The translations under genes were made by a program, and so were the position numbers. Source: Halegenticoccus soli (GTDB lineage: Archaea > Halobacteriota > Halobacteria > Halobacteriales > Haloferacaceae). Taken from it: DNA of 64,000 bases. The notes below the pieces were generated by a model that saw only the letters and a program-made list of their open reading frames with translations, was not told the origin of the DNA and made no database searches. The number at the start of each line of letters is the position of its first letter. The stretch's first letter is position 1. Shown in pieces: positions 1-64,000 of this stretch. Where the stretch lies: NCBI RefSeq assembly GCF_002844195.1, contig NZ_PEND01000009.1, positions 62,001 through 126,000 of the forward strand, in the 5' to 3' direction.

Positions 1-1199
1 ATGAGGAACGCCGCCGCGCCCATGACCGGCGGGAGGATCTGCCCGCCGGAGGAGGCCGACGCCTCGACCGCGCCCGCGAACTCGGAGCGGTAGCCCGAGC
101 GCTTCATCAGCGGGATGGTGAACGCCCCCGTCGTCACGGTGTTGGCGATCGAGGAGCCGCTGATGGTGCCCATGAAGCCGCTCGACAGGATGCTCGCCTT
201 CGCGGGGCCGCCCTTCCGCGAGCCGGTCATCGAGTAGGCGAGGTCGATGAACCACCGGCCGGCCCCGCTCATCTCCAGGAACGCCCCGAAGAGGATGAAG
301 ATGTAGATGAACTGGACGCTCACTCCGACCGGGATGCCGAACACGCCGTTCGCGGTGTTGTACCAGAGGTTCTGGACGACCGAGTCCCACCCGGCCGAAC
401 TCGTAGAGAGGATCCGGAGGAACGGCACGTCGTTCGGGATCCGCGCCGCGTAACGGGCGTAGAGGATGAACATCGAGACGATCAGCATCAGCACGACGCC
501 GAGCGTCCGCCGGGTCGCCTCCAGCACGAGCAGGACGCCGATGGCCCCGAGGACGAACGCGTAGGACACCTCGTCGAGCGGGATTCCGAGCGCCGAGACC
601 AGATCGACTACCGGGGAGAGGAACGGGAACACTTCGCCGACGGTTCGGCCGGCGCTCAACCCGAGCGCCCGCAGCGTCTGGATCTCGTCGTAGTCGGTGA
701 TCATGTACGCCGCGGTGGCCACGGAGAGCCCGACGAGCGCGAGGTCGACCGGCGTGATCCGGTCGCGGTCCGGGTCGGCGACGGCCCAGCGGACGCCCGA
801 GCGGACGCCGCGCCCGGCTCTCGTCGCCGGGTGTTCGGGCCCGAATCGCCGTTCGAGCTCGGGGACGATCCGCGCCAGCCGCCGCGAGAACAGCCCGTCC
901 CCGCCGGTGGCGGGGTACAGGAGGAACGCGAGGACGAGCCCGAAGGTGACGTGGATAGCTCTGACCTGTAGCTGCTGGAGCGCAGCGAGCCTGACCGTGC
1001 CGATCGCCGGCAGCGTCACCTCGAAGATGAACCCCTCGGCGGCGAGCCACAGCTGGTACGCCGAAAAGAGGATTCCGACGATCGAGACGACGACCGCGCC
1101 GACGCCGCGGAGGCTCCGCTTCCGCTCCAGTTCGTCGAGCAGTTCCTGTTTCTCCTCCTCGGAGAGCTCCTCCTCTTCGGGTCTATCGTCGACTGTCAT
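1..1199 (-). CDS. TRAP transporter fused permease (TAXI type), 5'-end only
   Basis: Membrane permease of a TAXI-type TRAP transporter in which the small 4-TM and large 12-TM subunits are fused; such systems use ion gradients to import small organic acids delivered by a binding protein. About 399 N-terminal residues are visible and the frame runs off the left edge. A charged, Glu/Lys-rich stretch (residues 1-27) precedes hydrophobic helices. Late in the visible part comes the conserved permease segment around 'SGSSIANT' and 'SSGGQILPPVMGAAAF'. The ATG overlaps the stop of the DUF1850 gene by 4 bases (ATGA), so the two are translationally coupled. The binding-protein gene lies upstream in the same operon. 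Family identification is secure; the substrate is unknown. Confidence 0.93.
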   Translation of the reverse strand, partial: MTVDDRPEEEELSEEEKQELLDELERKRSLRGVGAVVVSIVGILFSAYQLWLAAEGFIFEVTLPAIGTVRLAALQQLQVRAIHVTFGLVLAFLLYPATGGDGLFSRRLARIVPELERRFGPEHPATRAGRGVRSGVRWAVADPDRDRITPVDLALVGLSVATAAYMITDYDEIQTLRALGLSAGRTVGEVFPFLSPVVDLVSALGIPLDEVSYAFVLGAIGVLLVLEATRRTLGVVLMLIVSMFILYARYAARIPNDVPFLRILSTSSAGWDSVVQNLWYNTANGVFGIPVGVSVQFIYIFILFGAFLEMSGAGRWFIDLAYSMTGSRKGGPAKASILSSGFMGTISGSSIANTVTTGAFTIPLMKRSGYRSEFAGAVEASASSGGQILPPVMGAAAFL

Positions 1200-1684
1200 G
1201 GCGTGATCCTCTCGAGTATCGTTCGTCGTTCGAGGTGAATGCGGACCGACTCGGCGTTCGAACGTTCGATCAGGTCGTACGTCCGATCCCCGACGTGGAG
1301 ACGGTGGCCGGCGATCCGGCCGGGCGAGACGTACAGCTCCTCCGTGGTCACGTCGGGGTCGTAGACGAAGCTCCCGTTCTCGCGCGTGACGTTCGCCCGC
1401 GCCGGGAAGCCCCAGCCGTACGATTTGAACTCCGTCCGCGTCATGTCCAGGCGGTCGCCGCGGACGGCGTACGCGTCGAGGACGCGGCTCCCCTCGACGC
1501 TGTGGGTGTACTCCAGCGCGACCGCTGTTCCGTTCTCGACCGGGACCGCGAGCAGCTCCTCGCCCGTGTCCGCGTCTTCGACGACCAGCACGCGCTCCGC
1601 GGGGACGGTCGCCGCCGCGACGCCGGCGACGACGAGTACGACCGCGAGGACACCGACCGCGACCCGCCCGAGACGGCCGCTCAT
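1196..1684 (-). CDS. DUF1850 family protein of the TAXI-TRAP operon
   Basis: A 162-residue protein with one N-terminal hydrophobic segment (residues about 7-27), which may be a signal peptide or anchor, and an outward-facing beta-rich domain. The pattern 'YTHSVEGSRVLDAY' with a later 'KSYGWGFPA' is typical of DUF1850, a family almost always encoded between TAXI binding proteins and fused TRAP permeases. It sits 72 bases after the binding-protein stop and overlaps the permease start by 4 bases. Its biochemical role is not established; a helper role in assembly or substrate transfer is inferred from context only. Confidence 0.85.
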   Translation of the reverse strand: MSGRLGRVAVGVLAVVLVVAGVAAATVPAERVLVVEDADTGEELLAVPVENGTAVALEYTHSVEGSRVLDAYAVRGDRLDMTRTEFKSYGWGFPARANVTRENGSFVYDPDVTTEELYVSPGRIAGHRLHVGDRTYDLIERSNAESVRIHLERRTILERITP

Positions 1685-1756
1685 GGCCGCGCGGAGCGAC
1701 GCGTTACCGGTCGGGAACTCATCGATGCGGGTGGACGAATAGCGGTCGAGGACCGC

Positions 1757-2824
1757 CTAGTTGTCGCTCTGGTTGCCGCCGGACTCGTTTCCGGCGCTCT
1801 CGTTGCCGCCGGAACCGGACGAGCCGAAGTACGCCTCCGCGCCGGGGTGGAGCTGGATGGACATCCCGTCCCGGGCGGACTCCTTGGTGATGAACTCCTG
1901 TTTGATGCTGAGCTGGTCGGTGTTGTCGAAGATGGCCGCCGTGACCTCCTCGACGGTCTCCTCCGGCTGTTCGGCGTTCGTCGCGATCATCGCCTGCACG
2001 GCGACCGTCTGCACCGGCTGGTCGATGCCGCTGTACGTCCCCGCCGGGATCTCGTCGTCCGCGAAGTACGAACCGGCCTGCTTGACCTGCTCGCGCGCCT
2101 GGCCGGAGATCTCGACGAGGCGGATGTCGCTCGTGTTCGCCAGGTCCTCGATCGCGCCGACCGGCCACCCGCCGACGACGAACGCCGCGTCCACGTCGCC
2201 GTTCTGGATCTGCTCTGCGGCCTGCGAGAAGTCCGTGTTCTGCTCCGTGTAGTCCTCGATGCCGACCGCCTGGAGGATCTGCTTCGCGTCGACCTGCGTC
2301 CCGCTGCCGAGGTCGCCGGTGTTGATCGTCTTACCCTGGAGGTCCTGGATGGTCTCGATGCCCGAGTTCGCCTGCGTCACGACGTGGATGGTTTCCGGGT
2401 ACAGCGTCGCCACGCCGCGGATGTTCGGGATGGCGTTCCCCTGGAACGCTTCGATGCCCTCGCCGTTGACGGCGAAGTAGGCGACGTCGTTCTGCAGGAG
2501 GGCGAAGTCGGCGTTGCCGTTGCCGAGGCTGCCGGCGTTCTCGACGCTCGCCCCCGTCGACTGCACCTGGAGCCTGTAGTCGGTGTTGTTCTCGACGATC
2601 TGCTTGAACTGGTTCGACAGCGGGTAGTACGTGCCGCCGGTCCCGCCCGCGTGCCACGTGAGCTGGTTTCCGCCGTTTCCACCGCCGCCGTTTCCGCCGT
2701 CGCCGCCGTCTCCTCCGTTTCCGTCCCCGCCGTTCCCGCCGCCGTCGGTGCACCCGGCGAGTCCGACGATGCCCGCCGCACCCGTCGCTGCGATAAAGTC
2801 ACGGCGTTTGAGATTTCGAGCCAT
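1757..2824 (-). CDS. TAXI family TRAP transporter substrate-binding lipoprotein
   Basis: Extracytoplasmic solute receptor of the TRAP system, 355 residues. The start at 2824 gives a Tat-type signal (KRRDF) and lipobox 'GLAGC', so it is exported folded and lipid-anchored, as is usual in haloarchaea. A Gly/Asn/Asp-rich linker follows the cysteine, then a periplasmic-binding fold with 'GGTGGTYYP' and 'LGSGTQVDAKQIL' typical of TAXI receptors. The tail is Ser/Gly/Asn-rich and ends 'GNESGGNQSDN'. An in-frame upstream extension exists but would bury the signal peptide. A TATA-like element lies 22-32 bases upstream. First gene of the operon with DUF1850 and the permease. Confidence 0.92.
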   Translation of the reverse strand: MARNLKRRDFIAATGAAGIVGLAGCTDGGGNGGDGNGGDGGDGGNGGGGNGGNQLTWHAGGTGGTYYPLSNQFKQIVENNTDYRLQVQSTGASVENAGSLGNGNADFALLQNDVAYFAVNGEGIEAFQGNAIPNIRGVATLYPETIHVVTQANSGIETIQDLQGKTINTGDLGSGTQVDAKQILQAVGIEDYTEQNTDFSQAAEQIQNGDVDAAFVVGGWPVGAIEDLANTSDIRLVEISGQAREQVKQAGSYFADDEIPAGTYSGIDQPVQTVAVQAMIATNAEQPEETVEEVTAAIFDNTDQLSIKQEFITKESARDGMSIQLHPGAEAYFGSSGSGGNESAGNESGGNQSDN

Positions 2825-2845
2825 ACGACCTTGTACTTTACAACC

Positions 2846-2856
2846 GGATATATATC
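2846..2856 (-). promoter_or_regulatory. TATA box of the TRAP operon
   Basis: The AT-rich element GATATATATCC stands out in GC-rich surroundings and is centred about 27 bases upstream of the ATG at 2824. That spacing predicts a leaderless transcript beginning at or near the start codon, the common haloarchaeal arrangement. Confidence 0.6.
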
Positions 2857-2972
2857 TGTCCATAGGCGGTGGTCAGTACGCTTATCTTGCACGTCGGTAG
2901 GCAAGTGTGCACTTTTCATTCGCCGCCGTGACATCTAGAAAGCTATTCGTTATCGAGCCGCAGCGACGGTGT

Positions 2973-5165
2973 ATGGAGCGGATAGCGGCCACCGACTACC
3001 ACGGCATTGCGAAGCCGAGCGACCCCCAGCTTTCGCCCGACGGCGACGCCGTCGCCTTCGTCCGGAGCGTCCCGAAGGACGACGAGTCCTACGAGGCGAC
3101 GATCTATCTCGTCCCCGCGGACGGCGGCGAGGCCCGTCGATTCACCGTCAGCGAAGGGGTTGACAGCAGCCCCAGATTCAGCTCCGACGGCGACCGCCTC
3201 GCGTTCGTCTCGACGCGCGGCGGCGGCGACGACCGGCCCCAGCTGTGGGTCGCGCCGACCGACGGCGGCGAGGCCCGGCGGGTGACGAATGTCCCCGGCG
3301 GCGTCGAAAACCCGGTGTGGGGCCCCGACGGGACGCGGATCGCGTTCGTCGGCGCGACGACCGAGCGCGAGCGCGAGGAGGGACTCGACCTCGATGTCGG
3401 CGCCGAGGAGTACGAGCGCGAGACGCCCGACCCGAGGGTCGTCGATCGGCTGATCTACCGACAGCTCGCCCGGTACAAGGACGGCGCTCGGAGCCACGTG
3501 TACGTGGTCGACCTCTCCGGCGACCGAGCCGGCTCGTCCTCCGATCTCCCCGGCGACCGTGCCGGTTCGTCCACCGATTCCGAGTCGGGGGCGGTCGAGC
3601 GGATCACCGACGGCGACTACGACTTCCACGCGCCCGAGTGGGGCGACGACGCGACCCTGTACTACGCCGTGAAGCGTACCGATGATTCGGACGGTCGTCC
3701 ATCACCGTCCGATCCCGTGGACTCGGACGGCCGTCCATCACCGCCCGATCCCGTGGATCCGGACGATAGCGCCGTCATCGACGTCGTGGCCCACGATCTC
3801 GACGCGGACGAGGCGGAGACGCTCGTCCGGACGACGGCGTGGGCGGCCGCGCTCGCGGCGACCGACGACGGGCGGATCGCCTACCCCCGAACGCCCGAGG
3901 ACCGCCTGTCGATGCGGCAGACCGACGTCGAGGTGTACGACCGGGGGACGGGCGAGACGACCGTCGTCACGGCGGACCTCGACCGCACCGTCGACTACGG
4001 GGCCGGCCTCGCGTGGGGACCGACCGGGGACGACGTGTACTTCGTGACGCCCGACGAGGGCGAGGTCGTGGTCCGGCGCGCCGCCGCGGACGGAAGCGGG
4101 GTCTCGGTCGTCGCCGGCGACGGCCACGCGACCGGGTTCGACGTGGTGACCGACCCCGACGGGAGCGGGGGCGCGGCCGTCGCGTTCGTCAAGAGCGAGT
4201 GGGACCACCCCGGCGACGTCTTCCTCGCCCGCGAGGGGGAGGTGACGCGGCTGACGGAGCTGAACGCCGACTACCTCGCCGACCGCCGCGTCGGCGAACC
4301 GGAGGAGGTCAGGTTCGAGTCCGACGGGCGCGAGATGCAGGGGTGGGTGCTCGCGCCGCCCGAGCTCGATCCGGACGGCTCGTACCCGCTCGCGGTCGAG
4401 ATCCACGGCGGTCCGCACGCCATGTGGTCCCCGAGCGGGACGATGTGGCACGAGTTCCAGACGCTCGCGGCGCGCGGCTACGTCGTTTTCTGGTGCAACC
4501 CGCGCGGCTCGACCGGCTACGGCGAGGCGTTCGCCACCGCGATCGAGCGCGACTGGGGCGCGGTCACGATGCGGGACGTGATGGCCGGCGTCGATCTCGT
4601 GGCGGACCGCGAGTACGTCGACGAGTCGAACCTCTTCGTCACCGGCGGCTCCTTCGGCGGGTTCATGACCGGCTGGATCGTCGGCCACACGGACCGGTTC
4701 AGGGCGGCGGTCGCCCAGCGCGGCGTTTACGACCTCTCGTCGTTCTACGGCTCCACGGACGCGTTCAAACTCGTCGAGTGGGACTTCGGCGCGACGCCGT
4801 GGGAGGATCCGGCGTTCCTCTGGGAGCAATCGCCCGTCGCGCACGCGGCGAACGTCGAGACGCCCACGCTCGTGATTCACGCCGACGCCGACTTCCGCGT
4901 CCCGGTGAACAACGGCGAGATGTTCTACCTCTTCCTCAAGAAGAACGGCGTCGACACGAGGCTCGTCCGCTACCCGCGCGAGGGGCACGAACTCTCCCGG
5001 AGCGGCGAACCCGGCCACGTCGTCGACCGGATCGAGCGCATCGTCCGGTGGTTCGACGGCTACTCTGACCACCACGACGTCCCCCGCGCGCTCGACCGCG
5101 GCGACGACGGGCTCACGGCCGGCGAGGACGGGGGTCGTAGCGCTCACCCGGACGGCGGTTCGTAG
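2973..5165 (+). CDS. S9 family serine peptidase (prolyl oligopeptidase / acylaminoacyl peptidase type)
   Basis: Cytoplasmic serine peptidase of 730 residues: an N-terminal beta-propeller (WD40-like PD40 repeats such as 'PQLSPDGDAVAFV') and a C-terminal alpha/beta hydrolase. The nucleophile elbow is 'GGSFGG' with Ser560; the other likely triad members are Asp640 ('HADADFRVP') and His672 ('YPREGHEL'). The start at 2973 matches the usual haloarchaeal N-terminus and follows an AT-rich element at 2941-2953. Two acidic/Pro/Ser-rich loops in the propeller consist of in-frame tandem duplications (3510-3575 and 3685-3756). The C-terminal ~30 residues are a low-complexity acidic tail. Divergent from the TRAP operon. 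Family certain; substrate unknown. Confidence 0.93.
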   Translation: MERIAATDYHGIAKPSDPQLSPDGDAVAFVRSVPKDDESYEATIYLVPADGGEARRFTVSEGVDSSPRFSSDGDRLAFVSTRGGGDDRPQLWVAPTDGGEARRVTNVPGGVENPVWGPDGTRIAFVGATTEREREEGLDLDVGAEEYERETPDPRVVDRLIYRQLARYKDGARSHVYVVDLSGDRAGSSSDLPGDRAGSSTDSESGAVERITDGDYDFHAPEWGDDATLYYAVKRTDDSDGRPSPSDPVDSDGRPSPPDPVDPDDSAVIDVVAHDLDADEAETLVRTTAWAAALAATDDGRIAYPRTPEDRLSMRQTDVEVYDRGTGETTVVTADLDRTVDYGAGLAWGPTGDDVYFVTPDEGEVVVRRAAADGSGVSVVAGDGHATGFDVVTDPDGSGGAAVAFVKSEWDHPGDVFLAREGEVTRLTELNADYLADRRVGEPEEVRFESDGREMQGWVLAPPELDPDGSYPLAVEIHGGPHAMWSPSGTMWHEFQTLAARGYVVFWCNPRGSTGYGEAFATAIERDWGAVTMRDVMAGVDLVADREYVDESNLFVTGGSFGGFMTGWIVGHTDRFRAAVAQRGVYDLSSFYGSTDAFKLVEWDFGATPWEDPAFLWEQSPVAHAANVETPTLVIHADADFRVPVNNGEMFYLFLKKNGVDTRLVRYPREGHELSRSGEPGHVVDRIERIVRWFDGYSDHHDVPRALDRGDDGLTAGEDGGRSAHPDGGS
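3510..3575 (+). repeat. 33-bp in-frame tandem duplication in the S9 peptidase gene
   Basis: Two adjacent 33-base units (3510-3542 and 3543-3575) encode DLSGDRAGSSS and DLPGDRAGSST. They differ at only a few bases, so the duplication is recent. It lengthens a propeller loop without shifting the frame. Confidence 0.8.
3685..3756 (+). repeat. 36-bp in-frame tandem duplication in the S9 peptidase gene
   Basis: Units 3685-3720 and 3721-3756 differ at about three positions and encode DSDGRPSPSDPV and DSDGRPSPPDPV. This is a second, independent loop expansion about 110 bases after the first. Confidence 0.8.
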
Positions 5166-5338
5166 CTCTCTCCCGGGGAACGGTCGGCTCCGGAGCGCTC
5201 CGTGGGTCGGTTTCGTTAGCGAACCGAACCGCGGAAATCCGCGTTCCCTGTGGCGTTTTTCGAGTCGAAAAGAGGGGGTTCGCGCCCGCGGCGCACGACC
5301 GCCGCGACCCTATCCGGATCCGCCCCCTATCGACGCGT

Positions 5339-5509
5339 ATGTCGGACGAGTGCGTCTACTGCGGGTGCGACGTTTCGGTTCACGCCCCCGTTTACGTCGC
5401 CGAAGGGGGGGAGCGCGACCCCGTCGGGGGGTTCTGCAACTACGGGTGCCTGTGGGCGTACATCCGGGAGGAGGATCTCGCGGTCGGGACGGTCTGTCGG
5501 ATCGACTGA
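5339..5509 (+). CDS. small Cys-rich (zinc ribbon-like) protein
   Basis: A 56-residue protein starting at ATG 5339. The Cys pattern is CVYCGC near the N-terminus and CNYGC about 35 residues later, then one further Cys, which suggests a single treble-clef or ribbon zinc site. The end reads 'WAYIREEDLAVGTVCRID'. Small zinc proteins of this kind are abundant in haloarchaea and several affect adaptation or biofilm, but this one is not characterised. It stands alone, convergent with the uracil phosphoribosyltransferase gene (43 bases between stops). Its reality is supported by the Cys spacing and haloarchaeal composition. Confidence 0.75.
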   Translation: MSDECVYCGCDVSVHAPVYVAEGGERDPVGGFCNYGCLWAYIREEDLAVGTVCRID

Positions 5510-5552
5510 GGGCGCGTCGGACCGACCGCAGACGCGGCGGATCGTTCGGCCG

Positions 5553-6230
5553 CTACGTCGTCCGGAACGCCCGGTCGCCGGCGTCGCCGAGGCCGGGGAC
5601 GATGAAGCCGTTCTCGTCGAGTTCGTCGTCGATGGCGACGGTCAGGAGATCGGCCTCGGGGAACTCCCCGCCGACGCGGAGCAGTCCGGTCGGCGCGCTG
5701 ACGGCCGAGAGGACGAACAGGTTCTCGTAGCCCTCCGCCTCTTCGAGGACGTGATCGAGCACCGCGCACATCGTGCTCCCGGTCGCGAGCATGGGGTCGG
5801 CGACGATGACGGTGTCCTTCTCGGTGATCTGCGGGAGCTTCACGTAGTCGATCGTGATGGGGAACTCGCCCGCCTCGTTCATCCCGGCCTCCTCGTCGCG
5901 GCCGGCGCTGATGACGCCCTGCTTGGCCCGGGGGAACGCCTTGAGAAGCCCTTCGACGAACGGCGTGGCCGCCCGGAGCACGTTGATGATCACGACGTCG
6001 TCGAGGCCCTTGACGCGCTCGCCCGTCGTCTCCGCGAGCGGCGTCGTGACGGGGACGTACTCGGTGTCCATCGCGCCGTCGATGATCTCGTAGCCGCAGA
6101 TCCGCCCCAGCTTGACGAGGCCCTTGCGAAAGGCCACCTGTTCGGTCTCCACGTCGCGGAGCTTCGAGAGGGTGTCCTTCGCGAGCGCGTGGGTGATGAG
6201 ATACGCGTCGTCTCGATCTTCGATGGTCAT
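5553..6230 (-). CDS. upp: uracil phosphoribosyltransferase
   Basis: Pyrimidine salvage enzyme: uracil + PRPP to UMP + PPi, cytoplasmic. 225 residues, the normal family length. The PRPP-binding loop is '[12 protein letters not shown]', and '[14 protein letters not shown]' and '[15 protein letters not shown]' (uracil-binding C-terminus) are diagnostic. The start at 6230 gives [19 protein letters not shown], the usual haloarchaeal N-terminus; the frame stays open much further upstream only because of GC bias. No operon partner is evident. Confidence 0.96.
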
Positions 6231-6346
6231 AGATGCTACCCGTAGGCGGAACGTCGAGCGACATAACGCCTGCCATCGCTCTCGGAAGCGGGCGAGGGCC
6301 CGAGTCGCTCGGTGACGACGAGGTATCGAGGGACGAAGCGCGCGGC

Positions 6347-6526
6347 TCACCGGGTGACGAAGTACGTGACGACGAAGAGGACGGCGGCGAGCGCGGCGAC
6401 GTTCGCGGGCTCGAACGCGGCGATTCCGAGGAAGGAGAGCCCCCAGACGACGACCGCCGCGAAGGCGGTCGAGAGCGCGACGTTCATCGCGAACAGCACG
6501 CGGGGATCCCCCTTCGATCGGGCCAT
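6347..6526 (-). CDS. small two-helix membrane protein
   Basis: A 59-residue protein starting [15 protein letters not shown]. It has two predicted membrane helices (about residues 12-33 and 38-57) and ends YFVTR. The basic N-terminus followed by a short turn 'FEPANV' between helices gives a hairpin topology. It looks like a conserved haloarchaeal small membrane protein; function unknown. Divergent from the three-helix protein at 6585, with 58 bases between start codons. Confidence 0.7.
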
Positions 6527-6584
6527 GGCTCCTCTGGGCCGCGGCGCGACTTAGCTTCATGTGGTTTCCCGCGATACTCGACGC

Positions 6585-6899
6585 ATGAACCCCCGAAACC
6601 GCCGCGGGACGCCGGTTGACCCGGTGCCGTTTCTCGTCGTCACCGCGCTCGCCTTTCTGGTCTCGTTCGCGTTCGGGCCGATGTACGGGCGAGCGCTCGG
6701 GTTCCCGTTTTCGACGGCGTTCGGCGGGTCGGTCGCGGCGTTCGCGCTCCTGACGGCGGTCGCGTACTACCGCCTGATCTGGACGGCGAGGCCCGATCTC
6801 CGGGGTGAGGTGCCGGCCCAACAGCGCCTCCTCCGGCTGTTCTACGCGATGGCGCTCCTGGCGCTGCTGGTGCTCCTGCTCGCGCTCCCGCTCCTGTAA
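6585..6899 (+). CDS. small multi-pass membrane protein, unknown function
   Basis: A 104-residue protein beginning [19 protein letters not shown]. It has three hydrophobic stretches: residues about 13-32, about 41-60 and, at the very C-terminus, a Leu-rich helix ending 'LLLALPLL'. A basic loop ([19 protein letters not shown]) separates helices 2 and 3. The ATG at 6585 is preferred over an in-frame GTG 24 bases upstream because it starts at the basic N-terminus. No family recognised. Confidence 0.65.
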
Positions 6900-7157
6900 T
6901 CTCTTCGCGTCCGAACTGTCCAGCCTCGAAACCGTTTCGGTGGCCGTAGGCGGCCGTTTCGGGCGAGACCCGCCGCCTGCGGGCGCTCCGTCAGAACGTC
7001 CCCCGATCGACGCCGGTCGTCGGTCAGCTTTCGCTAGACGTTCAATCGAGCTTTTACCGGGCGCGTCAGTGCCGGGACGGGGGAAACGTGGCGCTGTCCG
7101 CTGAAACGGACGCTACGCGAACGAATAACAAAACGCCGATGACCGCAAGGGTCGTCA
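6900..7157. other. intergenic spacer with the acetyltransferase promoter
   Basis: About 258 bases without a supported gene. Near its right end is the AT-rich promoter element ATAACAAAACG (7125-7135), which recurs upstream of the methyltransferase gene. A short hairpin (GTCCG/CGGAC, around 7096-7111) lies just before it. Confidence 0.5.
7125..7135 (+). promoter_or_regulatory. core promoter element of the GNAT gene
   Basis: The 11-base string ATAACAAAACG lies 33 bases before the ATG at 7158. The same 11 bases lie 34 bases before the ATG of the TylF-type gene (8454-8464), suggesting shared control. Confidence 0.5.
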
Positions 7158-8300
7158 ATGACGCGCACGAAGGGCGGGTACGGCGAACGGGAGCGGAACG
7201 ATTCGTACGTGATCCGGCGGTACGATCCCGGGGATCGAGACGGCGTTCTCGCCCTCGACCGGCTCGTCTGGGGTCGGCCGCGCGGCGCGGAGTGGTTCTC
7301 CTGGAAGTACGCCGAGAACCCCTACGTCGACCACGTGCCCGTCTTCGTCGCCGAGAGGGACGGGGAGATCGTCGGCGCGCGCCCGTTCCTCGCGCTGCCG
7401 ATCCGCGCCGGCCGCCGGACCGCGCTCGCGTTTCAGCCCGCGGACACGATGGTCCACCCCGAGCACCGCCGCCGCGGTCTGTTCACCCGCATGACGACGA
7501 GCGCGATCGACCACTACGCCGACGGCGACCCGGACTTCTTCTTCAACTTCCCCAACGACCTTTCGCGGTCGGGGTACCTCAAGCTCGGCTGGCGCGAGGC
7601 CGGGCTCCGGACGACGTTCTACCGCATCCAGAACCCCCAAACGCTGGCCCCCGCCCGCATGGGTGCCGCCGGACGGGCGCTCGCCCGCCTCGCATCGCCC
7701 GTCTCGAACGGGTACTGTCGCGCCTGCGACCGGCTCTCGAACTCGTCCCGTCGATTTTCCGTCGAGCGCCACGTCGACGTGCCGGCAGACGTCCTCGCCT
7801 CGCTGTACGAGCGGCGGGTTCCGTACCAGCTGCACGCGCTGCGCGAACCGCGGTTCTACCGGTGGCGCTTCGCCAGCCCCGTCTGGCGGCGAACGACCTA
7901 CGTCGCGAGGCGGAACGGTTCGCCCGTCGCCGCCGTCATCGCCCGGACGCGGACGACGAACGCCGGCGTCACCGTCACCCAGATCGCGGAGGTGACGCCG
8001 CTCGACGGGGATCGCGAGTGGCTGGACGCCCTCGCGCGGCTCTTCGACGTCGCACTCAAGGGCCACGCGGCGTCGGACCTGATCGCCGTCGCCGACTGCG
8101 GTCTCCCCCGCGAGTTCCTCCTGAAGCGGGGCTTTCTCGCCGACGACAGGCCGCCGCTGTCCTCGCTGAAGCGGAGCCGGTGTACGATCGTCGCGCGGCC
8201 CTTCCGCCCCGAAGACGAGTCCGCCTGGTCGGTGAACGGCCGGCAGCTCGCCGACGAGAACAGCTGGCTGGTGTCGTTCGCGGAGCGCGACACGACGTGA
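7158..8300 (+). CDS. GNAT family N-acetyltransferase
   Basis: A 380-residue acetyltransferase-like protein. The N-terminal GNAT fold includes 'YVIRRYDPGDRDGVLALDRLVWG' (written in parts: YVIRRYDPGD then GVLALDRLVWG is the beta1/alpha1 unit) and the acetyl-CoA loop region 'VHPEHRRRGLFTRM' (residues about 96-109), which matches the R/Q-x-x-G-x-G/A motif. 'FFFNFPNDLSRSGYLKLGW' is typical of large GNAT proteins near archaeal glycan or lipid modification genes. The C-terminal half resembles a second, degenerate GNAT domain. Target unknown. It shares its promoter element with the methyltransferase that follows, so a joint surface-modification role is a guess. Confidence 0.8.
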   Translation: MTRTKGGYGERERNDSYVIRRYDPGDRDGVLALDRLVWGRPRGAEWFSWKYAENPYVDHVPVFVAERDGEIVGARPFLALPIRAGRRTALAFQPADTMVHPEHRRRGLFTRMTTSAIDHYADGDPDFFFNFPNDLSRSGYLKLGWREAGLRTTFYRIQNPQTLAPARMGAAGRALARLASPVSNGYCRACDRLSNSSRRFSVERHVDVPADVLASLYERRVPYQLHALREPRFYRWRFASPVWRRTTYVARRNGSPVAAVIARTRTTNAGVTVTQIAEVTPLDGDREWLDALARLFDVALKGHAASDLIAVADCGLPREFLLKRGFLADDRPPLSSLKRSRCTIVARPFRPEDESAWSVNGRQLADENSWLVSFAERDTT

Positions 8301-8453
8301 GCGCGGCGTCGACGGGGGGCTCTCCCGCGCGGACGACGGACGACGGACGAGGGGACGAAACGGGGGCGGGGAGAGATAACGCGAACGCGGAAACTCGGCC
8401 GTAAGCGAAAATTATTCCCCGGCAGGGCCGTCGATTTTCCGGATAATCCGCGT

Positions 8454-8464
8454 ATAACAAAACG
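8454..8464 (+). promoter_or_regulatory. core promoter element of the TylF-type gene
   Basis: ATAACAAAACG, identical to 7125-7135, sits 34 bases before ATG 8488. The spacing favours ATG 8488 over the in-frame GTG at 8470 as the start. Confidence 0.5.
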
Positions 8465-8487
8465 GAGCGGTGCCGACCCACTCCCGT

Positions 8488-9387
8488 ATGGATTTGAGGG
8501 GACAGAAGCCGATTTCGATCCTCGCCCGACTGTACAGACTCTCCCTGCTGGCGTTGAGCGCGCCGATCGTGCTCGGCGAGTACTTCAGCGCCGACACCGG
8601 CTCCGAGTACGGCGTCGGGTTCGGCACCAAGTGCGCCCTGGCGGGCAAGATGCTCCTGAACAACATGCGGATCCCCACAGGGTCGTCGTTCGTCGAGCAC
8701 CTGATCATCGCGACGAAGATCCTCAACGTCCCGAAGGAGACCGAGGGGAGCGTCGTCGAGTGCGGCTGTTACATGGGCGGGAGCACCGCGAACCTGTCGC
8801 TCGTCGCCGGGCGCTGCGACCGGCGGCTCGACGTGTTCGACTCGTTCGAGGGGATGCCGGAACCCGCGGAGGGCGACCGGTCCCACGTGCTCATCGGGTC
8901 CCGGGAGGTCCACACCTACGACGAGGGCTCCTGGCGGGGGTCGCTCGAAGCCGTCCGGCGGAACGTCGCCGCCTTCGGCGACATCTCCGCGTGCACCTTC
9001 CACGAGGGGTACTTCGAGGACACGATGGAGGACTTCGACGAGCCGGTCACGCTGGCGTTCCTCGACGTGGGCCTCCGGGCGTCGGCGGAGACGTGCCTCG
9101 AACACCTCTGGCCGCTCCTGTCGCGGGAGGGCTACCTGTTCACGCACGACGTGAAGCACATGGAGATCGCCAGCCTCTTTTTCGACAACGAGTGGTGGCG
9201 CGAGCACCTCGACCGCGACGCCCCCGGCGTGATCGGCGCGGGGAGCGGCATCGGCCTCCACCCGAAGTCGAACGGGTTCGGGAGTCTGCTCGGCTACACG
9301 GTGAAAGAGCCCCGGCTGCACGCCTTCAAGGAGGTCGCCGAGGAGGGCGCGGGGACGTACCGGCTGCGCGCCTCGACGGACGACTGA
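8488..9387 (+). CDS. TylF/MycF-type O-methyltransferase (macrocin-O-methyltransferase-like)
   Basis: SAM-dependent methyltransferase of 299 residues. The SAM-binding segment is 'VVECGCYMGGSTANLSL' and is followed by the family's 'DVFDSFEGMPEP'. The second motif 'FLDVGLRASAETCLEHLWPLL' with 'GYLFTHDV' corresponds to the metal-binding region of TylF enzymes (usually D-x-D/YES...H-D). The usual acidic ligand pattern is partly altered here (LDVGLRAS), so activity should not be assumed. The N-terminus (residues 10-30) is hydrophobic. The family methylates sugar hydroxyls, so a glycan target is plausible. Start chosen from promoter spacing. Confidence 0.8.
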   Translation: MDLRGQKPISILARLYRLSLLALSAPIVLGEYFSADTGSEYGVGFGTKCALAGKMLLNNMRIPTGSSFVEHLIIATKILNVPKETEGSVVECGCYMGGSTANLSLVAGRCDRRLDVFDSFEGMPEPAEGDRSHVLIGSREVHTYDEGSWRGSLEAVRRNVAAFGDISACTFHEGYFEDTMEDFDEPVTLAFLDVGLRASAETCLEHLWPLLSREGYLFTHDVKHMEIASLFFDNEWWREHLDRDAPGVIGAGSGIGLHPKSNGFGSLLGYTVKEPRLHAFKEVAEEGAGTYRLRASTDD

Positions 9388-9480
9388 AGGTCGCTCTCCC
9401 CGCCTGGCGCCCGGGATCGCCGAACGATCGAGCGCGGCGGAACGCGAACGTTTTAGGCGGCCCGCGGAGACGGGCGAGCC

Positions 9481-9894
9481 GTGCGAGAGGTTCGCTCCTC
9501 GCGGTTCGTTCGGGCGACGCCGCCGGTCGTCGAGCGGGCGCTCACGCCCGCGGCGATGATCGAGTACGAGGGGAGCTTCGACGTTCGGGGGGTCGACGAG
9601 CGCGACGACGGAACCGCGCTCGTGACCGCCGGCGCCCGCGGCCTCGAACTGACGTTCCGGTTCGAGCGGCGCGACGGCGACCTCTACTACGTCCAGGAGG
9701 GGGACGGACCGTTCGACGCGATGGAGACGCGCGTGTCCGTCGAACCCGAAAACGAGGGATCGCGGGTGACGATGCGCTCGACCGTGAGCCTCGGGCTTCC
9801 CCTCCCCGCCGTATCGGACCGGCTCGCCGCCTGGAAGCGCCGGGGCGAACTGAACCGGGCGCTCGACGCGCTGGCCGACGATCTGAGCTCGTAG
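9481..9894 (+). CDS. SRPBCC (START-like) family protein
   Basis: A 137-residue protein with the helix-grip pattern: N-terminal strand 'VRSSRFVRATPPVVERAL', central strands 'LELTFRFERRDGDLYYVQ' and 'SRVTMRSTVSL', then a long C-terminal helix 'WKRRGELNRALDALADDL'. Such domains bind hydrophobic ligands or act as coenzyme-handling or polyketide-cyclase-like proteins. The GTG start at 9481 follows a TATA-like TTTTAGG (9450-9456) by about 28 bases, fitting a leaderless transcript. Ligand unknown; no operon partner. Confidence 0.75.
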   Translation: MREVRSSRFVRATPPVVERALTPAAMIEYEGSFDVRGVDERDDGTALVTAGARGLELTFRFERRDGDLYYVQEGDGPFDAMETRVSVEPENEGSRVTMRSTVSLGLPLPAVSDRLAAWKRRGELNRALDALADDLSS

Positions 9895-9946
9895 CTCCCG
9901 CGGCTCCCGCGCCCCGCCCGGCGATTCTCGACGACCCCGGCGCGGG

Positions 9947-11350
9947 CTACGGCTCCGCCAGGGCGACCTCCTCGCCCTGCTCGGCGGGGAAGGCGCTCTC
10001 GAAGTCGTCCCACCCGGCGTCCATCTCCTCGTCCGTCAGGAGACAGTCGTCGAGCGCCGCGACGAGGGCCTCCTCGTCCACGTCCCGTCCGATGAACACG
10101 AGCTCCGTCCGGCGGTCGCCCCACTCGTCGTCCCACTCCAAGTTCCGTCGGTTCGACCGGTAGAGCTGCTGGTCGAGTTCTGAGAGCGCCGCTATCCACG
10201 GCCCCGCCGCCCTGACGCGGACCGACGGGCCCGCCTGGCTGAACGACTGCTGCTGCTCGCTGCCGGCGACCCAGCAGATCCCCTTCGCCCGGATCACGGA
10301 CTCCGGGAGGTCAGCCAGGAACGCTTCGAGCCGACGGGGGTGGAACGGCCGCCGTCGGCGGTAGACGAAGGACGAGACGCCGTACACCTCTTCGGGGTGT
10401 TTGTGGTCGTGGCCGTGGCGGTCGTCGTGGTCGTGGCCGTGGTGGTGATCGTGGTCGTGGTTGTGGTCGTCGTCGTCGGAATCGCGGCCGCGGTCGGAAT
10501 CACGACTTTCCCCTTCCTCTTCGATCTCCGCCAGCGCCCGCTTCCAGCCGGCGGCCTCGGCGGCGGTCGCGGGATCGTACAGTCCGCGACCGAGCAGGCG
10601 GTCGGGGTCGACCTCGCTGAAGGTCGTGCGGACGATCTCGGCGTCGGGGCGGAGCGTCCGCACCAGCTCCTCGACCGCTTCGAGCTCGTCCGCGGAGACG
10701 AGATCGCACTTGTTCAGCAGGACGAGGTTCGAGAACTCGACTTGCTCGACCAGGAGATCCGAGAGGGGACGCGTCTGGTCGCTTTCGCCCGTCTCGTCGG
10801 TTCCCTCGCCGCCGCCGAGCGCGTCGGTTCCGCCGCCCGCCGCATCTCCCCCGGCGGCCTCGCCGCTCGCCGCCCCTCTCCCGGCGAGATCCGCCTCGAC
10901 GCGGCGCTTCGCCGCCCCCCGCGCGCCGAACGTGTCGTAGAACAGGCGGGCGTCGACGACGGTCACGAGCGAGTCGACCTCGTACAGCGCAGCGGCCCGC
11001 GACCCGGTCGTGAACAGGCGGGCAACCGGATCCGGCTCGCTGATGCCGGACGACTCGACGACGAGGTGGTCGAAGTCGCGCTCGCGGGCGAGGTCGACGA
11101 CCGCCGTTTCGAGGTCGTCCCGGAGCTCACAGCAGATACAGCCGTTCGAGAGCTCCGTGATGCCGTCGTCGACGGAGAGGTCCGACCCCTCGGCGACGAG
11201 TTCGGCGTCGACGTTGATCTCGCCCATGTCGTTGACGAGCACCGCGACGTCGAGTTCGCCGGCGTTGGCGAGCAGGTGGTTGAGGAGGGTCGTCTTGCCG
11301 GCTCCGAGGCTGCCGCTGAGAACGGTGACCGGAACGGACTCTCGGTTCAT
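9947..11350 (-). CDS. CobW/COG0523 family GTPase with His-rich metal loop
   Basis: G3E-family GTPase, 467 residues, a putative metal chaperone or cobalamin-related metal insertase. Visible motifs: Walker A GSLGAGKT (13-20), the metal-binding CxCC motif 'NGCICC' (Cys71, Cys73, Cys74), Walker B-like 'VVESSGISEP', NKxD 'LLNKCDLV', and the CobW C-terminal domain ('GICWVAGSEQQQSFSQAGP'). A spacer of His-Asp pairs (about residues 289-319, coded around 10390-10480) would bind zinc, nickel or cobalt. An Ala/Gly/Asp-rich insertion precedes it. Divergent from the 98-residue/ArsA pair. Which metal and client protein it serves cannot be told from sequence. Confidence 0.92.
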   Translation of the reverse strand: MNRESVPVTVLSGSLGAGKTTLLNHLLANAGELDVAVLVNDMGEINVDAELVAEGSDLSVDDGITELSNGCICCELRDDLETAVVDLARERDFDHLVVESSGISEPDPVARLFTTGSRAAALYEVDSLVTVVDARLFYDTFGARGAAKRRVEADLAGRGAASGEAAGGDAAGGGTDALGGGEGTDETGESDQTRPLSDLLVEQVEFSNLVLLNKCDLVSADELEAVEELVRTLRPDAEIVRTTFSEVDPDRLLGRGLYDPATAAEAAGWKRALAEIEEEGESRDSDRGRDSDDDDHNHDHDHHHGHDHDDRHGHDHKHPEEVYGVSSFVYRRRRPFHPRRLEAFLADLPESVIRAKGICWVAGSEQQQSFSQAGPSVRVRAAGPWIAALSELDQQLYRSNRRNLEWDDEWGDRRTELVFIGRDVDEEALVAALDDCLLTDEEMDAGWDDFESAFPAEQGEEVALAEP

Positions 11351-11442
11351 GTGGGTCGCGTCGTCGTTCCGCGGTAATGAATCTGTGCCGAGTGTAACCG
11401 AACGACACCCTTTTACCCGCGAGACGGGGAGGTTGTGAACGC

Positions 11443-11739
11443 ATGACGCTCGAACGGCGGATCGCGGCCTACCGCGAGGTCGTAGAGGAGTGGCTGCGCG
11501 GGCTCTACCACGGGATGATCGCCCATCCGGCGTACGAGAAGATCGAAAAGGAGGCCGAGGACGTGGAGGACACGTTCATGCTCGCCTGCTTCCCGGACGC
11601 GTTCGGCATCCCGAGCCCCGTCTCCTACTACACGGCCGAACTGCTCCCCTACCTGGAGGACGAGTTCGAGGCGTGGGAGCGGCGGATGTGGGACCGCGGG
11701 TCGCTCCTCGAACGCAAGGGCCACCAGTACCACTTCTGA
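11443..11739 (+). CDS. conserved haloarchaeal protein preceding ArsA
   Basis: A 98-residue soluble, helical, acidic protein starting MTLERRIAAYREVVEEWLRG, with conserved-looking 'EDTFMLACFPDAFGIPSPVSYYTAELLPYL' in the middle (cited as the region 45-75) and ending 'ERKGHQYHF'. The high aromatic content and the terminal His-rich end suggest a small adaptor, but no function is known to me. It ends 2 bases before the arsA start, so the two are one transcription and translation unit. A TATA-like 'CCTTTTAC' lies about 30 bases upstream. Confidence 0.7.
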   Translation: MTLERRIAAYREVVEEWLRGLYHGMIAHPAYEKIEKEAEDVEDTFMLACFPDAFGIPSPVSYYTAELLPYLEDEFEAWERRMWDRGSLLERKGHQYHF

Positions 11740-11741
11740 CG

Positions 11742-12707
11742 ATGCGCAAGTTCGTCTTCTTCGGCGGGAAGGGCGGCGTCGGCAAGACGACCGTCTCCAG
11801 CGCCTACGCGCTCAAGTGCGCCCGCGAGGGGCTCGCCACGCTCGTCGTCTCGACCGACCCGGCCCACAGCACCTCCGACGTGTTCGACCAGGCGTTCGAC
11901 GACTCGCCCCGGCCCGTCGAGGGCGAGGAGAATCTGTACGCCATGGAGGTCGACCCCGACGACGAGGTCGAACGGCACCTCCTGGAGACGAAGCGCGCGC
12001 TCGGCGACCAGGTCAGCCCGGCGATGGTGAACGAGATCGACCGGCAGATCGAGATGGCCCACCAGACCCCCGGGGCGTACGAGGCGGCGCTCTTCGACCG
12101 CTTCGTCGACGTGATGCGCGACTCCGAGGAGTACGACCGGGTCGTCTTCGACACGTCGCCGACGGGCGGCACGCTCCGGCTCCTCGCGCTCCCCGACTTC
12201 CTGGAGGGGTGGATCGACCGCCTGGTCGCGAAGCGTCGACAGAGCATCCGGCTGTTCGAGCGGGCCGCCATCGGGAACAACCAGCCCCGCCGACTGATGG
12301 AGGGCGACCCGATACTCGAGCGCCTGCGGGAGCGAAAGGACTTTTTCGAGTTCGCCGGAGAGGCGCTCCGCGAGGAGGCCGCCTTCTTCCTCGTCGTCAA
12401 CCCCGACGAGCTCTCGATCCGCGAGACGCGCCGGGCAGTCGACGGACTGCGGGAGCACGGCCTCGACGTGCAGGGACTCGCCGTCAACAAGCTGACTCCG
12501 GAGCCGGATCCCGACGAGAACGGCAGGGGCGCGCGGTTTCTCCGCGACCGGGTCGAAACCGAGCGCGAGCGCCTGCGGCAGATCCGCGAGAAGTTCGACG
12601 AGCCGCTCGTCGCCGCCGTCGAAACCCGCGTCTCGGAGGTCAAAGGGGGCCTCCTCGCGGACGTGGCCGCCGAACTGGAGATCGAGACGACCGTCGAGGC
12701 GGCGTGA
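11742..12707 (+). CDS. arsA: ArsA/Get3-type ATPase
   Basis: Single-domain ArsA-family ATPase, 321 residues. The deviant Walker A is GKGGVGKT (residues 9-16), switch I 'STDPAHSTSDVF' and switch II 'FDTSPTGGTLRLL'. In other organisms single-domain members are either the arsenite-pump ATPase or Get3, which delivers tail-anchored membrane proteins; archaeal members are mostly Get3-like. No arsenite permease (ArsB) is adjacent, which favours a Get3-like or unknown role. Coupled to the upstream 98-residue protein (2-base gap). The start is the ATG at 11742; the frame stays open upstream. Confidence 0.9.
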   Translation: MRKFVFFGGKGGVGKTTVSSAYALKCAREGLATLVVSTDPAHSTSDVFDQAFDDSPRPVEGEENLYAMEVDPDDEVERHLLETKRALGDQVSPAMVNEIDRQIEMAHQTPGAYEAALFDRFVDVMRDSEEYDRVVFDTSPTGGTLRLLALPDFLEGWIDRLVAKRRQSIRLFERAAIGNNQPRRLMEGDPILERLRERKDFFEFAGEALREEAAFFLVVNPDELSIRETRRAVDGLREHGLDVQGLAVNKLTPEPDPDENGRGARFLRDRVETERERLRQIREKFDEPLVAAVETRVSEVKGGLLADVAAELEIETTVEAA

Positions 12708-12910
12708 CCTCGCCGGACCGCTTTGGCGCCGTAAGCACCGCAAAGTATTCAAATCCGCCCTCTTCTACATTCTCTTACTAATTTGATGAAAATAATGACC
12801 TCGGTCCATTTTGCATACTATTTCGGACGTTAACGGAGTATCAGAACTCGCGTAGAAAGGCCGAAGCTTTAAGTCCTATTTTTTCATGGATTGTAGTGAG
12901 GTTCGCACAC

Positions 12911-14734
12911 ATGGTACAGGTTATCTGGCTGGTCGTCACGGTGTTGGCGCTGTTCAGCGTCGGGTACCTGGGATACTCCAGGTACCTCGCGCGGTTCGTC
13001 GAACTCGATGACGACCGGGAAACACCGGCACACAAGTACAGGGACGGGCAGGAGTACGTGCCCGCAAAGAAACCAGTTCTCCTCGGGCACCACTACTCGA
13101 GCATCGCGGGGGGCGCGCCGATCGTCGGTCCTATCACCGCCGGGGTGGTGTGGGGCTGGGTCCCGGCGCTCCTCTGGATCGCCATCGGTAATCCCCTGAT
13201 GGGGGCGGTCCACGACTTCGTCTCCCTCTCCGGGAGCCTCCGGCACGAGGGGAAGTCGATCGGGTACATCATCGGCGAGTACGTGGGCGAGCGCGGGAAG
13301 AACATGCTCCTGTGGTTCGCGTTCCTGACGATCATCCTCGTCGTCGCGGTGTTCGCCCTCGTGGTCGGCATCGTCTTCAACGCGTACCCGCAGGCGGCGA
13401 CCGCGAGCCTCGTCTACATCGCGCTCGCGTTCGTCTTCGGCGTGTACCTCTACCAGATGAACCTGCCGTTCATTCCGGGCACGGTCGTGTTCGTGCTCGC
13501 CGTGTTCGCCGGCGTGTTCATCGGCATCGAGTACCCGCTGGCGCTGTTCCAGCCGACGGCCGAGACCGCGCCCGCGAACACCATCGTGCTGTTCTCCGGC
13601 GCGGGGTCGTGGATTCCGGCGGCCGGGGAGCTCGGCGCCAACACCGCCGCGTGGGTGCCGGTCGTGATGGTCTACGGGGCGCTCGCCAGCGCGCTCCCGG
13701 TCTGGATGCTGCTCCAGCCGCGGGATTACCTGTCGTCGTTCCTGCTCTACACGGGCGTCGGCGGCGCGCTCCTGGCGATCATCGTCGGGACGATCCTCGG
13801 CAGCGCGTCCCAGCCGCTCACCATCTCGCTCGAACCCTACTACGGGTTCTGGGGCACCGCGAGCCTGCCGCTGTTCCCGCTCCTGTTCATCACGATCGCG
13901 TGCGGGACGATAAGCGGCTTCCACTCGCTCGTCTCCTCCGGGACGACCTCGAAACAGCTCAACAGGGAGTCGGACGCCCGCCTCATCGGCTACGGCGGCA
14001 TGCTCGGCGAGGGGCTGCTGGCGACGACGGCGCTCGCCGCGGTCGCCATCGTCGGCTTCGCCGAGGGGAGCGGCATCGGCCTGGCGCTGCCGAACTTCGC
14101 CACCGGCGGCGGCATCATGCTCACCAGCTTCGGCATCCCGACGTCGTTCGGCGCGCCGTTCATGGCGCTCGTGCTGGTCAGCTTCCTGCTCACCAGCACC
14201 GACACCGCGGTGCGGCTCGGCCGCTACATGATGGACGAGATCGTCGGCACGCCGGAGACCACCGTCGAGAGCGCCGCCACCGACCGCTACGGTAACGCGG
14301 TCGTCCAGATCGGCGTCGCCTACGTCCTCGTGTCGAGCGGCACCTGGGCCGACCTCTGGCCGCTGTTCGGCGGTGCGAACCAGCTACTGGCGGCGCTCGC
14401 GCTCCTGACGGCGACGGTGTGGCTCGCCAACTGGGACGACAACAAACAGCTCGTCAGCACCGGCGTCCCGATGGCGCTCATGACGTTCATCACCGTCTGC
14501 GGGCTGCTGTACCTCGCGCTGTACCAGAACCTCTACGTGAAGTTCGTCCTGGGCCAGTGGGGCGGGGACGCGAGCCTCGCCACCCAGGCGTCCGTCGCGG
14601 TCCAGATCGTCCTGGCGCTGGTACTGATCGGCCTGGCGCTGTCGCTCGTGTGGCTGGGCTACAGCAATATCAGACGGGCCCGCGGCACCGCGAGGCAGGT
14701 CGCAGCCGACGGCGGCTCGGAGTCGGACGACTGA
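12911..14734 (+). CDS. cstA: CstA family carbon-starvation / pyruvate-peptide transporter
   Basis: Integral membrane transporter of 607 residues with about 14-16 helices. The family signature is 'LLGHHYSSIAGGAPIVGP' (residues about 55-72), with 'WVPALLWIAIGNPLMGAVHD', 'SGFHSLVSSGTTSKQL' and 'LFGGANQLLAALAL' also present. Bacterial CstA/BtsT proteins import peptides or pyruvate under nutrient limitation. Two starts are possible: ATG 12911 (chosen, giving MVQVIWLVV) or GTG 12896, which lies about 26 bases after the TATA-like CTTTAAG (12867-12873) and could be a leaderless start. A strong palindromic element begins at the stop codon. Confidence 0.9.
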   Translation: MVQVIWLVVTVLALFSVGYLGYSRYLARFVELDDDRETPAHKYRDGQEYVPAKKPVLLGHHYSSIAGGAPIVGPITAGVVWGWVPALLWIAIGNPLMGAVHDFVSLSGSLRHEGKSIGYIIGEYVGERGKNMLLWFAFLTIILVVAVFALVVGIVFNAYPQAATASLVYIALAFVFGVYLYQMNLPFIPGTVVFVLAVFAGVFIGIEYPLALFQPTAETAPANTIVLFSGAGSWIPAAGELGANTAAWVPVVMVYGALASALPVWMLLQPRDYLSSFLLYTGVGGALLAIIVGTILGSASQPLTISLEPYYGFWGTASLPLFPLLFITIACGTISGFHSLVSSGTTSKQLNRESDARLIGYGGMLGEGLLATTALAAVAIVGFAEGSGIGLALPNFATGGGIMLTSFGIPTSFGAPFMALVLVSFLLTSTDTAVRLGRYMMDEIVGTPETTVESAATDRYGNAVVQIGVAYVLVSSGTWADLWPLFGGANQLLAALALLTATVWLANWDDNKQLVSTGVPMALMTFITVCGLLYLALYQNLYVKFVLGQWGGDASLATQASVAVQIVLALVLIGLALSLVWLGYSNIRRARGTARQVAADGGSESDD

Positions 14735-14835
14735 TAGGGAGTAGCGTAGGAATCCATCGATTCCCTCACGTGGGAATCGATCACTCTGGTCGGTCGGGAC
14801 TCGCTGTGTCCCCGATCGGCTACGCTACTCCCTAT
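14734..14835. repeat. three-way palindromic element after cstA
   Basis: Outer arms 14734-14748 and 14821-14835 are perfect 15-bp inverted repeats (ATAGGGAGTAGCGTA / TACGCTACTCCCTAT). Inside is a perfect 10-bp hairpin (ATCGATTCCC 14756-14765, loop TCACGT, GGGAATCGAT 14772-14781). A weaker second hairpin follows (GGTCGGGAC ... GTCCCCGATC, about 14789-14817). The whole folds as a three-way junction of about 102 bases. The outer arm begins at the last base of the cstA stop. It may be a transcript end, a structured RNA or a small palindromic mobile element; no T-run follows closely. Confidence 0.75.
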
Positions 14836-14888
14836 GAGCTATCCGCGAGGCAACACTTTTCTCATCCGAGATCGGACATGACTGCGTG

Positions 14889-15086
14889 ATGAGGGTAAGC
14901 GTAGCGGTCGCGATCCCGGCGCTGACGTTCGGCGGCGCGGGACTGCTCGCGTTCGGCGGCCTCGGGGGCGTCGCGGGCGTCACGGTGGGAATCGCGCTCG
15001 GGGTGCTGGCGTACGAGCGGGGCCGACACACGCCCCGCTCGGAATCGGAGGAGGACGCCGAGCGGGGCGATCCGTCGAAGGGGTGA
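14889..15086 (+). CDS. small membrane protein, unknown function
   Basis: A 65-residue protein starting MRVSVAVAIPALTFGGAG with two hydrophobic Gly/Ala-rich segments (about residues 3-22 and 25-43). A polar acidic tail 'ESEEDAERGDPSKG' is probably cytoplasmic. An in-frame GTG lies one codon upstream. It occupies the gap between cstA's palindrome and a convergent hypothetical gene. No family recognised. Confidence 0.6.
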   Translation: MRVSVAVAIPALTFGGAGLLAFGGLGGVAGVTVGIALGVLAYERGRHTPRSESEEDAERGDPSKG

Positions 15087-15099
15087 CGACCGACGTCGC

Positions 15100-15693
15100 T
15101 CAGGACCGACCGAAGCGGCGGAGGACGCGCGCGAGGAGCCCCGGCGGTTCGGCGGGCACGTCGCGCCACAGCCGGAACGCGCGGACGACGTCGGCGTTGC
15201 GGCTGGCGACCGCGTCCTCGGCCTCGGGGGCGACGACGAGCAGGTTGATCTCGTAGTGGCCGTAGTAGCCGTACTTCAGGAGTGTCCGGTCGGAGAAGCC
15301 GGAGACGAACTCGCGCGCGTCCGGCGGGATCTCGGGCGCGACGAGCGCGAACGAGAAGTCCGTGCTGAAGTGTTCCTCGTCCGGTACGATCCACTCGTCG
15401 GCGAGCCGGTGGCCGAGGTCGACCAGCGCTTCGAGGTCCGCGCGGCCGACGCCGTCGACCCGGCGGGCGAACAGGTGCTCCTCGGAGCCGTGATTCGCGT
15501 AGTTCAGCGCGGGGTGGAACAGCCGTTTCTGGCTCTCGATTCGCATCCGCCCGTAGAGGTCGAACCGCTCGCCGGCGACCGCGTAATCGCGCTCCAGGTC
15601 GTAGTTGTACATCAGCCGATCGGAGACGCGATCGAGGTACGGATCGTCCCAGACCGGCACCTCCCGCTCTCCGCTCGCCCCCGCGTCGCTCAT
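15100..15693 (-). CDS. conserved haloarchaeal protein of unknown function
   Basis: A 197-residue soluble protein beginning MSDAGASGEREVPVWDDPYLDRV. It is aromatic- and charge-rich, with 'YNYDLERDYAVAGERFDLYGRM', 'HFSTDFSFALVAPEIP' and 'YYGHYEINLLVVAPEAEDAVAS' as the most distinctive stretches (each roughly 20 residues). It ends in a basic 'LLARVLRRFGRS'. I do not recognise a family. Its ATG overlaps the stop of the cupin gene upstream by 4 bases, so both are translated together. Confidence 0.7.
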   Translation of the reverse strand: MSDAGASGEREVPVWDDPYLDRVSDRLMYNYDLERDYAVAGERFDLYGRMRIESQKRLFHPALNYANHGSEEHLFARRVDGVGRADLEALVDLGHRLADEWIVPDEEHFSTDFSFALVAPEIPPDAREFVSGFSDRTLLKYGYYGHYEINLLVVAPEAEDAVASRNADVVRAFRLWRDVPAEPPGLLARVLRRFGRS

Positions 15694-16067
15694 GGTTCGG
15701 GTTCGTAGGCGTGGACGTCGCCGCTCGCGGGCGGCGCACCGACCGCGATCACGTCGACCGGGGCGTCCGCCTCCTCCGGGTTGTACGCCCGCTGCGGGCT
15801 CCCGGGATCGACGGCGAACAGGTCGTTCGGCCCGAGTTCGTACGTTCCCTCCGGCGTCTCGACGTGGAGCGTCCCGGAGAGGACGTAGAACGCCTCCTCC
15901 TGGTCGTCGTGGTAGTGATACGCGAGCGGTAGCTGCTCGCCGGGCTCGGCGACGAAGCGGTTGATCGCCATCTGTTCGAGGCCGGCCGGCGCGGAGAGCC
16001 GGCGCAGCTCGCAGGGGCGGTCCGGCGCCGGTTCGACCCCGTCCGTCCGCACGACGCGGTATCCCAT
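15690..16067 (-). CDS. cupin domain protein
   Basis: A 125-residue single-domain cupin. Cupin motif 1 appears as 'YHYHDDQEEAFYVLSG' (G-x5-HxH-x3,4-E-x6-G pattern, residues about 49-65) and motif 2 as 'LGPNDLFAVDPGSPQRAYN', where the usual final His is replaced. The metal site is therefore probably the two His and the Glu of motif 1. Cupins of this type include sugar isomerases, dioxygenases and small-molecule sensors; the activity is undefined here. First gene of a two-gene operon. Confidence 0.85.
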   Translation of the reverse strand: MGYRVVRTDGVEPAPDRPCELRRLSAPAGLEQMAINRFVAEPGEQLPLAYHYHDDQEEAFYVLSGTLHVETPEGTYELGPNDLFAVDPGSPQRAYNPEEADAPVDVIAVGAPPASGDVHAYEPEP

Positions 16068-16163
16068 ACGTGCTCAGACAGCAGTCCGCATAGAAAAGTC
16101 CGTCGGGGTTCCGAGGCAACGTTTAACTGTGCGGTTTCCCTACCGCCCGTGAGAGGGACACGC

Positions 16164-16388
16164 ATGGGAAAAAAGACCGAGTACTGCGGACGGTGCGCGA
16201 TGAGTTCGGTCGTGGACGCCGTCTCGTCGGAGCAGTCCGACGAGGAGCGCGAGCGTCGCGACCCGTTCCGCGGGTCGCGCATCGAGATCGACGAGGCCGA
16301 GCTGCGGGCCGTCTCGCCGGCCGCGTGGCTCGCGGGACTCAAGAGCCGGCTCGACACGCTCGCCACCAGACTCGCGTACGGCCGCTGA
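16164..16388 (+). CDS. small haloarchaeal protein with an N-terminal CxxC
   Basis: A 74-residue protein beginning MGKKTEYCGRCAMSSVVDAV, then a highly acidic/basic middle 'EQSDEERERRDPFRGSRIE' and a C-terminal helix 'GLKSRLDTLATRLAYGR'. Only one CxxC is present, so a metal site would need dimerisation. The TATA-like GTTTAAC (16120-16126) is about 26 bases before the in-frame GTG at 16149, which may be the true leaderless start and would add five residues. Function unknown. Confidence 0.5.
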   Translation: MGKKTEYCGRCAMSSVVDAVSSEQSDEERERRDPFRGSRIEIDEAELRAVSPAAWLAGLKSRLDTLATRLAYGR

Positions 16389-16427
16389 CCGGCGGCTCCG
16401 TCGCGTGGTACCACGCGGCCGGAGACG

Positions 16428-16434
16428 TTTATAT
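16428..16434 (+). promoter_or_regulatory. TATA box of the DUF5828-like gene
   Basis: TTTATAT centred about 31 bases upstream of ATG 16462, in an otherwise GC-rich gap. This predicts a leaderless transcript. Confidence 0.6.
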
Positions 16435-16461
16435 CGGTGCTCGGCGTACCACCGACAAGGG

Positions 16462-17148
16462 ATGGAAGAGAGCATTTCGGGGTTCAAACAGCGCGGCTCG
16501 TGGGGCGACATCGTCGAGCACGGCGAACGCATCACCAGCGCGCTCCGGGAGGCCGGCGCCGACGGCGACGCCTTCGAAGACTGGGACGAGTGGCGACCGA
16601 AATCTCACGAGCGGCTCGGCGAGGACGTGAACGAGAAGACGGCAGAGAAGGCCAGCGTGGGCGAGGGCGAGGGCGAAAAGGCCGGGAAGGACCCGGACGA
16701 CGACCTGAAGACCGCGGGCGAGAAACTGTCCGAGTCCTACGAGCGGGTCGAAGTCGGGGACAACGAGGGCGCGATCGAGAGCTGGCAGGACTCGATCGAC
16801 TACGTCGCGCGGGCGGCCGACTCCGCCGGTCGGAAGGCCATCCGCGCCGTCGAGGGAACCGTCTACCGGAAGGTGATGACCCAGCTCGCGCCGTACTACT
16901 TCGACAACGAGCTGATCAGCGCCAACATCCAGAAGACGACCCGCGGCGAGGACGAGGAGACGTTCATCTTCGAGGTGAACGTCAACGACGACGACCTGAA
17001 GCGGGAAGTCAGCCGACGCCTCGGCGAGTACGAGGACGAGATCGACCGCTGGCACGTCGACACCGAAAAGGACACGGAGACCGTCGAGGCCGTCGAGGGC
17101 GTCGAACCGCCCAAGCCGCCGAGCGAGACGAGGAGCACGACGAACTGA
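16462..17148 (+). CDS. DUF5828-like haloarchaeal protein
   Basis: A 228-residue acidic soluble protein starting MEESISGFKQRGSWGDIVEHG. The middle (residues about 50-85) is a Glu/Lys/Asp-rich low-complexity linker. The C-terminal part has an ordered domain with 'YRKVMTQLAPYYFDNELISA' and 'ETFIFEVNVNDDDLKREVSR'. I recall this family as DUF5828, restricted to haloarchaea, but cannot verify the number here. A TATA box supports the ATG at 16462. Role unknown. Confidence 0.7.
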   Translation: MEESISGFKQRGSWGDIVEHGERITSALREAGADGDAFEDWDEWRPKSHERLGEDVNEKTAEKASVGEGEGEKAGKDPDDDLKTAGEKLSESYERVEVGDNEGAIESWQDSIDYVARAADSAGRKAIRAVEGTVYRKVMTQLAPYYFDNELISANIQKTTRGEDEETFIFEVNVNDDDLKREVSRRLGEYEDEIDRWHVDTEKDTETVEAVEGVEPPKPPSETRSTTN

Positions 17149-17227
17149 CAGGCCGTTTTCCGTCCCGGTTTCGGGCCGTCGATCCGTCGCCAAACAGTGA
17201 TAACGACTGAGCGAGAGGTGACAGTCG

Positions 17228-17467
17228 ATGCAGGAACCGCTCCGCGCGAAGTCCGGAGAACTGACCGCCGAGGAGATCCTGGCGGCGCTGCGCGAGGGCC
17301 GTCGAGTCGTCATCGAGACCGAAATGCTCGGCTCGACCCACGAGGTGACGCTGCGCAGCGACGGCGAGACGTACTACTGCGACACGCCGACGACGCTGCA
17401 CAAACACGCGACCGAAGAGGAGATGCGGACGTGCATCCGCAAGATGGGGTACGGGAAGTCCCGCTGA
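17228..17467 (+). CDS. small conserved haloarchaeal protein
   Basis: A 79-residue protein, MQEPLRAKSGELTAEEILAA at the N-terminus, then a beta-hairpin-like 'RRVVIETEMLGSTHEVTLRS' and 'TYYCDTPTTLHKHATEEEM', ending 'CIRKMGYGKSR'. Two Cys and a His-x-His-like KH-AT pattern might bind metal, but that is speculative. A compact fold is suggested by the length and composition. No family known to me; not overlapped by a better candidate. Confidence 0.65.
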   Translation: MQEPLRAKSGELTAEEILAALREGRRVVIETEMLGSTHEVTLRSDGETYYCDTPTTLHKHATEEEMRTCIRKMGYGKSR

Positions 17468-17582
17468 ATCGGCCGCCTGACCCGCGATCTCTGCCCCGTC
17501 GGCGTTCGTTTCACCCCGTTTCCGGATCGACCCAAATCCTTTTGGGAAATCGGCTTTACCGCGTCCGGTCGTGCCGGCGCGT

Positions 17583-17936
17583 ATGAGCATCGACGAATCC
17601 AGACCCGTCACGACCGACGTCGAGACCGCCTCCGCGCCGTCGCTGTCCGCCGAGACGGTGAGCGGAATCTTCGCCGACGCGCGCTCGCGCACGCTCGTCC
17701 ACTCGCTCGAGGCGGGCGACGCGCCGCTCGAACTCGACGAACTGGCCCGGCGAGTGGCGGCGGCCGAGTTCGGAACCGACGCAGACGCGGTCCCCGACGA
17801 CCGCTACGAGCGGGTGCTCGTCTCGCTGTACGAGGAACACCTTCCGGGACTCGAATCGGCGGGGCTCGTCGACCTCTCCCGGCGGAACGGCGTTTTCGTC
17901 GCGCCGAACGAGGACGCGCTCGCGGCGCTGGTCTGA
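17583..17936 (+). CDS. winged-helix-like haloarchaeal protein (DUF7344 type)
   Basis: A 117-residue protein with a disordered acidic N-terminus (MSIDESRPVTTDVETASAPS) followed by a domain with the haloarchaeal DUF7344 pattern: 'IFADARSRTLVHSLE', 'LDELARRVAA', 'RVLVSLYEEHLPGLESAGLV', a winged-helix arrangement often seen beside regulators. ATG 17583 is chosen over an in-frame GTG 12 bases upstream. Family assignment is from memory. DNA binding is likely but unproven. Confidence 0.65.
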   Translation: MSIDESRPVTTDVETASAPSLSAETVSGIFADARSRTLVHSLEAGDAPLELDELARRVAAAEFGTDADAVPDDRYERVLVSLYEEHLPGLESAGLVDLSRRNGVFVAPNEDALAALV

Positions 17937-18007
17937 GCCGGTCTGACACCCTCCGAGCGCCCCGCGTCGAGCAGAAGCTTAATCGCCGTCATGGCCGAAG
18001 TGGGGGT

Positions 18008-18379
18008 ATGGCCGACGCCCCCGACATGGAGGAGCTGATCGGGACGAGCGACCCGAGTTTTCAGCACGTCCTCGCCTGCGTCTTCGGCATCCAGAACCAC
18101 GAGAGCCGGACGTACCTCGCGCTGCTCGACAACCCCGGAAGCACCGTCGCCGAGTTGGCGGACCGGCTCGACCGCGACCGCAGCAACGTCAACCGGTCGC
18201 TGACGACGCTCCTGGAGAAGGGGCTCGCCCGGCGCGAGCGGCGGCTGCTCGACCCCGGCGGCTACGTCTACCAGTACACCGCGACCCCGCTCCCGGAGGC
18301 GAAGGAGATGCTCCACGAGACGCTCGACGAGTGGGTCGAGAACGTCCACGAGCGCATCGACGAGTTCGGGACCGAGTAG
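18008..18379 (+). CDS. MarR/TrmB-like helix-turn-helix regulator
   Basis: A 123-residue DNA-binding protein. A winged HTH spans residues about 35-95: 'TYLALLDNPGSTVAELADRL' with recognition helix 'DRSNVNRSLTTLLEKGLARR' and a wing 'LLDPGGYVYQYTATPL'. The C-terminus 'AKEMLHETLDEWVENVHERI' is a dimerisation helix. An internal 'FGIQNHESRTYLAL' is typical of haloarchaeal TrmB-like regulators without the sugar-binding domain. It lies between DUF7344-like and thrC genes, 102 bases before thrC; the target is unknown. Confidence 0.8.
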   Translation: MADAPDMEELIGTSDPSFQHVLACVFGIQNHESRTYLALLDNPGSTVAELADRLDRDRSNVNRSLTTLLEKGLARRERRLLDPGGYVYQYTATPLPEAKEMLHETLDEWVENVHERIDEFGTE

Positions 18380-18481
18380 CGAGCCTCCGGAGACGGTCGC
18401 CGCGAGCCGGTCGGGCGATCGGCTCGGCAGCATTCTCTCGGAACCGTCCAACTTTTCCCCGCGGGGGACGACCCCCGGGTG

Positions 18482-19798
18482 ATGAGCTTAGACCTCTCCG
18501 CGTCCGCCCCGTCGGCACCCGACGCCGCCGAGGACGGCGTCTGGCTGGAGTGCATCGAGTGCGGCGAGACGTTCGCGCCCTTCGAGGCGGTTCGGTACAC
18601 CTGCGACGAGTGCGAGGGCCTGCTCGAAGTCCGCTACGCCGACCTCCCGACCTGGGAGGACTTCGAGGGGCGGGGGCGCGGCGTCTGGCGCTACGCGGCC
18701 GCGCTCCCGTTCGACGAGGGGGTGAGCCTCCCCGAGGGCGACACGCCCCTCCACCGCGTCCCGCGGCTGGAGGAGTCGGTCGGCGTCCACCGCCTCCGGA
18801 TCAAGCACGAGGGGATGAACCCGACGGGCAGCTTCAAGGACCGCGGGATGACCGTCGGCGTCACCGTCGCGGAACGCCTCGGCGCGGATCGCCTCGCGTG
18901 CGCGAGCACCGGCAACACGAGCGCCGCGCTCGCCGCCTACGGGTCACGGGCCGGCCTCGAAACGCTGGTGCTCCTCCCGTCGGGGAAGGTCGCGGCGGGG
19001 AAGGTCGCCCAGGCGGCGCTGCACGGCGCGCGCATCCTCGAGGTCGACGGCAACTTCGACGCCTGCCTCGACATCGTCCAGGAGCTCGCCGCCCGCGGCG
19101 AGGCGTACCTCCTCAACTCGCTCAACCCCTTCCGGCTGGAGGGGCAGAAGACGATCGGGCTCGAAATTCTGGAGGAGTTCTACGCCGACGAGGGGCGCTA
19201 CCCCGACCGGATCGTCCTCCCGGTCGGCAACGCCGGCAACACCGCCGCGCTGTACAAGGCGTTCCGCGAACTCGTCCAAAGCGGCGCGCTGCACCCCCGG
19301 GACGTGCCGAAGCTGACCGGCGTGCAGGCCGAAGGGGCGGCCCCGATGGTCGAGGCGATCGAGGGCGGCGCGGACGAGGTTCGGCGCTGGGACGAGGTCG
19401 AGACGAAGGCGACGGCGATCCGCATCGGCAACCCCGTCAACGCCCCGAAGGCGCTGCCGGGCATCCGCGAGACGGGCGGCACCGCGGTCGCCGTCTCCGA
19501 CGAGGCGATCACCTCGGCCCAGCGCGCGCTCGCGAGGGAGGGCGTGGGCGTCGAGCCCGCCTCCGCGGCGTCCGTGGCCGGCCTCCGGAAGCTCAGGGAC
19601 GAGGGCGTCGTCGAGGCGGACGAGGACGTGGTCTGCCTCACGACCGGACACCTGCTGAAGGACCCCGACGCGGCCTTCGCGGCCGGCAACGAGCCCGAGT
19701 CCGTCCCGAACTCGACGGACGGGGTGCTCCGCCACCTCGAAGGGCGGTCGGACGGCCGGGGACGGCTCGGTAAGCTGATCGGGCTGTTCAGCCGCTGA
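18482..19798 (+). CDS. thrC: threonine synthase
   Basis: PLP enzyme converting O-phosphohomoserine to threonine. 438 residues. An N-terminal zinc-ribbon-like segment has two Cys pairs ('CIECGETF' and 'CDECEGLL'), common in archaeal ThrC. The PLP lysine is in 'GSFKDRGMTVGV' (about residue 119), 'CASTGNTSAALAAYG' is the substrate/phosphate-binding motif and 'PVGNAGNTAALYKAF' the PLP-phosphate loop. ATG 18482 directly follows an in-frame GTG. The first ~20 residues and the C-terminal ~35 are low complexity. Not in an obvious operon with other Thr genes. Confidence 0.95.
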   Translation: MSLDLSASAPSAPDAAEDGVWLECIECGETFAPFEAVRYTCDECEGLLEVRYADLPTWEDFEGRGRGVWRYAAALPFDEGVSLPEGDTPLHRVPRLEESVGVHRLRIKHEGMNPTGSFKDRGMTVGVTVAERLGADRLACASTGNTSAALAAYGSRAGLETLVLLPSGKVAAGKVAQAALHGARILEVDGNFDACLDIVQELAARGEAYLLNSLNPFRLEGQKTIGLEILEEFYADEGRYPDRIVLPVGNAGNTAALYKAFRELVQSGALHPRDVPKLTGVQAEGAAPMVEAIEGGADEVRRWDEVETKATAIRIGNPVNAPKALPGIRETGGTAVAVSDEAITSAQRALAREGVGVEPASAASVAGLRKLRDEGVVEADEDVVCLTTGHLLKDPDAAFAAGNEPESVPNSTDGVLRHLEGRSDGRGRLGKLIGLFSR

Positions 19799-19949
19799 GG
19801 CCGGTCGCCGTTCGGTCGCCGAAGTCGGCCGGGCCAGTCTGCCGCTGAAGCCGAACGGCGTTCGGCTTCGGCTCGACCCCCCGGCGCATGACGCGCGTGC
19901 GACCGGGGTCTGACGCACGTTTTTATCGCCCTCGTCCCTACGTCGACGC

Positions 19950-20285
19950 GTGCCACAGCAGGGCCTGTCGACCGAAGCCGCACCCGGCGGGCGCGAGCGC
20001 GGACGGCCCCTCGACTCGGCGGACTCCGCGCAGGAAGCCGCGCCCCGCGACGTCGCGACCGGCGGCACCGGTGCGCGCGAGGCGGCCGACCGAATCGCGG
20101 AGCTCGAAGCCGAGGTCCGATCGCTCGAACGCCGACTCGCCCGCAGCGAGGCCGCCCGCCGGGACGTCATCGACCAGTACGAACGCCTCATCTCCGACGC
20201 GAACCGGTCGTCGGCCCGGTCCGAACGGTCGACGGTCGGCGCGTCTCTTCTCGGCCGTCTCAAACGCCTTCTCGGGTCGATCTGA
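19950..20285 (+). CDS. small coiled-coil protein
   Basis: A 111-residue protein with a disordered acidic/Ala-rich N-terminal half and a coiled coil at residues about 48-78 ('ADRIAELEAEVRSLERRLAR'), ending in a basic 'LGRLKRLLGSI'. The GTG start lies about 27 bases after a T-rich TATA-like element (CGTTTTTATCG, 19918-19928), matching leaderless spacing. Possibly a membrane-associated or DNA-associated helper; no family recognised. Confidence 0.6.
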   Translation: MPQQGLSTEAAPGGRERGRPLDSADSAQEAAPRDVATGGTGAREAADRIAELEAEVRSLERRLARSEAARRDVIDQYERLISDANRSSARSERSTVGASLLGRLKRLLGSI

Positions 20286-20390
20286 TCCGTCTATCCGCCG
20301 TTTTTCTACGCTGACGAATCGGCGTGCGGGACCGTCCGATAGGAGGGTCTGGGTAGTCGATTTCGAAGGGATTCCGCCGTGGCCACGTGG

Positions 20391-20471
20391 CCAACACGTT
20401 TGGCCGCAATCACTCTACCAACACGTTTGGCCGCAATCACTCTACCAACACGTTTGGCCACAGTCACTCTA
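20391..20471. repeat. three tandem 27-bp repeats
   Basis: Units at 20391-20417, 20418-20444 and 20445-20471. The first two are identical and the third differs at two bases. Each starts CCAACACGTTTGGCC and ends CACTCTA. A perfect 12-bp palindrome GGCCACGTGGCC (20381-20392) abuts the first unit. The third unit contains the stop codon and last codons of the lipoprotein gene on the minus strand. There is no spacer between units, so it is not a CRISPR array. Confidence 0.9.
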
Positions 20472-21084
20472 GCCGGAACTCGAACCCCCACGTCCCGACG
20501 TCTCCGAGTTCCTCCTCGATCCGATACGTGCTGGCCTTTGGACATCCCCCGGACAGTTCACCATCGACGCCGACCACTGCGTACTCCCGCTTGCGACGCT
20601 GGCCGGGGTCGAGGGTCGTATTTTTGATTCCGTCGGCGCCGACGAACTGGTCGACCCGGGCACACCCGCTGTCGGTCTCCATCAGTTGATTCCGGATTTC
20701 CTCGTCCAGACCGACCACGAGGGTTCCGGTTTCGGTGTGTACACCCTGTGGGAGCGGCAGGTCGCCGGTCTGTCCAGTGTACGACCAACTCACGCTCTCG
20801 TTGCCCGTGTTTTCGACCGCGATCTCAAGATTCGGTATCGCGGTGGCACCCAACCGACTGCCGGTGACGCTTACGTCGTAGTTCACTGGTCCCGGACCCG
20901 CGTCCGCGGAGACGATCGAGAACTCCATTTGTGTCGATTCGCCGGCTCCGCCCGTGCTTCCGTTTCCTCCGGCGTTGGTTCCTCCGCTATTCAGCTCCCG
21001 CTGTTTGTCGATGGTGCCGATGCAACCACCCGTACTGACAACGGCTGCGCTCCCGACGCCGAGCAGAAACGTACGGCGTTTCAT
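20464..21084 (-). CDS. secreted lipoprotein, unknown function
   Basis: A 206-residue protein with a Tat-like N-terminus (MKRRTFLLGVGSAAVVSTGG) and lipobox 'TGGC' (Cys21), so it is membrane-anchored outside the cell. A Gly/Asn/Ser linker follows, then a beta-rich domain ('EFSIVSADAGPG', 'NLEIAVENTGNESVSWSY') that resembles an Ig-like or CARDB-type sandwich. Two more Cys ('DSGCARVDQF', 'LSGGCPKAS') could form a disulfide. Its base composition looks less GC-rich than the neighbours, a hint of recent acquisition. The stop lies in the third 27-bp repeat. A TATA-like GTTTAAAC (21119-21126) is about 38 bases upstream. Confidence 0.8.
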   Translation of the reverse strand: MKRRTFLLGVGSAAVVSTGGCIGTIDKQRELNSGGTNAGGNGSTGGAGESTQMEFSIVSADAGPGPVNYDVSVTGSRLGATAIPNLEIAVENTGNESVSWSYTGQTGDLPLPQGVHTETGTLVVGLDEEIRNQLMETDSGCARVDQFVGADGIKNTTLDPGQRRKREYAVVGVDGELSGGCPKASTYRIEEELGDVGTWGFEFRLE

Positions 21085-21288
21085 ACGCGACCCAATGTAG
21101 CCGAGTTAGTAGCCATTCCGTTTAAACAAAGAGCGATTTCACACATGATTGCGCCGGCTCTACGCGGTAGAACGTCGCTTTCATCCCTCGTGCGGGCCTA
21201 CTCACTCGGCGATCGGAGTCGACAATTTTCCTGAAGTTGTGAACCGGGAGCGTTCACGCGCTACGAAAAGCTATCGCACGTTGAAACG

Positions 21289-21293
21289 AAAAA
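21289..21293 (-). terminator. T-run after serA
   Basis: Five consecutive T on the minus strand, 14 bases beyond the serA stop, in a local T-rich stretch. Archaeal termination often uses T-runs without a hairpin. Weak evidence by itself. Confidence 0.3.
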
Positions 21294-21306
21294 GACACAA
21301 ACCGGG

Positions 21307-22896
21307 CTACTCGCCGGTGCCGTTCAGGACGATCGTCCGGACGCCGATGATGCGCTCGTCGGATTCGAGCGTGTCGATCACGTCCTCGGGCACCTCGGTG
21401 TCGAGGTTGTAGACGGTGAGCGCCTCGCCGCCGAAGGTCTCGCGGGCGTTGAACATCCCCGCGATGTTGATGTCGTGATCCCCGAGCACCGTCCCGATGA
21501 GGCCGATGACGCCGGGTCGGTCGTAGTTGCGCGCGACGAGCATGTGCCCGTGCGGGATGGCGTCGACGCGGTAGCCGTCGATGCGGACGATGCGGGGGTC
21601 GTCGCCGGCGAAGAGCGTCCCGCAGACCGACACCGAGTCCTCGCCGTCGCCGACCGTCACCGTGACGAGGCTCTGGAAGTCCTCGGCCTGCCTGGTCTTC
21701 GTCTCGGCCACCTCGATGCCGCGCTCCTCGGCCATCTGCGGGGCGTTGACCGCGTTGACCTGCCACTCCAGGGGGGTGAACACGCCCTTGAGCGCGCTCG
21801 CGGTCACGAGGTCGACCTCCTCCGCCGCGATATCGCCCTCGTAGCGCACGTCGATCTCCGAGATGCGGCCGTCGAACACCTGCACGGCGACCTTGCCGGC
21901 CGTCTCCGCGAGGTCGATGTACGGGCGGATGCGCGGGAAGGCGCTCTCGTCCACGGACGGGGCGTTGAGGGCGTTCATCACGGGCTCCTCGCGGAACGCC
22001 GCGACGACCTGCTCGGCGATGCTCGTGGCGACGTTCTCCTGGGCGGCCGACGTGCTCGCGCCGAGGTGCGGGGTGACGACGACGTCCTCGACCCCGAGCA
22101 GGGGGTTGTCCGTGCCGATCGGTTCCTCGGCGAACACGTCGACAGCGGCCCCGTCGAGCGTGCCGTCTTCGACGGCCGCCGCGAGCGCCCCCTCGTCGAC
22201 GACGCCGCCGCGGGCGCAGTTGACGAGGTAGCCGCCGCCCATCAGTTCGAGCTCCTCGGTCGAGATGAGCCCCTCCGTCTCGGGGGTGAGCGGCGTGTGG
22301 ACGGTGAGGAAGTCGGCGCGTTCGAGACACTCATCGAACCCGACGAGCTCCGCGCCGAGCTGTTCGGCGCGCTCCTCGCCGATGTAGGGGTCGTAGGCGA
22401 CGAGGTCCATCCCGAGCGAGCCGAGGCGCTTTGCGACCTCCTGGCCGACGCGGCCGAGCCCGACGATGCCGAGCGTCTTGCCGTTGACCTCGGTGCCGAG
22501 GTAGTCCTTCTTCGCCCACTCGCCCGCCTTGAGCCGGACGTGCGCCTGCGGGATCGAGCGCGCGGCGGCGAACGCCATCGCGACCGTGTGCTCGGCGGCG
22601 GCGCGGACGTTCCCCTCGGGGGCGTTCGCGACGATCACGCCGTGGTCGGTGGCGGCGTCGATGTCGATGTTGTCGACGCCGATGCCCGCGCGGCCGACGA
22701 TGACGAGCTCCGGCGCGGCCTCGAACACCTCCCGCGTGACCTGCGTTCCGGATCGAACGATCAACGCGTTCGCGTCGGAGACGGCGTTCAACAGCGCTTC
22801 ACCCTCGGCGTCGTAGGCGGTTTCGACCTCGTGGCCCGCCTCGCGTAACGTGTCGAGGCCGGCTTCCGCGATCGGGTCCGTGACGAGTACCCGCAT
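21307..22896 (-). CDS. serA: D-3-phosphoglycerate dehydrogenase
   Basis: First step of serine synthesis: 3-phosphoglycerate + NAD to 3-phosphohydroxypyruvate. 529 residues, the long form. Domains in order: catalytic/NAD domain (1-315) with 'GIVGLGRVGQEVAKRL' (Rossmann GxGxxG), catalytic 'NCARGGVVDEGAL' (Arg) and 'PHLGASTSAAQ' (His); an intervening allosteric domain (about 320-450); and a C-terminal ACT domain ('HDINIAGMFNARETFGGEAL', about 455-529) that normally senses serine. The sensor kinase lies 64 bases upstream on the same strand and may be cotranscribed. SerB is 1.2 kb away. Confidence 0.96.
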   Translation of the reverse strand: MRVLVTDPIAEAGLDTLREAGHEVETAYDAEGEALLNAVSDANALIVRSGTQVTREVFEAAPELVIVGRAGIGVDNIDIDAATDHGVIVANAPEGNVRAAAEHTVAMAFAAARSIPQAHVRLKAGEWAKKDYLGTEVNGKTLGIVGLGRVGQEVAKRLGSLGMDLVAYDPYIGEERAEQLGAELVGFDECLERADFLTVHTPLTPETEGLISTEELELMGGGYLVNCARGGVVDEGALAAAVEDGTLDGAAVDVFAEEPIGTDNPLLGVEDVVVTPHLGASTSAAQENVATSIAEQVVAAFREEPVMNALNAPSVDESAFPRIRPYIDLAETAGKVAVQVFDGRISEIDVRYEGDIAAEEVDLVTASALKGVFTPLEWQVNAVNAPQMAEERGIEVAETKTRQAEDFQSLVTVTVGDGEDSVSVCGTLFAGDDPRIVRIDGYRVDAIPHGHMLVARNYDRPGVIGLIGTVLGDHDINIAGMFNARETFGGEALTVYNLDTEVPEDVIDTLESDERIIGVRTIVLNGTGE

Positions 22897-22960
22897 GTGC
22901 GTAGGGACCGTCGGCCCGCGGTTAAGGGTTTCTTCGACGGCGGATAGTGCATGCCCTTCG

Positions 22961-24007
22961 CTAGCGCGCTTCCCTTCGCTCGGCGGCGCGCGCCCGCGGC
23001 AGGCTGACCCTGAACACCGTGCCCGTCGGCTCGTTGTCCGAGACGCGAAGCGCCCCGCCGTACCGCCGCGCGAGCGTCGCGACGAGGTGCAGGCCGAACC
23101 CGAAGAGGTCCGAGTCCGACTCGCCGGCGTTGAGTGCGGCCGAAAGTTCCTCCGGGAGGCCGGGACCGTTGTCCGCGAGACACACCGTCGCGGTGTCGTC
23201 TGTCGTCTCGGTCCACACGTCGACGCTCGGCTCGTCGACGGCGTGCTCCGCGGCGTTCAAGAGCAGCGTCTCGAAGAGCACGCCGACGCCGTCGTCGGCC
23301 ACGACGGTCAGTCGCTCCGGGAGGTCGGCCGTCACCTCGACGCCGTCCCTGTCGCCAGCCTTCGACGCCTCCTCGCGGAGCACTCCGGCGAGATCGATCG
23401 GCCGCGCGCGCTCCGTCTCCCCGGTGAGGAGTCGCATCCGGCGGACCTGCCGGGCGACGGTCCGCGCCCACCGGAGGATCGTGGCCGCGTCGTCGGGGTC
23501 CGGCCGCTCGCGCAGGCGCTCGGCCCGACCGATCACCACCTGCATCGCGTTGAGCACGTTGTGTCGGAGGATTTCGTTGAGAAAGTCGAGCCGGTCCCGC
23601 TCCTCGGCGAGCGCCCGCTCGTGCTGTTTGCGGCGGGCGTCGGTCGTCCCGAGGTAGAGTCCGGCCATCGCGCCCGCCGCGAGGTACATCCCCGTCAGGC
23701 CGGCCGGGTGAACGGCGGCACCGCCCTCCGCCACGGTGACCGTGAGCACCCACAGGTTCAGAAGCTGGACGCCGGCGACGACGGCGATCGTCCGGGACGT
23801 GACCGCGACGACGAATCCGGGGGACTCCCGTCGCGCGTACTCGTACCCGGCGTACGCCACGCCGGAGAGCAGTATCAAGGGGAGCACCGCCTCCAGAAGC
23901 AGCGACAGCAGCGCGTGCGGTTCGAGGAGGAGGTGCGCGAGCGGGACGAACGAGAGGCCGACGGCCACGATCGACAGCGACCATCGCTTCAACGCCCCGG
24001 CGATCAT
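22961..24007 (-). CDS. membrane sensor histidine kinase
   Basis: A 348-residue kinase. The N-terminal half has about five or six membrane helices (residues 10-130). Then come a dimerisation/phosphoacceptor helix with 'LNEILRHNVLNAMQVV' (His in the haloarchaeal 'LRHN' H-box) and an ATPase domain with N-box 'LLLNAAEHAVD', G1 'DNGPGLPEEL' and G2 'FGFGLHLV'. ATG 24007 is chosen over TTG 24028 because the TATA-like AATTATTAAAG (about 24033-24043, minus strand) lies about 30 bases upstream. No response regulator is adjacent. It is placed between serA (same strand) and serB (divergent). The stimulus is probably membrane-sensed. Confidence 0.87.
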   Translation of the reverse strand: MIAGALKRWSLSIVAVGLSFVPLAHLLLEPHALLSLLLEAVLPLILLSGVAYAGYEYARRESPGFVVAVTSRTIAVVAGVQLLNLWVLTVTVAEGGAAVHPAGLTGMYLAAGAMAGLYLGTTDARRKQHERALAEERDRLDFLNEILRHNVLNAMQVVIGRAERLRERPDPDDAATILRWARTVARQVRRMRLLTGETERARPIDLAGVLREEASKAGDRDGVEVTADLPERLTVVADDGVGVLFETLLLNAAEHAVDEPSVDVWTETTDDTATVCLADNGPGLPEELSAALNAGESDSDLFGFGLHLVATLARRYGGALRVSDNEPTGTVFRVSLPRARAAERREAR

Positions 24008-24141
24008 CGATATCGACGACTGAGTCAAGTCTTTAATAATTTCCCTTCTCTGATGAAAGCCCGGAACACCACCCGCTTCTTCCCGGCCGTAAAACGGCCG
24101 ATTCAGGTGGTTTCAAACCGGCGCCCGTCTACGGTACGCGC

Positions 24142-24786
24142 ATGAAACTGGTCGCGTTCGATTTCGACGGGACGCTGTCGGACTCGGAGATGACGGTGCT
24201 GCTCGGAAAGCGCAGGGAAGCGGCGGCCGAGATGGCCGAGATCACGGAGCGGGCGATGAACGACGAGATCGGCTACGCGGAGAGCCTCCGCGAGCGCGCG
24301 CGCCTGCTCGCCGGGCTGGAGGTGGAAGCGGCCGAGGAGGCCTACGACGAGGTCGAACTCCGCCCCGGCGCCGCCGATCTCATCGCCCGGCTGAACGACT
24401 ACGGCCACCACACCGCGATCCTGACGGGCGGATTCGAGCGCGGCGTCCGGCGCGCGCTGGAGAAGGAGGGCGCGTCGGTCGACACGATCGTCGCGAACCG
24501 CCTGCCCGTCGAGGGGGGTCGACTCACCGGCGAGGTCGAGGGGCCGCTCGTCGAGGGGACGAAGGACCGCGAGCTGGAGCGACTCGCGGCCGACCTCGGC
24601 GTGAAGATGGAGCGCACGATCGCCGTCGGCGACGGCGCGAACGACCTGCCGATGCTCGAAGTCGCCGGGTTCGCCGTCGGCTTCGTCCCGAAGGACGCGG
24701 TTCGGCCGGTCTGCGACGCCGTCGTCGAGTCGATGCGCGGGCTCGGCGAACTGTTCGAGGAACGCGGCGTGCTCCGACCGAAATAA
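24142..24786 (+). CDS. serB: phosphoserine phosphatase
   Basis: HAD hydrolase for the last step of serine synthesis. 214 residues. Motif I 'FDFDGTLSDSE' (nucleophile Asp, residues 6-10 region), motif II 'ILTGGFERG', Lys in 'EGTKDRELE', motif IV 'AVGDGANDLPML'. Length and order match archaeal SerB. Divergent from the sensor kinase with about 134 bases between, which include an AT-rich block. Confidence 0.93.
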   Translation: MKLVAFDFDGTLSDSEMTVLLGKRREAAAEMAEITERAMNDEIGYAESLRERARLLAGLEVEAAEEAYDEVELRPGAADLIARLNDYGHHTAILTGGFERGVRRALEKEGASVDTIVANRLPVEGGRLTGEVEGPLVEGTKDRELERLAADLGVKMERTIAVGDGANDLPMLEVAGFAVGFVPKDAVRPVCDAVVESMRGLGELFEERGVLRPK

Positions 24787-24880
24787 TCCGCGACGGGGAC
24801 GAACCGGGTACCCCTCGTACCCCTCCGATTTCGTCCCTCGTTCGGAACGGCTTTGTCGACAGAACGATCACATTCCCTCA

Positions 24881-26245
24881 ATGAAACTATTCGGGTCAAG
24901 CGGCACTCGCGGGGTGGCGGGCGAGCAGCTCACCCCGGAGTTCGTCCTCCGCGTCGCGAAAGCCGCGGGGACGGTCTGGGACGCGGACCGGGCTGTCGTC
25001 GCGCGCGACACCCGGACCACCGGAGAGATGTTCACGAACGCGGCGGCGAGCGGGCTCGCGAGCGTCGGCGTGGACGTCGAACGGCTGGGAGTCGTCCCCA
25101 CTCCCGGCGTCGTCCGGTACTGCGAGGTCGAGGGCGTTCCCGCGGTCCACATCACCGCCTCGCACAACCCTCCGGAGTACAACGGCGTCAAGCTCGTCGG
25201 CGCCGACGGCATCGAACTGCCGGTCCACAGGCTCGAACGCATCGAGGAGCGCATCCTCGCGGAGGACTTCGACATCGCGCCGTGGGACGCGGTCGGCTCG
25301 ACGACCCGGATCGACTCGGCGAACCGGGACTACCTCGACGGGATGCTCGCGGCGGTCGACCGCGGGCGGATCGCCGACGCGGACCTGACCGTCGCGCTCG
25401 ACCCCGGCCACGGCGCCGGCGCGCTCACGAGCCCGACGTTCTTCCGCGAACTCGGCTGCAAGGTCGTGACGATCAACGCCCAGCCCGACGGCCACTTCCC
25501 CGGCCGCGAGCCGGAGCCCGTTCCGAAGAACCTCGACGACCTCGGCCGACTCGTCCGCGCGGCCGACGCGGACGTGGGAATCGCCCACGACGGCGACGCC
25601 GACCGGGCCATCTTCTTCGACGAGCGCGGCGAGTACGTCGAGGGAGACACCTCGCTGGCCGCGCTGGCCGCGGCGGAACTCGACGCGGGCGACACGACCG
25701 TCGCGGCGGTGAACGTCTCCCAGCGGCTCGTCGACGTCGTCGACGCGGTCGGCGCCGACCTCGAACTGACGCCGATCGGCGCGACCAACATCATCACGCG
25801 GATCAAGGAGCTGTGGGCCGACGGCGCGTCCGTCCCGATCGCCGGCGAGGGCAACGGGGGCGTCTTCTTCCCGAACTACCGGCTCGTCCGTGACGGGGCG
25901 TTCATCGGCGCGAAGTTCCTCGAACTGGTCGCAGAGCGCCCCGTGAGCGAGATCGTCGCCCCGTACGCCGACTACCACAACGTCCGCGTGAACCTCACCT
26001 ACCGGACGGAGCGGGAACTCGACGCGATGCTCGACGCCGCCGAGGAGTACGCCCGCTCGGCCGACGCCGAGCCGAACACGACCGACGGGTACCGGCTCGA
26101 TTACGGCGACGCGTGGGTCCTCGTCCGACCCAGCGGCACCGAACCGAAGGTCCGCATCTACGCCGAGGCTCGGGAGGCCGACCGGGCGCGGGAGCTCGCG
26201 GACGCGGTTCGGGGGGCGCTCGAAGCCGGACTCGGAGGCGTCTGA
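24881..26245 (+). CDS. glmM: phosphoglucosamine mutase-type phosphohexomutase
   Basis: Alpha-D-phosphohexomutase of 454 residues, probably acting on glucosamine-phosphate or mannose-phosphate for sugar nucleotides of cell-surface glycans. The phosphoserine loop is 'TASHNPPEYNG' with Ser94; the metal loop is 'AHDGDADRAIF'; the sugar-binding loop is 'GEGNGG'; the C-terminal phosphate-binding motif is 'RPSGTEPKVRIYAEA'. The archaeal GlmM family fits best by length, but phosphomannomutase activity cannot be excluded. Ends 10 bases before a convergent gene. Confidence 0.88.
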   Translation: MKLFGSSGTRGVAGEQLTPEFVLRVAKAAGTVWDADRAVVARDTRTTGEMFTNAAASGLASVGVDVERLGVVPTPGVVRYCEVEGVPAVHITASHNPPEYNGVKLVGADGIELPVHRLERIEERILAEDFDIAPWDAVGSTTRIDSANRDYLDGMLAAVDRGRIADADLTVALDPGHGAGALTSPTFFRELGCKVVTINAQPDGHFPGREPEPVPKNLDDLGRLVRAADADVGIAHDGDADRAIFFDERGEYVEGDTSLAALAAAELDAGDTTVAAVNVSQRLVDVVDAVGADLELTPIGATNIITRIKELWADGASVPIAGEGNGGVFFPNYRLVRDGAFIGAKFLELVAERPVSEIVAPYADYHNVRVNLTYRTERELDAMLDAAEEYARSADAEPNTTDGYRLDYGDAWVLVRPSGTEPKVRIYAEAREADRARELADAVRGALEAGLGGV

Positions 26246-26255
26246 CCGTCGGAAG

Positions 26256-27416
26256 CTACCGCCCGACCGCCCGACCGCCCTCCTTCTCCAGCGCCTCGCG
26301 GAGCGCCGCCCGCTCCTCGCGGAGCACCTCCGCCTCCCGCTCGATCTCGCCCGCGGCGAGCCGCCGCCGCTCGCTCTCGTCCAGTTCCTCGCGGGCGACG
26401 GCCGTCCGACGGAGGCGGTCGTACCGGGCCGCGTCGGCGGCCAGATCCCGCACGGAGCGCGCCTTCGCGACCGTCTCGGCCCCCGCGAACCGACCGCAGA
26501 CGGCGATCAGCTCCCGCGCCCGGTAGCGGAGTTCCGCCGCCGGGGGCGGCGGCCACGACACCGAGAGCGGATCAGCGTCGAGGCGTTCGAGGTACGTCCG
26601 GTTGACCGAGACGCACCGCTTGAGCGCGGCCGGGTCGTCGACGTAGTGGTCGAGCTTCGAGTTCGAGTAGTCCGCGTACGAGAGCAGCGTCGGCACCGGC
26701 CGCTCGCCCGCGGGGTTCGAGGCGACGTACTCGAGGAGGTCGGCCGGCGGCCGGTCGTACCCGACGAGCGGGTAGTCGCCGGTCGATTCGACGAATCCGA
26801 GCAGGTCGCGGGCGCTCGCCTCGCGCTTGAACGCCTCGAACTCGTCCCGGACCGCGCGGTTGTACGCTCGGATCGGCTCGCAGAGCTCCTCGACGGGCGC
26901 GTCGAAGTCGGCGTCGCCGAGCCGCCGGACCCGCTTCAGCCGGGACAGTCGGTCGTTCAGCGCGTCGACGCGCTCCTCGACGGCGTGCCGGGCTCGGTCG
27001 CGCCGATCGCGAGCCTCCGCGCGGTCGTCGAGCAGCGCCGCAATCTCGGCGGCGTCGGAGAGCGCCTCCCTCGCCCGGTCGAAGTCGCGCTCGCGCAGTC
27101 GGCGGCGGTCCACCGCCTCTGTCGCCCCCTCGAAGGCGTCCCGCGCCGGCAGCTCGTCCGGAAGCCCCTCGACGAGCTCGACGAACGACTCCTGAAACTC
27201 GAGGTACGCCCCGAAGTCGCCGGTTCCGGTCGCGGGCCCCTCGTACCGCCGGAGCAGACCGAGCGCCTCCTCGTGAGCCTCGGCGACCGCCTCCACGCGC
27301 CGCTCGCCGATCTCCTCGATCTCGCTCCGGATCGCTCGGAGGTCCTCGCGGGCGGCCGCGAGGTCGTCGATCTCGGGCGCCGTCTCGCTCTCCGCGCCGC
27401 CGATCGCCCCGGTCAT
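26256..27416 (-). CDS. haloarchaeal coiled-coil protein (DUF7118-like)
   Basis: A 386-residue acidic protein made mostly of long helices and coiled coils (residues about 18-55, 105-165, 320-380). A central more globular part carries 'GDYPLVGYDRPPADLLEYVA' and 'PTLLSYADYSNSKLDHYVDD'. I recall this as a haloarchaea-specific DUF (7118) but cannot confirm. The architecture recalls SMC-like or structural scaffold proteins. It follows hisI on the minus strand with a 7-base gap (stop of this gene is distal), so hisI and this gene are likely unrelated units read in the order this gene then hisI. Confidence 0.65.
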   Translation of the reverse strand: MTGAIGGAESETAPEIDDLAAAREDLRAIRSEIEEIGERRVEAVAEAHEEALGLLRRYEGPATGTGDFGAYLEFQESFVELVEGLPDELPARDAFEGATEAVDRRRLRERDFDRAREALSDAAEIAALLDDRAEARDRRDRARHAVEERVDALNDRLSRLKRVRRLGDADFDAPVEELCEPIRAYNRAVRDEFEAFKREASARDLLGFVESTGDYPLVGYDRPPADLLEYVASNPAGERPVPTLLSYADYSNSKLDHYVDDPAALKRCVSVNRTYLERLDADPLSVSWPPPPAAELRYRARELIAVCGRFAGAETVAKARSVRDLAADAARYDRLRRTAVAREELDESERRRLAAGEIEREAEVLREERAALREALEKEGGRAVGR

Positions 27417-27423
27417 CGGTCGG

Positions 27424-27786
27424 CTACTCGTACACCTCGTCCGGGTCGAACACGCGCTCGCCCACGTCCTCGCCGTCGATCGTTCTGTAAAAACAGGAGC
27501 GCCGGCCGGTGTGGCAGGCCCCGCCCTCCTGGTCGACGACGTACAGCAGCGCGTCGGCGTCGCAGTCGACCCTGATCTCCCGGACGGCCTGGACGTGGCC
27601 GCTCGTCGCCCCCTTCTCCCAGAGCTCGTCGCGGCTGCGGGAGTAGTAGTGCGCGCGGCCCGTTTCGCGCGTCCGCTCCAACGCCTCGGGGGAGACGTAC
27701 GCGAGCATCAGCACCTCGCCGGAGTCGGCGTCCTGTGCGACGGCGGGGACCAGTCCGTCGTCGCCGAAATCGACGTCCACTGTCAT
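27424..27786 (-). CDS. hisI: phosphoribosyl-AMP cyclohydrolase
   Basis: Third step of histidine synthesis: opens the purine ring of phosphoribosyl-AMP using zinc. 120 residues, normal for stand-alone archaeal HisI. Conserved '[19 protein letters not shown]', '[14 protein letters not shown]', metal/zinc residues in '[20 protein letters not shown]' and Cys in '[10 protein letters not shown]'. The start at 27786 ([19 protein letters not shown]) is chosen because upstream in-frame sequence is basic and unlike the family. Other his genes are not nearby, as is usual in haloarchaea. Confidence 0.95.
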
Positions 27787-27845
27787 GCGTGTGCGAAAGC
27801 GACTCGCCCGGATATGCTTTGTGACCGTCGCGCGACGTTCGCCTC

Positions 27846-28901
27846 TCACACCATCCCGAGCGCCGAGAGCGCCCCGAACAGCAGGTCGCCGTAAGTGAAC
27901 GCGAGCAGGAGGCCGAGGAACATCGGGACGACGAACGGCAGCCCCGGCGAGACCCAGATCTCGCGCCGCGCCGCGACGACTTCGAGCCCCTCGCGGAGCG
28001 TCTCGGGGGTCGTGCCGTAGGCCGTCCCGTCGATCGACGCGAGGAACGCCTCCGCGCCCCAGGGGTCGTCGGCGTCGGCGATCGGATCTCCGCCGGCCGC
28101 CTCGCCTTCGTCGCCCGGCCCGCTCCCGCCGCCGGTTTCGATCCTCCCGTCCCCGTCGTCGGCCGTCCGGACGCGCGCCTCGCCCCCGTCGGACCGCGCG
28201 GCGTGAACGGCCCCGTCGGTCGGATCGTACGTCCGGGTGATGCTCCCCGGGTCGCGGTGGCCGGTCGGATCGGCTCGCACCGCCGCGAGCGTCGAGCCGC
28301 GCCAGCGGAGGTACATCCGCAGGGCGTCGAGGTCGAGTCCGCGGCGGGTGAACCCCTCGCGCGTCTCGAACAGGCGACCGTGGGCCGTCGGGAGCGCCGC
28401 CGCCGGCAGGCGGCGGGCGAGAAACATCGCCGGGCCGACGTCGCGGGAGAGCGCGTTGCGGAGCGTGAGCGCGACCGGATACGCCAGCCCGACGAGCACG
28501 GTGTTCGAGAGGACGGTCAGCGAAAAGACGCCGAGGGTCGTTTCGACGAGCGGCAGCGCCGTCGTTTCCAGGTAGTACGTGGGGTACGTCGGGAGCAGGA
28601 CGGCGAGGGTCATGAGCGCTTTCGCGTCCGCGCCGCCGAAGCCGCCGAGCCGCCAGAAGGCGTAGCTGAGCGGGACGACGAGGCCGACGCTGACGACGAC
28701 CCGGATCAGAAACAGCCGGTCCGCGACCGCCGCGAACGGCGCGCGGAGCCACAGCTCCCAGCCGAGGAGTGCGACGCCGAGGCCGACGAGCGGGTACCAC
28801 AGCCGGTTCGGGAGCCGCCGCGTCCGGTGGTCGCGCCAGGCGGCCCACGCGAACGCCGGCACGACGACCAGCCGGAGCAGGTCGGGGACGGAACCGAGCA
28901 C
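27846..28901 (-). CDS. pibD: type IV prepilin peptidase (archaellin/pilin signal peptidase)
   Basis: Membrane aspartyl protease of family A24 that removes class III signal peptides from archaellins and pilins. 351 residues. The first catalytic Asp is in '[11 protein letters not shown]' (about residue 24) and the second in the 'GGADAK' motif (GxGD-like, about residue 91). Several helices lie in 1-150; a long acidic Gly/Asp-rich cytoplasmic loop (about 205-285) follows, and the protein ends with one more helix pair ('[20 protein letters not shown]'). GTG start at 28901. Haloarchaeal PibD proteins have this insert. No pilin genes are in the window. Confidence 0.9.
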
Positions 28902-28969
28902 GACTCACCGCCCGGCGCGAGAGAAATTAGGTGTTTTGTTCTCCTTCCGATACGTTCTGCGGATCCGGA

Positions 28970-30400
28970 CTATCCGACGATGGCGTTGGGGAAGACGGTC
29001 GAAAGCGCGAGGACCGTGAGCAGTCCCATCACCGAGATGATAGTCGTGAGCGCCGTCCACGTCTTGAGCGTCTCGACCTGCGTCAGGCCGCCGATCTCCT
29101 TGACGAGCCAGAAGCCGCTGTCGTTGTACCACGAGCAGATGTTGCCGCCCGCGCCGATCGCCATCACGAGGTAGGCGGGGTGCACCGAGAGCGAGGCGAC
29201 GAGGCCCGACCCCGCCATGATACCCGCCGTCGTCAGCATGGCGACCGTCGCCGATCCCTGCGCGATGCGAACCGCGGCGGCGATGAGCCACGCGGTGACG
29301 AGCAGCCCGATGCCGAGGCCTTCGAGCGCGCCGGCGATGTAGTCGCCGATGCCCGCCTCGGCGAGCATCGCGCCGAACGCGCCGCCCGCGGCGGTGATCG
29401 CGGCGATGTTGCCGCCGGACTTCAGCGCCTCGGTGAGTTCGTCGGCCCACGCCTCGTCCGAGAGCGCCCGCATCCGCCGGTAGGTGAGGGCGGCCGCCAT
29501 GGCGGCCGCCGTGAGCGCGACGTTGGGGTCGCCGATGAACGACGTGACGGTGCCGATCGCCGCGCCCTCGGGGAGGAACGTGTCGACGGCCGTGTTCGAC
29601 GCGACGAGGGCGACCGCGAGCAGGATGGGGAGCGACGCCTCGAACATCCCCGGAAGCTCGGAGGTCGACTTCTCGGAGATCTCTTCGAGCTCCTCGCCGC
29701 TCGTGTCCATCGAGTCGCGCAGCGGGATGTCGAGCCGGCTGTTGATCCAGTGGCCGTAGGCGAGCCCGGCCACCGCCGCCGAGGGGATGGCGACGACCAA
29801 CCCGACGAGAATCGTCATCCCGAGCCCGACGCCGATCTCGCTGGCGACGGCCAGCGGACCCGGTGTCGGCGGGACGAACACGTGCGTGGTGGCCGCGCCC
29901 GCGCCGACCGCGACGATGAACAGGGTGTAATCCCGTCCGACCCGCGCGCGCATCGACCGCGCGAGCGGCGCGAGGAGGTAAAACACGTTGTCGAAGAATA
30001 CCGGAATCGCCAGGAACGAACTGCTCCCCCACAGGGCGATTTCGGAGTTGTCGCGCCCGAGGACGGACCTGAAGCCGCGGACGATCCGCTCTGCGGCTCC
30101 ACTCGACATCATCGACTTCCCGATCACCGCGGCCATCAGGATGGGGATACCGATGCCGGCCATCCCTTCGCCGAACGCCTCGGCGAGCGTGGACGCGACC
30201 TCCGGCGGCGCGAGCTGCGGCGCGACGAGGCCGACGACGAGCGCCGCGATGACCAGTCCGATGAACGCTGGTAGATCCCAGTACACCAGGAGCAGTATGA
30301 CCGCGACGAGTCCCACGACGAACGCGAGCAGCGGACTGTGCGTATCGAGCAGTCCGCCCTGGAGGATCGCCGTCGGTGCGTGCACGTCTGTCATTGTCAT
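28970..30400 (-). CDS. GntP family permease (gluconate or related acid transporter)
   Basis: Proton-symporter of the GntP family, 476 residues, about 12-14 helices. Typical sequences include 'LWGSSSFLAIPVFFDNVFYL', 'THVFVPPTPGPLAVA' and 'GGNICSWYNDSGFWLVKEIG'. Substrates in the family are gluconate, idonate, glycerate or related hydroxy acids. Start at ATG 30400 (MTMTDVH) or 30394. A TATA-like AAATTATAAG is about 31 bases upstream, with an inverted repeat (30445-30461) behind it that could be an operator. No sugar-acid catabolic gene is adjacent. Confidence 0.9.
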   Translation of the reverse strand: MTMTDVHAPTAILQGGLLDTHSPLLAFVVGLVAVILLLVYWDLPAFIGLVIAALVVGLVAPQLAPPEVASTLAEAFGEGMAGIGIPILMAAVIGKSMMSSGAAERIVRGFRSVLGRDNSEIALWGSSSFLAIPVFFDNVFYLLAPLARSMRARVGRDYTLFIVAVGAGAATTHVFVPPTPGPLAVASEIGVGLGMTILVGLVVAIPSAAVAGLAYGHWINSRLDIPLRDSMDTSGEELEEISEKSTSELPGMFEASLPILLAVALVASNTAVDTFLPEGAAIGTVTSFIGDPNVALTAAAMAAALTYRRMRALSDEAWADELTEALKSGGNIAAITAAGGAFGAMLAEAGIGDYIAGALEGLGIGLLVTAWLIAAAVRIAQGSATVAMLTTAGIMAGSGLVASLSVHPAYLVMAIGAGGNICSWYNDSGFWLVKEIGGLTQVETLKTWTALTTIISVMGLLTVLALSTVFPNAIVG

Positions 30401-30426
30401 CCTACGTGGATCTACTAACGCCGACA

Positions 30427-30461
30427 CTTATAATTTGGTAAATCGTTATATAGAATATAAC
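30427..30461 (-). promoter_or_regulatory. gntP-type gene promoter with inverted repeat
   Basis: On the minus strand the TATA-like AAATTATAAG (30427-30436) is centred about 31 bases from the ATG at 30400. Behind it is a perfect inverted repeat GTTATAT-AGA-ATATAAC (30445-30461), placed where an activator or repressor could act. The surrounding 60 bases are far more AT-rich than the genome. Confidence 0.5.
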
Positions 30462-30541
30462 AAAAGTATATTAAAATTTTGTAAACGGCGAACGAGTGAC
30501 TCCGATCCCGCGGGTTCGGCGGTGGACAGTCGGAATCCGAT

Positions 30542-30567
30542 AAAAACCGGGACGAGGCGAAGCTTCG
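30542..30567 (-). terminator. putative terminator of the ferredoxin gene
   Basis: On the minus strand a 10-bp palindrome CGAAGCTTCG (30558-30567) lies just after the ferredoxin stop and is followed by five T (30546-30542). The order stop, stem, T-run fits a transcript end. Confidence 0.45.
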
Positions 30568-30571
30568 GAGC

Positions 30572-30961
30572 TTAGATGACGCGGTTCTGCAGGTAGTCGA
30601 GGTGCTTCGCGTTGTAGACGATCTTGACCTCGTCGGCCGCCGGGCTGCCGATGCAGGTGAGACGGACGTTCTTCTCGTTGACCTCCTCGTCGGAGAGGAT
30701 CTGCTGCATGTCCATCTCGATCTCGCCCTCCTTCAGGATGGCCGCGCAGTTCGCGCAGGCGCCGGCCCGGCAAGAAAAGGGCCAGTCGTAGCCCTGCGCC
30801 TCCGCTGCTTCGAGGATGTACTCGCCCTCGTTCACGTCGAGCGAACCGTAATCCTCGTCGTCCAGACCCGCGTCGGCAGCCTGATCGAAGAGGTCGTCGT
30901 CGTCGAGATCCCAACCCTGGTCGTCGAGTACTTCGTAATTGAGGTATTCTACCGTGGGCAT
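30572..30961 (-). CDS. fdx: 2Fe-2S ferredoxin, halophilic type
   Basis: Soluble electron carrier, main acceptor for 2-oxoacid oxidoreductases in haloarchaea. 129 residues, the classic length, starting [20 protein letters not shown]. An acidic N-terminal insertion (residues about 15-45) is the halophilic extension of plant-type ferredoxins. The cluster ligands are in '[15 protein letters not shown]' (three Cys) and '[13 protein letters not shown]' (fourth Cys). Single gene with its own terminator. A short copy of its 3' coding region occurs at 33570-33600. Confidence 0.95.
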
Positions 30962-31093
30962 CAGCATGCGGTTCGGGGGCCACCCCATTAGACTTTGCTG
31001 TTCACGCGGGACGACGCGTCCCGTCGACACCGTCTATCGCCGCGCCGCTCGCGCGCGAGCGGGGTTCGATGTTCGCCGCGCGGACTGGTCCGA

Positions 31094-32269
31094 TTAGATC
31101 GGGGTCAGGCTGAACAGGAGATACGAGGTGATCGCCGACAGCGAGGGCGTCAGGATCCAGAAGAAGATGACCCGCCCGGTCGTCCCCGGATCGAACAGGT
31201 CGTTCGCGAGGAGGTCCCGCTCTTCCTCCCCCACGGGCCTCACCTCGTCCGTCTCCGCCGTCAGCGCGTTCACCGAGACCTCGGGCTCCTTCCCCCGCAC
31301 CGCGTCGCCGAGGGTGACGGTTCTCGTCGCCCGGCCCCAGCCGAGGCCGACGATGCACATGGTCGCGCTAACCGCGAGGCTGGCGGGGATGCCGATGTAC
31401 GAGAGGAAGGTGATGAGGCTCGCGCTCACCACCTCGACGATGAGCGCCGCGAGGATCGGCAGGTCCGTGAGGTCGTTGCCGACGGTGTCGAGCGTGCGCC
31501 GGGCGATGGTGAACGCGCCGACCCCGATGGCGGCCGCCGCGAGCAGCACCCCCGCCTCCACGCTGAGCGCGCCGTTGCCGACGAGCGGCGCGACCGCGTT
31601 CGCCACGTTCGACGCGCCCGCAGAAAACGCCATGTAACACCCGATTCCCACCACCAGGAGCGTCCCGCCGAACTCCCGCGGCGTCGTCTCCGGTCCCAGC
31701 CGGGGGTGGGGGTTGAACTGGACGAGCGGGCCCCGCGTGCGGTCGATGGCGAACCGCGCGTCGAGGTACGGGTAGACGTACCGACCGATCACCGCGCAGA
31801 TCCAGAACGCGAGGATGGGGGCAACGATCCACCACGAGACGATCCTGAGCATGACGCCCTCGTCGAGCGTCCCGGTCGCGACGCCGAGGCCGGCGATGGC
31901 GCCGACGGCGGTCATCGACGTGGAGGCTGGCACCCCGAACACGTTCGAGACGAGGAGTGCGAGGCCGACGAAAAAGAGCACGCCGACGCTCGCCGCGAGC
32001 GTGAACTGGTCCTTCGGGACGATCTCGCCCCCCATCGTTCGGATGACGTTCCGGCCGACGGTCCACCCGCCGAGCAGGGCGAATCCAGTCATCAGCGCCG
32101 CCGCGGCGAGCTTCGAGAGGGTGTCGCTGCCGACGGCGGGGCCGAACGCGACGCCGGTCGACGAGCCGCCGATGTTGAACCCGACGAAGATAGCGACGAG
32201 CAACCCGAGCGCGAGCAGAATCGAAAACACGTCCGTTACTCGCGGTCGGCGGCCCTTATTTTGTTCCAT
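31094..32269 (-). CDS. PiT family inorganic phosphate transporter (copy 1)
   Basis: Low-affinity phosphate:cation symporter, 391 residues. Two inverted repeats carry the family signatures: 'GFNIGGSSTGVAFGPAVG' near the N-terminus and 'FSAGASNVANAVAPLVGNGA' in the second half; 'FGVPASTSMTAVGAIAGLG' is the paired-repeat motif. The cytoplasmic loop between residues about 320-360 is acidic. ATG 32269 (MEQNKGRR) is chosen over an in-frame GTG 6 bases upstream. No PhoU partner is adjacent. A paralogue follows upstream (32404-33534) with several blocks of exact DNA identity. Confidence 0.92.
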   Translation of the reverse strand: MEQNKGRRPRVTDVFSILLALGLLVAIFVGFNIGGSSTGVAFGPAVGSDTLSKLAAAALMTGFALLGGWTVGRNVIRTMGGEIVPKDQFTLAASVGVLFFVGLALLVSNVFGVPASTSMTAVGAIAGLGVATGTLDEGVMLRIVSWWIVAPILAFWICAVIGRYVYPYLDARFAIDRTRGPLVQFNPHPRLGPETTPREFGGTLLVVGIGCYMAFSAGASNVANAVAPLVGNGALSVEAGVLLAAAAIGVGAFTIARRTLDTVGNDLTDLPILAALIVEVVSASLITFLSYIGIPASLAVSATMCIVGLGWGRATRTVTLGDAVRGKEPEVSVNALTAETDEVRPVGEEERDLLANDLFDPGTTGRVIFFWILTPSLSAITSYLLFSLTPI

Positions 32270-32403
32270 CTTCACCGACGTATTCCCCCCGTCGTCGCGG
32301 GTGTCCCGTCTCGAACGCCCTCACTCTGAGGACGTCCGCCTCGCCCGCCAGTTCGAGGGGCGGCCGAATCGGCGCTTCGACCTGGATCGCACCTTCGGTC
32401 GGA

Positions 32404-33534
32404 TCACGCGGGGGGAGTGTACCGGAACACGAGGTACGCTACGACGGTCGCGATGACTGGGACGAGGTTCTGGAGCACGATCACGCGGGCGGTCGTCGCC
32501 GGACGGTAGAGCTCGGCCGCCGTCTGCGGTTCGGCCTCGTCCGTTCCGGTTTCCTCGATGGGCGTCGCGGCGATCTCCGCGTCCGCCGCCGAGTCGGCGT
32601 CGAGCGGGTCGAACGGGTCCTCGGCGATCGTCGCCCGGCCCCAGCCGAGGCCGACGATGCTCATCGTCGCGATGACGACGAAGCTCGCCGGGATGCCGAG
32701 CGCCGACAGGACCGTCACCAGGGAGGCGCTCACCGTGGCGATCACGAGCGCGGCGACGAGGGGAAGCTCGGTCAGGTCGTTGCCCATCGTCTCCAGCGTG
32801 CGGCGGGCGATGGTGAACGCCCCGAGGCCCATCGCGCCGGCGGCGAGCAGAATGCCCTGGTTCATCGTGACCGCGCCGTTGCCGACGAGCGGCGCGACCG
32901 CGTTCGCCACGTTCGACGCGCCGGCGCTGAATCCCATGTAACAGGCGATCCCGATCACCAGGAGCGTCCCGCCGAACTCCCGCGGCGTCGTCTCCGGCCC
33001 CAGCCGCGGGAGGGGATCGAACTCGACGAGCGGCCCCTCGCTCCGGCTGACGGCGATGCGCTCGGCCAGCCAGTCGTAGCCGTACCGGCCGACCACCGCG
33101 CTGACCCAGAAGCCGATCACGGGCGAGACGAGCCACCACGAGACGATCTCCATGATGACGCCCGTGTTCAGCCGCCCCGTCGCCAGCCCGAGGCCGGCGA
33201 TGGCGCCGACGGCGGTCATCGACGTGGAGGCTGGCACCCCGAACACGTTCGAGACGAACAGCGCGGCCCCGATGAAGAACAGGACCGCGATGGTGGCGGC
33301 GAGCGTGAACGGATCGCCGCTCACGAGCTCCGAACCGAGCGTGTCGACGACCCGCCGCCCGACCGTCCAGCCGCCGAGCAGGGCGAAGCCCGACATCAGG
33401 ACGCCCGCTCCGAGCTTCGAGACGGCGCCGCTACCGACGGCGGGGCCGAACGCGACGCCCGTGTTGGAGCCGCCGATGTTGAACCCGACGAAGACGGCGA
33501 CGCCGAGGCCGACGGCGAGGAGGATTTCGTTCAC
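32404..33534 (-). CDS. PiT family inorganic phosphate transporter (copy 2)
   Basis: Second PiT transporter, 376 residues, with 'GFNIGGSNTGVAFGPAVGSG', 'FGVPASTSMTAVGAIAGLGL' and 'FSAGASNVANAVAPLVGNGA'. GTG start at 33534 with the usual short N-terminus before helix 1. The same orientation as copy 1 with 134 bases between; the two may be cotranscribed or separately regulated. Divergence outside the identical blocks suggests an old duplication with later gene conversion. Confidence 0.92.
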   Translation of the reverse strand: MNEILLAVGLGVAVFVGFNIGGSNTGVAFGPAVGSGAVSKLGAGVLMSGFALLGGWTVGRRVVDTLGSELVSGDPFTLAATIAVLFFIGAALFVSNVFGVPASTSMTAVGAIAGLGLATGRLNTGVIMEIVSWWLVSPVIGFWVSAVVGRYGYDWLAERIAVSRSEGPLVEFDPLPRLGPETTPREFGGTLLVIGIACYMGFSAGASNVANAVAPLVGNGAVTMNQGILLAAGAMGLGAFTIARRTLETMGNDLTELPLVAALVIATVSASLVTVLSALGIPASFVVIATMSIVGLGWGRATIAEDPFDPLDADSAADAEIAATPIEETGTDEAEPQTAAELYRPATTARVIVLQNLVPVIATVVAYLVFRYTPPA

Positions 33535-33569
33535 TGTCTGTGAGTGTTCGCGCCTTCGTATAAGAGAAT

Positions 33570-33600
33570 TCGGCCGTCGGGCTGCCGATGCAGGTGAGAC
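33570..33600 (-). pseudogene. fragment of a ferredoxin coding sequence
   Basis: These 31 bases match ferredoxin bases 30633-30663 with one mismatch and encode the same frame ('TCIGSP'). No other ferredoxin sequence flanks them, so this is a remnant or a copied patch, not a gene. It lies 35 bases upstream of the second PiT start. Confidence 0.6.
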
Positions 33601-33630
33601 TGCCGGACACGATGAGACTGCCGGACACGA
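33595..33630. repeat. 18-bp perfect tandem duplication
   Basis: TGAGACTGCCGGACACGA occurs at 33595-33612 and again at 33613-33630, overlapping the right end of the ferredoxin fragment. It lies in the gap between lpdA and the second PiT gene. Confidence 0.85.
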
Positions 33631-33682
33631 GCGCGGGCGGCCGCCCCTCGCCGAGTTCGCCGGGCCGCGGTGGCCATCGGAT

Positions 33683-35110
33683 TCAGCGATTCAGGGTGTG
33701 AATCGCCTCTCCCCGCGCGTTCTCGGCGGCCTCCATCACCGCCTCCGCGAGCGTCGGGTGGGTGTGGATCGTCGCGGCCACGTCTTCGAGCGTCGCGCCC
33801 ATCTCGATGGCGAGCGCGACCTCGGCGACGAGTTCGGAGGCCTCGGGGCCGACGATCTGCGCGCCGAGCAGGAACCCGGCGTCGTCGTCCGCGACGACGC
33901 GGACGAATCCCTCCGTGTGGTTCGTCGTCAGCGCGCGCCCGCTGGCGTTGAACGGCATCTGGCCGACGACCGGGTTGAAGCCCGCCTCCTCGGCCTCCGC
34001 CTCGGTCATGCCGACGGTGCCGATCTCGGGATCCGTGAACACCGCCGCGGGGACGGCCTGGTAGTCCAGCGCCGCCGGTTCGCCCGCGATGACCTCCGCG
34101 GCGACGATGCCCTCCTTCGAGGCTTTGTGCGCCAGCATCGGCTCGCCCGCCACGTCCCCGACGGCGAAGATGTGCTCCTTCTCCGTCCGGGCGCGGTCGT
34201 CCGTTTCGAGGAACCCGCCCTCGTTCGGCTCCAGCCCCGCGTTCTCCAGTTCGAGCGTGTCGGTGACCGGCTGCCGGCCGACGGCGACGAGCACCCTGTC
34301 CGCCGGGTAGACCGACTCCTCGCCGTCCTCGTCCTCGGTGACGACCTGCACGCCGCCGTCGCCCGCCTCGCGCCACTCCTTCGCCGCCTCGCCGAAGTTG
34401 AACTCGATGCCGAGGTTCTTCGCCTTCCGCTTCACGACGCGGGTGACGTCGTCCTCGTAGCCCGGCAGCGCGTCGTCGAGCATCTCGACGACCGTCACGT
34501 CCGCGCCGAGCTTCGCGAAGACGGTCGACAGTTCCATCCCGATGTAGCCCGCGCCGACGACGACGAGGCGGTCGGGGATCGCGTCCAGCTCCAGCGCCTC
34601 CTTCGAGCCGATGATCGGCTCGTCCGCGTAGTCGAAGTTGGGGATCTGGACCGTCCGGCTCCCGGTCGCGATGATGCAGTGTTCGAACTCGATCGTCTCC
34701 GACCCCTGCCCGTCGCCGCCGTGGGCGACGCGGACGCGATTTTCGTCCGCGAACGTCGCGGTCCCCTCGACGAGGTTCACGCCGTTAGCCTTGCAGAGCT
34801 TCTCGACGCCGCCCGTCAGCCGGTCGACGACGCCGTTTTTCCACTCCAGCATCCCCGACATGTCGACGGCGGGGTCGGCGTGGATCCCCATCTCCTCGGC
34901 GTGGCCCGCCTCGTAGGCGAGGTTCGCGGCCGTGATGTACGCCTTCGACGGGATGCACCCGCGGTTCAGACAGACGCCGCCGTAGGCGTCCTTCTCGACG
35001 AGCGTGGTGTCCAGCCCGCGCTGTGCGGCGCGGATGGCGGCGACGTAGCCGCCCGGCCCCGCGCCGATGACCAGTACCTCCGTTCCGGTTGAGATGTCTC
35101 CGACGACCAT
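33683..35110 (-). CDS. lpdA: dihydrolipoyl dehydrogenase (E3)
   Basis: FAD enzyme that reoxidises dihydrolipoyl groups on E2, passing electrons to NAD. 475 residues. FAD motif 'VIGAGPGGYVAAIRAA' (14-29), redox disulfide Cys47-Cys52 in 'GGVCLNRGCIPSK', NAD motif 'VVVGAGYIGMELSTVFAKLG', second FAD motif 'HIFAVGDVAG', and active-site 'HTHPTLAEAV' near the C-terminus. Its ATG overlaps the E2 stop by one base. Last gene of the complex operon. Confidence 0.97.
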   Translation of the reverse strand: MVVGDISTGTEVLVIGAGPGGYVAAIRAAQRGLDTTLVEKDAYGGVCLNRGCIPSKAYITAANLAYEAGHAEEMGIHADPAVDMSGMLEWKNGVVDRLTGGVEKLCKANGVNLVEGTATFADENRVRVAHGGDGQGSETIEFEHCIIATGSRTVQIPNFDYADEPIIGSKEALELDAIPDRLVVVGAGYIGMELSTVFAKLGADVTVVEMLDDALPGYEDDVTRVVKRKAKNLGIEFNFGEAAKEWREAGDGGVQVVTEDEDGEESVYPADRVLVAVGRQPVTDTLELENAGLEPNEGGFLETDDRARTEKEHIFAVGDVAGEPMLAHKASKEGIVAAEVIAGEPAALDYQAVPAAVFTDPEIGTVGMTEAEAEEAGFNPVVGQMPFNASGRALTTNHTEGFVRVVADDDAGFLLGAQIVGPEASELVAEVALAIEMGATLEDVAATIHTHPTLAEAVMEAAENARGEAIHTLNR

Positions 35111-36774
35111 TATTCGAGCAGCAGCAGCTTCGGGTTCCGCAGATGTTCCATCACGCGGTTCGTGAACGCGGCGGCGTTCGCGCCGTCGATGACGCGGTGG
35201 TCGATCGACAGCGACATCGGTAGCGTCTCGCGGGCGACGACGACGTCGCTCACGGTTTCACCGTTCGCGTCACGAGATTCCTCCGAAATCTCGCGTTCTT
35301 CCACGACGGGACGCTTCTCGATCGCGCCGAGACCCATGATCGCCGTCTCGGGGTAGTTGATGATCGGCGTGGCGTACTCGCCGCCGATCGCGCCGAAGTT
35401 CGTGATCGTGAACGTCCCGCCCTGCATCTCCTCGCGGGTGACCTTCCGCTCGCGGGCGCGGGAGGCGAGGTCGTTCACCTCGCGGGCCAGCTGGAGGACG
35501 GACTTCTTGTCCACGTCCCGCACGACCGGCACCATCAGCCCGGCGTCGGTCGCCACGGCGATGCCGATGTTGTAGTACTTCTTGAGCACGACCGCCGCCT
35601 CGTCCCCGCTCTCCTCGTCGAGCGTCGAGTTGAGCTCCGGGAACTCCTTCAGCGCCGCGACGAGCGCCTTCATCACGAACGGCATGTACGTGAGCTTCAC
35701 GCCGCGCTCAGCGGCGAGCTCCTTGAACTCGTCGCGCAGCTCGACCAGCTCGTCGATGACGACCGTGTCGTGGTGCGTGACGTGCGGCGCGGTGTACTTC
35801 GACCGCTCCATCTGCTGTCCGATGGTGCGCCGGACCCCGCGGTAGGGGACGCGCTCGACCTCGCCTTCGGCCGCGGGTTCCGGCTCCGGCGCTTCGACGG
35901 CTTCGGCTGTCTCGGCCGCCGCACCCGCCTCGGCCTCGGCTTCGACCTCCGCCTCGCGGGCCGCCCGCTGGGCCTCGGCGTACTCCGCCACGGCCTCCGG
36001 CGTGACGAACGGCTGTCCGTCGCGCTCCTCGGTCGCCGGCACGTCGTTGATGTCGATGCCGCGCTCCTCGGCGAGCCGCCGGGTCGCGGGCGCGGCGAGC
36101 GTCCGATCGCGGCCGGCGGCCTCGGGCGCGGGACCGGTCGTCCCCTCGCCGTCGCGCGACTGGGCGCGCTCCGTGACGGCCGACTGGCCGCCGACGTCGA
36201 CGGCCCGCGGCCCCGCAGTTTCCCCCTCGGCTCCGGCTGCGCCGCCTTCCTCCGCGGCCGCGCGGACGTCGGCGTCGGTCACCCTGCCGCCGGGGCCGCT
36301 GCCCTCGACGCCGGCGATGTCGATGCCCAGCTCCCGGGCGAGTCGCCGGGCGCTCGGAGCCGCGAAGACGCGGCCGCCGGGCGTCTCGACCTCCTCGGTC
36401 TCGGCCGTGGCGGTCTCCTCTTCGGTCTCGGCTCCTCCGCCCTCTGCGGCCCCGCCCTCTTCGGCGTCGGCCAACTCGGCCGGCTCCTCGGCTCGCTCCT
36501 GCGACTCGGCGCTCGCCGCTTCGTCCTCCTCGCCCTCCACTTCGAAGGTGATGATGACCTCGCCGACGGGAACCATCTCGCCCTCCTCGGCGCGCAACTC
36601 CTTCACCGTCCCGTTGTACGGCGAGGGGACCTCGACGAGCGCCTTGTCCGTCTCGACCTCGGCGACCGCTTGGTCTTCGGTGACCGCGTCGCCGGGCTCG
36701 ACGAGCCACGAGACGAGCTCGCCCTCCGCGACGCCCTCGCCGACGTCCGGCAGTTTGAATTCCTTCGTCGCCAT
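35110..36774 (-). CDS. dihydrolipoamide acyltransferase (E2) with two peripheral-binding domains
   Basis: Core of the 2-oxoacid dehydrogenase complex, 554 residues. A lipoyl domain (1-80) has Lys44 in 'ETDKALVEV'. Then two peripheral subunit-binding domains: one at about 135-178 ('AAPSARRLARELGID') and one at about 222-262 ('AAPATRRLAEERGID'). They are joined by Ala/Glu/Pro-rich linkers, with the catalytic domain from about 325 to the end and the active-site His about 524 in 'DHRVIDGANAAAF'. The acyl group (pyruvyl or branched-chain) is not fixed by sequence. Lipoylation needs LipA, encoded 2.6 kb away. Confidence 0.95.
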   Translation of the reverse strand: MATKEFKLPDVGEGVAEGELVSWLVEPGDAVTEDQAVAEVETDKALVEVPSPYNGTVKELRAEEGEMVPVGEVIITFEVEGEEDEAASAESQERAEEPAELADAEEGGAAEGGGAETEEETATAETEEVETPGGRVFAAPSARRLARELGIDIAGVEGSGPGGRVTDADVRAAAEEGGAAGAEGETAGPRAVDVGGQSAVTERAQSRDGEGTTGPAPEAAGRDRTLAAPATRRLAEERGIDINDVPATEERDGQPFVTPEAVAEYAEAQRAAREAEVEAEAEAGAAAETAEAVEAPEPEPAAEGEVERVPYRGVRRTIGQQMERSKYTAPHVTHHDTVVIDELVELRDEFKELAAERGVKLTYMPFVMKALVAALKEFPELNSTLDEESGDEAAVVLKKYYNIGIAVATDAGLMVPVVRDVDKKSVLQLAREVNDLASRARERKVTREEMQGGTFTITNFGAIGGEYATPIINYPETAIMGLGAIEKRPVVEEREISEESRDANGETVSDVVVARETLPMSLSIDHRVIDGANAAAFTNRVMEHLRNPKLLLLE

Positions 36775-36777
36775 CGT

Positions 36778-37776
36778 CTAGAACTCCACCGCGTTCCGGA
36801 TACCTTCTTCGACCCGCGCGACCGACGGGAGGTAGTAGTCTTCGAGCGCGTACAGCGGGAAAGGGGTGTCGAAGCCCGCGATCCGTTCGACCGGCGCTTC
36901 CTGGTACAGGAGCGCCTCCTCCTGGATGATCGAGGCGATCTCGCCGCCGAGCCCGCCGGTCTTCGGCGCTTCGTGCACGACGGCCGCCCGTCCCGTCTTC
37001 TTGAACGACTCCACGATCGTCTCGCGGTCGAGCGGCGACATCGTCCGCAGGTCGACCACCTCGCAGTCGACGCCCGCCTCCGCCAGGTTCTCCGCGGCTT
37101 CGAGCGTCGGTCGGGTCATCGCGCCCCACGTGAACACGGAGATGTCCGTCCCCTCGCGGCGAACCGCGGCCTCGCCGATCGGGACCGTGTAGTCGTCCTC
37201 GGGGACGTCGCCGCGGAAGGCGCGGTAGATCAGCTTGGGTTCGAGGAAGACGACCGGGTCGGGGTCGCGAATGGCCGAAATGAGCAGCCCCTTGGTGTCG
37301 TGGGGCGTGCTGGGGATGACGACCTTCAGCCCCGGCTCGTGGGCGAAGAACGCCTCCTTGGACTCGGAGTGGTGCTCCGGGGCCCGAATCCCGCCGCCGT
37401 AGGGCGCGCGGACGACCAGCGGGCAGGTGAACCGGCCGCGGCTCCTCGTCCGGAGGCGGGCGGCGTGGCTGACGATCTGGTCGAACGCGGGGTAGATGAA
37501 CCCCATGAACTGGATCTCGGGGACCGGCTTGAGCCCGTAGGCGGCCATCCCGATCGCGGTGCCGACGATGCCCGACTCGGCCAGCGGCGTGTCGATGACG
37601 CGGTCGGGTCCGAACTCGTCGTACAGCCCCTCGGTGGCGCGGAAGACGCCGCCGTTCTTGCCGACGTCCTCGCCGAGGACGAGCACGTCCGAGTCGCGAC
37701 TCATCTCGGTGTAGAGGCCGTCGCGGACCGCCTGTACCAGCGTCAGGTTCTGCGTCGTCGTCTGTTGCGTCGCCAT
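36778..37776 (-). CDS. 2-oxoacid dehydrogenase E1 beta subunit
   Basis: Pairs with E1 alpha to form the thiamine-diphosphate decarboxylase. 332 residues. 'VLVLGEDVGKNGGVFRATEG' (N-terminal), 'DTPLAESGIVGTAIGMA', 'CPLVVRAPYGGGIRAPEHHS' and 'SPLDRETIVESFKKTGR' are standard. It follows E1 alpha with 1 base between stop and start and precedes E2 by 3 bases. Substrate may be pyruvate or a branched-chain oxoacid; many haloarchaeal complexes of this type have unclear natural substrates. Confidence 0.95.
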   Translation of the reverse strand: MATQQTTTQNLTLVQAVRDGLYTEMSRDSDVLVLGEDVGKNGGVFRATEGLYDEFGPDRVIDTPLAESGIVGTAIGMAAYGLKPVPEIQFMGFIYPAFDQIVSHAARLRTRSRGRFTCPLVVRAPYGGGIRAPEHHSESKEAFFAHEPGLKVVIPSTPHDTKGLLISAIRDPDPVVFLEPKLIYRAFRGDVPEDDYTVPIGEAAVRREGTDISVFTWGAMTRPTLEAAENLAEAGVDCEVVDLRTMSPLDRETIVESFKKTGRAAVVHEAPKTGGLGGEIASIIQEEALLYQEAPVERIAGFDTPFPLYALEDYYLPSVARVEEGIRNAVEF

Positions 37777-37777
37777 T

Positions 37778-38881
37778 TTACTCCCTCAGGAATGCTTCGT
37801 CGCCGTACTGTTCTCTGAGCGCTTCGAGGGAGGCCCGCTGTTCCCGGAGGTCCTCGGGCAGCGACTCGTAGACGTGCTCGAACATCTCGCTCGGCTCGGG
37901 CCGCTCGACCGCCTCCGCCTCCCGGATCGCCTCCGCGACCTCGTCCTCGACGGACTGGCGGATGCCGTCGACGGCTTCGTCGTCGAGCCTGCCGGTGTTC
38001 CGGAGGAACTTCTCCAGCCGGGGGATCGGGTCCTTCGCCTTCCAGCGCTCGACCTCCTCGGCGTCGCGGTACACGGTCGGGTCGTCGGCGGTCGTGTGCG
38101 CGCCGAAGCGGTACTGCACGGCCTCGACGAGCGTCGGCCGGCGCTGCCCCTCCTCGGGGTTCTTCGCCTTCTCGACGGCCGCGCGGGTCACCGCGTAGAC
38201 GGCCAGCGGATCCATGCCGTCGACCTGGACGCCGTCGAACCCGTACGCGATCGCCTTCTGGGCGATCGTCTCGCTCGCGGTCTGGCGCTCGCGGGGCACC
38301 GAGATCGCCCACTGGTTGTTGTTGCAGAAGAAGACGTTCGGCGTGTCGAACACCCCCGCGAAGTTCAACCCCTCGTGGAAGTCGCCCTCGCTCGTGCCGC
38401 CGTCGCCGAAGTAGCAGATGAAGGCCCTGTTCTCGCCCTTGAGCTTCGACGCCCACGCGGCCCCCGTGGCGTGGAGGATCTGCGTCGAAATCGGCACGGC
38501 GACGGGGAAGATGTTCACCCCCTCGTCCATCTTGTTCCCGTCTTCGTGTCCCATCCAGTAGAGGAGCGTCTGCTTCAGCGGCAGGCCGCGGACGACGCCC
38601 GCGCCGTGTTCGCGGTAGCTGGGGAACAGCCAGTCGTCCTCGTCGAGCGCGTAGGCGCTGCCGATCTGCGCCCCCTCCTGCCCCGACAGCGGCGGGTACG
38701 TCCCCATCCGCCCCTGCCGCTGGAGGCTCACGGCCCGCTTGTCGAAGTGGCGGGCCAGCCGCATCTGTCTGTACATCTCGACCAGCTCCCCGTCGGACAG
38801 GTCGGGGATCTCGCCGACGACCTCGCCGTCCTCGTCGAGTACCCGGACCTGGTCCCGGGGGTCGTGCTGTAGCGTGCTCAC
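37778..38881 (-). CDS. 2-oxoacid dehydrogenase E1 alpha subunit
   Basis: Thiamine-diphosphate-binding subunit, 367 residues. The ThDP motif runs from 'YFGDGGTSEGDFHEGLNFA' to 'VFFCNNN' (GDG-x25-NN), the phosphorylation-loop region is 'RFGAHTTADDPTVYRD'. GTG 38881 (MSTLQHDPRDQVRVLDEDGE) is chosen as the usual haloarchaeal N-terminus; a GTG at 38905 would add eight residues and sits at leaderless distance from the TATA box, so it is a real alternative. First gene of the operon E1a-E1b-E2-E3. Confidence 0.93.
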   Translation of the reverse strand: MSTLQHDPRDQVRVLDEDGEVVGEIPDLSDGELVEMYRQMRLARHFDKRAVSLQRQGRMGTYPPLSGQEGAQIGSAYALDEDDWLFPSYREHGAGVVRGLPLKQTLLYWMGHEDGNKMDEGVNIFPVAVPISTQILHATGAAWASKLKGENRAFICYFGDGGTSEGDFHEGLNFAGVFDTPNVFFCNNNQWAISVPRERQTASETIAQKAIAYGFDGVQVDGMDPLAVYAVTRAAVEKAKNPEEGQRRPTLVEAVQYRFGAHTTADDPTVYRDAEEVERWKAKDPIPRLEKFLRNTGRLDDEAVDGIRQSVEDEVAEAIREAEAVERPEPSEMFEHVYESLPEDLREQRASLEALREQYGDEAFLRE

Positions 38882-39212
38882 GGTCGAACCCACCTGTACA
38901 TGCACAAAACGTCTCCCGCCCGAGTTATAGGGTTTTCGTAAATAATTTACTATAGTTGGAAATCTTGCCAAGGATTCGCACGAGTACGTGGCCTATCCGA
39001 ACTAAATTCACGAATTTCAAAAAATAACGCGAGAAATAGGGGGATCCCCCCGACAATCCCCGAGTAGGGGGTTCATACTGAACGAATGTGAACAACTTTC
39101 GTCCCGATCGGGTCCGCGCGGCCGTCGTCTCCGGCGGCCCTGACGCCCGTCCCAGGCACGCTCGCGGCGGGCTCGGATAACGGCTCGCGCGGTCGGCGTC
39201 GCGGCCGCGCCG
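38882..39212 (-). promoter_or_regulatory. regulatory region of the 2-oxoacid dehydrogenase operon
   Basis: About 330 bases with no supported gene. On the minus strand the TATA-like CCTATAAC (38925-38932) predicts a start near 38903-38905. Just behind it is the palindrome GTAAATAATTTAC (38938-38950). Further upstream are AAATTC-AC-GAATTT (39004-39017), GGGGGATCCCCC (39039-39050) and a small hairpin CCCC-GAGTA-GGGG (39058-39070). These are the best operator candidates for controlling the complex. Confidence 0.5.
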
Positions 39213-39404
39213 CTACAGCCCGGTTCGCCGGCCGCGCGTCGCGAGCCAGTACGCGCCGTACAGGAGTGCGGCCAGCACGAGCAGGCTGACGACCGCCCTG
39301 ACGATCGCGGTGACGAGCCCGAGCAGGAACCCCAGGACGCTCAGGACGACGAGCAGCGCGACGAGGGCCAGGCCTCCTTTCAGGAGGGAGGTTCCGGTTG
39401 CCAT
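39213..39404 (-). CDS. small membrane protein, unknown function
   Basis: A 63-residue protein starting MATGTSLLKGGLALVALLVV. It has two hydrophobic helices (about 9-28 and 31-53, very rich in Leu/Val) and a short basic tail 'RGRRTGL'. ATG 39404 is chosen because the basic upstream extension does not resemble a membrane protein start. Family unknown. Confidence 0.6.
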   Translation of the reverse strand: MATGTSLLKGGLALVALLVVLSVLGFLLGLVTAIVRAVVSLLVLAALLYGAYWLATRGRRTGL

Positions 39405-39477
39405 GCGAGAGTATCGGGGCGGACGGACCAAGAGTGTTCGCGCGGAACGCTCTATTCGCGGCTCCTGCCGTCACCAC

Positions 39478-40410
39478 TCACCGAGCGGTCGCTCTTGCGA
39501 CCGCTCTCGCCTCCTCTACGGTTTTTCCCTCCCGAAGGAGCGCGTCGACGAACAGCTCGCCCGCCTTGTACGACGAGCGGACCATCGGTCCGGAGGCGCA
39601 GTAGAGGAAGCCCAGTTCGTCCTCGGCGACCCGCCGCCACGTCTCGAAGGCGTCCGGGTGGACGTACTCGAACACGTCCAGGTGCGACAGGGACGGCTGG
39701 AGGTACTGCCCGAGGGTGACGATGTCCACGTCCGCCTCCCGGAGGTCCGAGAGGGTCTGGTAGATCTCGTGTTCGTACTCGCCCAGGCCGAGCATCAGGC
39801 TCGTCTTCGTGTGGATGTCGGACTCGCGCTCGACCTGTTCGAGCACGCCGATCGACTGCTCGTAACCCGCCCGGCGGTCGCGCACGGGCCACTGGAGGCG
39901 CTCGACGGTTTCGACGTTGTGCGCGATCACGTCCGGCTCGGCCTCGATGATCTCCCGCACGAGGTCCTCCTCGCCCCGGAAGTCGGGGATGAGTACCTCG
40001 ACGAGAACGCCGGGGTCCCGCTCTTTGATCTCCCGAATCGTCCGCGCGAAGTGGTCCGCCCCCTGGTCGGGGAGGTCGTCGCGGTCGACGGACGTGAGCA
40101 CGACGTAGTCCAGGCCGATCTCCGCGACGGCCTCCGCGACGTTCGCCGGCTCCTCGGGGTCGAGCGGCTCCATCCCGCCGGTCCGCACGTCGCAGAAGTT
40201 ACACCCGCGGGAGCACCGGTCGCCCATCAGCATGAACGTCGCGGTCCCCGGTCCGTTCCGCCCGCTCCAGCACTCGCCCAGGTTCGGGCAGTTGGCCTCC
40301 TCGCAGACGGTGTGGAGGTCGCGGTCGCGGAGCGTCCGCTTTATCTCCGTGAACCGCTGGCCCGACGGCGGCCGCATCTTCAGCCAGTCCGGCTTCCGCC
40401 TGGTCTGCAT
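39478..40410 (-). CDS. lipA: lipoyl synthase
   Basis: Radical-SAM enzyme inserting two sulfurs into octanoyl-E2 to make lipoyl. 310 residues. The SAM-cluster motif is 'DRCSRGCNFCDVRTG' (CxxxCxxC); the auxiliary cluster Cys are in 'CEEANCPNLGECW' (C-x4-C-x5-C); 'LNSVDRDDLPDQGA'-like 'TSVDRDDLPDQGADHF' is the next conserved block. The start at 40410 (MQTRRKPDWLKMRPP) is the standard one. Placed near the E1-E3 operon, where the product is used. Confidence 0.97.
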   Translation of the reverse strand: MQTRRKPDWLKMRPPSGQRFTEIKRTLRDRDLHTVCEEANCPNLGECWSGRNGPGTATFMLMGDRCSRGCNFCDVRTGGMEPLDPEEPANVAEAVAEIGLDYVVLTSVDRDDLPDQGADHFARTIREIKERDPGVLVEVLIPDFRGEEDLVREIIEAEPDVIAHNVETVERLQWPVRDRRAGYEQSIGVLEQVERESDIHTKTSLMLGLGEYEHEIYQTLSDLREADVDIVTLGQYLQPSLSHLDVFEYVHPDAFETWRRVAEDELGFLYCASGPMVRSSYKAGELFVDALLREGKTVEEARAVARATAR

Positions 40411-40447
40411 ACGTCCACCTTCGGCCCCGGAGGCAAAAACGTGAGGA

Positions 40448-40594
40448 TTAGTCGCGTCGGCGTCGCGTCGGCGGCAGGTCGACTCGGATCCTGTGACCGC
40501 GCAGCGTGACGGTCGGCGGGAACGCCGCGACACGCGTCGCGCGGCGGTCAGTGAGGACGCCGCGCGATTCCGCCGATCCACCGTCGACCGTCAC
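40448..40594 (-). CDS. possible 48-residue ORF after otsB (low confidence)
   Basis: A 48-residue basic ORF (GTG start at 40594) overlaps the otsB stop by 4 bases (GTGA). It reads MTVDGGSAESRGVLTDRRAT and ends 'RIRVDLPPTRRRRD'. The GTGA overlap is a typical coupling signal, but composition is arginine-heavy and no family is known, so it could be chance in GC-rich DNA. Confidence 0.25.
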   Translation of the reverse strand: MTVDGGSAESRGVLTDRRATRVAAFPPTVTLRGHRIRVDLPPTRRRRD

Positions 40595-41487
40595 GCCGCG
40601 TTTTCGTTCTCGACGTCCGCGTCGCGGTCCGGTCCGCCGGCGACGCTCGCATCGCCGCCGAGCTTCTCCGTCCCGGTCGTCGCGAGCCACCGGAGGACGG
40701 CCGCCACCTCGGTCGGGTCGGCGACGCTCTCGGCGGCGTCGGTCTCGCCGTCGGTGCCGACGTAGACCCCGACGCCGCCCCGCCGCTCGACCGCCCGGAA
40801 GCCCGCCTCGTCGGTCCGGTCGTCGCCGAGGAACACCGGCAGACAGCGGTCGCAGCGCTCCTCGAACAGGGCCGCGATCCGCTCGCCCTTGTCCCACTCG
40901 ATCTCCGGGTGGATCTCTATCGCGTCCTTCGCCGACTCCGTGTGGAGACGCCCGTCGCTGAGCCAGTCGACGATCGTGTCCATCGTCTCCCTGAGCGCGT
41001 CGGTCCGACGCTCGTCGCCGCCCTGGAAGTGGACCGTCGCCGACAGTCCCTTGTTCTCGACGAGCAGGTCGTTCTCCGCCGCGAACGCCCCGTCGAACGT
41101 GGCGCAGACGCGCTCGACGTCGTCCGCGTACTCCTCGGCGCGCGGGTGGACGGTCCGCTCCCCCCGCCGGAGCTGTTCCAGGCCGTGGTTACCGGCGTAG
41201 GTCAGGCCGTCCACGCCGACCCGCTCCGCCACGTCGGTCAGCTCCCGTCCGCTTATCACCGCGACCGTGACGCGGTCGTCGTCGGCGAGCCGTCGGAGCA
41301 GTCCGCGGATCTCGTCGGTCGTCTCCGCGGCGTCGGGATCCTCGACGATCGGCGCGAGGGTCCCGTCGAAGTCGGTGCAGAGGAGCAGTTCGTCGTGACG
41401 GGGCAGCCGCTCGGCGAGCGCGGCGAGCGCGCTGGGGAGGGATCTGTCCCCCTCTGTCCCTTCGGCGCTCTCGCTCTCAGTACCCAT
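40591..41487 (-). CDS. otsB: trehalose-6-phosphate phosphatase
   Basis: HAD hydrolase converting trehalose-6-phosphate to trehalose. 298 residues. Motif I 'LCTDFDGTLAPIVEDPD', 'VAVISGRELTDV' (motif II region), 'NKGLSATVHF' and motif IV 'LPVFLGDDRTDEAGFRA'. It follows otsA with an 11-base overlap. Trehalose is an osmoprotectant and stress protectant. The extreme ends are low-complexity acidic. Confidence 0.94.
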   Translation of the reverse strand: MGTESESAEGTEGDRSLPSALAALAERLPRHDELLLCTDFDGTLAPIVEDPDAAETTDEIRGLLRRLADDDRVTVAVISGRELTDVAERVGVDGLTYAGNHGLEQLRRGERTVHPRAEEYADDVERVCATFDGAFAAENDLLVENKGLSATVHFQGGDERRTDALRETMDTIVDWLSDGRLHTESAKDAIEIHPEIEWDKGERIAALFEERCDRCLPVFLGDDRTDEAGFRAVERRGGVGVYVGTDGETDAAESVADPTEVAAVLRWLATTGTEKLGGDASVAGGPDRDADVENENAA

Positions 41488-43087
41488 CCGCGCCCCCCTC
41501 GCCGCTGCTGGCGCTCTCCGAGGCCCCTGAACCGCCGGCTCCCACCGACTGCGCGCGGTTCAGGACGGTCCTGATCCAGTCGTCGAGGTCGTTCGCGGCG
41601 ACGCTCTCCCGCAGCGTCTGCATTCGCCGCCGCCGCTCCTCGACGGGCATCTCCAGCGCCGTCTCTATCGCGTCGGCGAACGACTCGGTGTCGTACGGTT
41701 CGACCGTCATCGCGTCCTCGCCGAGCTCCTCGTCCGCGCCGGCGAGGGTGCTCAGGAGCAGCACGCCGTCCTCGTCGATCTGCGCCGCGACGTACTCCTT
41801 GGCGACGAGGTTCATCCCGTCGCGGATGGGGCTGACGAGGGCGAGGTCGCTGTGCCGGTACATGCCGTACAGCTCCTCGTCGTCGAGGTGTTCGTCGATG
41901 TAGACGACCGGTCGCCAGTCGTCCGTCCCGAACCGGTCGTTGATCTCGGCGACCCGCGCCTCGACCTCCCGTCCGAGTTGCTGGTACGCCGGGATCGCCG
42001 ACCGGCTTTCGCTCGCCCGCTGGACGTAGGTGAACGTCCCGCGCCGCTCGGGGTGCGTCTCCCAGAACTGGGCGAGCGCGTCGAGCCGCTCCGGGATCCC
42101 CTTCGTGTAGTCGAGCCGATCGACGCCGACCGCGACCTGCGCGTCGGACGGGATGCCGAACCGCTCTTTGAACGACGACCAGAACGCCTCGTCGGCCTCG
42201 GCGCTCAGCCGCGCGATGCGGTCGGCGTCGACGCCCATCGGGAACGCCTCGACGACCGTCGTGTGACCGTCGTAGGTGACCTCTCCGGCGTCGAAATCGA
42301 CCGTCGCGCCGTCGAGACAGGCGTCGACGCTCTGGAGGAAGTTCTCGCGGTACCGCTCGATGTGGAACCCGAGGAGATCGTTCGCCAGCAATCCCTCGAT
42401 CAGCTCGCGCCGCCGCGGGCAGACGCGGAACGTGTCCCACGCCGGCCACGGGATGTGCCAGAACTGCATCAGCGTGGTGCTCTCGGGCAGCGCCGACCGG
42501 GCGATCCGCGGGGCGAGCGCGAGGTGATAATCCTGAAACCAGACGAGCGAGGAGTCGCCCGCGGCGTCGACCACGACGTCGGCGAACGTCTCGTTGACGT
42601 CGCGGTACCGCTCCCAGTACGCCTCCTCGTACTCCATCTTGTCGACCAGGTCGTGGCACAGCGGCCAGAGCACCTGGTTGCTGAAGCCGTAGTAGTAGTC
42701 CTGGATCGCCCGCTCGTCGAGCCACACGCGTTCGAGCGTGTAGCTGGGGTCGTCCGGCGGTACCCGGACCCGGTTCTCCGCGTCGACGACGACCGGGTCG
42801 GCGTCCGCGTCGCCCCAGGCGATCCAGAGGCCGTCGATCTGCTGCATGACGCGGTCGAGCCCCGCCGTCAGACCGCCGACCGGCCGGTCGACCGTGATGT
42901 CGTTGCTCTCGTCGACGTAGTTGTGCCTGTACGGCTGCCGGTTCGAGACGACGACGAGGTCGCCCAATTCCTCCGACTCCGCGCCGGTTTCGCTGTCGCT
43001 TTCCGCACCCCTCCCCTCGTCGGCTTCGACGGGGAGCGAAACGTCGTGCTCCGCCGTCGAAGGTTGATTTGACCGTGTTGGTAACAT
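41477..43087 (-). CDS. otsA: trehalose-6-phosphate synthase
   Basis: GT20 glycosyltransferase joining NDP-glucose and glucose-6-phosphate. 536 residues. Conserved 'DLVVVSNRQPYRHNY', 'VGGLTAGLDRVMQ', 'SLVWFQDYHLALAPRIAR', 'FWHIPWPAWDTFRVCPRR', 'VGVDRLDYTKGIPERL' and 'LVSPIRDGMNLVAKEYVAAQ' (each a family landmark). An acidic N-terminal 40 residues is haloarchaeal. It lies 2 bases after the 137-residue protein and overlaps otsB. Confidence 0.96.
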   Translation of the reverse strand: MLPTRSNQPSTAEHDVSLPVEADEGRGAESDSETGAESEELGDLVVVSNRQPYRHNYVDESNDITVDRPVGGLTAGLDRVMQQIDGLWIAWGDADADPVVVDAENRVRVPPDDPSYTLERVWLDERAIQDYYYGFSNQVLWPLCHDLVDKMEYEEAYWERYRDVNETFADVVVDAAGDSSLVWFQDYHLALAPRIARSALPESTTLMQFWHIPWPAWDTFRVCPRRRELIEGLLANDLLGFHIERYRENFLQSVDACLDGATVDFDAGEVTYDGHTTVVEAFPMGVDADRIARLSAEADEAFWSSFKERFGIPSDAQVAVGVDRLDYTKGIPERLDALAQFWETHPERRGTFTYVQRASESRSAIPAYQQLGREVEARVAEINDRFGTDDWRPVVYIDEHLDDEELYGMYRHSDLALVSPIRDGMNLVAKEYVAAQIDEDGVLLLSTLAGADEELGEDAMTVEPYDTESFADAIETALEMPVEERRRRMQTLRESVAANDLDDWIRTVLNRAQSVGAGGSGASESASSGEGGADGY

Positions 43088-43089
43088 AA

Positions 43090-43503
43090 TCAGTTACACG
43101 TCCGTCGCTCGGGTGTCTGTTCCACCGCCGGCCGGGCGGGATCGTCGGACCGCTCGAGGATCTCAACGAGTTCCCCGAACGGCACGCCCCCGCCCGGCTC
43201 GCCGCGCCGGAACGCCGCGTTGATTCGCTCCATCCAGCTGTACAGCGCGCGAACCGCCTCCTCTCTCGTCGCCACCCGTCGGAGCGGCTTGACGCTTCTC
43301 GCCTCCCCGGCGGACTGCCGGCACTGGAGCTTCCATCGGCAAACGCATCCCGAGCTGGGTGCCTCAGTCCCGTCGTCCGCCTTCACCGCTTCGACGGCGA
43401 ACCCGCTGTCGCCGTGGCGGAACCGGACCCCCTCATCGTCGGCCGGTGCCTCGACCCAGCCGGTCGGCACCTGACCGCGATTGAACTGCGTGATTGCGTT
43501 CAT
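43090..43503 (-). CDS. unknown protein heading the trehalose operon
   Basis: A 137-residue protein, MNAITQFNRGQVPTGWVEAP at the start, with an aromatic/acidic N-terminal half, 'SSGCVCRWKLQCRQ' (three Cys) and an amphipathic helix 'TREEAVRALYSWMERINAAF'. It ends 2 bases before otsA, so it is in the same transcript. It may be a small regulator of trehalose synthesis; no family recognised. A TATA-like TATATAC lies about 48 bases upstream. Confidence 0.6.
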   Translation of the reverse strand: MNAITQFNRGQVPTGWVEAPADDEGVRFRHGDSGFAVEAVKADDGTEAPSSGCVCRWKLQCRQSAGEARSVKPLRRVATREEAVRALYSWMERINAAFRRGEPGGGVPFGELVEILERSDDPARPAVEQTPERRTCN

Positions 43504-43911
43504 CCGCTATCGTTTACCACAGCCCAAGCGGGCATCCTGGTTGTGCTTGTATATACTACCTCTTTGTAACCTGGAACCCGGGATATCACCGGGTAGAAGA
43601 ACTTTCGGGCCGATATGACGTTGCGGCCGTGAGGAGAGTTGCCCCGACAGACCGTACGCGGTCGGTAACTCGCGGAGCCTCGCCCTCCTCGGCGAGCCGT
43701 GACTCGATCTCCGTGCCTTGTCGGTACCTGTCCGAAATCGCACACGCCCTGTCGCGCCGTCGGGCGTCGCGGGCCCGGGATCCGGCTTCGAAATCGGCGA
43801 CGGACGGCGAACCTGACGGTCGACGCGGACGGTTCTCCGTCCACGACGCTTCGCTGTGTGATATACATCGACAAACATTTATTGTATTACACGATTATGG
43901 AGATCATATCG
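43504..43911. other. intergenic region between the trehalose operon and the MATE gene
   Basis: About 408 bases with no supported gene. The left part carries AT-rich promoter-like sequence for the operon on the minus strand (around 43545-43565). A small hairpin ACCCGG-GATATCA-CCGGGT follows. The right end holds the MATE promoter with an AT-rich block ACATTTATTGTATTA (about 43875-43889). Confidence 0.45.
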
Positions 43912-45318
43912 ATGCTCGACCTTTCGAAAGAAGACATCACCGAAGGTCCCATCCCCCGCGCCCTCGTCCTCCTTGCGGCTCCACTCCTCGTGCAGAATCT
44001 GACGCAGGTGGTCCAGCAGGTCGTCGACGTTTTCTGGCTCGGTCGGCTCACGGGAACCGCGGCTCCGATCGCGGCGGTCGGGCTGAACTACCCGATCGTG
44101 AGCGTGCTCCTCGTCCTCGCAACCCTCGCCCCGTTCGTCGGCACGCAGGTGCTCGTCGCACAGCGGGTCGGCGGGAACGATCCCGACGGGGCCCGATCGA
44201 TCGCCGTCCACGGCGCGACCATGGGGCTCGTCTTCGGCGTCGCCGTCGGGATCGTCGCCTTCCTCGGGGCCGGTTCCATCGTCCGGGCGGTCGGTGCCGG
44301 CCCCGACATCGCCGACATGGCGACGGTGTACCTCGCGACCTTCGCGATCATGCTCCCGTTCGCCGGGGTCAGCGACGCTCTCGAAGCCGGGTTCATCGGC
44401 TGGGGCGACTCCCGCGCCGCCCTCTACGTCACGGTCGTCGCCGTCGCCGTCAACGTCGCGCTCGATCCGATTCTCATCTTCGGCTACGGCCCGATCGAAC
44501 CGATGGGGGTGCGGGGCGCGGCGCTCGCGACGGTGCTCGGGACGGCCGCCGGGGCCCTCCTCGCGGTCGGCATGGCGGTCGGCCCGCGCGACAGCCTCTC
44601 CGTCTCGGCCGCCGACCTCGACTTCGACGTCGAGACGCACCGCGCTATTCTCGACGTCGGCGGTCCGATCGTGGGCCAGCGCGTCGCGCAGGACGGCGTC
44701 CGCGTGCTCATGGTCGGCATCGTCGCCGCCGTCGGCGGCGCGGCGGGCCTCGCCGCCTACACGATCGGGGCCCGCGTCGCGAGCGTCGCGTTCATCCCCG
44801 CGACCGGCCTCCAGCAGGCCGCCCAGAGCGTCGTCGGTCAGAACCTCGGTGCGGCCAAACCCGACCGGGCGAGCGCCGCCACGTGGACCGGCGTCGCGCT
44901 CGCGGCCGGCGCGCTCACCGTCGTCGGCGGGGTACAGTGGTTGGTCCCCGAGGCGCTCGCGCGGCTGTTCGTCCCCGACGTCGGGTCGGCGGCCCTCTCG
45001 CTCACCGTCTCGTACCTGCAGATCCTCGCGTACGGCTACTGGGCCATCGGCGCGACCTACCTCTTTCTCGCCGGGTTCAACGGCGCGAGCAGGACGAAGA
45101 CGAGCATGGCCGTCTCGCTCGTCCAGTACTGGGTGGTCCGACTGCCGATCGCCGCCGTCGGGGCGTACGCGCTCGAACTCGGCGTCGTCGCGGTGTTCTG
45201 GGCGGTGACGCTCTCGAACGTCGCGGCGGCGCTCGGTGCCGGGGCGTACTACTACTACACGACGCGCGACGGCATGCTCGAACGCGCCGCCGAGCGGGCC
45301 GGCCCGGTCGCCGACTGA
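43912..45318 (+). CDS. MATE family multidrug/metabolite exporter
   Basis: Twelve-helix cation-coupled exporter, 468 residues. The N-terminus 'LDLSKEDITEGPIPRALVLL' and 'LTQVVQQVVDVFWLGRLTG' is the usual MATE start; 'TGLQQAAQSVVGQNLGA' is the conserved repeat motif (residues about 300-317). ATG 43912 is chosen because the AT-rich element centred near 43882 is about 30 bases upstream; ATG 43897 in frame would add five residues. No partner regulator adjacent; substrate unknown. Confidence 0.9.
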   Translation: MLDLSKEDITEGPIPRALVLLAAPLLVQNLTQVVQQVVDVFWLGRLTGTAAPIAAVGLNYPIVSVLLVLATLAPFVGTQVLVAQRVGGNDPDGARSIAVHGATMGLVFGVAVGIVAFLGAGSIVRAVGAGPDIADMATVYLATFAIMLPFAGVSDALEAGFIGWGDSRAALYVTVVAVAVNVALDPILIFGYGPIEPMGVRGAALATVLGTAAGALLAVGMAVGPRDSLSVSAADLDFDVETHRAILDVGGPIVGQRVAQDGVRVLMVGIVAAVGGAAGLAAYTIGARVASVAFIPATGLQQAAQSVVGQNLGAAKPDRASAATWTGVALAAGALTVVGGVQWLVPEALARLFVPDVGSAALSLTVSYLQILAYGYWAIGATYLFLAGFNGASRTKTSMAVSLVQYWVVRLPIAAVGAYALELGVVAVFWAVTLSNVAAALGAGAYYYYTTRDGMLERAAERAGPVAD

Positions 45319-45450
45319 TCGTCGAGATCGGTCGGATCGACGCTCCACTCGAACCGGCCGTCCGCGAAGGAAACGCCTTTGGCGCCGTAGGTCCCGGTTG
45401 CTCCTGATGACCGCGTCCCCCCCGCATCCGGTTCGGACGGTGATACCCGA

Positions 45451-47784
45451 ATGAAGGTGGCAGAGGCCGTCCCCGAGTTCGCTGACGCCTTCGGCTTCGA
45501 CGAGTTCAACCGGATGCAGCGGGAGGCGCTGCCGGCGGTCCTCGACGGCGGGGAGAACATCGTCGCCAGCGCCCCGACCGCGAGCGGGAAGACCGCGCTC
45601 GCGGAGCTGGCGATCTGCCGCTGTCTCCGGGACGGCGGCACGGCGCTCTTCGTCGCGCCGATGCGGGCGCTGACGAACGAGAAGGAAAGCGAGTGGGAGC
45701 GGTTCGAGAGTCTCGGCTACTCCGTCTACGTCGTCACCGGCGAGCGCGATCTCAACCCGCGCCGCGCCGAGCGCGCGGACATCCTCGTGATGACCCCCGA
45801 GAAGACCGACTCCGCGACGCGCAAGCACGACTCGGGCCGCTACTCGTTCATCGCGGACGTCGACTGCTGCGTCATCGACGAGGTCCACCTCCTCGACTCC
45901 GAAAAGCGCGGGGGCGTCCTCGAAGCCACCGTCTCGCGCCTGCGGCGGATCTGCGACCCCCGGATCGTCGCGCTCTCCGCGACGATGCCGAACATCGACG
46001 ACGTCGCGGAGTGGCTCGACGCGCCGCCGGAGGCCACGTTCGCCTTCGGCGACGAGTACCGCCCCGTCGACCTCCACGCGGGCGTCAAGACGTACAGCCA
46101 CGGGGAGAACTCCTTCGCGGACAAGTACCGCCGCCTCTACCGGGCGCTGGACCTCGCGGAGCCGCACATCCGCGACGGCGGTCAGGCGCTCGTGTTCGTC
46201 TCCTCGCGGCAGGACGCCGTCATGGCCGCCGCGAAGGCCCGCGACGAGCTGGCCGAGCGCGACGTGCCGATCGGCGCCCGCGGCGACTACGACTTCCACA
46301 CCGAGGCGAAGGAGCTGGCGAACGACAGCCTCCGGAAGGCCGTCCTCGACGGGGTCGCGTTCCACCACGCCGGGCTCTCGAAAGCCGACCGCGACAGGGT
46401 CGAGGCGTGGTTCCGCGAGGGCAAGGTGCAGCTCCTCTTTTCCACGTCGACGCTCGCGTGGGGCGTGAACCTCCCGGCCCGCTGCGTCGTCATCCGGGAC
46501 ACGAAGTACCACGATCCGCTGGAGGGCGACGTCGACATCAGCCCGCTCGACGTGCTGCAGATGCTCGGGCGCGCCGGGCGGCCGGGCTACGACGACGTCG
46601 GCTACGGCTGGGTCGTCTGCGACCGCGCGGACGCCGACAAGTACCGGCGGCTCCTCCGGGAGGGCACGGAGATCGAGTCGCGGCTCGCCGAGGACCTCGA
46701 CTCGCACCTGAACGCCGAGATCGCGATGGGGACCATCCGCGACCTCGACGACGTGATGTCGTGGCTGGAGACGACGTTCTACTACGTCCGGGCGAAGAGC
46801 GAACCGGACGCCTACGACTTCGACGGCCTCCGCGACCGGGTGCGCGAGACGCTCGAAACGCTCGTCGACCGCGGGTTCGTCGAGACGGACGCGGACCTCG
46901 GGGTCGACGCCACCGGGCTCGGCCGCCTCGCCTCGAAGTACTACCTCCGGCTGGAGACGGCGGCCCGGTTCCACGCGCTGGCGGAGCGCAAACGGATCGC
47001 CGTCGGGGACGTGCTCGAAGCGGTCGCGGGCGCGGCGGAGTTCGACAGCGTCTCCGCCCGCCAGTCCGAGCAGGACGCCGTCGAGTCGGTGCTCGGGAGG
47101 GAGACCGACCTCGAGAACGGCCACCGGAAGGTGCTCGCCATCCTCCGGGCGAGCATGACGGGATCGACCCCGGCGGACCTCCGGAGCGACGCGTGGGTCA
47201 TCCGGCAGAACGCGCTGCGGCTCCTCGCGGCGCTCCGGGAGTTCCTCGACCGCTTCGCCGGCCCGCGCGCGGCGAACCTCGCCCGCCGCGTCGAAGCCCG
47301 CGTCGAGCACGGCGTCAGCCGCGACGCGGTCGGGCTGACCGCGATCGACGGCATCGGGGCCGGCCGCGCGAGCACGCTCTCGACCGGCGGACTCGCCACC
47401 CCGGCGGACGTGATCGACGCCGGGGCCGACGAACTGGTCCGGGCGGGGATGTCCCGCGGCGTCGCCGAACGCGTCGTCGAGCGGGCGCGCGAACTCCCCC
47501 GGATCGCCGTCGAGTGGGGGTCGTTCCCCGACCGGATCGCCCGCGGCGAGAGCGAGATGCGCGAGGTGACGGTGCGGAACGTCGGCGGCGGCGCGCGGGC
47601 CGGCGTTCGCGTGACGGTCAACGGCGTGGAGATGAGCGAGAAGACGACGTACCTCTCGGACGCGACGACGGTCCCGGTCGGGGTGTTCGGCGCGCAGGAC
47701 GAACTGGAGTTCGCCGTCGAGGTCGCGTTCCCCGACCTGCCGCTCCTGCCGTTCGTCGAGTCGAGGACGGTCGCCGTGACGTGA
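45451..47784 (+). CDS. Ski2/Hel308-like superfamily 2 helicase
   Basis: A 777-residue ATP-dependent helicase. Q-like motif 'FNRMQREALPAVL', Walker A 'APTASGKT' (Lys47), DExH box 'DEVH' (143-146), motif III 'ALSATMP', motif VI 'QMLGRAGRPG'. A winged helix and ratchet domain (about 380-560) follow. A helix-hairpin-helix around residue 631 ('AIDGIGAGRAS') and a beta-sandwich tail (about 702-777, 'EVTVRNVGGGARAGVRVTV') complete it. The arrangement resembles the Sec63-type tail of Brr2/Ski2 helicases. Canonical Hel308 acts on stalled replication forks; this may be a paralogue with a different job. Confidence 0.88.
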   Translation: MKVAEAVPEFADAFGFDEFNRMQREALPAVLDGGENIVASAPTASGKTALAELAICRCLRDGGTALFVAPMRALTNEKESEWERFESLGYSVYVVTGERDLNPRRAERADILVMTPEKTDSATRKHDSGRYSFIADVDCCVIDEVHLLDSEKRGGVLEATVSRLRRICDPRIVALSATMPNIDDVAEWLDAPPEATFAFGDEYRPVDLHAGVKTYSHGENSFADKYRRLYRALDLAEPHIRDGGQALVFVSSRQDAVMAAAKARDELAERDVPIGARGDYDFHTEAKELANDSLRKAVLDGVAFHHAGLSKADRDRVEAWFREGKVQLLFSTSTLAWGVNLPARCVVIRDTKYHDPLEGDVDISPLDVLQMLGRAGRPGYDDVGYGWVVCDRADADKYRRLLREGTEIESRLAEDLDSHLNAEIAMGTIRDLDDVMSWLETTFYYVRAKSEPDAYDFDGLRDRVRETLETLVDRGFVETDADLGVDATGLGRLASKYYLRLETAARFHALAERKRIAVGDVLEAVAGAAEFDSVSARQSEQDAVESVLGRETDLENGHRKVLAILRASMTGSTPADLRSDAWVIRQNALRLLAALREFLDRFAGPRAANLARRVEARVEHGVSRDAVGLTAIDGIGAGRASTLSTGGLATPADVIDAGADELVRAGMSRGVAERVVERARELPRIAVEWGSFPDRIARGESEMREVTVRNVGGGARAGVRVTVNGVEMSEKTTYLSDATTVPVGVFGAQDELEFAVEVAFPDLPLLPFVESRTVAVT

Positions 47785-47788
47785 CGAC

Positions 47789-48427
47789 TCAGCCCAGAAG
47801 CTCCGCTCGCAGCTCCTCCGGTCCGTTCACCACGACGTCCGCGGCCGAGAGGTCCGTCCCGGCGTTCGTCTCCGTCCGGTAGCCGACGACGTAAGCACCG
47901 GCGCGCGCCGCCGACAGCGCGCCGTTGGTCGAGTCCTCCACGACGGTGCAGTCCTCGGGTTCGCGGCCGAGTTCCGCGGCCGCGTGCTCGTAGACGTGCG
48001 GCTGCGGCTTGCCGGGTTCGTCGATGTCCTCGGCGCTGAGCACGAGATCGAGCGGCCCGAGGTCGAAGCGGTCGACGACCGTCGCGATCCAGTCCGGCGG
48101 CGCGGAGGAGACGATCGCGATCGCGCGCCCCCGGTCGCGGAGGTCCTCGCAGAGGTCGGGGAACCCGTCCATGAGCGTCACCTTCTCGCCGTAGATCTCC
48201 GTCGCGGTCCGGTCGTAGAGGTCGATGAACTCGGCGCGCTCGACGACGAGTTCGTAGTTCTCGTCGAGGTAGTCGTGGATCTCGCGGTAGTTCATCCCGG
48301 TTATCTCGTCGTTGTCGGGGCGGGCGTCGGCGAGCGTTTCGGGAAAGAGCGTCGCCTCCTCGAACTCGTGCCAGTAGTCCTCGGAGTTGACGATGACGCC
48401 GTCCATGTCGAAGAGCACTGCGTCCAT
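47789..48427 (-). CDS. HAD family phosphatase (beta-phosphoglucomutase-like)
   Basis: A 212-residue HAD enzyme with a helical cap: motif I 'LFDMDGVIVNSE' (Asp8, Asp10), cap residues 20-85, motif II 'IVSSAPP', Lys in 'PGKPQPHVYEHAA', motif IV 'VVEDSTNGALSA'. This pattern fits beta-phosphoglucomutase or a generic sugar-phosphate phosphatase. Convergent with the helicase gene (4 bases between stops). Substrate unassigned. Confidence 0.85.
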   Translation of the reverse strand: MDAVLFDMDGVIVNSEDYWHEFEEATLFPETLADARPDNDEITGMNYREIHDYLDENYELVVERAEFIDLYDRTATEIYGEKVTLMDGFPDLCEDLRDRGRAIAIVSSAPPDWIATVVDRFDLGPLDLVLSAEDIDEPGKPQPHVYEHAAAELGREPEDCTVVEDSTNGALSAARAGAYVVGYRTETNAGTDLSAADVVVNGPEELRAELLG

Positions 48428-48805
48428 GTGGCTGGCCGCCTCTTGGAGGATGAACGGTAAAGGTGTTCAGGCCGTTTCGGCCGGTCCGACGCCGGATCCG
48501 GTCGAACCCCACACCCGATCGGAGCGCTTCCGACGTCGCGTCCGGCGGCTAATCGACGCCTACCGCGCGACCGACGGTTCCGGCCGCGAGCCGCGGCCGA
48601 AACGCGGTCGTCTCGGGCCGCGACGACGTCACTCGTTCATACTTTACAGAGTTATATCATATTCATCACACCATAACAATAAGTCAAGAGCGAAGAGAAC
48701 AACGTGGACTCTCGACCGACCGTCGAGCACGCTCGACCGCCGAGGCCGGCCCCTCGACGGTGGCCTTCGCCGCCCCCGGCGATGCGGTCACACCGCCTCA
48801 CAGCA
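48428..48805 (+). other. intergenic region with the Pro/Gln-rich gene promoter and long 5' leader
   Basis: About 378 bases with no supported gene. The AT-rich block around 48645-48680 contains AGAGTTATATC, a likely TATA. The chosen start at 48806 is about 125 bases beyond the predicted transcription start, so a structured leader is likely. Inverted repeats CCGTCGAG (48720-48727) and CTCGACGG (48754-48761) lie in it. Confidence 0.45.
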
Positions 48806-49639
48806 ATGACACCCACACGCTCCCCCACGGTCCTTTCGATCGCACTGCTCTGCGTCGCGCTGGCGGTCGCTCCCGCGGCCGTCGCGGCCGATTCCCACGG
48901 AGACGACGGTCTCGACGGGCGCTCGACTCCGGCCGAGCCCGTCGACCCGTCCGTCGAGGTCGACGGGCCGCCGTCGGACGCCGCGGCGTTCCAGCAGTCG
49001 CAGCCGAACGCCTCGAACGCGACCCGGGGCGCGAACGCGAACCCTTCCCAGCAGGCGCAACCGGCGAGGCAACAGCAGCAGCCGACGCAGCAACCGCAGC
49101 AGCCCCAGCAGCCGCAACGGACTCAACGACCCCAGCAACCGCAGCAACCGCAATCGCCAGAACAACCGCAGCAGCCGACGCAGCAACCGCAACCACAGCA
49201 ACCGACCCAGCCGCCGCAGCAACCGACGCAGCAGCCGCAACCAACGCCGACTCCGTCCCCGACGCAGCAACCCCAGCAACCTCAGCAACCGCAGCAACCT
49301 CAGCAACCCCAGCAACCCCAGCAACCCCAGCAGCCGACACAGCAACCGCAACCACAGCAACCCCAGCAACCGCAACAAACGCCGACACCGACTTCGACGC
49401 CGACCCCCACGCCCACTCCGACACCCACACCGACGCCGACCCCCTCACCGACTCCCACGCCGACGGCGACGGACGCGCCGCAGTCGGGCGCGGTCGGCGG
49501 TGAGGACTCGGTCGGGTCGGACACGGTCACGCCCACGGGCGCCGAACGGAACGACCTCGGCGTCGCCGCGCTGATCCTGCCGCTGCTGTTCGGCGGTCTC
49601 CTGGCGGCGCTCATCGCCGTCGGGACGCGGCGACCCTGA
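48806..49639 (+). CDS. Pro/Gln-rich surface protein with signal peptide and C-terminal anchor
   Basis: A 277-residue protein. Residues 1-27 form a Sec-type signal peptide (hydrophobic core 'IALLCVALAVAPAAVA'). After an acidic stretch, residues about 72-210 are almost entirely Pro, Gln and Thr ('QQPQQPQQPQ' units, then 'TPTPTPTPTP'), a stiff extended rod. The C-terminus has a membrane helix 'ALILPLLFGGLLAALIAVG' then basic 'TRRP'. This is the layout of an S-layer-anchored stalk or adhesin. Start at ATG 48806 gives the signal peptide; ATG 48782 and GTG 48704 are in frame. The pure repeat means the length likely varies between strains. Confidence 0.8.
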   Translation: MTPTRSPTVLSIALLCVALAVAPAAVAADSHGDDGLDGRSTPAEPVDPSVEVDGPPSDAAAFQQSQPNASNATRGANANPSQQAQPARQQQQPTQQPQQPQQPQRTQRPQQPQQPQSPEQPQQPTQQPQPQQPTQPPQQPTQQPQPTPTPSPTQQPQQPQQPQQPQQPQQPQQPQQPTQQPQPQQPQQPQQTPTPTSTPTPTPTPTPTPTPTPSPTPTPTATDAPQSGAVGGEDSVGSDTVTPTGAERNDLGVAALILPLLFGGLLAALIAVGTRRP

Positions 49640-49695
49640 CCTCGCGGTCGCGCGCCGCCGAACGTTTAGGTACGATGACGGGACCAGCGCGTCCC

Positions 49696-50436
49696 ATGAG
49701 CGACACGATGAGCGTCTTCGCGGGCGAGTGTACGACCACCTTCGAGGGCTCGCGCGAACGGACGCAGCGAGGCTCAGTGGTCGTCGTCGTGAAGCCCGAC
49801 AAGACGGTACTGGTCCACGACGCCGACGGCTACCAGCCGGTCGCGTGGCTCACCCGGCCCGACACGGTCACCGTCGAGACCGCGGGTGAGGGGTTCGGAA
49901 TCACCGCGCGGGCGGGCGACCAGACGCTGCGGGTCGTCTCGCACGAGTCGGCCGGCCGCGCCGACTACCCGGTGTCGGAGGCCGGCGTCCCCGTCGGCCG
50001 GTGTCCCGACTGCCGCGGCGCGCTCGTCCGGACCGGCGGCGACGTGGCCTGCCTCGGCTGCGGCGACCGCTACGGCCTCCCCGCGGGCGCGACGGTGCTC
50101 GAAGATGCCTGCGAGTCGTGCGGCCTGCCGCTGATGCGCGTCGACCGGGGGGCGACCTTCGAAGTCTGCGTCGACTACGCCTGCGACCCGCTCGACGAGG
50201 CGGTCCGAGAGCGGTTCGACCGCGCGTGGTCCTGCCCGGACTGCGGCGAGGATCTCCGGATCATCCGCGCTCGCGGCCGCCTCCTGGCCGGGTGCGACGC
50301 GTACCCCGACTGCGAGACGGCGTTTTCGCTCCCGTCCGGCGTCGTCGCCGGCGAGTGCGCGTGCGGTCTGCCCGCGTTCGAGACCGCGGCCGGTCGGCGC
50401 TGCCTCGACGGCGCGTGTCAACGGTTCGAGGGATGA
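49696..50436 (+). CDS. NucS-like N-terminal domain plus four zinc ribbons
   Basis: A 246-residue predicted nucleic-acid-binding protein. The N-terminal part 'MSVFAGECTTTFEGSRERTQ' to about residue 90 resembles the NucS/DUF91 N-terminal domain. Four zinc-binding modules follow: CPDC...CLGC, CESC...CVDYAC, CPDC...CDAYPDC and CACG...CLDGAC. The last three look like topoisomerase-type C4 ribbons. No nuclease domain is visible, so this is a binding protein rather than NucS endonuclease. ATG 49696 is chosen to begin just before the conserved domain. It heads a cluster with endA and trpS. Confidence 0.8.
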   Translation: MSDTMSVFAGECTTTFEGSRERTQRGSVVVVVKPDKTVLVHDADGYQPVAWLTRPDTVTVETAGEGFGITARAGDQTLRVVSHESAGRADYPVSEAGVPVGRCPDCRGALVRTGGDVACLGCGDRYGLPAGATVLEDACESCGLPLMRVDRGATFEVCVDYACDPLDEAVRERFDRAWSCPDCGEDLRIIRARGRLLAGCDAYPDCETAFSLPSGVVAGECACGLPAFETAAGRRCLDGACQRFEG

Positions 50437-50579
50437 CGGGAGGGCCGCCGCGCGGGCGGACCGCCGCACCGACGGATCGCTGTGCCGGCGGACCGCGACG
50501 TCGACCTACCGCGCCGCCTGCTGTCGATTCGCGTCGCCGTACCGCAGTCCCTATGTCGACCCCGCCCCGCTCATCACTC

Positions 50580-51683
50580 ATGGACGGATACCTTCGGGGA
50601 GACGTCGTTCGCGTGGGGGGCGACGCCCGACAGCGGTTCCACGACTCGCGGGGGTACGGTCGCCCCGCGGGCGGGAACGAGATCGAGCTCTCCCGCGTGG
50701 AGGCGGCGCACCTCCTCTTCCGCGGCGACCTCGACGCGGTCGACGGGCGCGGATTCCGCGAGTTCTTCGTCTCCGCGACCGCGGAGCGCGAGCGGTTCGC
50801 GCTCCGCTTTCTCGTCTACGTCGACCTCCGCGAGCGCGGATTTTACCTGTCGCCGGCTCGCGAGGGGTGGCCCGGCGTACAGGGCGACCCGGATTACGAC
50901 TACGTCGTCTATCCGCGCGGCAAGGGACCGTACGACGGCGTCGCCGAGTACCGGGTTCGGATCGTCGGCGAGCGCCGGTCGGTGGCCGCCGCCGATCTCC
51001 CCAGGAACGTGCTCGCCGTCGTCGACGAGGAGAGCGAGATCACGTACCTCGACGTCGACCGGTACGAGTTCGAGGGACGGACGGACTACGATCCGCCGGA
51101 GTCGCTCGAGGCGGAACTCCTCGACGATCGGGCGATCTGCTGGGACGCGCCGGACGACCTCTACGAGCGCGGCTTCTACGGGCAGCCGTTCTCCGCCCGA
51201 ACCGGCACCATCGACGATGCGCTTCAGTTGTCGCTGGTCGAAGCGGCGGCGCTCGCCGCGCAGGGGGTCCTGACGATCGGAGACGGCGACGACGACGGCG
51301 GAGGCGATGACGGCGACATCGCCGATGGTGAGGACGGTGACGGCGGTTTCGACGCCGTCGTCGCCCGCGGCCGCGCCGTCGAGGGCGAGCGGTTCGACCG
51401 CCGCCTGCGCGTCTATCGGGCGCTCCGCGAGCGGCGGGTCGTCCCGAAAACGGGGTTCAAGTTCGGCGCGGACTTCCGCACCTACGCCGAGGTCGAGTCG
51501 GTCGAGAACCTGGGTCACTCCGAGTGCCTCATCCGGGTCGTGACGCCCGATCACGAGTTCGCGCCGCGCGACCTCGCGCTGGACGTCAGACTCGCCGGCG
51601 GGGTCAGGAAGCGAATGGTTTTTGCGCTGACCGACGCCAACGGAGGCATAGACTGGATTTCGGTCGCCCGATTGACCCCGTAA
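50580..51683 (+). CDS. endA: tRNA-splicing endonuclease
   Basis: Cuts the bulge-helix-bulge exon-intron junctions of pre-tRNA (and pre-rRNA in archaea). 367 residues, the haloarchaeal fused two-repeat form that works as a dimer. The second repeat holds the catalytic residues Tyr302 ('GADFRTYAE'), His313 ('NLGHSECLIRVV') and Lys344 ('GGVRKRMVF'). An Asp/Gly-rich insertion (about residues 235-257) separates the repeats. ATG 50580 is chosen; an in-frame ATG 27 bases upstream is possible. It is followed 12 bases later by trpS. Confidence 0.95.
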   Translation: MDGYLRGDVVRVGGDARQRFHDSRGYGRPAGGNEIELSRVEAAHLLFRGDLDAVDGRGFREFFVSATAERERFALRFLVYVDLRERGFYLSPAREGWPGVQGDPDYDYVVYPRGKGPYDGVAEYRVRIVGERRSVAAADLPRNVLAVVDEESEITYLDVDRYEFEGRTDYDPPESLEAELLDDRAICWDAPDDLYERGFYGQPFSARTGTIDDALQLSLVEAAALAAQGVLTIGDGDDDGGGDDGDIADGEDGDGGFDAVVARGRAVEGERFDRRLRVYRALRERRVVPKTGFKFGADFRTYAEVESVENLGHSECLIRVVTPDHEFAPRDLALDVRLAGGVRKRMVFALTDANGGIDWISVARLTP

Positions 51684-51695
51684 CGAGACACCGAC

Positions 51696-53396
51696 ATGAC
51701 ACGAGACACCGACCCACGAGCGGACGAACGAACCGACGCCGACGGCCTCGAGAGCACCGAGCGCACGGCGCGAACCGACGGAGGCGAGGCGACCGCGGGC
51801 GCGGACTCGGTTGCCCTCGACCCGTGGGGTTCTTCGACCGTCTCGGACTACCGGAAGCTGTTCGAGGAGTTCGGCATCGAGGAGTTCGACGAGGTGCTCC
51901 CGGAGGTGCCGAACCCCCACTACCTGATGCGCCGCGGGGTCATCTTCGGCCACCGGGACTACCGTCCGGTCGTCGACGCGATGCGCGAGGGCGACGACTG
52001 CGCCGTCCTCTCGGGGTTCATGCCGACGGGCGACCCCCACATCGGTCACAAGCTCGTCTTCGACGAGATCATCTGGCACCAGGAGCGGGGCGCGGACGCC
52101 TACGGCCTCATCGCCGACCTCGAAGCGCACAGCGCCCGCGGTCTCTCCTGGGAGGAGATCGACGAGCACGCCCGCGATTACCTCCTGAGCCTCCTCGCGC
52201 TGGGGTTCGACGCCGAGGAGGGGACCCTCTACCGGCAGTCCGACAACCGCGAGCTGCAGGACCTCGCGTTCGAACTCGGCTCGAAGGCCCGCTTCTCCGA
52301 GTTCGAGGCGATCTACGGCTTCGACGGCGAGACGTCCGTCTCGCACATGCAGAGCGTCGTCACGCAGATGGCCGACATCCTCTACCCGCAGCTCGACGGG
52401 CCGAAGCCGACGGTGATCCCGGTCGGGCCGGACCAGGACCCCCACGTCCGCCTGGCGCGGGACCTCGCCGCTCGAACGCGCTTTTTCAAGGTGACGGAGG
52501 CGTACGCGAGCTTCGAGGCGGACGCGCTCGAACGCGACGTGATCGGCGAGGCGTACGCGGCGCTGTCGGCCGACGCGCCGGCGGCGTCCGATGGGGAGGG
52601 GGACGAAGCGGAGAACGGAGACGAGGACGGGACGACGGGAGGCGAGCCCGTGCGCTGCGAGGACGCCGCCGACTGGCTCGAATCGGGCGAGTTCGACCGG
52701 GCGCGCCTCGGCGTCGACGTCTCGCAGGCGGCCGTCGAGGCCGCGATCGAGAAGCTCCGCGCGGCCGGCAAGGAACCGCTCCGACCCCGCGTCCGGTTTC
52801 TCGACCGCAACGCCACCGAGGAGGCGTTCGAGGCGCTCATCGAGGCCGTCGAGGGGGAAAAGCGCGTCTTCGAGGCGCACGTCGACACGTTCGCCCTCTC
52901 GCGGGAGGAGGCGGAGGAGCTCGCTCGCGGAATCGAGATCGAACACGGCGGCTACGGCTTCGTCCCGCCCTCGTCCGTCTACCACCGGTTCATGACCGGC
53001 CTCACGGGCGGGAAGATGTCGTCGTCGGTTCCGGCGAGCCACATCAGCCTGCTCGACGACCCCGAGGACGGCTACGACAAGGTGAAGTCGGCGACGACCG
53101 GCGGCCGCGAGACGGCCGAACTCCAGCGCGAACTCGGCGGCGAGGCCGACAAGTGCCCCGTCTACGAGCTGTACGCCTACCTGCTCGCCGGGGACGACGA
53201 CGAGTTCGCGAAGACGGTGTACGACGAGTGCGTCGGCGGCGAGCGGCTCTGCGGCGACTGCAAGGAGCAGGCGGCCCGGCTGATGCGGGAGTTCCTCGAA
53301 GAGCACCGGGAAAAGCGCGCGGAAGCCGAGGAGGTCCTCGCCGAACTGGACGTCGATCTCCACTCGAACCGAAGGGGTGTGACGAGCGAGGACTGA
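51696..53396 (+). CDS. trpS: tryptophan-tRNA ligase
   Basis: Class I synthetase charging tRNA-Trp. 566 residues. HIGH motif 'PHIGHK' at 115-119 and KMSKS equivalent 'KMSSS' at 440-444. A long acidic N-terminal extension (residues 1-45) and an internal Gly/Glu/Asp insertion (about 288-312) are haloarchaeal features. It follows endA by 12 bases, so they are probably one operon; haloarchaeal tRNA-Trp needs EndA for intron removal, which may explain the pairing. Confidence 0.97.
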   Translation: MTRDTDPRADERTDADGLESTERTARTDGGEATAGADSVALDPWGSSTVSDYRKLFEEFGIEEFDEVLPEVPNPHYLMRRGVIFGHRDYRPVVDAMREGDDCAVLSGFMPTGDPHIGHKLVFDEIIWHQERGADAYGLIADLEAHSARGLSWEEIDEHARDYLLSLLALGFDAEEGTLYRQSDNRELQDLAFELGSKARFSEFEAIYGFDGETSVSHMQSVVTQMADILYPQLDGPKPTVIPVGPDQDPHVRLARDLAARTRFFKVTEAYASFEADALERDVIGEAYAALSADAPAASDGEGDEAENGDEDGTTGGEPVRCEDAADWLESGEFDRARLGVDVSQAAVEAAIEKLRAAGKEPLRPRVRFLDRNATEEAFEALIEAVEGEKRVFEAHVDTFALSREEAEELARGIEIEHGGYGFVPPSSVYHRFMTGLTGGKMSSSVPASHISLLDDPEDGYDKVKSATTGGRETAELQRELGGEADKCPVYELYAYLLAGDDDEFAKTVYDECVGGERLCGDCKEQAARLMREFLEEHREKRAEAEEVLAELDVDLHSNRRGVTSED

Positions 53397-53451
53397 GTCC
53401 CGGGCCGTCGATCGTGACGACCGCTGAGAGGGTGATCCGGCCGAGCCTCGG

Positions 53452-54243
53452 TCACAGTAGGACGAGGACGGCCGCGTACAACCCCGCCCCGAGGGCGAAC
53501 GCCCAGAAGCGGCTCTGTCGCTCCTCCGGGAGCTCCTCTTTGATGACGTTGAGGATGACGCTCCCGGCGAGGAACGAAAACAGGGCGGCCACGGCCAGCT
53601 CGCTCACCTCGACGAGCAACCCGACCGCCGTCCCGCCGACGACGGCCGCGGCGAGCACCCACCGTCCGCGTCGGTGGTAGACGTCGCCGTGGTGCTCCCG
53701 GAGCCCGTAGTCGTTCACGAAGAAGTGCAGCGCCATCGCCGCGAAGAACAGGAGCAGCCCGGTCACGCCGGGGTCCTCGCGGTGGACCAGCAGGTAGCCG
53801 ATGAGGCCGTTGTAGACGGCGAACGATCCGACGTGCACCCAGAAGACGCTCGTGCCCTCCCCGCCGTTTCTCGCCCGCCCGTCTTTCGGATCCTTGGCGA
53901 GGCGCTCGAGGCCGTAGAAGGCGACGAACCCGACGAGCGCGATGAGGTAGACGTGGTACTCGACGAAGAGCGCCACCCCCGTCGCCTCCCGCACCGTCCG
54001 CTCGAACGTCCGCGCGGCGTGTTCGACCTCCGGGAGGATGTGGACGAAGACGTACGCGACCGACGCGCCGCCCGCGAAGGAGAGCCAGCGGCTCCGCGGA
54101 ATCACGTCCAGAAAGCGGAGCCGACCGCCGAAGACGTGAACGGCGGCCAACCCGAGTGCGAGCACCGGGACGAGCAGCGTCGACGGTTCCCCGAACTGAA
54201 CGCCCGATTCGGCGACCGCGGCGACGACCGAAGCGCGGCTCAT
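53452..54243 (-). CDS. ZIP-like membrane protein
   Basis: A 263-residue integral membrane protein with about eight helices. Landmarks resemble ZIP metal transporters: 'YVFVHILPEVEHAAR' (helix 2-like, His/Glu), 'AMALHFFVNDYGLREHHG' (His, Asp near helix 4) and 'LAGSVILNVIKEELPEE' at the C-terminus. The His-rich metal loop usual between helices 3 and 4 is absent, so the substrate is uncertain. ATG 54243 is chosen. Convergent with trpS (55 bases between stops) and divergent from the pheST leader. Confidence 0.65.
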   Translation of the reverse strand: MSRASVVAAVAESGVQFGEPSTLLVPVLALGLAAVHVFGGRLRFLDVIPRSRWLSFAGGASVAYVFVHILPEVEHAARTFERTVREATGVALFVEYHVYLIALVGFVAFYGLERLAKDPKDGRARNGGEGTSVFWVHVGSFAVYNGLIGYLLVHREDPGVTGLLLFFAAMALHFFVNDYGLREHHGDVYHRRGRWVLAAAVVGGTAVGLLVEVSELAVAALFSFLAGSVILNVIKEELPEERQSRFWAFALGAGLYAAVLVLL

Positions 54244-54320
54244 GCGTGTCGGTTGCACGGCCTCGGACAAGAGCCTGGAGGCCGTTCTCGGGGCTGTCGA
54301 GCGTTGGCACCCATCAGAAC

Positions 54321-54328
54321 GCTTTTCT
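54321..54328 (+). promoter_or_regulatory. promoter of the pheST leader
   Basis: The T-rich element GCTTTTCT is centred about 27 bases before the ATG of the 25-codon leader ORF at 54352. This is the standard haloarchaeal distance to a leaderless start. No comparable element precedes the pheS ATG at 54592 closely, so the transcript probably begins at the leader. Confidence 0.5.
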
Positions 54329-54351
54329 CCGGGGACCGCGATCAACCGTTC

Positions 54352-54429
54352 ATGACGTCCGAACCCGACGTTGCGACGATCGCCCGCGAACCGGCCGCCA
54401 TCGGGTTCGGCTTCTTTTTCGGCGCCTGA
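54352..54429 (+). CDS. 25-residue Phe-rich leader peptide upstream of pheST
   Basis: Short ORF MTSEPDVATIAREPAAIGFG with the end FFFGA. Four of its last seven sense codons are Phe (54406-54408 and 54412-54420). It starts about 27 bases after a TATA-like element and ends 162 bases before pheS. Followed by two overlapping GC-rich hairpins (54435-54461). A Phe-rich leader before phenylalanyl-tRNA synthetase genes is exactly the arrangement of attenuation leaders such as bacterial pheM; in an archaeon this is unusual and needs experimental support. The alternative is that the ORF is chance. Confidence 0.6.
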   Translation: MTSEPDVATIAREPAAIGFGFFFGA

Positions 54430-54434
54430 TCGGC

Positions 54435-54461
54435 CGGCGGACCCCCGCCGCGGCGGCGGGG
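54435..54461 (+). promoter_or_regulatory. mutually exclusive hairpins after the leader peptide
   Basis: Hairpin A: CGGCGG (54435-54440) with CCGCCG (54445-54450). Hairpin B: CCCCGCC (54443-54449) with GGCGGGG (54455-54461). They share bases 54445-54449 and cannot both form. A ribosome waiting on the Phe codons would leave A free; one reaching the stop codon would cover its left arm and let B form. No T-run follows B, so any effect would not be a bacterial-type terminator. Confidence 0.5.
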
Positions 54462-54591
54462 CGAAACCGGTCGACTCGGCGCGGGACGGGCCCCGCGATC
54501 CCCCTCGCGGACGCGGCGGACGGCGGACCCATCCCGGAACGGCTAACTGACGGCCGCGAGCAATCCGGACAAAAGAGACCGAGGACGACGA

Positions 54592-56097
54592 ATGCGACTC
54601 CCACAATCACAGGCCGCGGTGTTAGAAACCGCGAGCGCGACGGAGGCACAGACCATCGAACGACTCGCCGAGGAGACCGGCCGGAAACCGGAGACGGTGA
54701 CGGGGGCCGTCTTCGACCTCCGCGACGAGGGGCTGGTCGCGGTCGAAGAGCGGACCGAATCGAGCGTCGACCTCACGGACGAAGGCCGGACCTACGCCGA
54801 GGAGGGGCTCCCCGAGATCCGGCTCTACCGCGCGGCGGTCGGGGCGGGGGCCGACGAGGAGCCCGTTCAGATGGGGCGCGTGATCGGCGCGTCCGGCCTG
54901 GACGGACCGCAGGTGAACATCGCGCTGTCGAACTACGCCCGGAAGGGGTACGGGCGGATCGAGAGCGGCGAGATCACGGCGGACCCCGACGCGGACCCCG
55001 ATGAGGACGCCGAGGCGGCCGCGCTCTCGGCCGTCGCGGAGGGTGAAGAAGTGACCGACGCGACGGTCCTCGAACGGCTCGACAGCCGGGGGCTCGTCGA
55101 GCGCAGCGAGCGAACCGTTCGCTCCGTGACGCTCACCGACGAGGGCGTCACGGCGCTCATGGAGGGGATCGAGGCCGCCGAGACCGTCGACCGGCTGACG
55201 CCCGAGCTGCTGACGAGCGGCGAGTGGCGCGACGTCGAGTTCACCGAGTACAACGTCGAGGCCGACGCCGCGGAGTACCGGGGCGGCAAGGTCCACATCC
55301 TCCGCCAGACCGCCGACCGCGTGAAGGACGTGCTCGTCGGCATGGGATTCAAAGAGATGGCGGGGCCGCACGCCGACGCGGACTTCTGGATCAACGACTG
55401 CCTGTTCATGCCGCAGGATCACCCGGCGCGCACCCACTGGGACCGCTTCGCCCTGGAGGTGCCGCCGATCCACGACCTCCCCGAGGCGCTCGTCGAGCGC
55501 GTGCGGACGGCGCACCTGGAGGGCGTCGGCGACGACGGCGACGGCTACCACTCGCCGTGGTCCGAGGACTTCGCCAGGGCCGTCGCGCTGCGCGGCCACA
55601 CGACGTCGCTGTCGATGCGCTACCTCTCGGGCCACGCGGTCGGCGAGCTGGAGCCCCCGCAGCGGTACTTCAGCGTCGAGAAGGTGTACCGCAACGACAC
55701 GCTCGACCCGACCCACCTGCTGGAGTTCTTCCAGATCGAGGGGTGGGTGATGGCCGAGGACCTGTCGGTCCGCGACCTGATGGGGACGTTCGAGGAGTTC
55801 TACCGTCAGTTCGGCATCACCGACCTCCGGTTCAAGCCGCACTACAACCCGTACACCGAGCCCTCGTTCGAGCTATTCGGCCGCCACCCCGAGACGGGCG
55901 AGCTTATCGAGATCGGCAACAGCGGGATGTTCCGCGAGGAGGTGCTCAGACCCCTCGGCATCGACTGCGACGTGATGGCGTGGGGGCTCGCGCTCGAACG
56001 CCTGCTGATGCTGATGTACGGCTTCGAGGACATCCGCGACGTGCACGGGACGCTCGCGGATCTCGAACTGCTCCGCGAGACGGAGGTGATCCGCTGA
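54592..56097 (+). CDS. pheS: phenylalanine-tRNA ligase alpha subunit
   Basis: Class II synthetase catalytic subunit, 501 residues, archaeal type. The N-terminus contains tandem winged-helix DNA/RNA-binding-like domains ('QAAVLETASATEAQTIERLA'). The catalytic core has motif 2 region 'TSLSMRYLSGHAVG' and motif 3 'GIDCDVMAWGLALERLLMLM'. 'GHPHADADFWIND'-like 'AGPHADADFWINDCLFMPQ' and 'TLDPTHLLEFFQIEGWVMA' are family landmarks. ATG 54592 is preceded by a GAGG that may act as a ribosome-binding site. Its stop overlaps the pheT start by one base. Confidence 0.97.
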   Translation: MRLPQSQAAVLETASATEAQTIERLAEETGRKPETVTGAVFDLRDEGLVAVEERTESSVDLTDEGRTYAEEGLPEIRLYRAAVGAGADEEPVQMGRVIGASGLDGPQVNIALSNYARKGYGRIESGEITADPDADPDEDAEAAALSAVAEGEEVTDATVLERLDSRGLVERSERTVRSVTLTDEGVTALMEGIEAAETVDRLTPELLTSGEWRDVEFTEYNVEADAAEYRGGKVHILRQTADRVKDVLVGMGFKEMAGPHADADFWINDCLFMPQDHPARTHWDRFALEVPPIHDLPEALVERVRTAHLEGVGDDGDGYHSPWSEDFARAVALRGHTTSLSMRYLSGHAVGELEPPQRYFSVEKVYRNDTLDPTHLLEFFQIEGWVMAEDLSVRDLMGTFEEFYRQFGITDLRFKPHYNPYTEPSFELFGRHPETGELIEIGNSGMFREEVLRPLGIDCDVMAWGLALERLLMLMYGFEDIRDVHGTLADLELLRETEVIR

Positions 56098-57890
56098 TGC
56101 CGGTCGTAGACGTCGACCCGGACGAGCTTCGCCGGTTGACCGGCCACGAGGAGAAGACGGACGACGAGTTCGAGGAGGACCTGTTCGCGCTCGGCCTCGA
56201 ATACGAGGGCGAGACCGAAGACGGGGAGATGCAGCTGGAGTTCGGCCCCGACCGCCTGGACCGGCTCTCGGTCGAGGGCGTCGCGCGGTCGCTCCGGTAC
56301 CAGTACGGCGACGACCGGGGGGTGTACGTCCCGAAGACGAACGATCCCGACTGGACCATCGAGGTGGACGAGAGCGTCCCCGCCGAACGGCCCTGCGTGA
56401 CCGGCGCGATCGCCCGCGGCGTCAACCTCTCCGAGGAGGCGCTGGACTCGCTGATCCAGCTCCAGGAGAAGCTGCACGCGACGATGGGCCGAAAGCGCGC
56501 GAAGGGCGCGATCGGCATCCACGACCTGACGATGCTGAAGGGCGAGGTGCTCACGGACGAGGGGAAGGGCGACAACTCGGTGACGTACCGCGGAATCGCG
56601 CCCGACGGCGATCGGTTCGTCCCGCTGGACTCGGACGCCGAACTCACGCCCGGCGAGGTGCTGGAGGAGCACCCGACGGGCGCGACGTACCGCCACATCG
56701 TCGAGGACTACGAGGCGTACCCGGCCATCTACGACGAGCTCGGCCTCTTTTCGTTCCCGCCGGTCATCAACGGCCGCCGGACGGAGGTGACGGCGGACTC
56801 CCGGGACCTGTTCATCGAGCTCACGGGGACCGACCAGTGGACGATCGACCGGATGTGCAACATCATCTGCTACGCCCTGGACGCCCGCGGAGCCACCATC
56901 GAGGAGGTCGAGGTCGACTACCCGGACGAGACGTTCGTCCGTCCCGACTTCGAGGTCGACACGAAGCGCGTCTCGCACGACCGCATCGAGGGGATGCTCG
57001 GCGTCGACCTCTCGGTCGACGAGGTCGTGGACCTGTTCGAGCGCTCGGGGCTCGGTGCCGACGCGGAGGCGGGCACCGAGGGGATGGGCGGCACAGCGGC
57101 TGAGGCGACTGGCGGCGCGGAGATCGAGGAAGCGGAGGCCGGGGTGGCGGACGCGGGCGTCACCTACGAGGTGTCGGTTCCGCCGTACCGCGTGGACGTG
57201 CTCCACCCGCTCGACCTGGTGGACGACGTGGGACGGGCGTACGGCTTCAACGAGCTCGCCCCGCGCTACCCGGACGTGGGGACCGTCGGCGGCCGCCACG
57301 AGCGGTCGCGGCTGGAGGACGCCGTCCGGACGAGCCTCGTCGGCCTCGGCTTCGAGGACCTCCTGAACTTCCACATGATCAGCGAGGACGAGAACTACCG
57401 GCGGATGCGGATCGAGCCCGGCGAGGCGGTCGTGGGCGGCGGCGAGCCGGCGACGATCACGGAGCCGTACAGCGAGGACTACACGATGCTCCGGACGTGG
57501 GCGCTCCCCTCGCTCGCGATGGTGCTGGAGAACAACACCCACCGGGCGTACCCGCAGGATCTCGCGGAGATCGGTCTGGCCGCCGAGTACGACCCCGAGA
57601 AGAACACGAACGTCGCGGAGCACCGCACCGTCGCGGCGGTGCTCGCGCGCCACGACGCGACCTACGAGGACGCGAAGGCCCGGCTCCAGGCGCTCTGCGG
57701 CGACTTCGGGGCGGCGCTGCAGACGCCCCCGACGGAGCACCCCTCGTTCATTCCGGGACGGGCGGCGGCGGTCGTCGTCGACGGCGAGGAGGTCGGCGTG
57801 ATCGGCGAGCTGCACCCCGAGGTGCTCGTCGAGCACGACCTGGAGCTGCCGGTCGCGGCGTTCGAGTTCCGGCTGGACGCGTTGGCCTGA
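56097..57890 (+). CDS. pheT: phenylalanine-tRNA ligase beta subunit
   Basis: Structural and editing subunit of the (alpha-beta)2 enzyme, 597 residues, archaeal/eukaryotic short form. Conserved 'RPCVTGAIARGVNLSEEAL', 'LHATMGRKRAKGAIGIHDL' (written as neighbouring blocks), 'VNFPPVINGRRTEV'-like 'LFSFPPVINGRRTEVTADS' and the B5 domain 'FVRPDFEVDTKRVSHDRIEG'. A roughly 35-residue Gly/Glu/Ala-rich insertion (about 320-355) separates domain halves, typical haloarchaeal loop growth. Immediate partner of pheS. Confidence 0.97.
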   Translation: MPVVDVDPDELRRLTGHEEKTDDEFEEDLFALGLEYEGETEDGEMQLEFGPDRLDRLSVEGVARSLRYQYGDDRGVYVPKTNDPDWTIEVDESVPAERPCVTGAIARGVNLSEEALDSLIQLQEKLHATMGRKRAKGAIGIHDLTMLKGEVLTDEGKGDNSVTYRGIAPDGDRFVPLDSDAELTPGEVLEEHPTGATYRHIVEDYEAYPAIYDELGLFSFPPVINGRRTEVTADSRDLFIELTGTDQWTIDRMCNIICYALDARGATIEEVEVDYPDETFVRPDFEVDTKRVSHDRIEGMLGVDLSVDEVVDLFERSGLGADAEAGTEGMGGTAAEATGGAEIEEAEAGVADAGVTYEVSVPPYRVDVLHPLDLVDDVGRAYGFNELAPRYPDVGTVGGRHERSRLEDAVRTSLVGLGFEDLLNFHMISEDENYRRMRIEPGEAVVGGGEPATITEPYSEDYTMLRTWALPSLAMVLENNTHRAYPQDLAEIGLAAEYDPEKNTNVAEHRTVAAVLARHDATYEDAKARLQALCGDFGAALQTPPTEHPSFIPGRAAAVVVDGEEVGVIGELHPEVLVEHDLELPVAAFEFRLDALA

Positions 57891-57898
57891 ACGCCGCG

Positions 57899-58390
57899 CT
57901 ACAGGTACCGTCGGAGGAGATCGCCGTCGTGGAGGTCCTCGGGTACCGTCTCGAACCACCGCGCCGCCGAGATCTCCTCCTCAGTCACACCCAGCCGCGA
58001 GGCGTCGGGGATTTCGCCTTCCGCGCGAGCCGAATAGACGACGTATCGCGCCGAGAACCGCTCCGTTCCGTCGCGCTCCGCGACGAACGACTGCTCGAAA
58101 ACGACGATCGGTTCGTCCACGACCGCGTCCAACGCCGTCTCCTCGCGTACTTCTCGCCGCACGGCTTCGACCGGATCCTCGCCGGGTTCGACCGCACCTC
58201 CGGGCAGGATCCAGCCGTCCGACCAGCCGTTCCGGACGAGCGCGATCCGTCCGTCGGAATCTCGAACGCGGGCGGCGACGGTGAGTCCGGTACCGTCGGT
58301 TGCCCACTCCCGAAGGGAGTTCAGCTTCGATTCGGAGAGCCGGAGCGTCTGCCGTTCGCGTGGCGCGTCGGGAGCTATCTCTCGGGGCAC
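57899..58390 (-). CDS. Nudix hydrolase
   Basis: A 163-residue Nudix protein. The Nudix box is in 'GGAVEPGEDPVEAVRREVRE' followed by 'ETAL' (GX5EX7REUXEEXGU pattern with GxEDPVEA). The GTG at 58390 gives MPREIAPDAPRERQTLRLSE; no ATG is available near the fold. Members hydrolyse NDP-linked compounds, oxidised nucleotides or NDP-sugars; the substrate is not set by sequence. Convergent with pheT (8 bases between stops). Confidence 0.88.
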   Translation of the reverse strand: MPREIAPDAPRERQTLRLSESKLNSLREWATDGTGLTVAARVRDSDGRIALVRNGWSDGWILPGGAVEPGEDPVEAVRREVREETALDAVVDEPIVVFEQSFVAERDGTERFSARYVVYSARAEGEIPDASRLGVTEEEISAARWFETVPEDLHDGDLLRRYL

Positions 58391-58909
58391 GTGTCGATTT
58401 CGTTTCCGTTTCTCGAAATGCGTTTCGAGCCGATGGTAATTGTGTCCGTGGCGCTCACCCGCGACCGCGATTCGCGGCTCGAAATCACCGCAAATCGCCG
58501 CGTTCGTGACGCTCACCTCGAAAGCCCGCGGTCTCTCGGCTCGCGCGGTTCGCTGCGCTCCTCGCCTCGCTCCCTCCGGTCGCTCGGCTGCGGTGCTTGC
58601 GTCACCGGGCTTCGCCGAGAACCGGCCCCCTTTCAGTCCCGCCCGACCGCACGCCTCGGCCCTCCCCAGCCTCGGCGGGCGCACGAACGCGCCCGCCTCC
58701 CTCGCACGCCGCGGTCGGCCCCGCCGGGCCGACAGCGCGCGCCGGAAGCCGTCGGCGCACCACCGCTGCCGACGAACCACCCATCGCCGGCGAACCGCGA
58801 CGCGCCAACCGCCGGCGAGGGACGTCGAGCAGATTCCGCCCCGCGTGCGACGCACGGCCGGACAACCGAGTTGTTTAACAGCACCCGACGCGGTAGGTTC
58901 ACTCCGAGA
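58391..58909. other. 520-base spacer with GC-rich inverted repeats
   Basis: No gene is supported. It has an imperfect long inverted repeat (58520-58540 and 58614-58634), a perfect 8-bp hairpin GTCGGCCC-CGCC-GGGCCGAC (58714-58733) and CCGCGA-T-TCGCGG (58463-58475). The block 'TTTCAGTCCCGCCCGACCGC' near 58631 resembles a module I remember as recurring in haloarchaeal intergenic DNA. It may be a dispersed element or a structured RNA. The ValS promoter (TGTTTAAC, 58872-58879) is at its right end. Confidence 0.4.
58872..58879 (+). promoter_or_regulatory. TATA box of valS
   Basis: TGTTTAAC in a GC-rich region, centred about 35 bases upstream of ATG 58910. The spacing is a little longer than the leaderless norm, so a short untranslated leader of a few bases is likely. 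Confidence 0.45.
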
Positions 58910-61507
58910 ATGCCCAGTGGAGAATACGACCCGGAGACCGTCGAGGCCAAGTGGCAAGACCGGTGGGTGGAGGAGGACACCTACGCCTACCACGAGGGGG
59001 CGGTGGACCCGAACACCGTCTTCTCGATCGACTCGCCGCCGCCGACGGTATCCGGGAGCCTCCACTGGGGTCACGTCTACGGCTTCACGCTGCAGGACTT
59101 CGTGGCCCGATTCAGCCGGATGCGCGGCAGGGACGTGTTCTTCCCGTTCGGCTACGACGACAACGGCATCGCCTCCGAGCGGCTGACCGAGGACGAACTC
59201 GGCGTCGAACACCAGGACTTCCCGCGCCACGAGTTCCAGGAGATGTGCCGCGAGGTCACCGCGGAGTACGAGGCGGAGTTCAACGAGAAGATGCAGGCGC
59301 TCGGCGTCTCCATCGACTGGGACTACACCTACCAGACCATCGAGCCGCGCGTCCAGCGGATCTCCCAGCTCTCCTTTATCGACCTGTACGACCGGGGCCG
59401 CGAGTACCGCCAGCGCGCGCCGACCATCTGGTGTCCGGAGTGCGAGACCGCCATCTCGCAGGTGGAGACCGAGGACGACGAGCGTCCCTCGCACTTCCAC
59501 GACATCGAGTTCTCGGTCGCGGACGACGGGGAGGCGTTCGTCATCTCCACCACGCGGCCCGAGCTCCTGTCGGCCTGCGTCGCCGTCTTCGTCCACCCGG
59601 ACGACGAGGCCAACCAGCACCTCGTCGGCGAGGAGGCCGAGGTGCCGCTGTTCGGCCAGCGCGTCCCGATCCTGAAGGACGAGCGCGTCGACGTGGAGAC
59701 CGGTTCGGGCCTCGTGATGTGCTGTACGTTCGGCGACCAGACCGACATCGAGTGGTACCAGGCGCACGACCTCCCGCTCCGGATCGCCATCGACGAGTCG
59801 GGCACGATGACCGAGGAGGCGGACGAGTACGCCGGCCTCTCGTCTGAGGAGGCGCGCGAGCGCATCGTGGCCGACCTCGACGAGGCGGGATACCTGCTCG
59901 ACCGACGGAGCATCACCCACACCGTGAACGTGCACGAGCGCTGCGGGACGCCCGTCGAGTTCCTCGTCGCCGAGCAGTGGTACGTCAAGCTCCTCGACAA
60001 GAGGGAGGAGTACCTGGAGGCGGGCCGGCAGATGGACTGGTACCCCGAGAAGATGTTCACCCGGTACAAAAACTGGATCGAGGGCCTCCAGTGGGACTGG
60101 TCCATCTCGCGGCAGCGCTCGTCCGGCATCCCGTTCCCGGTGTGGTACTGCGCCGAGTGCGACCGCGAGATCCTCGCCGACCGCGAGCAGCTCCCGGTCG
60201 ATCCCCTCGTCGACGACCCGCCGGTCGGCGCGTGCCCCGACTGCGGCCACGACGAGTTCGTCCCGGAGGACGACGTGTTCGACACGTGGGCCACCTCCTC
60301 GCTCACGCCGCTCATCAACGCCGGCTGGGACTGGAACGGGGAATCCGGGAAGTTCGAGATGGAACGGCCGGAGCTGTACCCGTTCGACATGCGGCCGCAG
60401 GGCCACGACATCATCTCCTTCTGGCTGTTCCACACGGTCGTCAAGTGCTACGAGCACACCGGCGAGGTGCCGTTCGACTCGGTGATGATCAACGGGATGG
60501 TGCTCGACGAGAACCGGGTGAAGATGTCGAAGTCGCTCGGGAACATCGTCTCGCCCGACGAGGTGCTCGAAAAGTTCCCGGTCGACGCCGCACGCTACTG
60601 GGCAGCCGGCAGCGCCGTCGGCGACGACCTGCCGTACAAGGAGAAGGGGCTGCGGGCCGGCGAGAAGCTGCTCCGGAAGCTGTGGAACGCCTCGAAGCTC
60701 GTCGAGAGCCTCGCCGACGAGACGCCCGACCGCCCCGACCTGAAGGCGATCGACAGCTGGCTGCTCGCCGAGCAGGACGCCGAGATCGAGTACATCACCG
60801 AGAAGTTCGAGAACCGCGAGTTCTCGAAGGCGCGCGACCGCCTCCGGAGCTTCTTCTGGCACACGTTCTGCGACGACTACCTGGAGATCGCAAAGCAGCG
60901 CCTCGGGGAGGGCGGCGACGTCTCGGCGGCGTACACGATCCGGACGGCCCACGAGCGGTTCCTCAGGCTGTTCGCGCCGTTCCTCGCGCACATCGCGGAG
61001 GAGATCTGGCGCGACATGTACGGCGACGGGAGCGTCCACAACGAGCCCTGGCCCGAACCCCTCGGCGTCGAGGCCGACTTCGAGGCGGGCGAAACCGCGA
61101 TGAGCGTCGTCGGCGCGCTGCGCAAGTACAAGACCGACCACCAGCTCTCGCTGAACGCGACCCTCGACGAGGTCCGGGTGTACGGCTCGGTCGACGGCTT
61201 CGAGGAGGACATCCGCCGCGTGATGCACGTCGAGACGCTGGAGACGCTCGACGAGGAGCCGGAGGTCGAGTCCGTGATCACCGGAATCGACCTCGATTAC
61301 TCCGTCGTCGGGCCGCAGTACGGGAGCAGGGTTCCGGAGATCGAAGCCGGCATCGAGGCCGGGGACTACGCGGTCGAGGACGGCGTCCTCCGGGTCGCCG
61401 ACGTCGAGCTCGACGCCGACGCCTTCGAGGTGAACGAGGAGCGCCGCTACACCGGCGACGGCGAGATGATCGAGACCGACCGCGCGCTCGTCATCGTCAG
61501 GAACTGA
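58910..61507 (+). CDS. valS: valine-tRNA ligase
   Basis: Class I synthetase with editing domain, 865 residues. HIGH motif appears as 'LHWGHV' (residues 52-55 are HWGH) and the KMSKS motif is KMSKS at 538-542. Editing domain motifs 'ISTTRPELLSACVAVFV' and 'GSGLVMCCTFGDQTD' are present. Tandem zinc-like Cys pairs 'CPECETAI' and 'CAECDREIL'/'CPDCGHDEF' are archaeal features. The ATG at 58910 (MPSGEYDPETVEAKWQ) is standard. Confidence 0.97.
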   Translation: MPSGEYDPETVEAKWQDRWVEEDTYAYHEGAVDPNTVFSIDSPPPTVSGSLHWGHVYGFTLQDFVARFSRMRGRDVFFPFGYDDNGIASERLTEDELGVEHQDFPRHEFQEMCREVTAEYEAEFNEKMQALGVSIDWDYTYQTIEPRVQRISQLSFIDLYDRGREYRQRAPTIWCPECETAISQVETEDDERPSHFHDIEFSVADDGEAFVISTTRPELLSACVAVFVHPDDEANQHLVGEEAEVPLFGQRVPILKDERVDVETGSGLVMCCTFGDQTDIEWYQAHDLPLRIAIDESGTMTEEADEYAGLSSEEARERIVADLDEAGYLLDRRSITHTVNVHERCGTPVEFLVAEQWYVKLLDKREEYLEAGRQMDWYPEKMFTRYKNWIEGLQWDWSISRQRSSGIPFPVWYCAECDREILADREQLPVDPLVDDPPVGACPDCGHDEFVPEDDVFDTWATSSLTPLINAGWDWNGESGKFEMERPELYPFDMRPQGHDIISFWLFHTVVKCYEHTGEVPFDSVMINGMVLDENRVKMSKSLGNIVSPDEVLEKFPVDAARYWAAGSAVGDDLPYKEKGLRAGEKLLRKLWNASKLVESLADETPDRPDLKAIDSWLLAEQDAEIEYITEKFENREFSKARDRLRSFFWHTFCDDYLEIAKQRLGEGGDVSAAYTIRTAHERFLRLFAPFLAHIAEEIWRDMYGDGSVHNEPWPEPLGVEADFEAGETAMSVVGALRKYKTDHQLSLNATLDEVRVYGSVDGFEEDIRRVMHVETLETLDEEPEVESVITGIDLDYSVVGPQYGSRVPEIEAGIEAGDYAVEDGVLRVADVELDADAFEVNEERRYTGDGEMIETDRALVIVRN

Positions 61508-61523
61508 TTCGATCCCGTTTCGG

Positions 61524-62579
61524 CTACAGGTCCGCGCCGACCGCGTCCTCGACGCTCTCGAACCCGTCGCGCTCCAGGAGCTCCAGTATCCCTTCGTTGA
61601 TATCCCGGGCGATTCCCGGCCCCTCGTACACGAGTCCGGTGTAGAGCTGGACGACGCTCGCGCCGCTTCTGATCTTCCGGTACGCGCCCGCGGCGTCAGA
61701 GACGCCGCCGACGCCGATCACGGGGACGTCCGTCCGCTCGGCGATGAAGCGGACGAGGTTCGTCGCCATCTCCTCGATGGGTTTCCCCGACAGCCCGCCG
61801 CGCTCGGCCCGCTGCGGGCTCTCGAGCGTCTCCGGCCGCTTCGTCGTCGTGTTCGTGGCGATGACCCCGTCGAGATCGAGGGCGTCGACGACCGCGAGGG
61901 CGTCTTCGATCGCCGGTTCGGGGAGATCCGGAGAGAGCTTCACGAGCAGGGGCGCCGCGCCGGCGTCCGAGAGCGCGCCGAGAATCTCCTCCAGGGAGTC
62001 GCGGTTCTGGAGGGATCGGAGTCCGGGCGTGTTCGGGCTGGAGACGTTGACGGCGAAGTAGTCGCCGGCGTCGGCGACGCGCTCGTACGTGTAGCGGTAG
62101 TCGTCCGCGGCCTCCGACAGCGGCGTCGCCTTCGATTTGCCGATGTTGATCCCGACCGGCACGTCTGGAAGCGGTTCGGCGTTCAAGCGCGCGCCGATTC
62201 GGTCGGCCCCCTGGTTGTTGAACCCCATCCGGTTGATCAGCGCCTCGTCCTCGCGCAGGCGGAACAGCCGCGGGCGGGGGTTTCCGGGCTGGCGTTCGGC
62301 CGTCACGCCGCCGACCTCGACGTGGCCGAAGCCGAGCGCGGAGAGCGCACGCGGAACCTCGGCGTTCTTGTCGAACCCGGCGGCGACGCCGACGGGGTTC
62401 GGAAACGAACGGCCGAACGCCTCGACGCGCAACCGATCGTCGCGGATCGCGTAGCGGCGGCGGACGGCGTCTCGAACCGGCGCGCGCTGGACCGCCCGGA
62501 GCAGCCGATGGACCGTCCGATGGGCGGTTTCGGGCGGCAGCGCGAACAGCGCGGGCTTCGCGATGTCGTACAGCTCCAT
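61524..62579 (-). CDS. pyrD: dihydroorotate dehydrogenase (quinone type, class 2)
   Basis: Fourth step of pyrimidine synthesis: dihydroorotate to orotate with electrons to quinone at the membrane. 351 residues. Class 2 features: an N-terminal helical extension (1-40), 'GVAAGFDKNAEVP' (FMN-binding), catalytic Ser in 'VNVSSPNTPGLRSLQ', 'ATNTTTKRPETLE' and 'IGVGGVSDAAGAYRKIRSGA'. ATG 62579 is chosen over a TTG 12 bases upstream. Convergent with valS. Confidence 0.96.
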   Translation of the reverse strand: MELYDIAKPALFALPPETAHRTVHRLLRAVQRAPVRDAVRRRYAIRDDRLRVEAFGRSFPNPVGVAAGFDKNAEVPRALSALGFGHVEVGGVTAERQPGNPRPRLFRLREDEALINRMGFNNQGADRIGARLNAEPLPDVPVGINIGKSKATPLSEAADDYRYTYERVADAGDYFAVNVSSPNTPGLRSLQNRDSLEEILGALSDAGAAPLLVKLSPDLPEPAIEDALAVVDALDLDGVIATNTTTKRPETLESPQRAERGGLSGKPIEEMATNLVRFIAERTDVPVIGVGGVSDAAGAYRKIRSGASVVQLYTGLVYEGPGIARDINEGILELLERDGFESVEDAVGADL

Positions 62580-62662
62580 CGGGAGGGACAAGCAAACGGG
62601 GAGGTATTAATCCGCCGAACGCGCCGCTCCTCGCGTCGCTGGCGCCGCGTCAGTCGAGACGT

Positions 62663-62860
62663 CTAAAAGTCGTGTTCTACCTCGTCCGGATCAGCCTTCT
62701 GAATGATGATCTTCCCGTCGCGCACCCGCACGAACACCTCGTCGCCGATCTCCATGCCGGCGACCGCGAGTTCGTCCTCGTGGAGGTTGACGTGCACGTT
62801 GTGATACTCGCCGTTTTCGTCCTTGGCGCCACTCGGGCTGAGCTTCTTTTTCCGAACCAT
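62663..62860 (-). CDS. AbrB/SpoVT-like small DNA-binding protein
   Basis: A 65-residue protein, MVRKKKLSPSGAKDENGEYH start and ending 'IGDEVFVRVRDGKIIIQKAD' plus a short acidic tail. The C-terminal swapped-hairpin signature (GDEV-x3-VRDGKIIIQKA) is typical of AbrB/MazE-type DNA-binding folds. It stands alone: no adjacent toxin gene is seen, so I do not call it an antitoxin. Probably a dimeric DNA-binding regulator, conserved in haloarchaea. Confidence 0.75.
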   Translation of the reverse strand: MVRKKKLSPSGAKDENGEYHNVHVNLHEDELAVAGMEIGDEVFVRVRDGKIIIQKADPDEVEHDF

Positions 62861-63032
62861 CGCGGGTGTCTGTCCGTAGGTTCGCCATAGGGAATACATA
62901 AGTGTTTTTTACCGGGACTCGCCCCGATCGAGGCGTCTCCGTCGCACCCGCGCCCGTCTTCGACGATCGAAAATCGCCCGAGTGCACCGATCAGGTATAA
63001 AAGTCTATCGCCGAATTGCCCTCATTTCGCCG

Positions 63033-63045
63033 ATATATTTATAAT
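63033..63045 (+). promoter_or_regulatory. promoter of the MC1 gene
   Basis: The TATA element TATTTATAATATC (63033-63045) is about 27 bases before ATG 63066, which supports that start, and about 42 before the alternative ATG 63081. Confidence 0.6.
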
Positions 63046-63065
63046 ATCCCATGTGCTCGATTGCC

Positions 63066-63389
63066 ATGGAGGCTAAAACCATGGTACGTGAAGATGGTAA
63101 GCGAAACTTCGCGCTGCGCAGCTCCGACGGAGACGAGTCGAGCGTGTTCTCCGGTAACACCCCCCGTCAGGCCGCACTGAAGGCCGCCCGTCGGCTCGAA
63201 CCGGCCGAGTCCGAAGACGAGGCCGAGCGGGTCGAACTCCGCCTTCGCGAGAAAGGGACGGACAAGGTCCATATCTACGAGGGGTGGTCCTGGCGGGAAA
63301 CAGCCCCCGGCAACAAGCCCGACTGGATGCCGGACGAGATCACCGAGGCGAACGTCTCGAAGCAGGGGATCGAACACCTCGACGAGTAG
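63066..63389 (+). CDS. hmc1: chromosomal protein MC1
   Basis: Small DNA-bending chromatin protein of methanogens and haloarchaea, 107 residues. Landmarks match MC1: 'GKRNFALRSSDGDESSVFSG', 'PRQAALKAARRLE', 'VELRLREKGTDKVHIYEGWS' and 'APGNKPDWMPDEI'. It bends DNA into a V shape and covers the chromosome in place of histones in some archaea. Start at ATG 63066 (MEAKTMVRED), with 63081 a possibility. Directly upstream of the rRNA promoter array. Confidence 0.93.
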   Translation: MEAKTMVREDGKRNFALRSSDGDESSVFSGNTPRQAALKAARRLEPAESEDEAERVELRLREKGTDKVHIYEGWSWRETAPGNKPDWMPDEITEANVSKQGIEHLDE

Positions 63390-63643
63390 GCTCATTCGCC
63401 GGGAGTCCGTGGTCGTCTTCTGTTCTTTGTGCGCGCACGTGTGCGCGAGCGGACGAGCCGATGTCGACAGGGTTTTCGACCGTCGGACGTCACCCTGGGC
63501 TGCGCGGTCCACACCCGGTCGGACCTGACGCGACCAGCGCGGGATGATCGGCCGGCCTCCAGCCGCGCGACATCCTCACGGCGAGCGCAGCGGGCGGCGC
63601 GCGCTCGCGTAGGGCATGAAACCGCATGACGAAGACGACTCGG
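63390..63643. other. spacer between MC1 and the rRNA promoters
   Basis: About 254 bases with no supported gene or RNA. A short palindrome GTGCGCGCAC (63428-63437) after a pyrimidine-rich tract could mark the end of the MC1 transcript. Otherwise I see nothing. Confidence 0.35.
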
Positions 63644-63980
63644 TTCGACGGCCTTATATGTGACACTCTCCTCGACTGAAATGCGACGGTCGCCGGGGGA
63701 AGCCGGCGACCGGGGTTGCCCCGTCGCCGCCTCCGCGCGGGTCCGGCGGCAATCCCGATTCGATGCCCTTATACGTCAGAGGGCATTCGGATTGAAGTAC
63801 GCCGATGTCGGCGAAATCGACAGCAAACGTCGACATCGATCCGATGCCTTTAAGTGAACGAGGGCACTCGGAACTGAATGCAGACACACAGTGAATGCGG
63901 GCCGTTCAACTCGGCCCGCACTCGGACCTCTCCGCCCTGTCGGGGGCGAGGTGACACGCGCTTCGACGGGTTTAAGGCCC
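63644..63980 (+). promoter_or_regulatory. tandem rRNA operon promoters (four)
   Basis: Four promoter cores with the haloarchaeal rRNA consensus TTCGA(C/T)G-x-CCTTATA/TTTAA: A 63644-63660 (TTCGACGGCCTTATATG), B 63759-63776 (TTCGATGCCCTTATACGT), C 63840-63856 (TCCGATGCCTTTAAGTG) and D 63962-63980 (TTCGACGGGTTTAAGGCCC). B and C are also alike after the box (GAGGGCA(T/C)TCGGA...TGAA). The downstream 16S rRNA gene is outside the window. Confidence 0.85.
63896..63920 (+). other. hairpin between promoters C and D
   Basis: Perfect 9-bp stem TGCGGGCCG (63896-63904) with CGGCCCGCA (63912-63920) and loop TTCAACT, in the pre-rRNA leader. It may take part in leader folding or antitermination before the 16S processing stem. 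A weaker GC-rich hairpin follows at about 63930-63950. Confidence 0.6.
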
Positions 63981-64000
63981 CGAATGTGCTACGCTAGGGT

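Follow-up and report, generated by a model that had tools for sequence, protein, structure and literature searches.

A palindromic element at the stop codon of cstA in Halegenticoccus soli, very probably one of a family of small haloarchaeal transposons

The palindrome that directly follows cstA in the window, i.e. the whole 64,000-nucleotide stretch of Halegenticoccus soli DNA analysed here, represents a mobile element rather than an RNA that regulates cstA; very probably it is a MITE, i.e. a cut-and-paste transposon that is non-autonomous and about 100 bp long. Copies of the element are dispersed, share their ends, are flanked by a short target duplication and often lie exactly in a stop codon, and cstA in relatives carries none of them. 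The partner in its movement would be a transposase of an IS630 subgroup, and the stop-codon position probably reflects selection against harmful insertions. The first-pass annotation had offered an mRNA 3' structure, a small palindromic mobile element or a regulatory RNA, and had proposed a genome-wide search for copies; that search, with 23 copies in the own genome and matches in others, decides for the mobile element, as do the target duplications and the absence of the element from every other cstA locus fetched.

The palindrome downstream of cstA

The features at this locus, in window coordinates, are as follows.

12896..14734, plus strand: cstA (carbon starvation protein), the host gene, intact, ending in GACGAC-TGA (Pfam CstA, E 4.4e-132)
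14732..14734, plus strand: target duplication, left copy, TGA, which is the cstA stop codon (sequence, ORF and flank comparison)
14735..14834, no strand assigned: non-coding terminal-inverted-repeat element, very probably a MITE, 100 bp (sequence and covariance model)
14735..14749, plus strand: left terminal inverted repeat, TAGGGAGTAGCGTAG (sequence and copy comparison)
14756..14781, no strand assigned: inner hairpin with a perfect 10-bp stem; interior folding is not family-wide (fold)
14789..14820, no strand assigned: weaker second hairpin, in competition with the outer stem for its last pair; the folded interior is not family-wide (MFE fold)
14820..14834, minus strand: right terminal inverted repeat, complementing the left one perfectly (sequence and copy comparison)
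14835..14837, plus strand: target duplication, right copy, TGA, then G (sequence and flank comparison)

The outer arms of the palindrome had been described as perfect and 15 bp long; they are perfect, but as full palindrome arms they pair over 16 bp, ATAGGGAGTAGCGTAG (14734-14749) with CTACGCTACTCCCTAT (14820-14835). The outermost A and T of these arms are part of the TGA...TGA duplication and the element proper occupies 14735-14834 (100 bp), so the earlier statement that the structure starts at the final base of the stop codon of cstA (ORF 12896-14734) holds for the palindrome and not for the element itself. The inner hairpin does have the perfect 10-bp stem ascribed to it, ATCGATTCCC (14756-14765) with GGGAATCGAT (14772-14781), the second hairpin, at about 14789-14820 in the MFE fold, is indeed the weaker one, and the sequence directly 3' of the palindrome contains no T-run, as had been reported. 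Folded as RNA, the 102-base palindrome reaches -58.9 kcal/mol, compared to a shuffle mean of -32.2 (z -8.0), and none of 200 shuffles was as good, so the fold is not due to chance; its hairpin shape is a consequence of the inverted repeats. A search of the whole window against Rfam gave 0 matches at gathering scores. The covariance model described below matches the element (G000:C9:76731-76838) with 101.7 bits and E 1.2e-26, a score that includes the flanking C-TGA and TGA-G contained in the model; the cstA copy was one of the 18 copies from which the model was built.

Dispersal of the element and cstA loci in other genomes

A DNA search of the own genome returned the copy itself, one copy of 89% identity and many weaker matches at the ends, and the sites of the weaker matches, once read, turned out to be a family with common ends, 18 copies of which were aligned (alignment A1). 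The covariance model from A1 identified 23 distinct places in the own genome (42 rows, both strands counted). Matches at E ≤ 0.01 (model R1) occur in 61 of 293 genomes, the own genome included; this search used stricter filters than that of the own genome, and copy numbers per genome are at least those found, with up to 13 matches listed for each. A pattern with exact ends was present in 25 stretches of the GTDB collection, the named hosts including Natrarchaeobius, Natronosalvus, Salinadaptatus, Halapricum, Natronolimnohabitans, Halorussus, Halalkalirubrum, Natronomonas and Natrialba, and the other stretches coming from MAGs labelled Halococcaceae, Haloarculaceae, Natronomonas or Euryarchaeota. 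Since it is dispersed both in its own genome and in other Halobacteria, the element is not specific to cstA. Plasmid records searched with the cstA copy, from which very near records may be left out, gave no match, and 69 stretches of viral contigs with the 15-base pattern were assumed to be chance occurrences. Recent movement is suggested by eight copies compared from genome G269, which lie at different sites and share up to 99% identity (median 96%); the best copy pairs of the own genome are 92% identical, and the nearest relative of the cstA copy is 88% identical to it.

A match to cstA was found in 43 of 60 genomes, own included. The element is absent at all 29 of the cstA loci fetched from other genomes, so that of 30 loci only that of the window carries it. 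In locus L232 a partial match (10.5 bits, E 0.7), at a distance of about 1 kb from that to cstA, was taken as chance. In a genome of the same genus (G001), cstA ends in GAC-GAC-TGA and is followed by other DNA without the element. Judged from these loci, the cstA insertion belongs to the lineage of the window as far as sampled.

Some arrangements of copies stand out. In genome G235 two copies lie about 0.9 kb apart around a 265-aa membrane-protein ORF, TauE-like by eye (L173, G235:C2:386905-389010), and a pair of inner-end matches with nearly the same spacing is found on another contig of that genome (G235:C1:24391-25313); these pairs are possibly a duplicated or mobilised segment. At positions 100-226 of locus L048 (G000:C1:895549-895675), a partial second element starts 29 bp upstream of a copy, as a nested or partially duplicated end.

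Ends, target duplication and interior

Ends and flanks were compared in a set of 96 copies from 30 genomes, consisting of all 23 own copies and mostly the best-scoring rows of the 61-genome search. Without the duplication the element measures 96-101 bp in 93 of the 96 copies, has no coding capacity and ends in 15-bp terminal inverted repeats with the consensus TAGGGATTATCGTAG, the arms being perfect in 23 copies. Of the 96 copies, 79 have the same 3 bp on both sides (TGA/TGA 40, TCA/TCA 38, AGT/AGT 1), compared to a mean of 39.5 and a maximum of 56 in 2000 shuffles of the right flanks among copies; 17 copies are without identical 3-bp flanks, and mixed TGA/TCA flanks occur in only 2 of 96. As the S base repeats in direct orientation, the flanks represent a target-site duplication and not part of the inverted repeat. 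When the duplication is read as TGA, a C precedes it in 92% and a G follows it in 65% of 78 sites, and copies away from stop codons, in the same reading, give 0.90 and 0.52, respectively (n=31). This asymmetry, present also away from stop codons, indicates that the target is not a simple palindrome. Palindromic target sites were rejected on a further ground: the joined empty sites (94) were no more complementary or stable than controls in which right flanks were dealt to other copies (p 0.73). On this reading the insertion sites are C-TSA-R (S = G or C), and the 3 bp duplicated are TGA or TCA.

The interior behaves differently in the cstA copy and in the family. Over the 96 copies the interior fold has a mean z of 0.05, with 10% of copies below -1 and the cstA copy, at -2.07, among the more stable ones, and a conserved cloverleaf was rejected on these values. 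The three-way junction of the first-pass annotation is a property of the cstA copy on top of the inverted repeats, and not a family trait. From 18 copies RNAalifold derived no more than 15 pairs, with two-sided changes in 6. When right arms were dealt within genomes, 1028 matches were counted over 19 positions compared to 988 observed; dealt arms match more because positions 16-19 differ between the ends and copies are unoriented. Compensatory change in the arms, hinted at by positions 6-7 only, is not claimed.

Position at stop codons

Stop-codon tests were conducted on the 78 TGA/TCA copies of the 96-copy set, the duplication being taken as TGA. Upstream of the insertion, 53 of the 78 copies have 100 or more open codons in the frame that leads into this TGA, compared to 31 and 11 for the other two frames; by a GC3 criterion, 47 of 78 are stop-codon insertions. 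Among the 23 own copies, a gene caller (a home-made codon-usage script) run on the joined flanks put 14 precisely at a stop codon, 7 between genes and 2 within ORFs, both of the latter having decayed flanks. Ten of the 14 stop-codon hosts were scanned, and all ten proteins belong to Pfam families: CstA, a glycosyltransferase, a metallo-beta-lactamase/rhodanese protein, an HTH_10 regulator, an acyl-CoA dehydrogenase, a permease, VIT1, PHO4, a CoA-transferase and a uracil-DNA glycosylase. After an insertion at a TGA stop the upstream gene would still end in its stop codon, and the element would add a TAG in frame behind it; the duplication restores the TGA, and hence the host coding sequence is unharmed. 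This niche illustrates a way for a transposon to multiply in a compact genome while leaving genes intact.

To what extent the position exceeds expectation depends on the control. CTSAG sites in 464 kb of the own genome, the only genome that this control covers, number 379, of which 214 are coding, 50 are at stop codons and 115 are elsewhere. Measured against the non-coding sites (50:115), stop versus non-stop counts are 14:3 for copies with clean duplications (p 4e-5) and 14:9 for all copies (p 0.008); measured against the 43 intergenic sites on the 3' side only, the same counts give p 0.03 and p 0.64, the clean subset being biased in that a stop codon preserves its own TGA. Given the result of this stricter control, selection is enough to explain most of the enrichment. 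We infer that the pattern arises from a CTSAR target together with the removal of harmful insertions, the latter probably being the main reason for the copies in stop codons, with genuine targeting as a possibility. Orientation relative to the host gene is mixed, with 28 same and 19 opposite for the 47 stop-codon copies (p 0.24), and 48 same and 30 opposite for all 78 (p 0.054).

That the transposition machinery itself prefers stops, through a directional motif (A/T)CTGA(G/A) or a coupling to gene ends, is possible, if on balance unlikely; the asymmetry of the C and G flanks and the excess of clean copies at stops versus intergenic CTSAG sites count in its favour. If true, the element would be a mini-transposon whose own machinery directs it to a safe harbour, the translation stops. 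Unless the preference is such active targeting, the mechanism is an ordinary one.

Relationship to an IS630 subgroup

Candidate partners were sought at 50 DDE transposase loci (30 PF01609 and 20 PF13358, part of the listed matches) by the presence of TAGGG...CCCTA ends. The 20 PF13358 loci yielded one good end pair (L376, in G059), an IS630-type (DDE_3) element of 1036 bp with TGA/TGA flanks and a broken transposase gene, and the sole pair among the 30 PF01609 loci was weak (L331, 6 mismatches in all, no duplication). A 34-column matrix, made from left ends of the MITE only, has its best match on the IS end in nine loci of the closest relatives (two of them probably one element), with scores of 12.6-26.8. 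The null maximum was 10.5 in the 30 PF01609 loci, a null that is not pure, as its top match (L334, 10.5) itself resembles the MITE end. Loci above this maximum comprise 1 of the 20 PF13358 loci, 6 of 30 fetched by similarity to the L376 protein (one being L376 again), all 3 plasmid loci and, of 13 additional loci, 7 (three seen before); the other 24 of the 30 L376-similar loci stay under it and are mostly more distant relatives. With the mostly more distant relatives under the null maximum, the shared end belongs to one IS630 subgroup, named examples of which lie on plasmids of Natrinema gelatinilyticum (NZ_CP100758.1, annotated as IS630 family transposase) and Haloplanus sp. GDY1 (NZ_CP098515.1).

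At the boundary of the element, the IS end sequence TAGGGATYAGCAGAGATACTCATAGATT matches TAGGGATTATCGTAGGAGTTCATAGATT, the left end of the MITE, and a C often precedes the duplication in both, one IS copy having TGA/TGA. The seven complete IS copies are 1036-1073 bp long with a transposase, whereas the MITE is about 100 bp and non-coding. Their duplications, with both ends read, are TA/TA in four, TGA/TGA in one, TTG/TTG in one and unclear in one (L410), and so the TA duplication of most IS630 copies is not shared by the MITE, which duplicates a 3-bp TSA. Left flanks at 16 loci fetched with the IS-end pattern were CTA in 7, CTSA in 6 and other in 3, suggesting targets of the kind CT(S)AG, in which the extra base may be present or missing.

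The own genome has 0 matches to the 28-bp IS-end pattern, and no PF13358 match, and the transposase piece finds nothing in it at E ≤ 1e-15. The IS-end pattern is likewise absent from G269, which has the most similar MITE copies, and from the copy-rich G086, G235 and G259. It is present in 12 of 286 genomes and adjoins a transposase homologue in 5, of which only G059 and G263 have MITE matches. The 34-bp likeness at one end supports a relationship of the MITE to the IS630 subgroup, which is a candidate, not proven, mobiliser; a transposase of this haloarchaeal subgroup, with matching ends, would move the element in trans, or would have done so in the past. An autonomous element with the same 15-bp ends was rejected: pattern matches in G235, G259 and G269, checked by eye and for G235 partly by script, gave one outward pair at 0.5-3 kb, which is two neighbouring complete copies (L173, 1.09 kb).

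Other small elements with ends of this kind were noticed. One of 97 bp (L435, in G044) has IS630-type ends and TGA/TGA flanks, and one of 128 bp (L429, in G245) has IS630-type ends and TA flanks; both are likely to be further MITE subfamilies that join the family to the IS630 subgroup. At L426, L427, L431, L433 and L437, an IS-type end follows CTSA or TTCA with no transposase homologue, and L426, L433 and L437 have TAGGGATYAGCAKAGATTCTCATAG and then a common GGAGGTGTTGRAATC stretch, with TGA or TCA before.

Alternative explanations and known systems

Considering the palindrome as a regulatory RNA or riboswitch-like 3' UTR element of cstA, the fold of this copy (z -8.0) counts in its favour, but the family sits downstream of unrelated genes in both orientations, is absent at cstA elsewhere, the same-genus genome included, and has no Rfam match at gathering scores, making this reading extremely improbable. 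Lack of conservation at cstA, mixed orientation and the absence of a conserved interior fold speak equally against the view that the element exists because of an mRNA 3' structure, even if the element may have a side effect on mRNA 3' ends. It is also very unlikely that the family is a domesticated REP-like one, i.e. former transposons kept at gene ends as a bidirectional transcription barrier or as protection of mRNA 3' ends. Copies directly at stop codons, the very stable symmetrical stem of the cstA copy and the occurrence of both orientations, as expected of a palindrome, would all suit that role; against it stand the empty cstA loci (29 of 29), interiors not selected for folding, the low number of copies with perfect arms and the missing T-run at the cstA copy. 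For annotators, the case advises caution, as such 3'-end palindromes are insertions, and neither regulatory RNAs nor terminators.

It is rather unlikely that the ends shared with IS630 are convergent or only distantly related and that a different transposase, e.g. of IS5 type, moves the element. IS5-type enzymes use 3-bp TNA targets, and the 3-bp TSA duplication unlike the TA of most complete IS630 copies, as well as the lack of a matching IS end in the copy-richest genomes (the own one, G000, and G086, G235, G259 and G269), would fit this. The likeness to IS630 nevertheless spans 34 bp at the element boundary, single IS630 copies have TGA/TGA and TTG/TTG, and 30 of the listed PF01609 loci gave only the weak pair at L331. 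Membership in SMR-A, moved by an unexplained mechanism, seems improbable as well. These small mobile repeats of Haloquadratum walsbyi, the nearest counterpart in the literature consulted, are described as about 110 bp long with prominent inverted terminal repeats and up to dozens of copies per genome, and the way in which haloarchaeal short mobile repeats move was called enigmatic in 2011 (PMC3119063). They resemble the MITE in size, inverted terminal repeats, many copies, absence of a gene and haloarchaeal hosts; however, the same description reports SMRs to be without target duplication, with ends unlike any transposon, and SMR-A to insert into PATE/IS605-type palindromes (PMC3119063), whereas the MITE has a clear 3-bp duplication (79/96), one end that resembles the IS630 subgroup and empty sites that are not palindromic, the two being set apart by the SMR-A description and not by sequences. 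The ten host genes covered by the scan are ordinary, which also speaks against PATE/IS605 insertion sites.

Prokaryotic MITEs are characterised as short, non-coding and multicopy, with TIRs, a target duplication and IS-related ends, in a review which also names other haloarchaeal ones (PMC10969869). The family described here is short and non-coding, has TIRs and a target-site duplication, is dispersed in many copies and is related to an autonomous element by one end; the exact coincidence of duplication and stop codon (47/78 here) would set it apart from MITEs in general, and that review does not use the term 'stop codon' (PMC10969869). The titles and abstract beginnings listed from the open-licence literature describe no stop-codon MITE, and with respect to that literature the MITE family, which duplicates a 3-bp TSA and often lies exactly at a stop codon, is taken to be new. 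Through it, a haloarchaeal type of short repeat acquires a target duplication and a target motif that are both defined, as well as the IS630 subgroup as candidate parent, and with these its mobilisation becomes directly testable.

Other repeats in the window

Two further repetitive regions were noted in the window. Three nearly identical 27-bp direct repeats (20391-20471) lie over the 3' end of a minus-strand ORF (20464-21084), and low-complexity arrays, long and built of 6-18 bp units, extend from 49086 to 49464, where they may encode a repetitive part of a protein.

Follow-up and report, generated by a model that had tools for sequence, protein, structure and literature searches.

Leader peptides specific to one amino acid are a classic means of gene control in bacteria. 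In Escherichia coli pheST is preceded by pheM, a short leader ORF in which Phe codons are clustered and ribosome stalling senses charged tRNA-Phe, and in Streptomyces the Trp-tRNA synthetase gene trpRS1 is subject to ribosome-mediated attenuation through a leader with Trp codons. No report of an archaeal amino-acid-specific leader peptide was found in the open-access literature searched. The region upstream of pheS in the haloarchaeon Halegenticoccus soli, analysed here within a stretch of 64,000 nucleotides (the window), resembles the E. coli system in that a short ORF with a cluster of Phe codons precedes pheST, and by analogy sensing of charged tRNA-Phe would be expected. Its anatomy is different: the haloarchaeal leader is leaderless, a long-range hairpin lies within the ORF, an irregular hairpin follows the stop codon, and neither a competing anti-terminator nor an intrinsic terminator appeared in our scans. 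We consider it fairly probable that this region is a haloarchaeal leader-peptide regulator, in which codon-specific sensing would act on some output at the level of transcription.

The leader ORF and its transcript

In the window the leader ORF runs from 54352 to 54429 on the plus strand, as given by translation and by comparison with relatives, and has 25 codons (MTSEPDVATIAREPAAIGFGFFFGA, then the stop); Phe is specified by codons 19, 21, 22 and 23, that is by four of the final seven. A stretch of 162 nt separates the leader stop from the ATG of pheS (54592–56097, plus strand, assigned from its ORF and from relatives), which encodes the alpha subunit of phenylalanyl-tRNA synthetase, is followed by pheT and would be the controlled gene in the model proposed below. 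Coordinates, codon count, Phe count and the length of the intervening stretch had all been given correctly in a sequence-only reading of this DNA. That reading also placed the ORF at leaderless distance from a TATA-like element, which agrees with our comparison: the BRE/TATA-like element CAGAACGCTTTTC (54315–54327, plus strand) has its TTTT about 28 nt upstream of the leader ATG, and an AACG(C/T)TTTT-like box lies at equal distance upstream of the leader in nearly all relatives. The sequence, the retention of the box and dRNA-seq of Haloferax volcanii mark this element as the putative leader promoter, and the leader transcript is expected to start at or adjoining the leader ATG.

Transcript data for H. 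volcanii were published by Babski et al. 2016, whose Table 2 lists a uORF of 26 aa (2772 Da, pI 5.9) in the 150–250-nt 5′-UTR of pheS (HVO_2948) and another of 23 aa upstream of a tryptophan-tRNA ligase gene, HVO_A0127 (PMC4983044). The words 'leader peptide' and 'attenuat' are absent from that article, and codon content, RNA structure and conservation are not discussed in its uORF section (PMC4983044). Phe leaders of Haloferax relatives are mostly 26 aa long, with five computed variants of 2792–2850 Da and pI 5.9 or lower; given this agreement in length, mass and pI, the pheS uORF of H. volcanii is very likely the Phe leader. Transcription beginning at pheS itself, which the earlier reading had named as evidence against control through the leader, is not what dRNA-seq found in H. 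volcanii, where the start lies at the uORF and there is no additional start at pheS (PMC4983044).

Closer to the gene, about 48 nt upstream of pheS in the window, lies another conserved element, CCGGAACGGCTAACTGA (54534–54550, plus strand), a candidate second, proximal promoter. Across loci the element, CGGAAN4TAAC, is found 28–73 nt upstream of pheS, and it is kept even where the leader is absent. It resembles a weak core promoter, and a conserved promoter-like element at this place could bypass the Phe leader; the start-site listing for H. volcanii contains no start at it (PMC4983044).

Conservation of the Phe leader and its two hairpins

We compared 80 haloarchaeal pheS loci with the window (81 loci together). 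In most of the 80 the corresponding position holds an ORF that fits M-x-[SPT]-[EG]-[PS]...GFGFFF-x(1-3)-stop and is preceded, at leaderless distance, by a TATA-like box. A covariance model of this ORF and two hairpins, R1, was built on 59 leader loci; its seeds were selected as ORFs, and the R1 search itself imposes no reading frame. Matches lie directly upstream of pheS in 70 of the 81 loci, the window included, the unit being absent from the other 11, and they occur in 233 of 292 haloarchaeal genomes and 69 of 78 genera, nearly always once per genome. Such numbers place the Phe leader beyond chance. Searching the phylum's other classes with R1 gave no convincing match. The window's own genome has a single true copy, the remaining matches being at chance level or the palindrome on the opposite strand, and second matches in two genomes (G227 and G259) were discarded as extra copies, being weak or palindromic.

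The first hairpin, P1, lies within the ORF and pairs codons 3–6 (arm 1, CCGAACCCGA, 54359–54368, plus strand) with the Gly-Phe-Gly codons immediately upstream of the Phe run (arm 2, TCGGGTTCGG, 54401–54410, plus strand). The distance between its arms ranges from 52 to 121 nt, with eight different values, and equals 1 modulo 3 in 69 of 70 matches, so that the frame is kept in all except one MAG; stop-to-GAAA distances, on the other side of the stop, spread evenly modulo 3 (25/23/22). The peptide drifts in its central part. Its Phe run, placed after arm 2, is retained in 69 of 70 R1 matches, with three Phe in 45 leaders, two in 23, four in one and none in one. A conserved Phe-rich ORF whose other residues drift, which the sequence-only reading had proposed to look for, is thus found across haloarchaea by alignment, by R1 matches and by frame, and the conserved ends of the peptide are accounted for by P1 and the Phe run. 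In the MAG locus L025 (2811–2955) P1, P2 and the T-rich tract are present and a one-base frame change, either an assembly error or decay, removes the Phe codons. The P1 loop is enlarged in frame (97–101 nt) in L061 (2719–2926), L066 (2723–2926) and L071 (2720–2927), with frame, P1 and Phe run retained.

The second hairpin, P2, is irregular and lies directly 3′ of the leader stop in the window (54430–54474, plus strand), its start being 0–11 nt downstream of the stop in most loci. In the window an outer stem (54430–54437 with 54467–54474) is followed by the internal loop CGGAC/CGAAA and an inner stem from 54443 to 54461; among relatives the stems vary around an internal loop 5′-YGGAN/NGAAA, in which GGA and AAA are invariant in 59 of 59. 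Over P1 and P2 together 88.1% of cells are paired, 233 are double-change cells and 19 of 23 pairs show double changes, a result reached by none of 500 shuffles. Compensation in P1 is seen among relatives, for example, in the arm pairs CCGAACCC/GGGTTCGG, CCGAATCC/GGATTCGG, CTCGAACGCG/CGCGTTCGAG and CCGGACCCG/CGGGTCCGG. RNAalifold recovers both hairpins unprompted, and in all-against-all column covariation the ten top-scoring pairs of the whole alignment all fall within them. MFE folding also yields P1 and P2, yet they are no more stable than shuffles, and the case for the structure therefore rests on covariation. We also considered P2 as a kink-turn and abandoned this, its internal loop being symmetric, with no 3-nt bulge.

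Since P1 is an inverted repeat and the leader ORF is conserved, one might think of a DNA-level operator or of a functional micropeptide instead of an RNA/ribosome switch. We regard both as extremely improbable. An operator is hard to reconcile with arm spacing that varies so widely and with the asymmetry of mismatches, G-U pairs outnumbering A-C by 70 to 26 cells over P1 and P2 (23:8 in P1; 21:11 and 26:7 in P2), which argues for plus-strand RNA rather than a DNA repeat. Drift in the middle of the peptide, with ends explained otherwise, speaks against a micropeptide.

A cluster of cognate codons in a leader ORF before a synthetase gene, just as in pheM-pheST, would also suit classical attenuation of the pheM/trp type with mutually exclusive anti-terminator and terminator hairpins. 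However, P1 and P2 do not overlap and both can exist together, no competing or alternative helix emerged from the all-against-all covariation scan of the alignment, and a scan for bacterial-type promoter and terminator patterns from leader to gene gave no promoter, no hairpin-plus-T-run and no intrinsic terminator, so that this mechanism appears very improbable. The sequence-only reading had supposed that haloarchaea may sense charged tRNA-Phe in the same way as pheM: the sensing is supported by the conserved ORF and by the Trp leader described below, whereas the 'same way' is not, because neither a mutually exclusive hairpin nor an intrinsic terminator turned up in these scans.

It is also conceivable that P2 does the sensing as a site for a protein or ligand (e.g. 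PheRS, a ribosomal protein or tRNA), the ORF being accessory. A purine internal loop that is invariant amid variable stems is typical of a recognition motif; P2-only matches in the window's genome are nevertheless at chance level, an Rfam scan of the leader region returned chance-level matches alone, with no family and no T-box, and Trp leaders have cognate codons with no evident P2 of this type. Sensing by P2 is in our opinion decidedly unlikely. The leader can be likened to a T-box riboswitch in that, by analogy, a synthetase gene would be placed under amino-acid supply, and a UGGA-like sequence occurs in a P2 strand of some species. The T-box was rejected for want of an Rfam match and since the position in question holds C rather than U in 41 of 59 loci; unlike in a T-box, the haloarchaeal codons are carried by an ORF and there is no specifier loop.

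Another possibility is that the leader is read and the ribosome stalls as we propose, with translation or decay of a long pheS mRNA as the output, for instance through P2 or re-initiation. A long 5′-UTR is published for H. volcanii pheS (PMC4983044), and a terminating ribosome would touch a P2 that begins so near the stop. The distance from leader to pheS, however, is very variable (93–245 nt), which speaks against translational or stability control, and conserved pairing with the pheS start region was found for neither P1 nor P2; we hold this output to be rather unlikely.

The Phe codons themselves have a second property. In the window the Phe-Phe-Phe codons TTC TTT TTC (54412–54420, plus strand) double as a T5C tract, and T5C lies within the Phe codons of 33 of 70 leaders. 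Among Phe codons, TTT makes up 66 of 185 in the run that follows arm 2, 2 of 70 ahead of that run and 56 of 1302 in pheS of the same loci. A T run of at least four is found in 46 of 70 Phe tails; with the codon usage of pheS 5.0 would be expected, and 2000 simulations gave 13 at most. As the TTT excess is seen at all three Phe positions, the third being as frequent as the first two, slow wobble decoding and U-richness are inseparable here. No T run longer than two occurs in the Phe tail of 16 of 70 leaders, so that not every leader can depend on a U-tract. In H. volcanii reporters T5C acts as a terminator in vivo, with 95% termination (PMC7237163), and aCPSF1/FttA binds U-tracts in Methanococcus (PMC8716108).

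A tryptophan leader before trpS genes

The uORF of HVO_A0127 in H. volcanii was the lead for a search for trpS leaders. Plasmid-borne trpS genes of Haloferax mediterranei, Haloferax larsenii and Natronorubrum aibiense are preceded by a leaderless 23-aa ORF, MVSTS..CWRW..EVDS.AV and then the stop, and the HVO_A0127 uORF is very probably such a Trp leader. Leaders with WRW or WW were found upstream of related trpS genes in 27 of the 30 genomes of this search, including the window's own, whose second trpS (L208) has the Trp leader MSAPGTPWRWRELLPGADSPADDRVAA ending at a stop. Their P1 is formed by GTCCGCTCCC with GGGAGCGGAC and variants (93.3% of cells paired, 28 double-change cells, no shuffle as high), the Trp codons lie within its loop, and a P2 of the Phe-leader type is not evident. 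A covariance model of the Trp leader, R2, finds it in 113 of the 292 genomes, representing 43 of the 78 genera, and the leaders precede two kinds of TrpRS gene. As in Streptomyces trpRS1, a Trp-codon leader stands before the gene; unlike that bacterial attenuator, the haloarchaeal one is leaderless and its P1 pairs codons 2–6 with later codons. A Trp-rich leader with its own covarying hairpin before trpS genes is new here.

No comparable conserved leader ORF was found before hisS, pheA, trpC, tyrS or leuS, the last represented by 12 loci only. That the codon should match the enzyme in each of two separate cases is difficult to account for other than by charged-tRNA sensing, and the Trp leader before Trp-tRNA synthetase genes is independent support for codon-specific sensing by the ribosome at Phe (or Trp) codons, a proposal we consider highly probable.

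Several further features of these loci should be mentioned. Downstream of the Trp leader GCTCACTC is retained almost without change, and after it comes a pyrimidine tract such as TTTCTC or TTCTTC (alignment A3, columns 116–150; L186–L214), possibly a termination or processing site. The trpS of the window (51696–53396) begins a few bases after a neighbour gene and lacks a Trp leader; one is present before trpS genes of its type in L282, L283, L284 and L286. In L282 the order is tandem: Trp leader (MSASDGWRWRWQFPEADSLASPAAR, then the stop), trpS of the window's type, Phe leader and pheS. The P1 arms of Phe and Trp leaders are alike (UCCGnnCCC with GGGnnCGG), as are the peptide starts MxSEP and MxSAP, and a common origin of the two leaders is possible.

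A possible mechanism and its meaning

The comparison shows a conserved frame, the Phe and Trp codons, P1, P2 and the association with the gene, to which the published start upstream of the uORF in H. volcanii is added; stalling, the direction of control, termination as the output and the role of P2 we infer. Arm 2 ends 16 nt before the leader stop in 40 of 70 matches (range 10–25, with one frame-changed exception). With the trailing edge of a ribosome taken to lie about 12–15 nt upstream of the codon in its P site, arm 2 should be held while the ribosome is in the FFF run and freed when it is at the stop. In the proposed model transcription would start at the leader AUG, and a ribosome would load on the leaderless 5′ end and translate some 25 codons. 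Scarcity of charged tRNA-Phe would make this ribosome stall in the FFF run, holding arm 2 so that P1 stays open and covering the pyrimidine/U-rich tract formed by the Phe codons. With an ample supply of Phe, the ribosome would reach the stop and leave, P1 would re-form behind it and the U-tract would be exposed, which would favour premature termination, most likely via FttA/aCPSF1. PheST output would consequently rise when Phe-tRNA is short, and the Trp-codon version would serve Trp-tRNA synthetases.

Links between ribosome and RNA polymerase are described in H. volcanii (PMC8576121), and it has been proposed that ribosome and FttA compete for the elongation complex (PMC11616081). That the output is U-tract/FttA termination is a possibility that we place somewhat short of even. 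More tentative still is the idea of a haloarchaeal class of leaderless leader-peptide attenuators, for Phe and Trp synthetases at least, in which a pioneer ribosome and a hairpin closing itself across the ORF would act together with a U-tract read by FttA/aCPSF1 in place of an intrinsic terminator, the Phe sensor codons being at the same time the termination tract.

The Phe and Trp leaders suggest that archaea, like bacteria, sense amino-acid supply by a stalling ribosome. If this is true, archaea couple translation to gene output via codon-specific ribosome stalling, and the two leaders would provide, in the genetically tractable Haloferax, a natural system for testing transcription-translation coupling and FttA-dependent termination.
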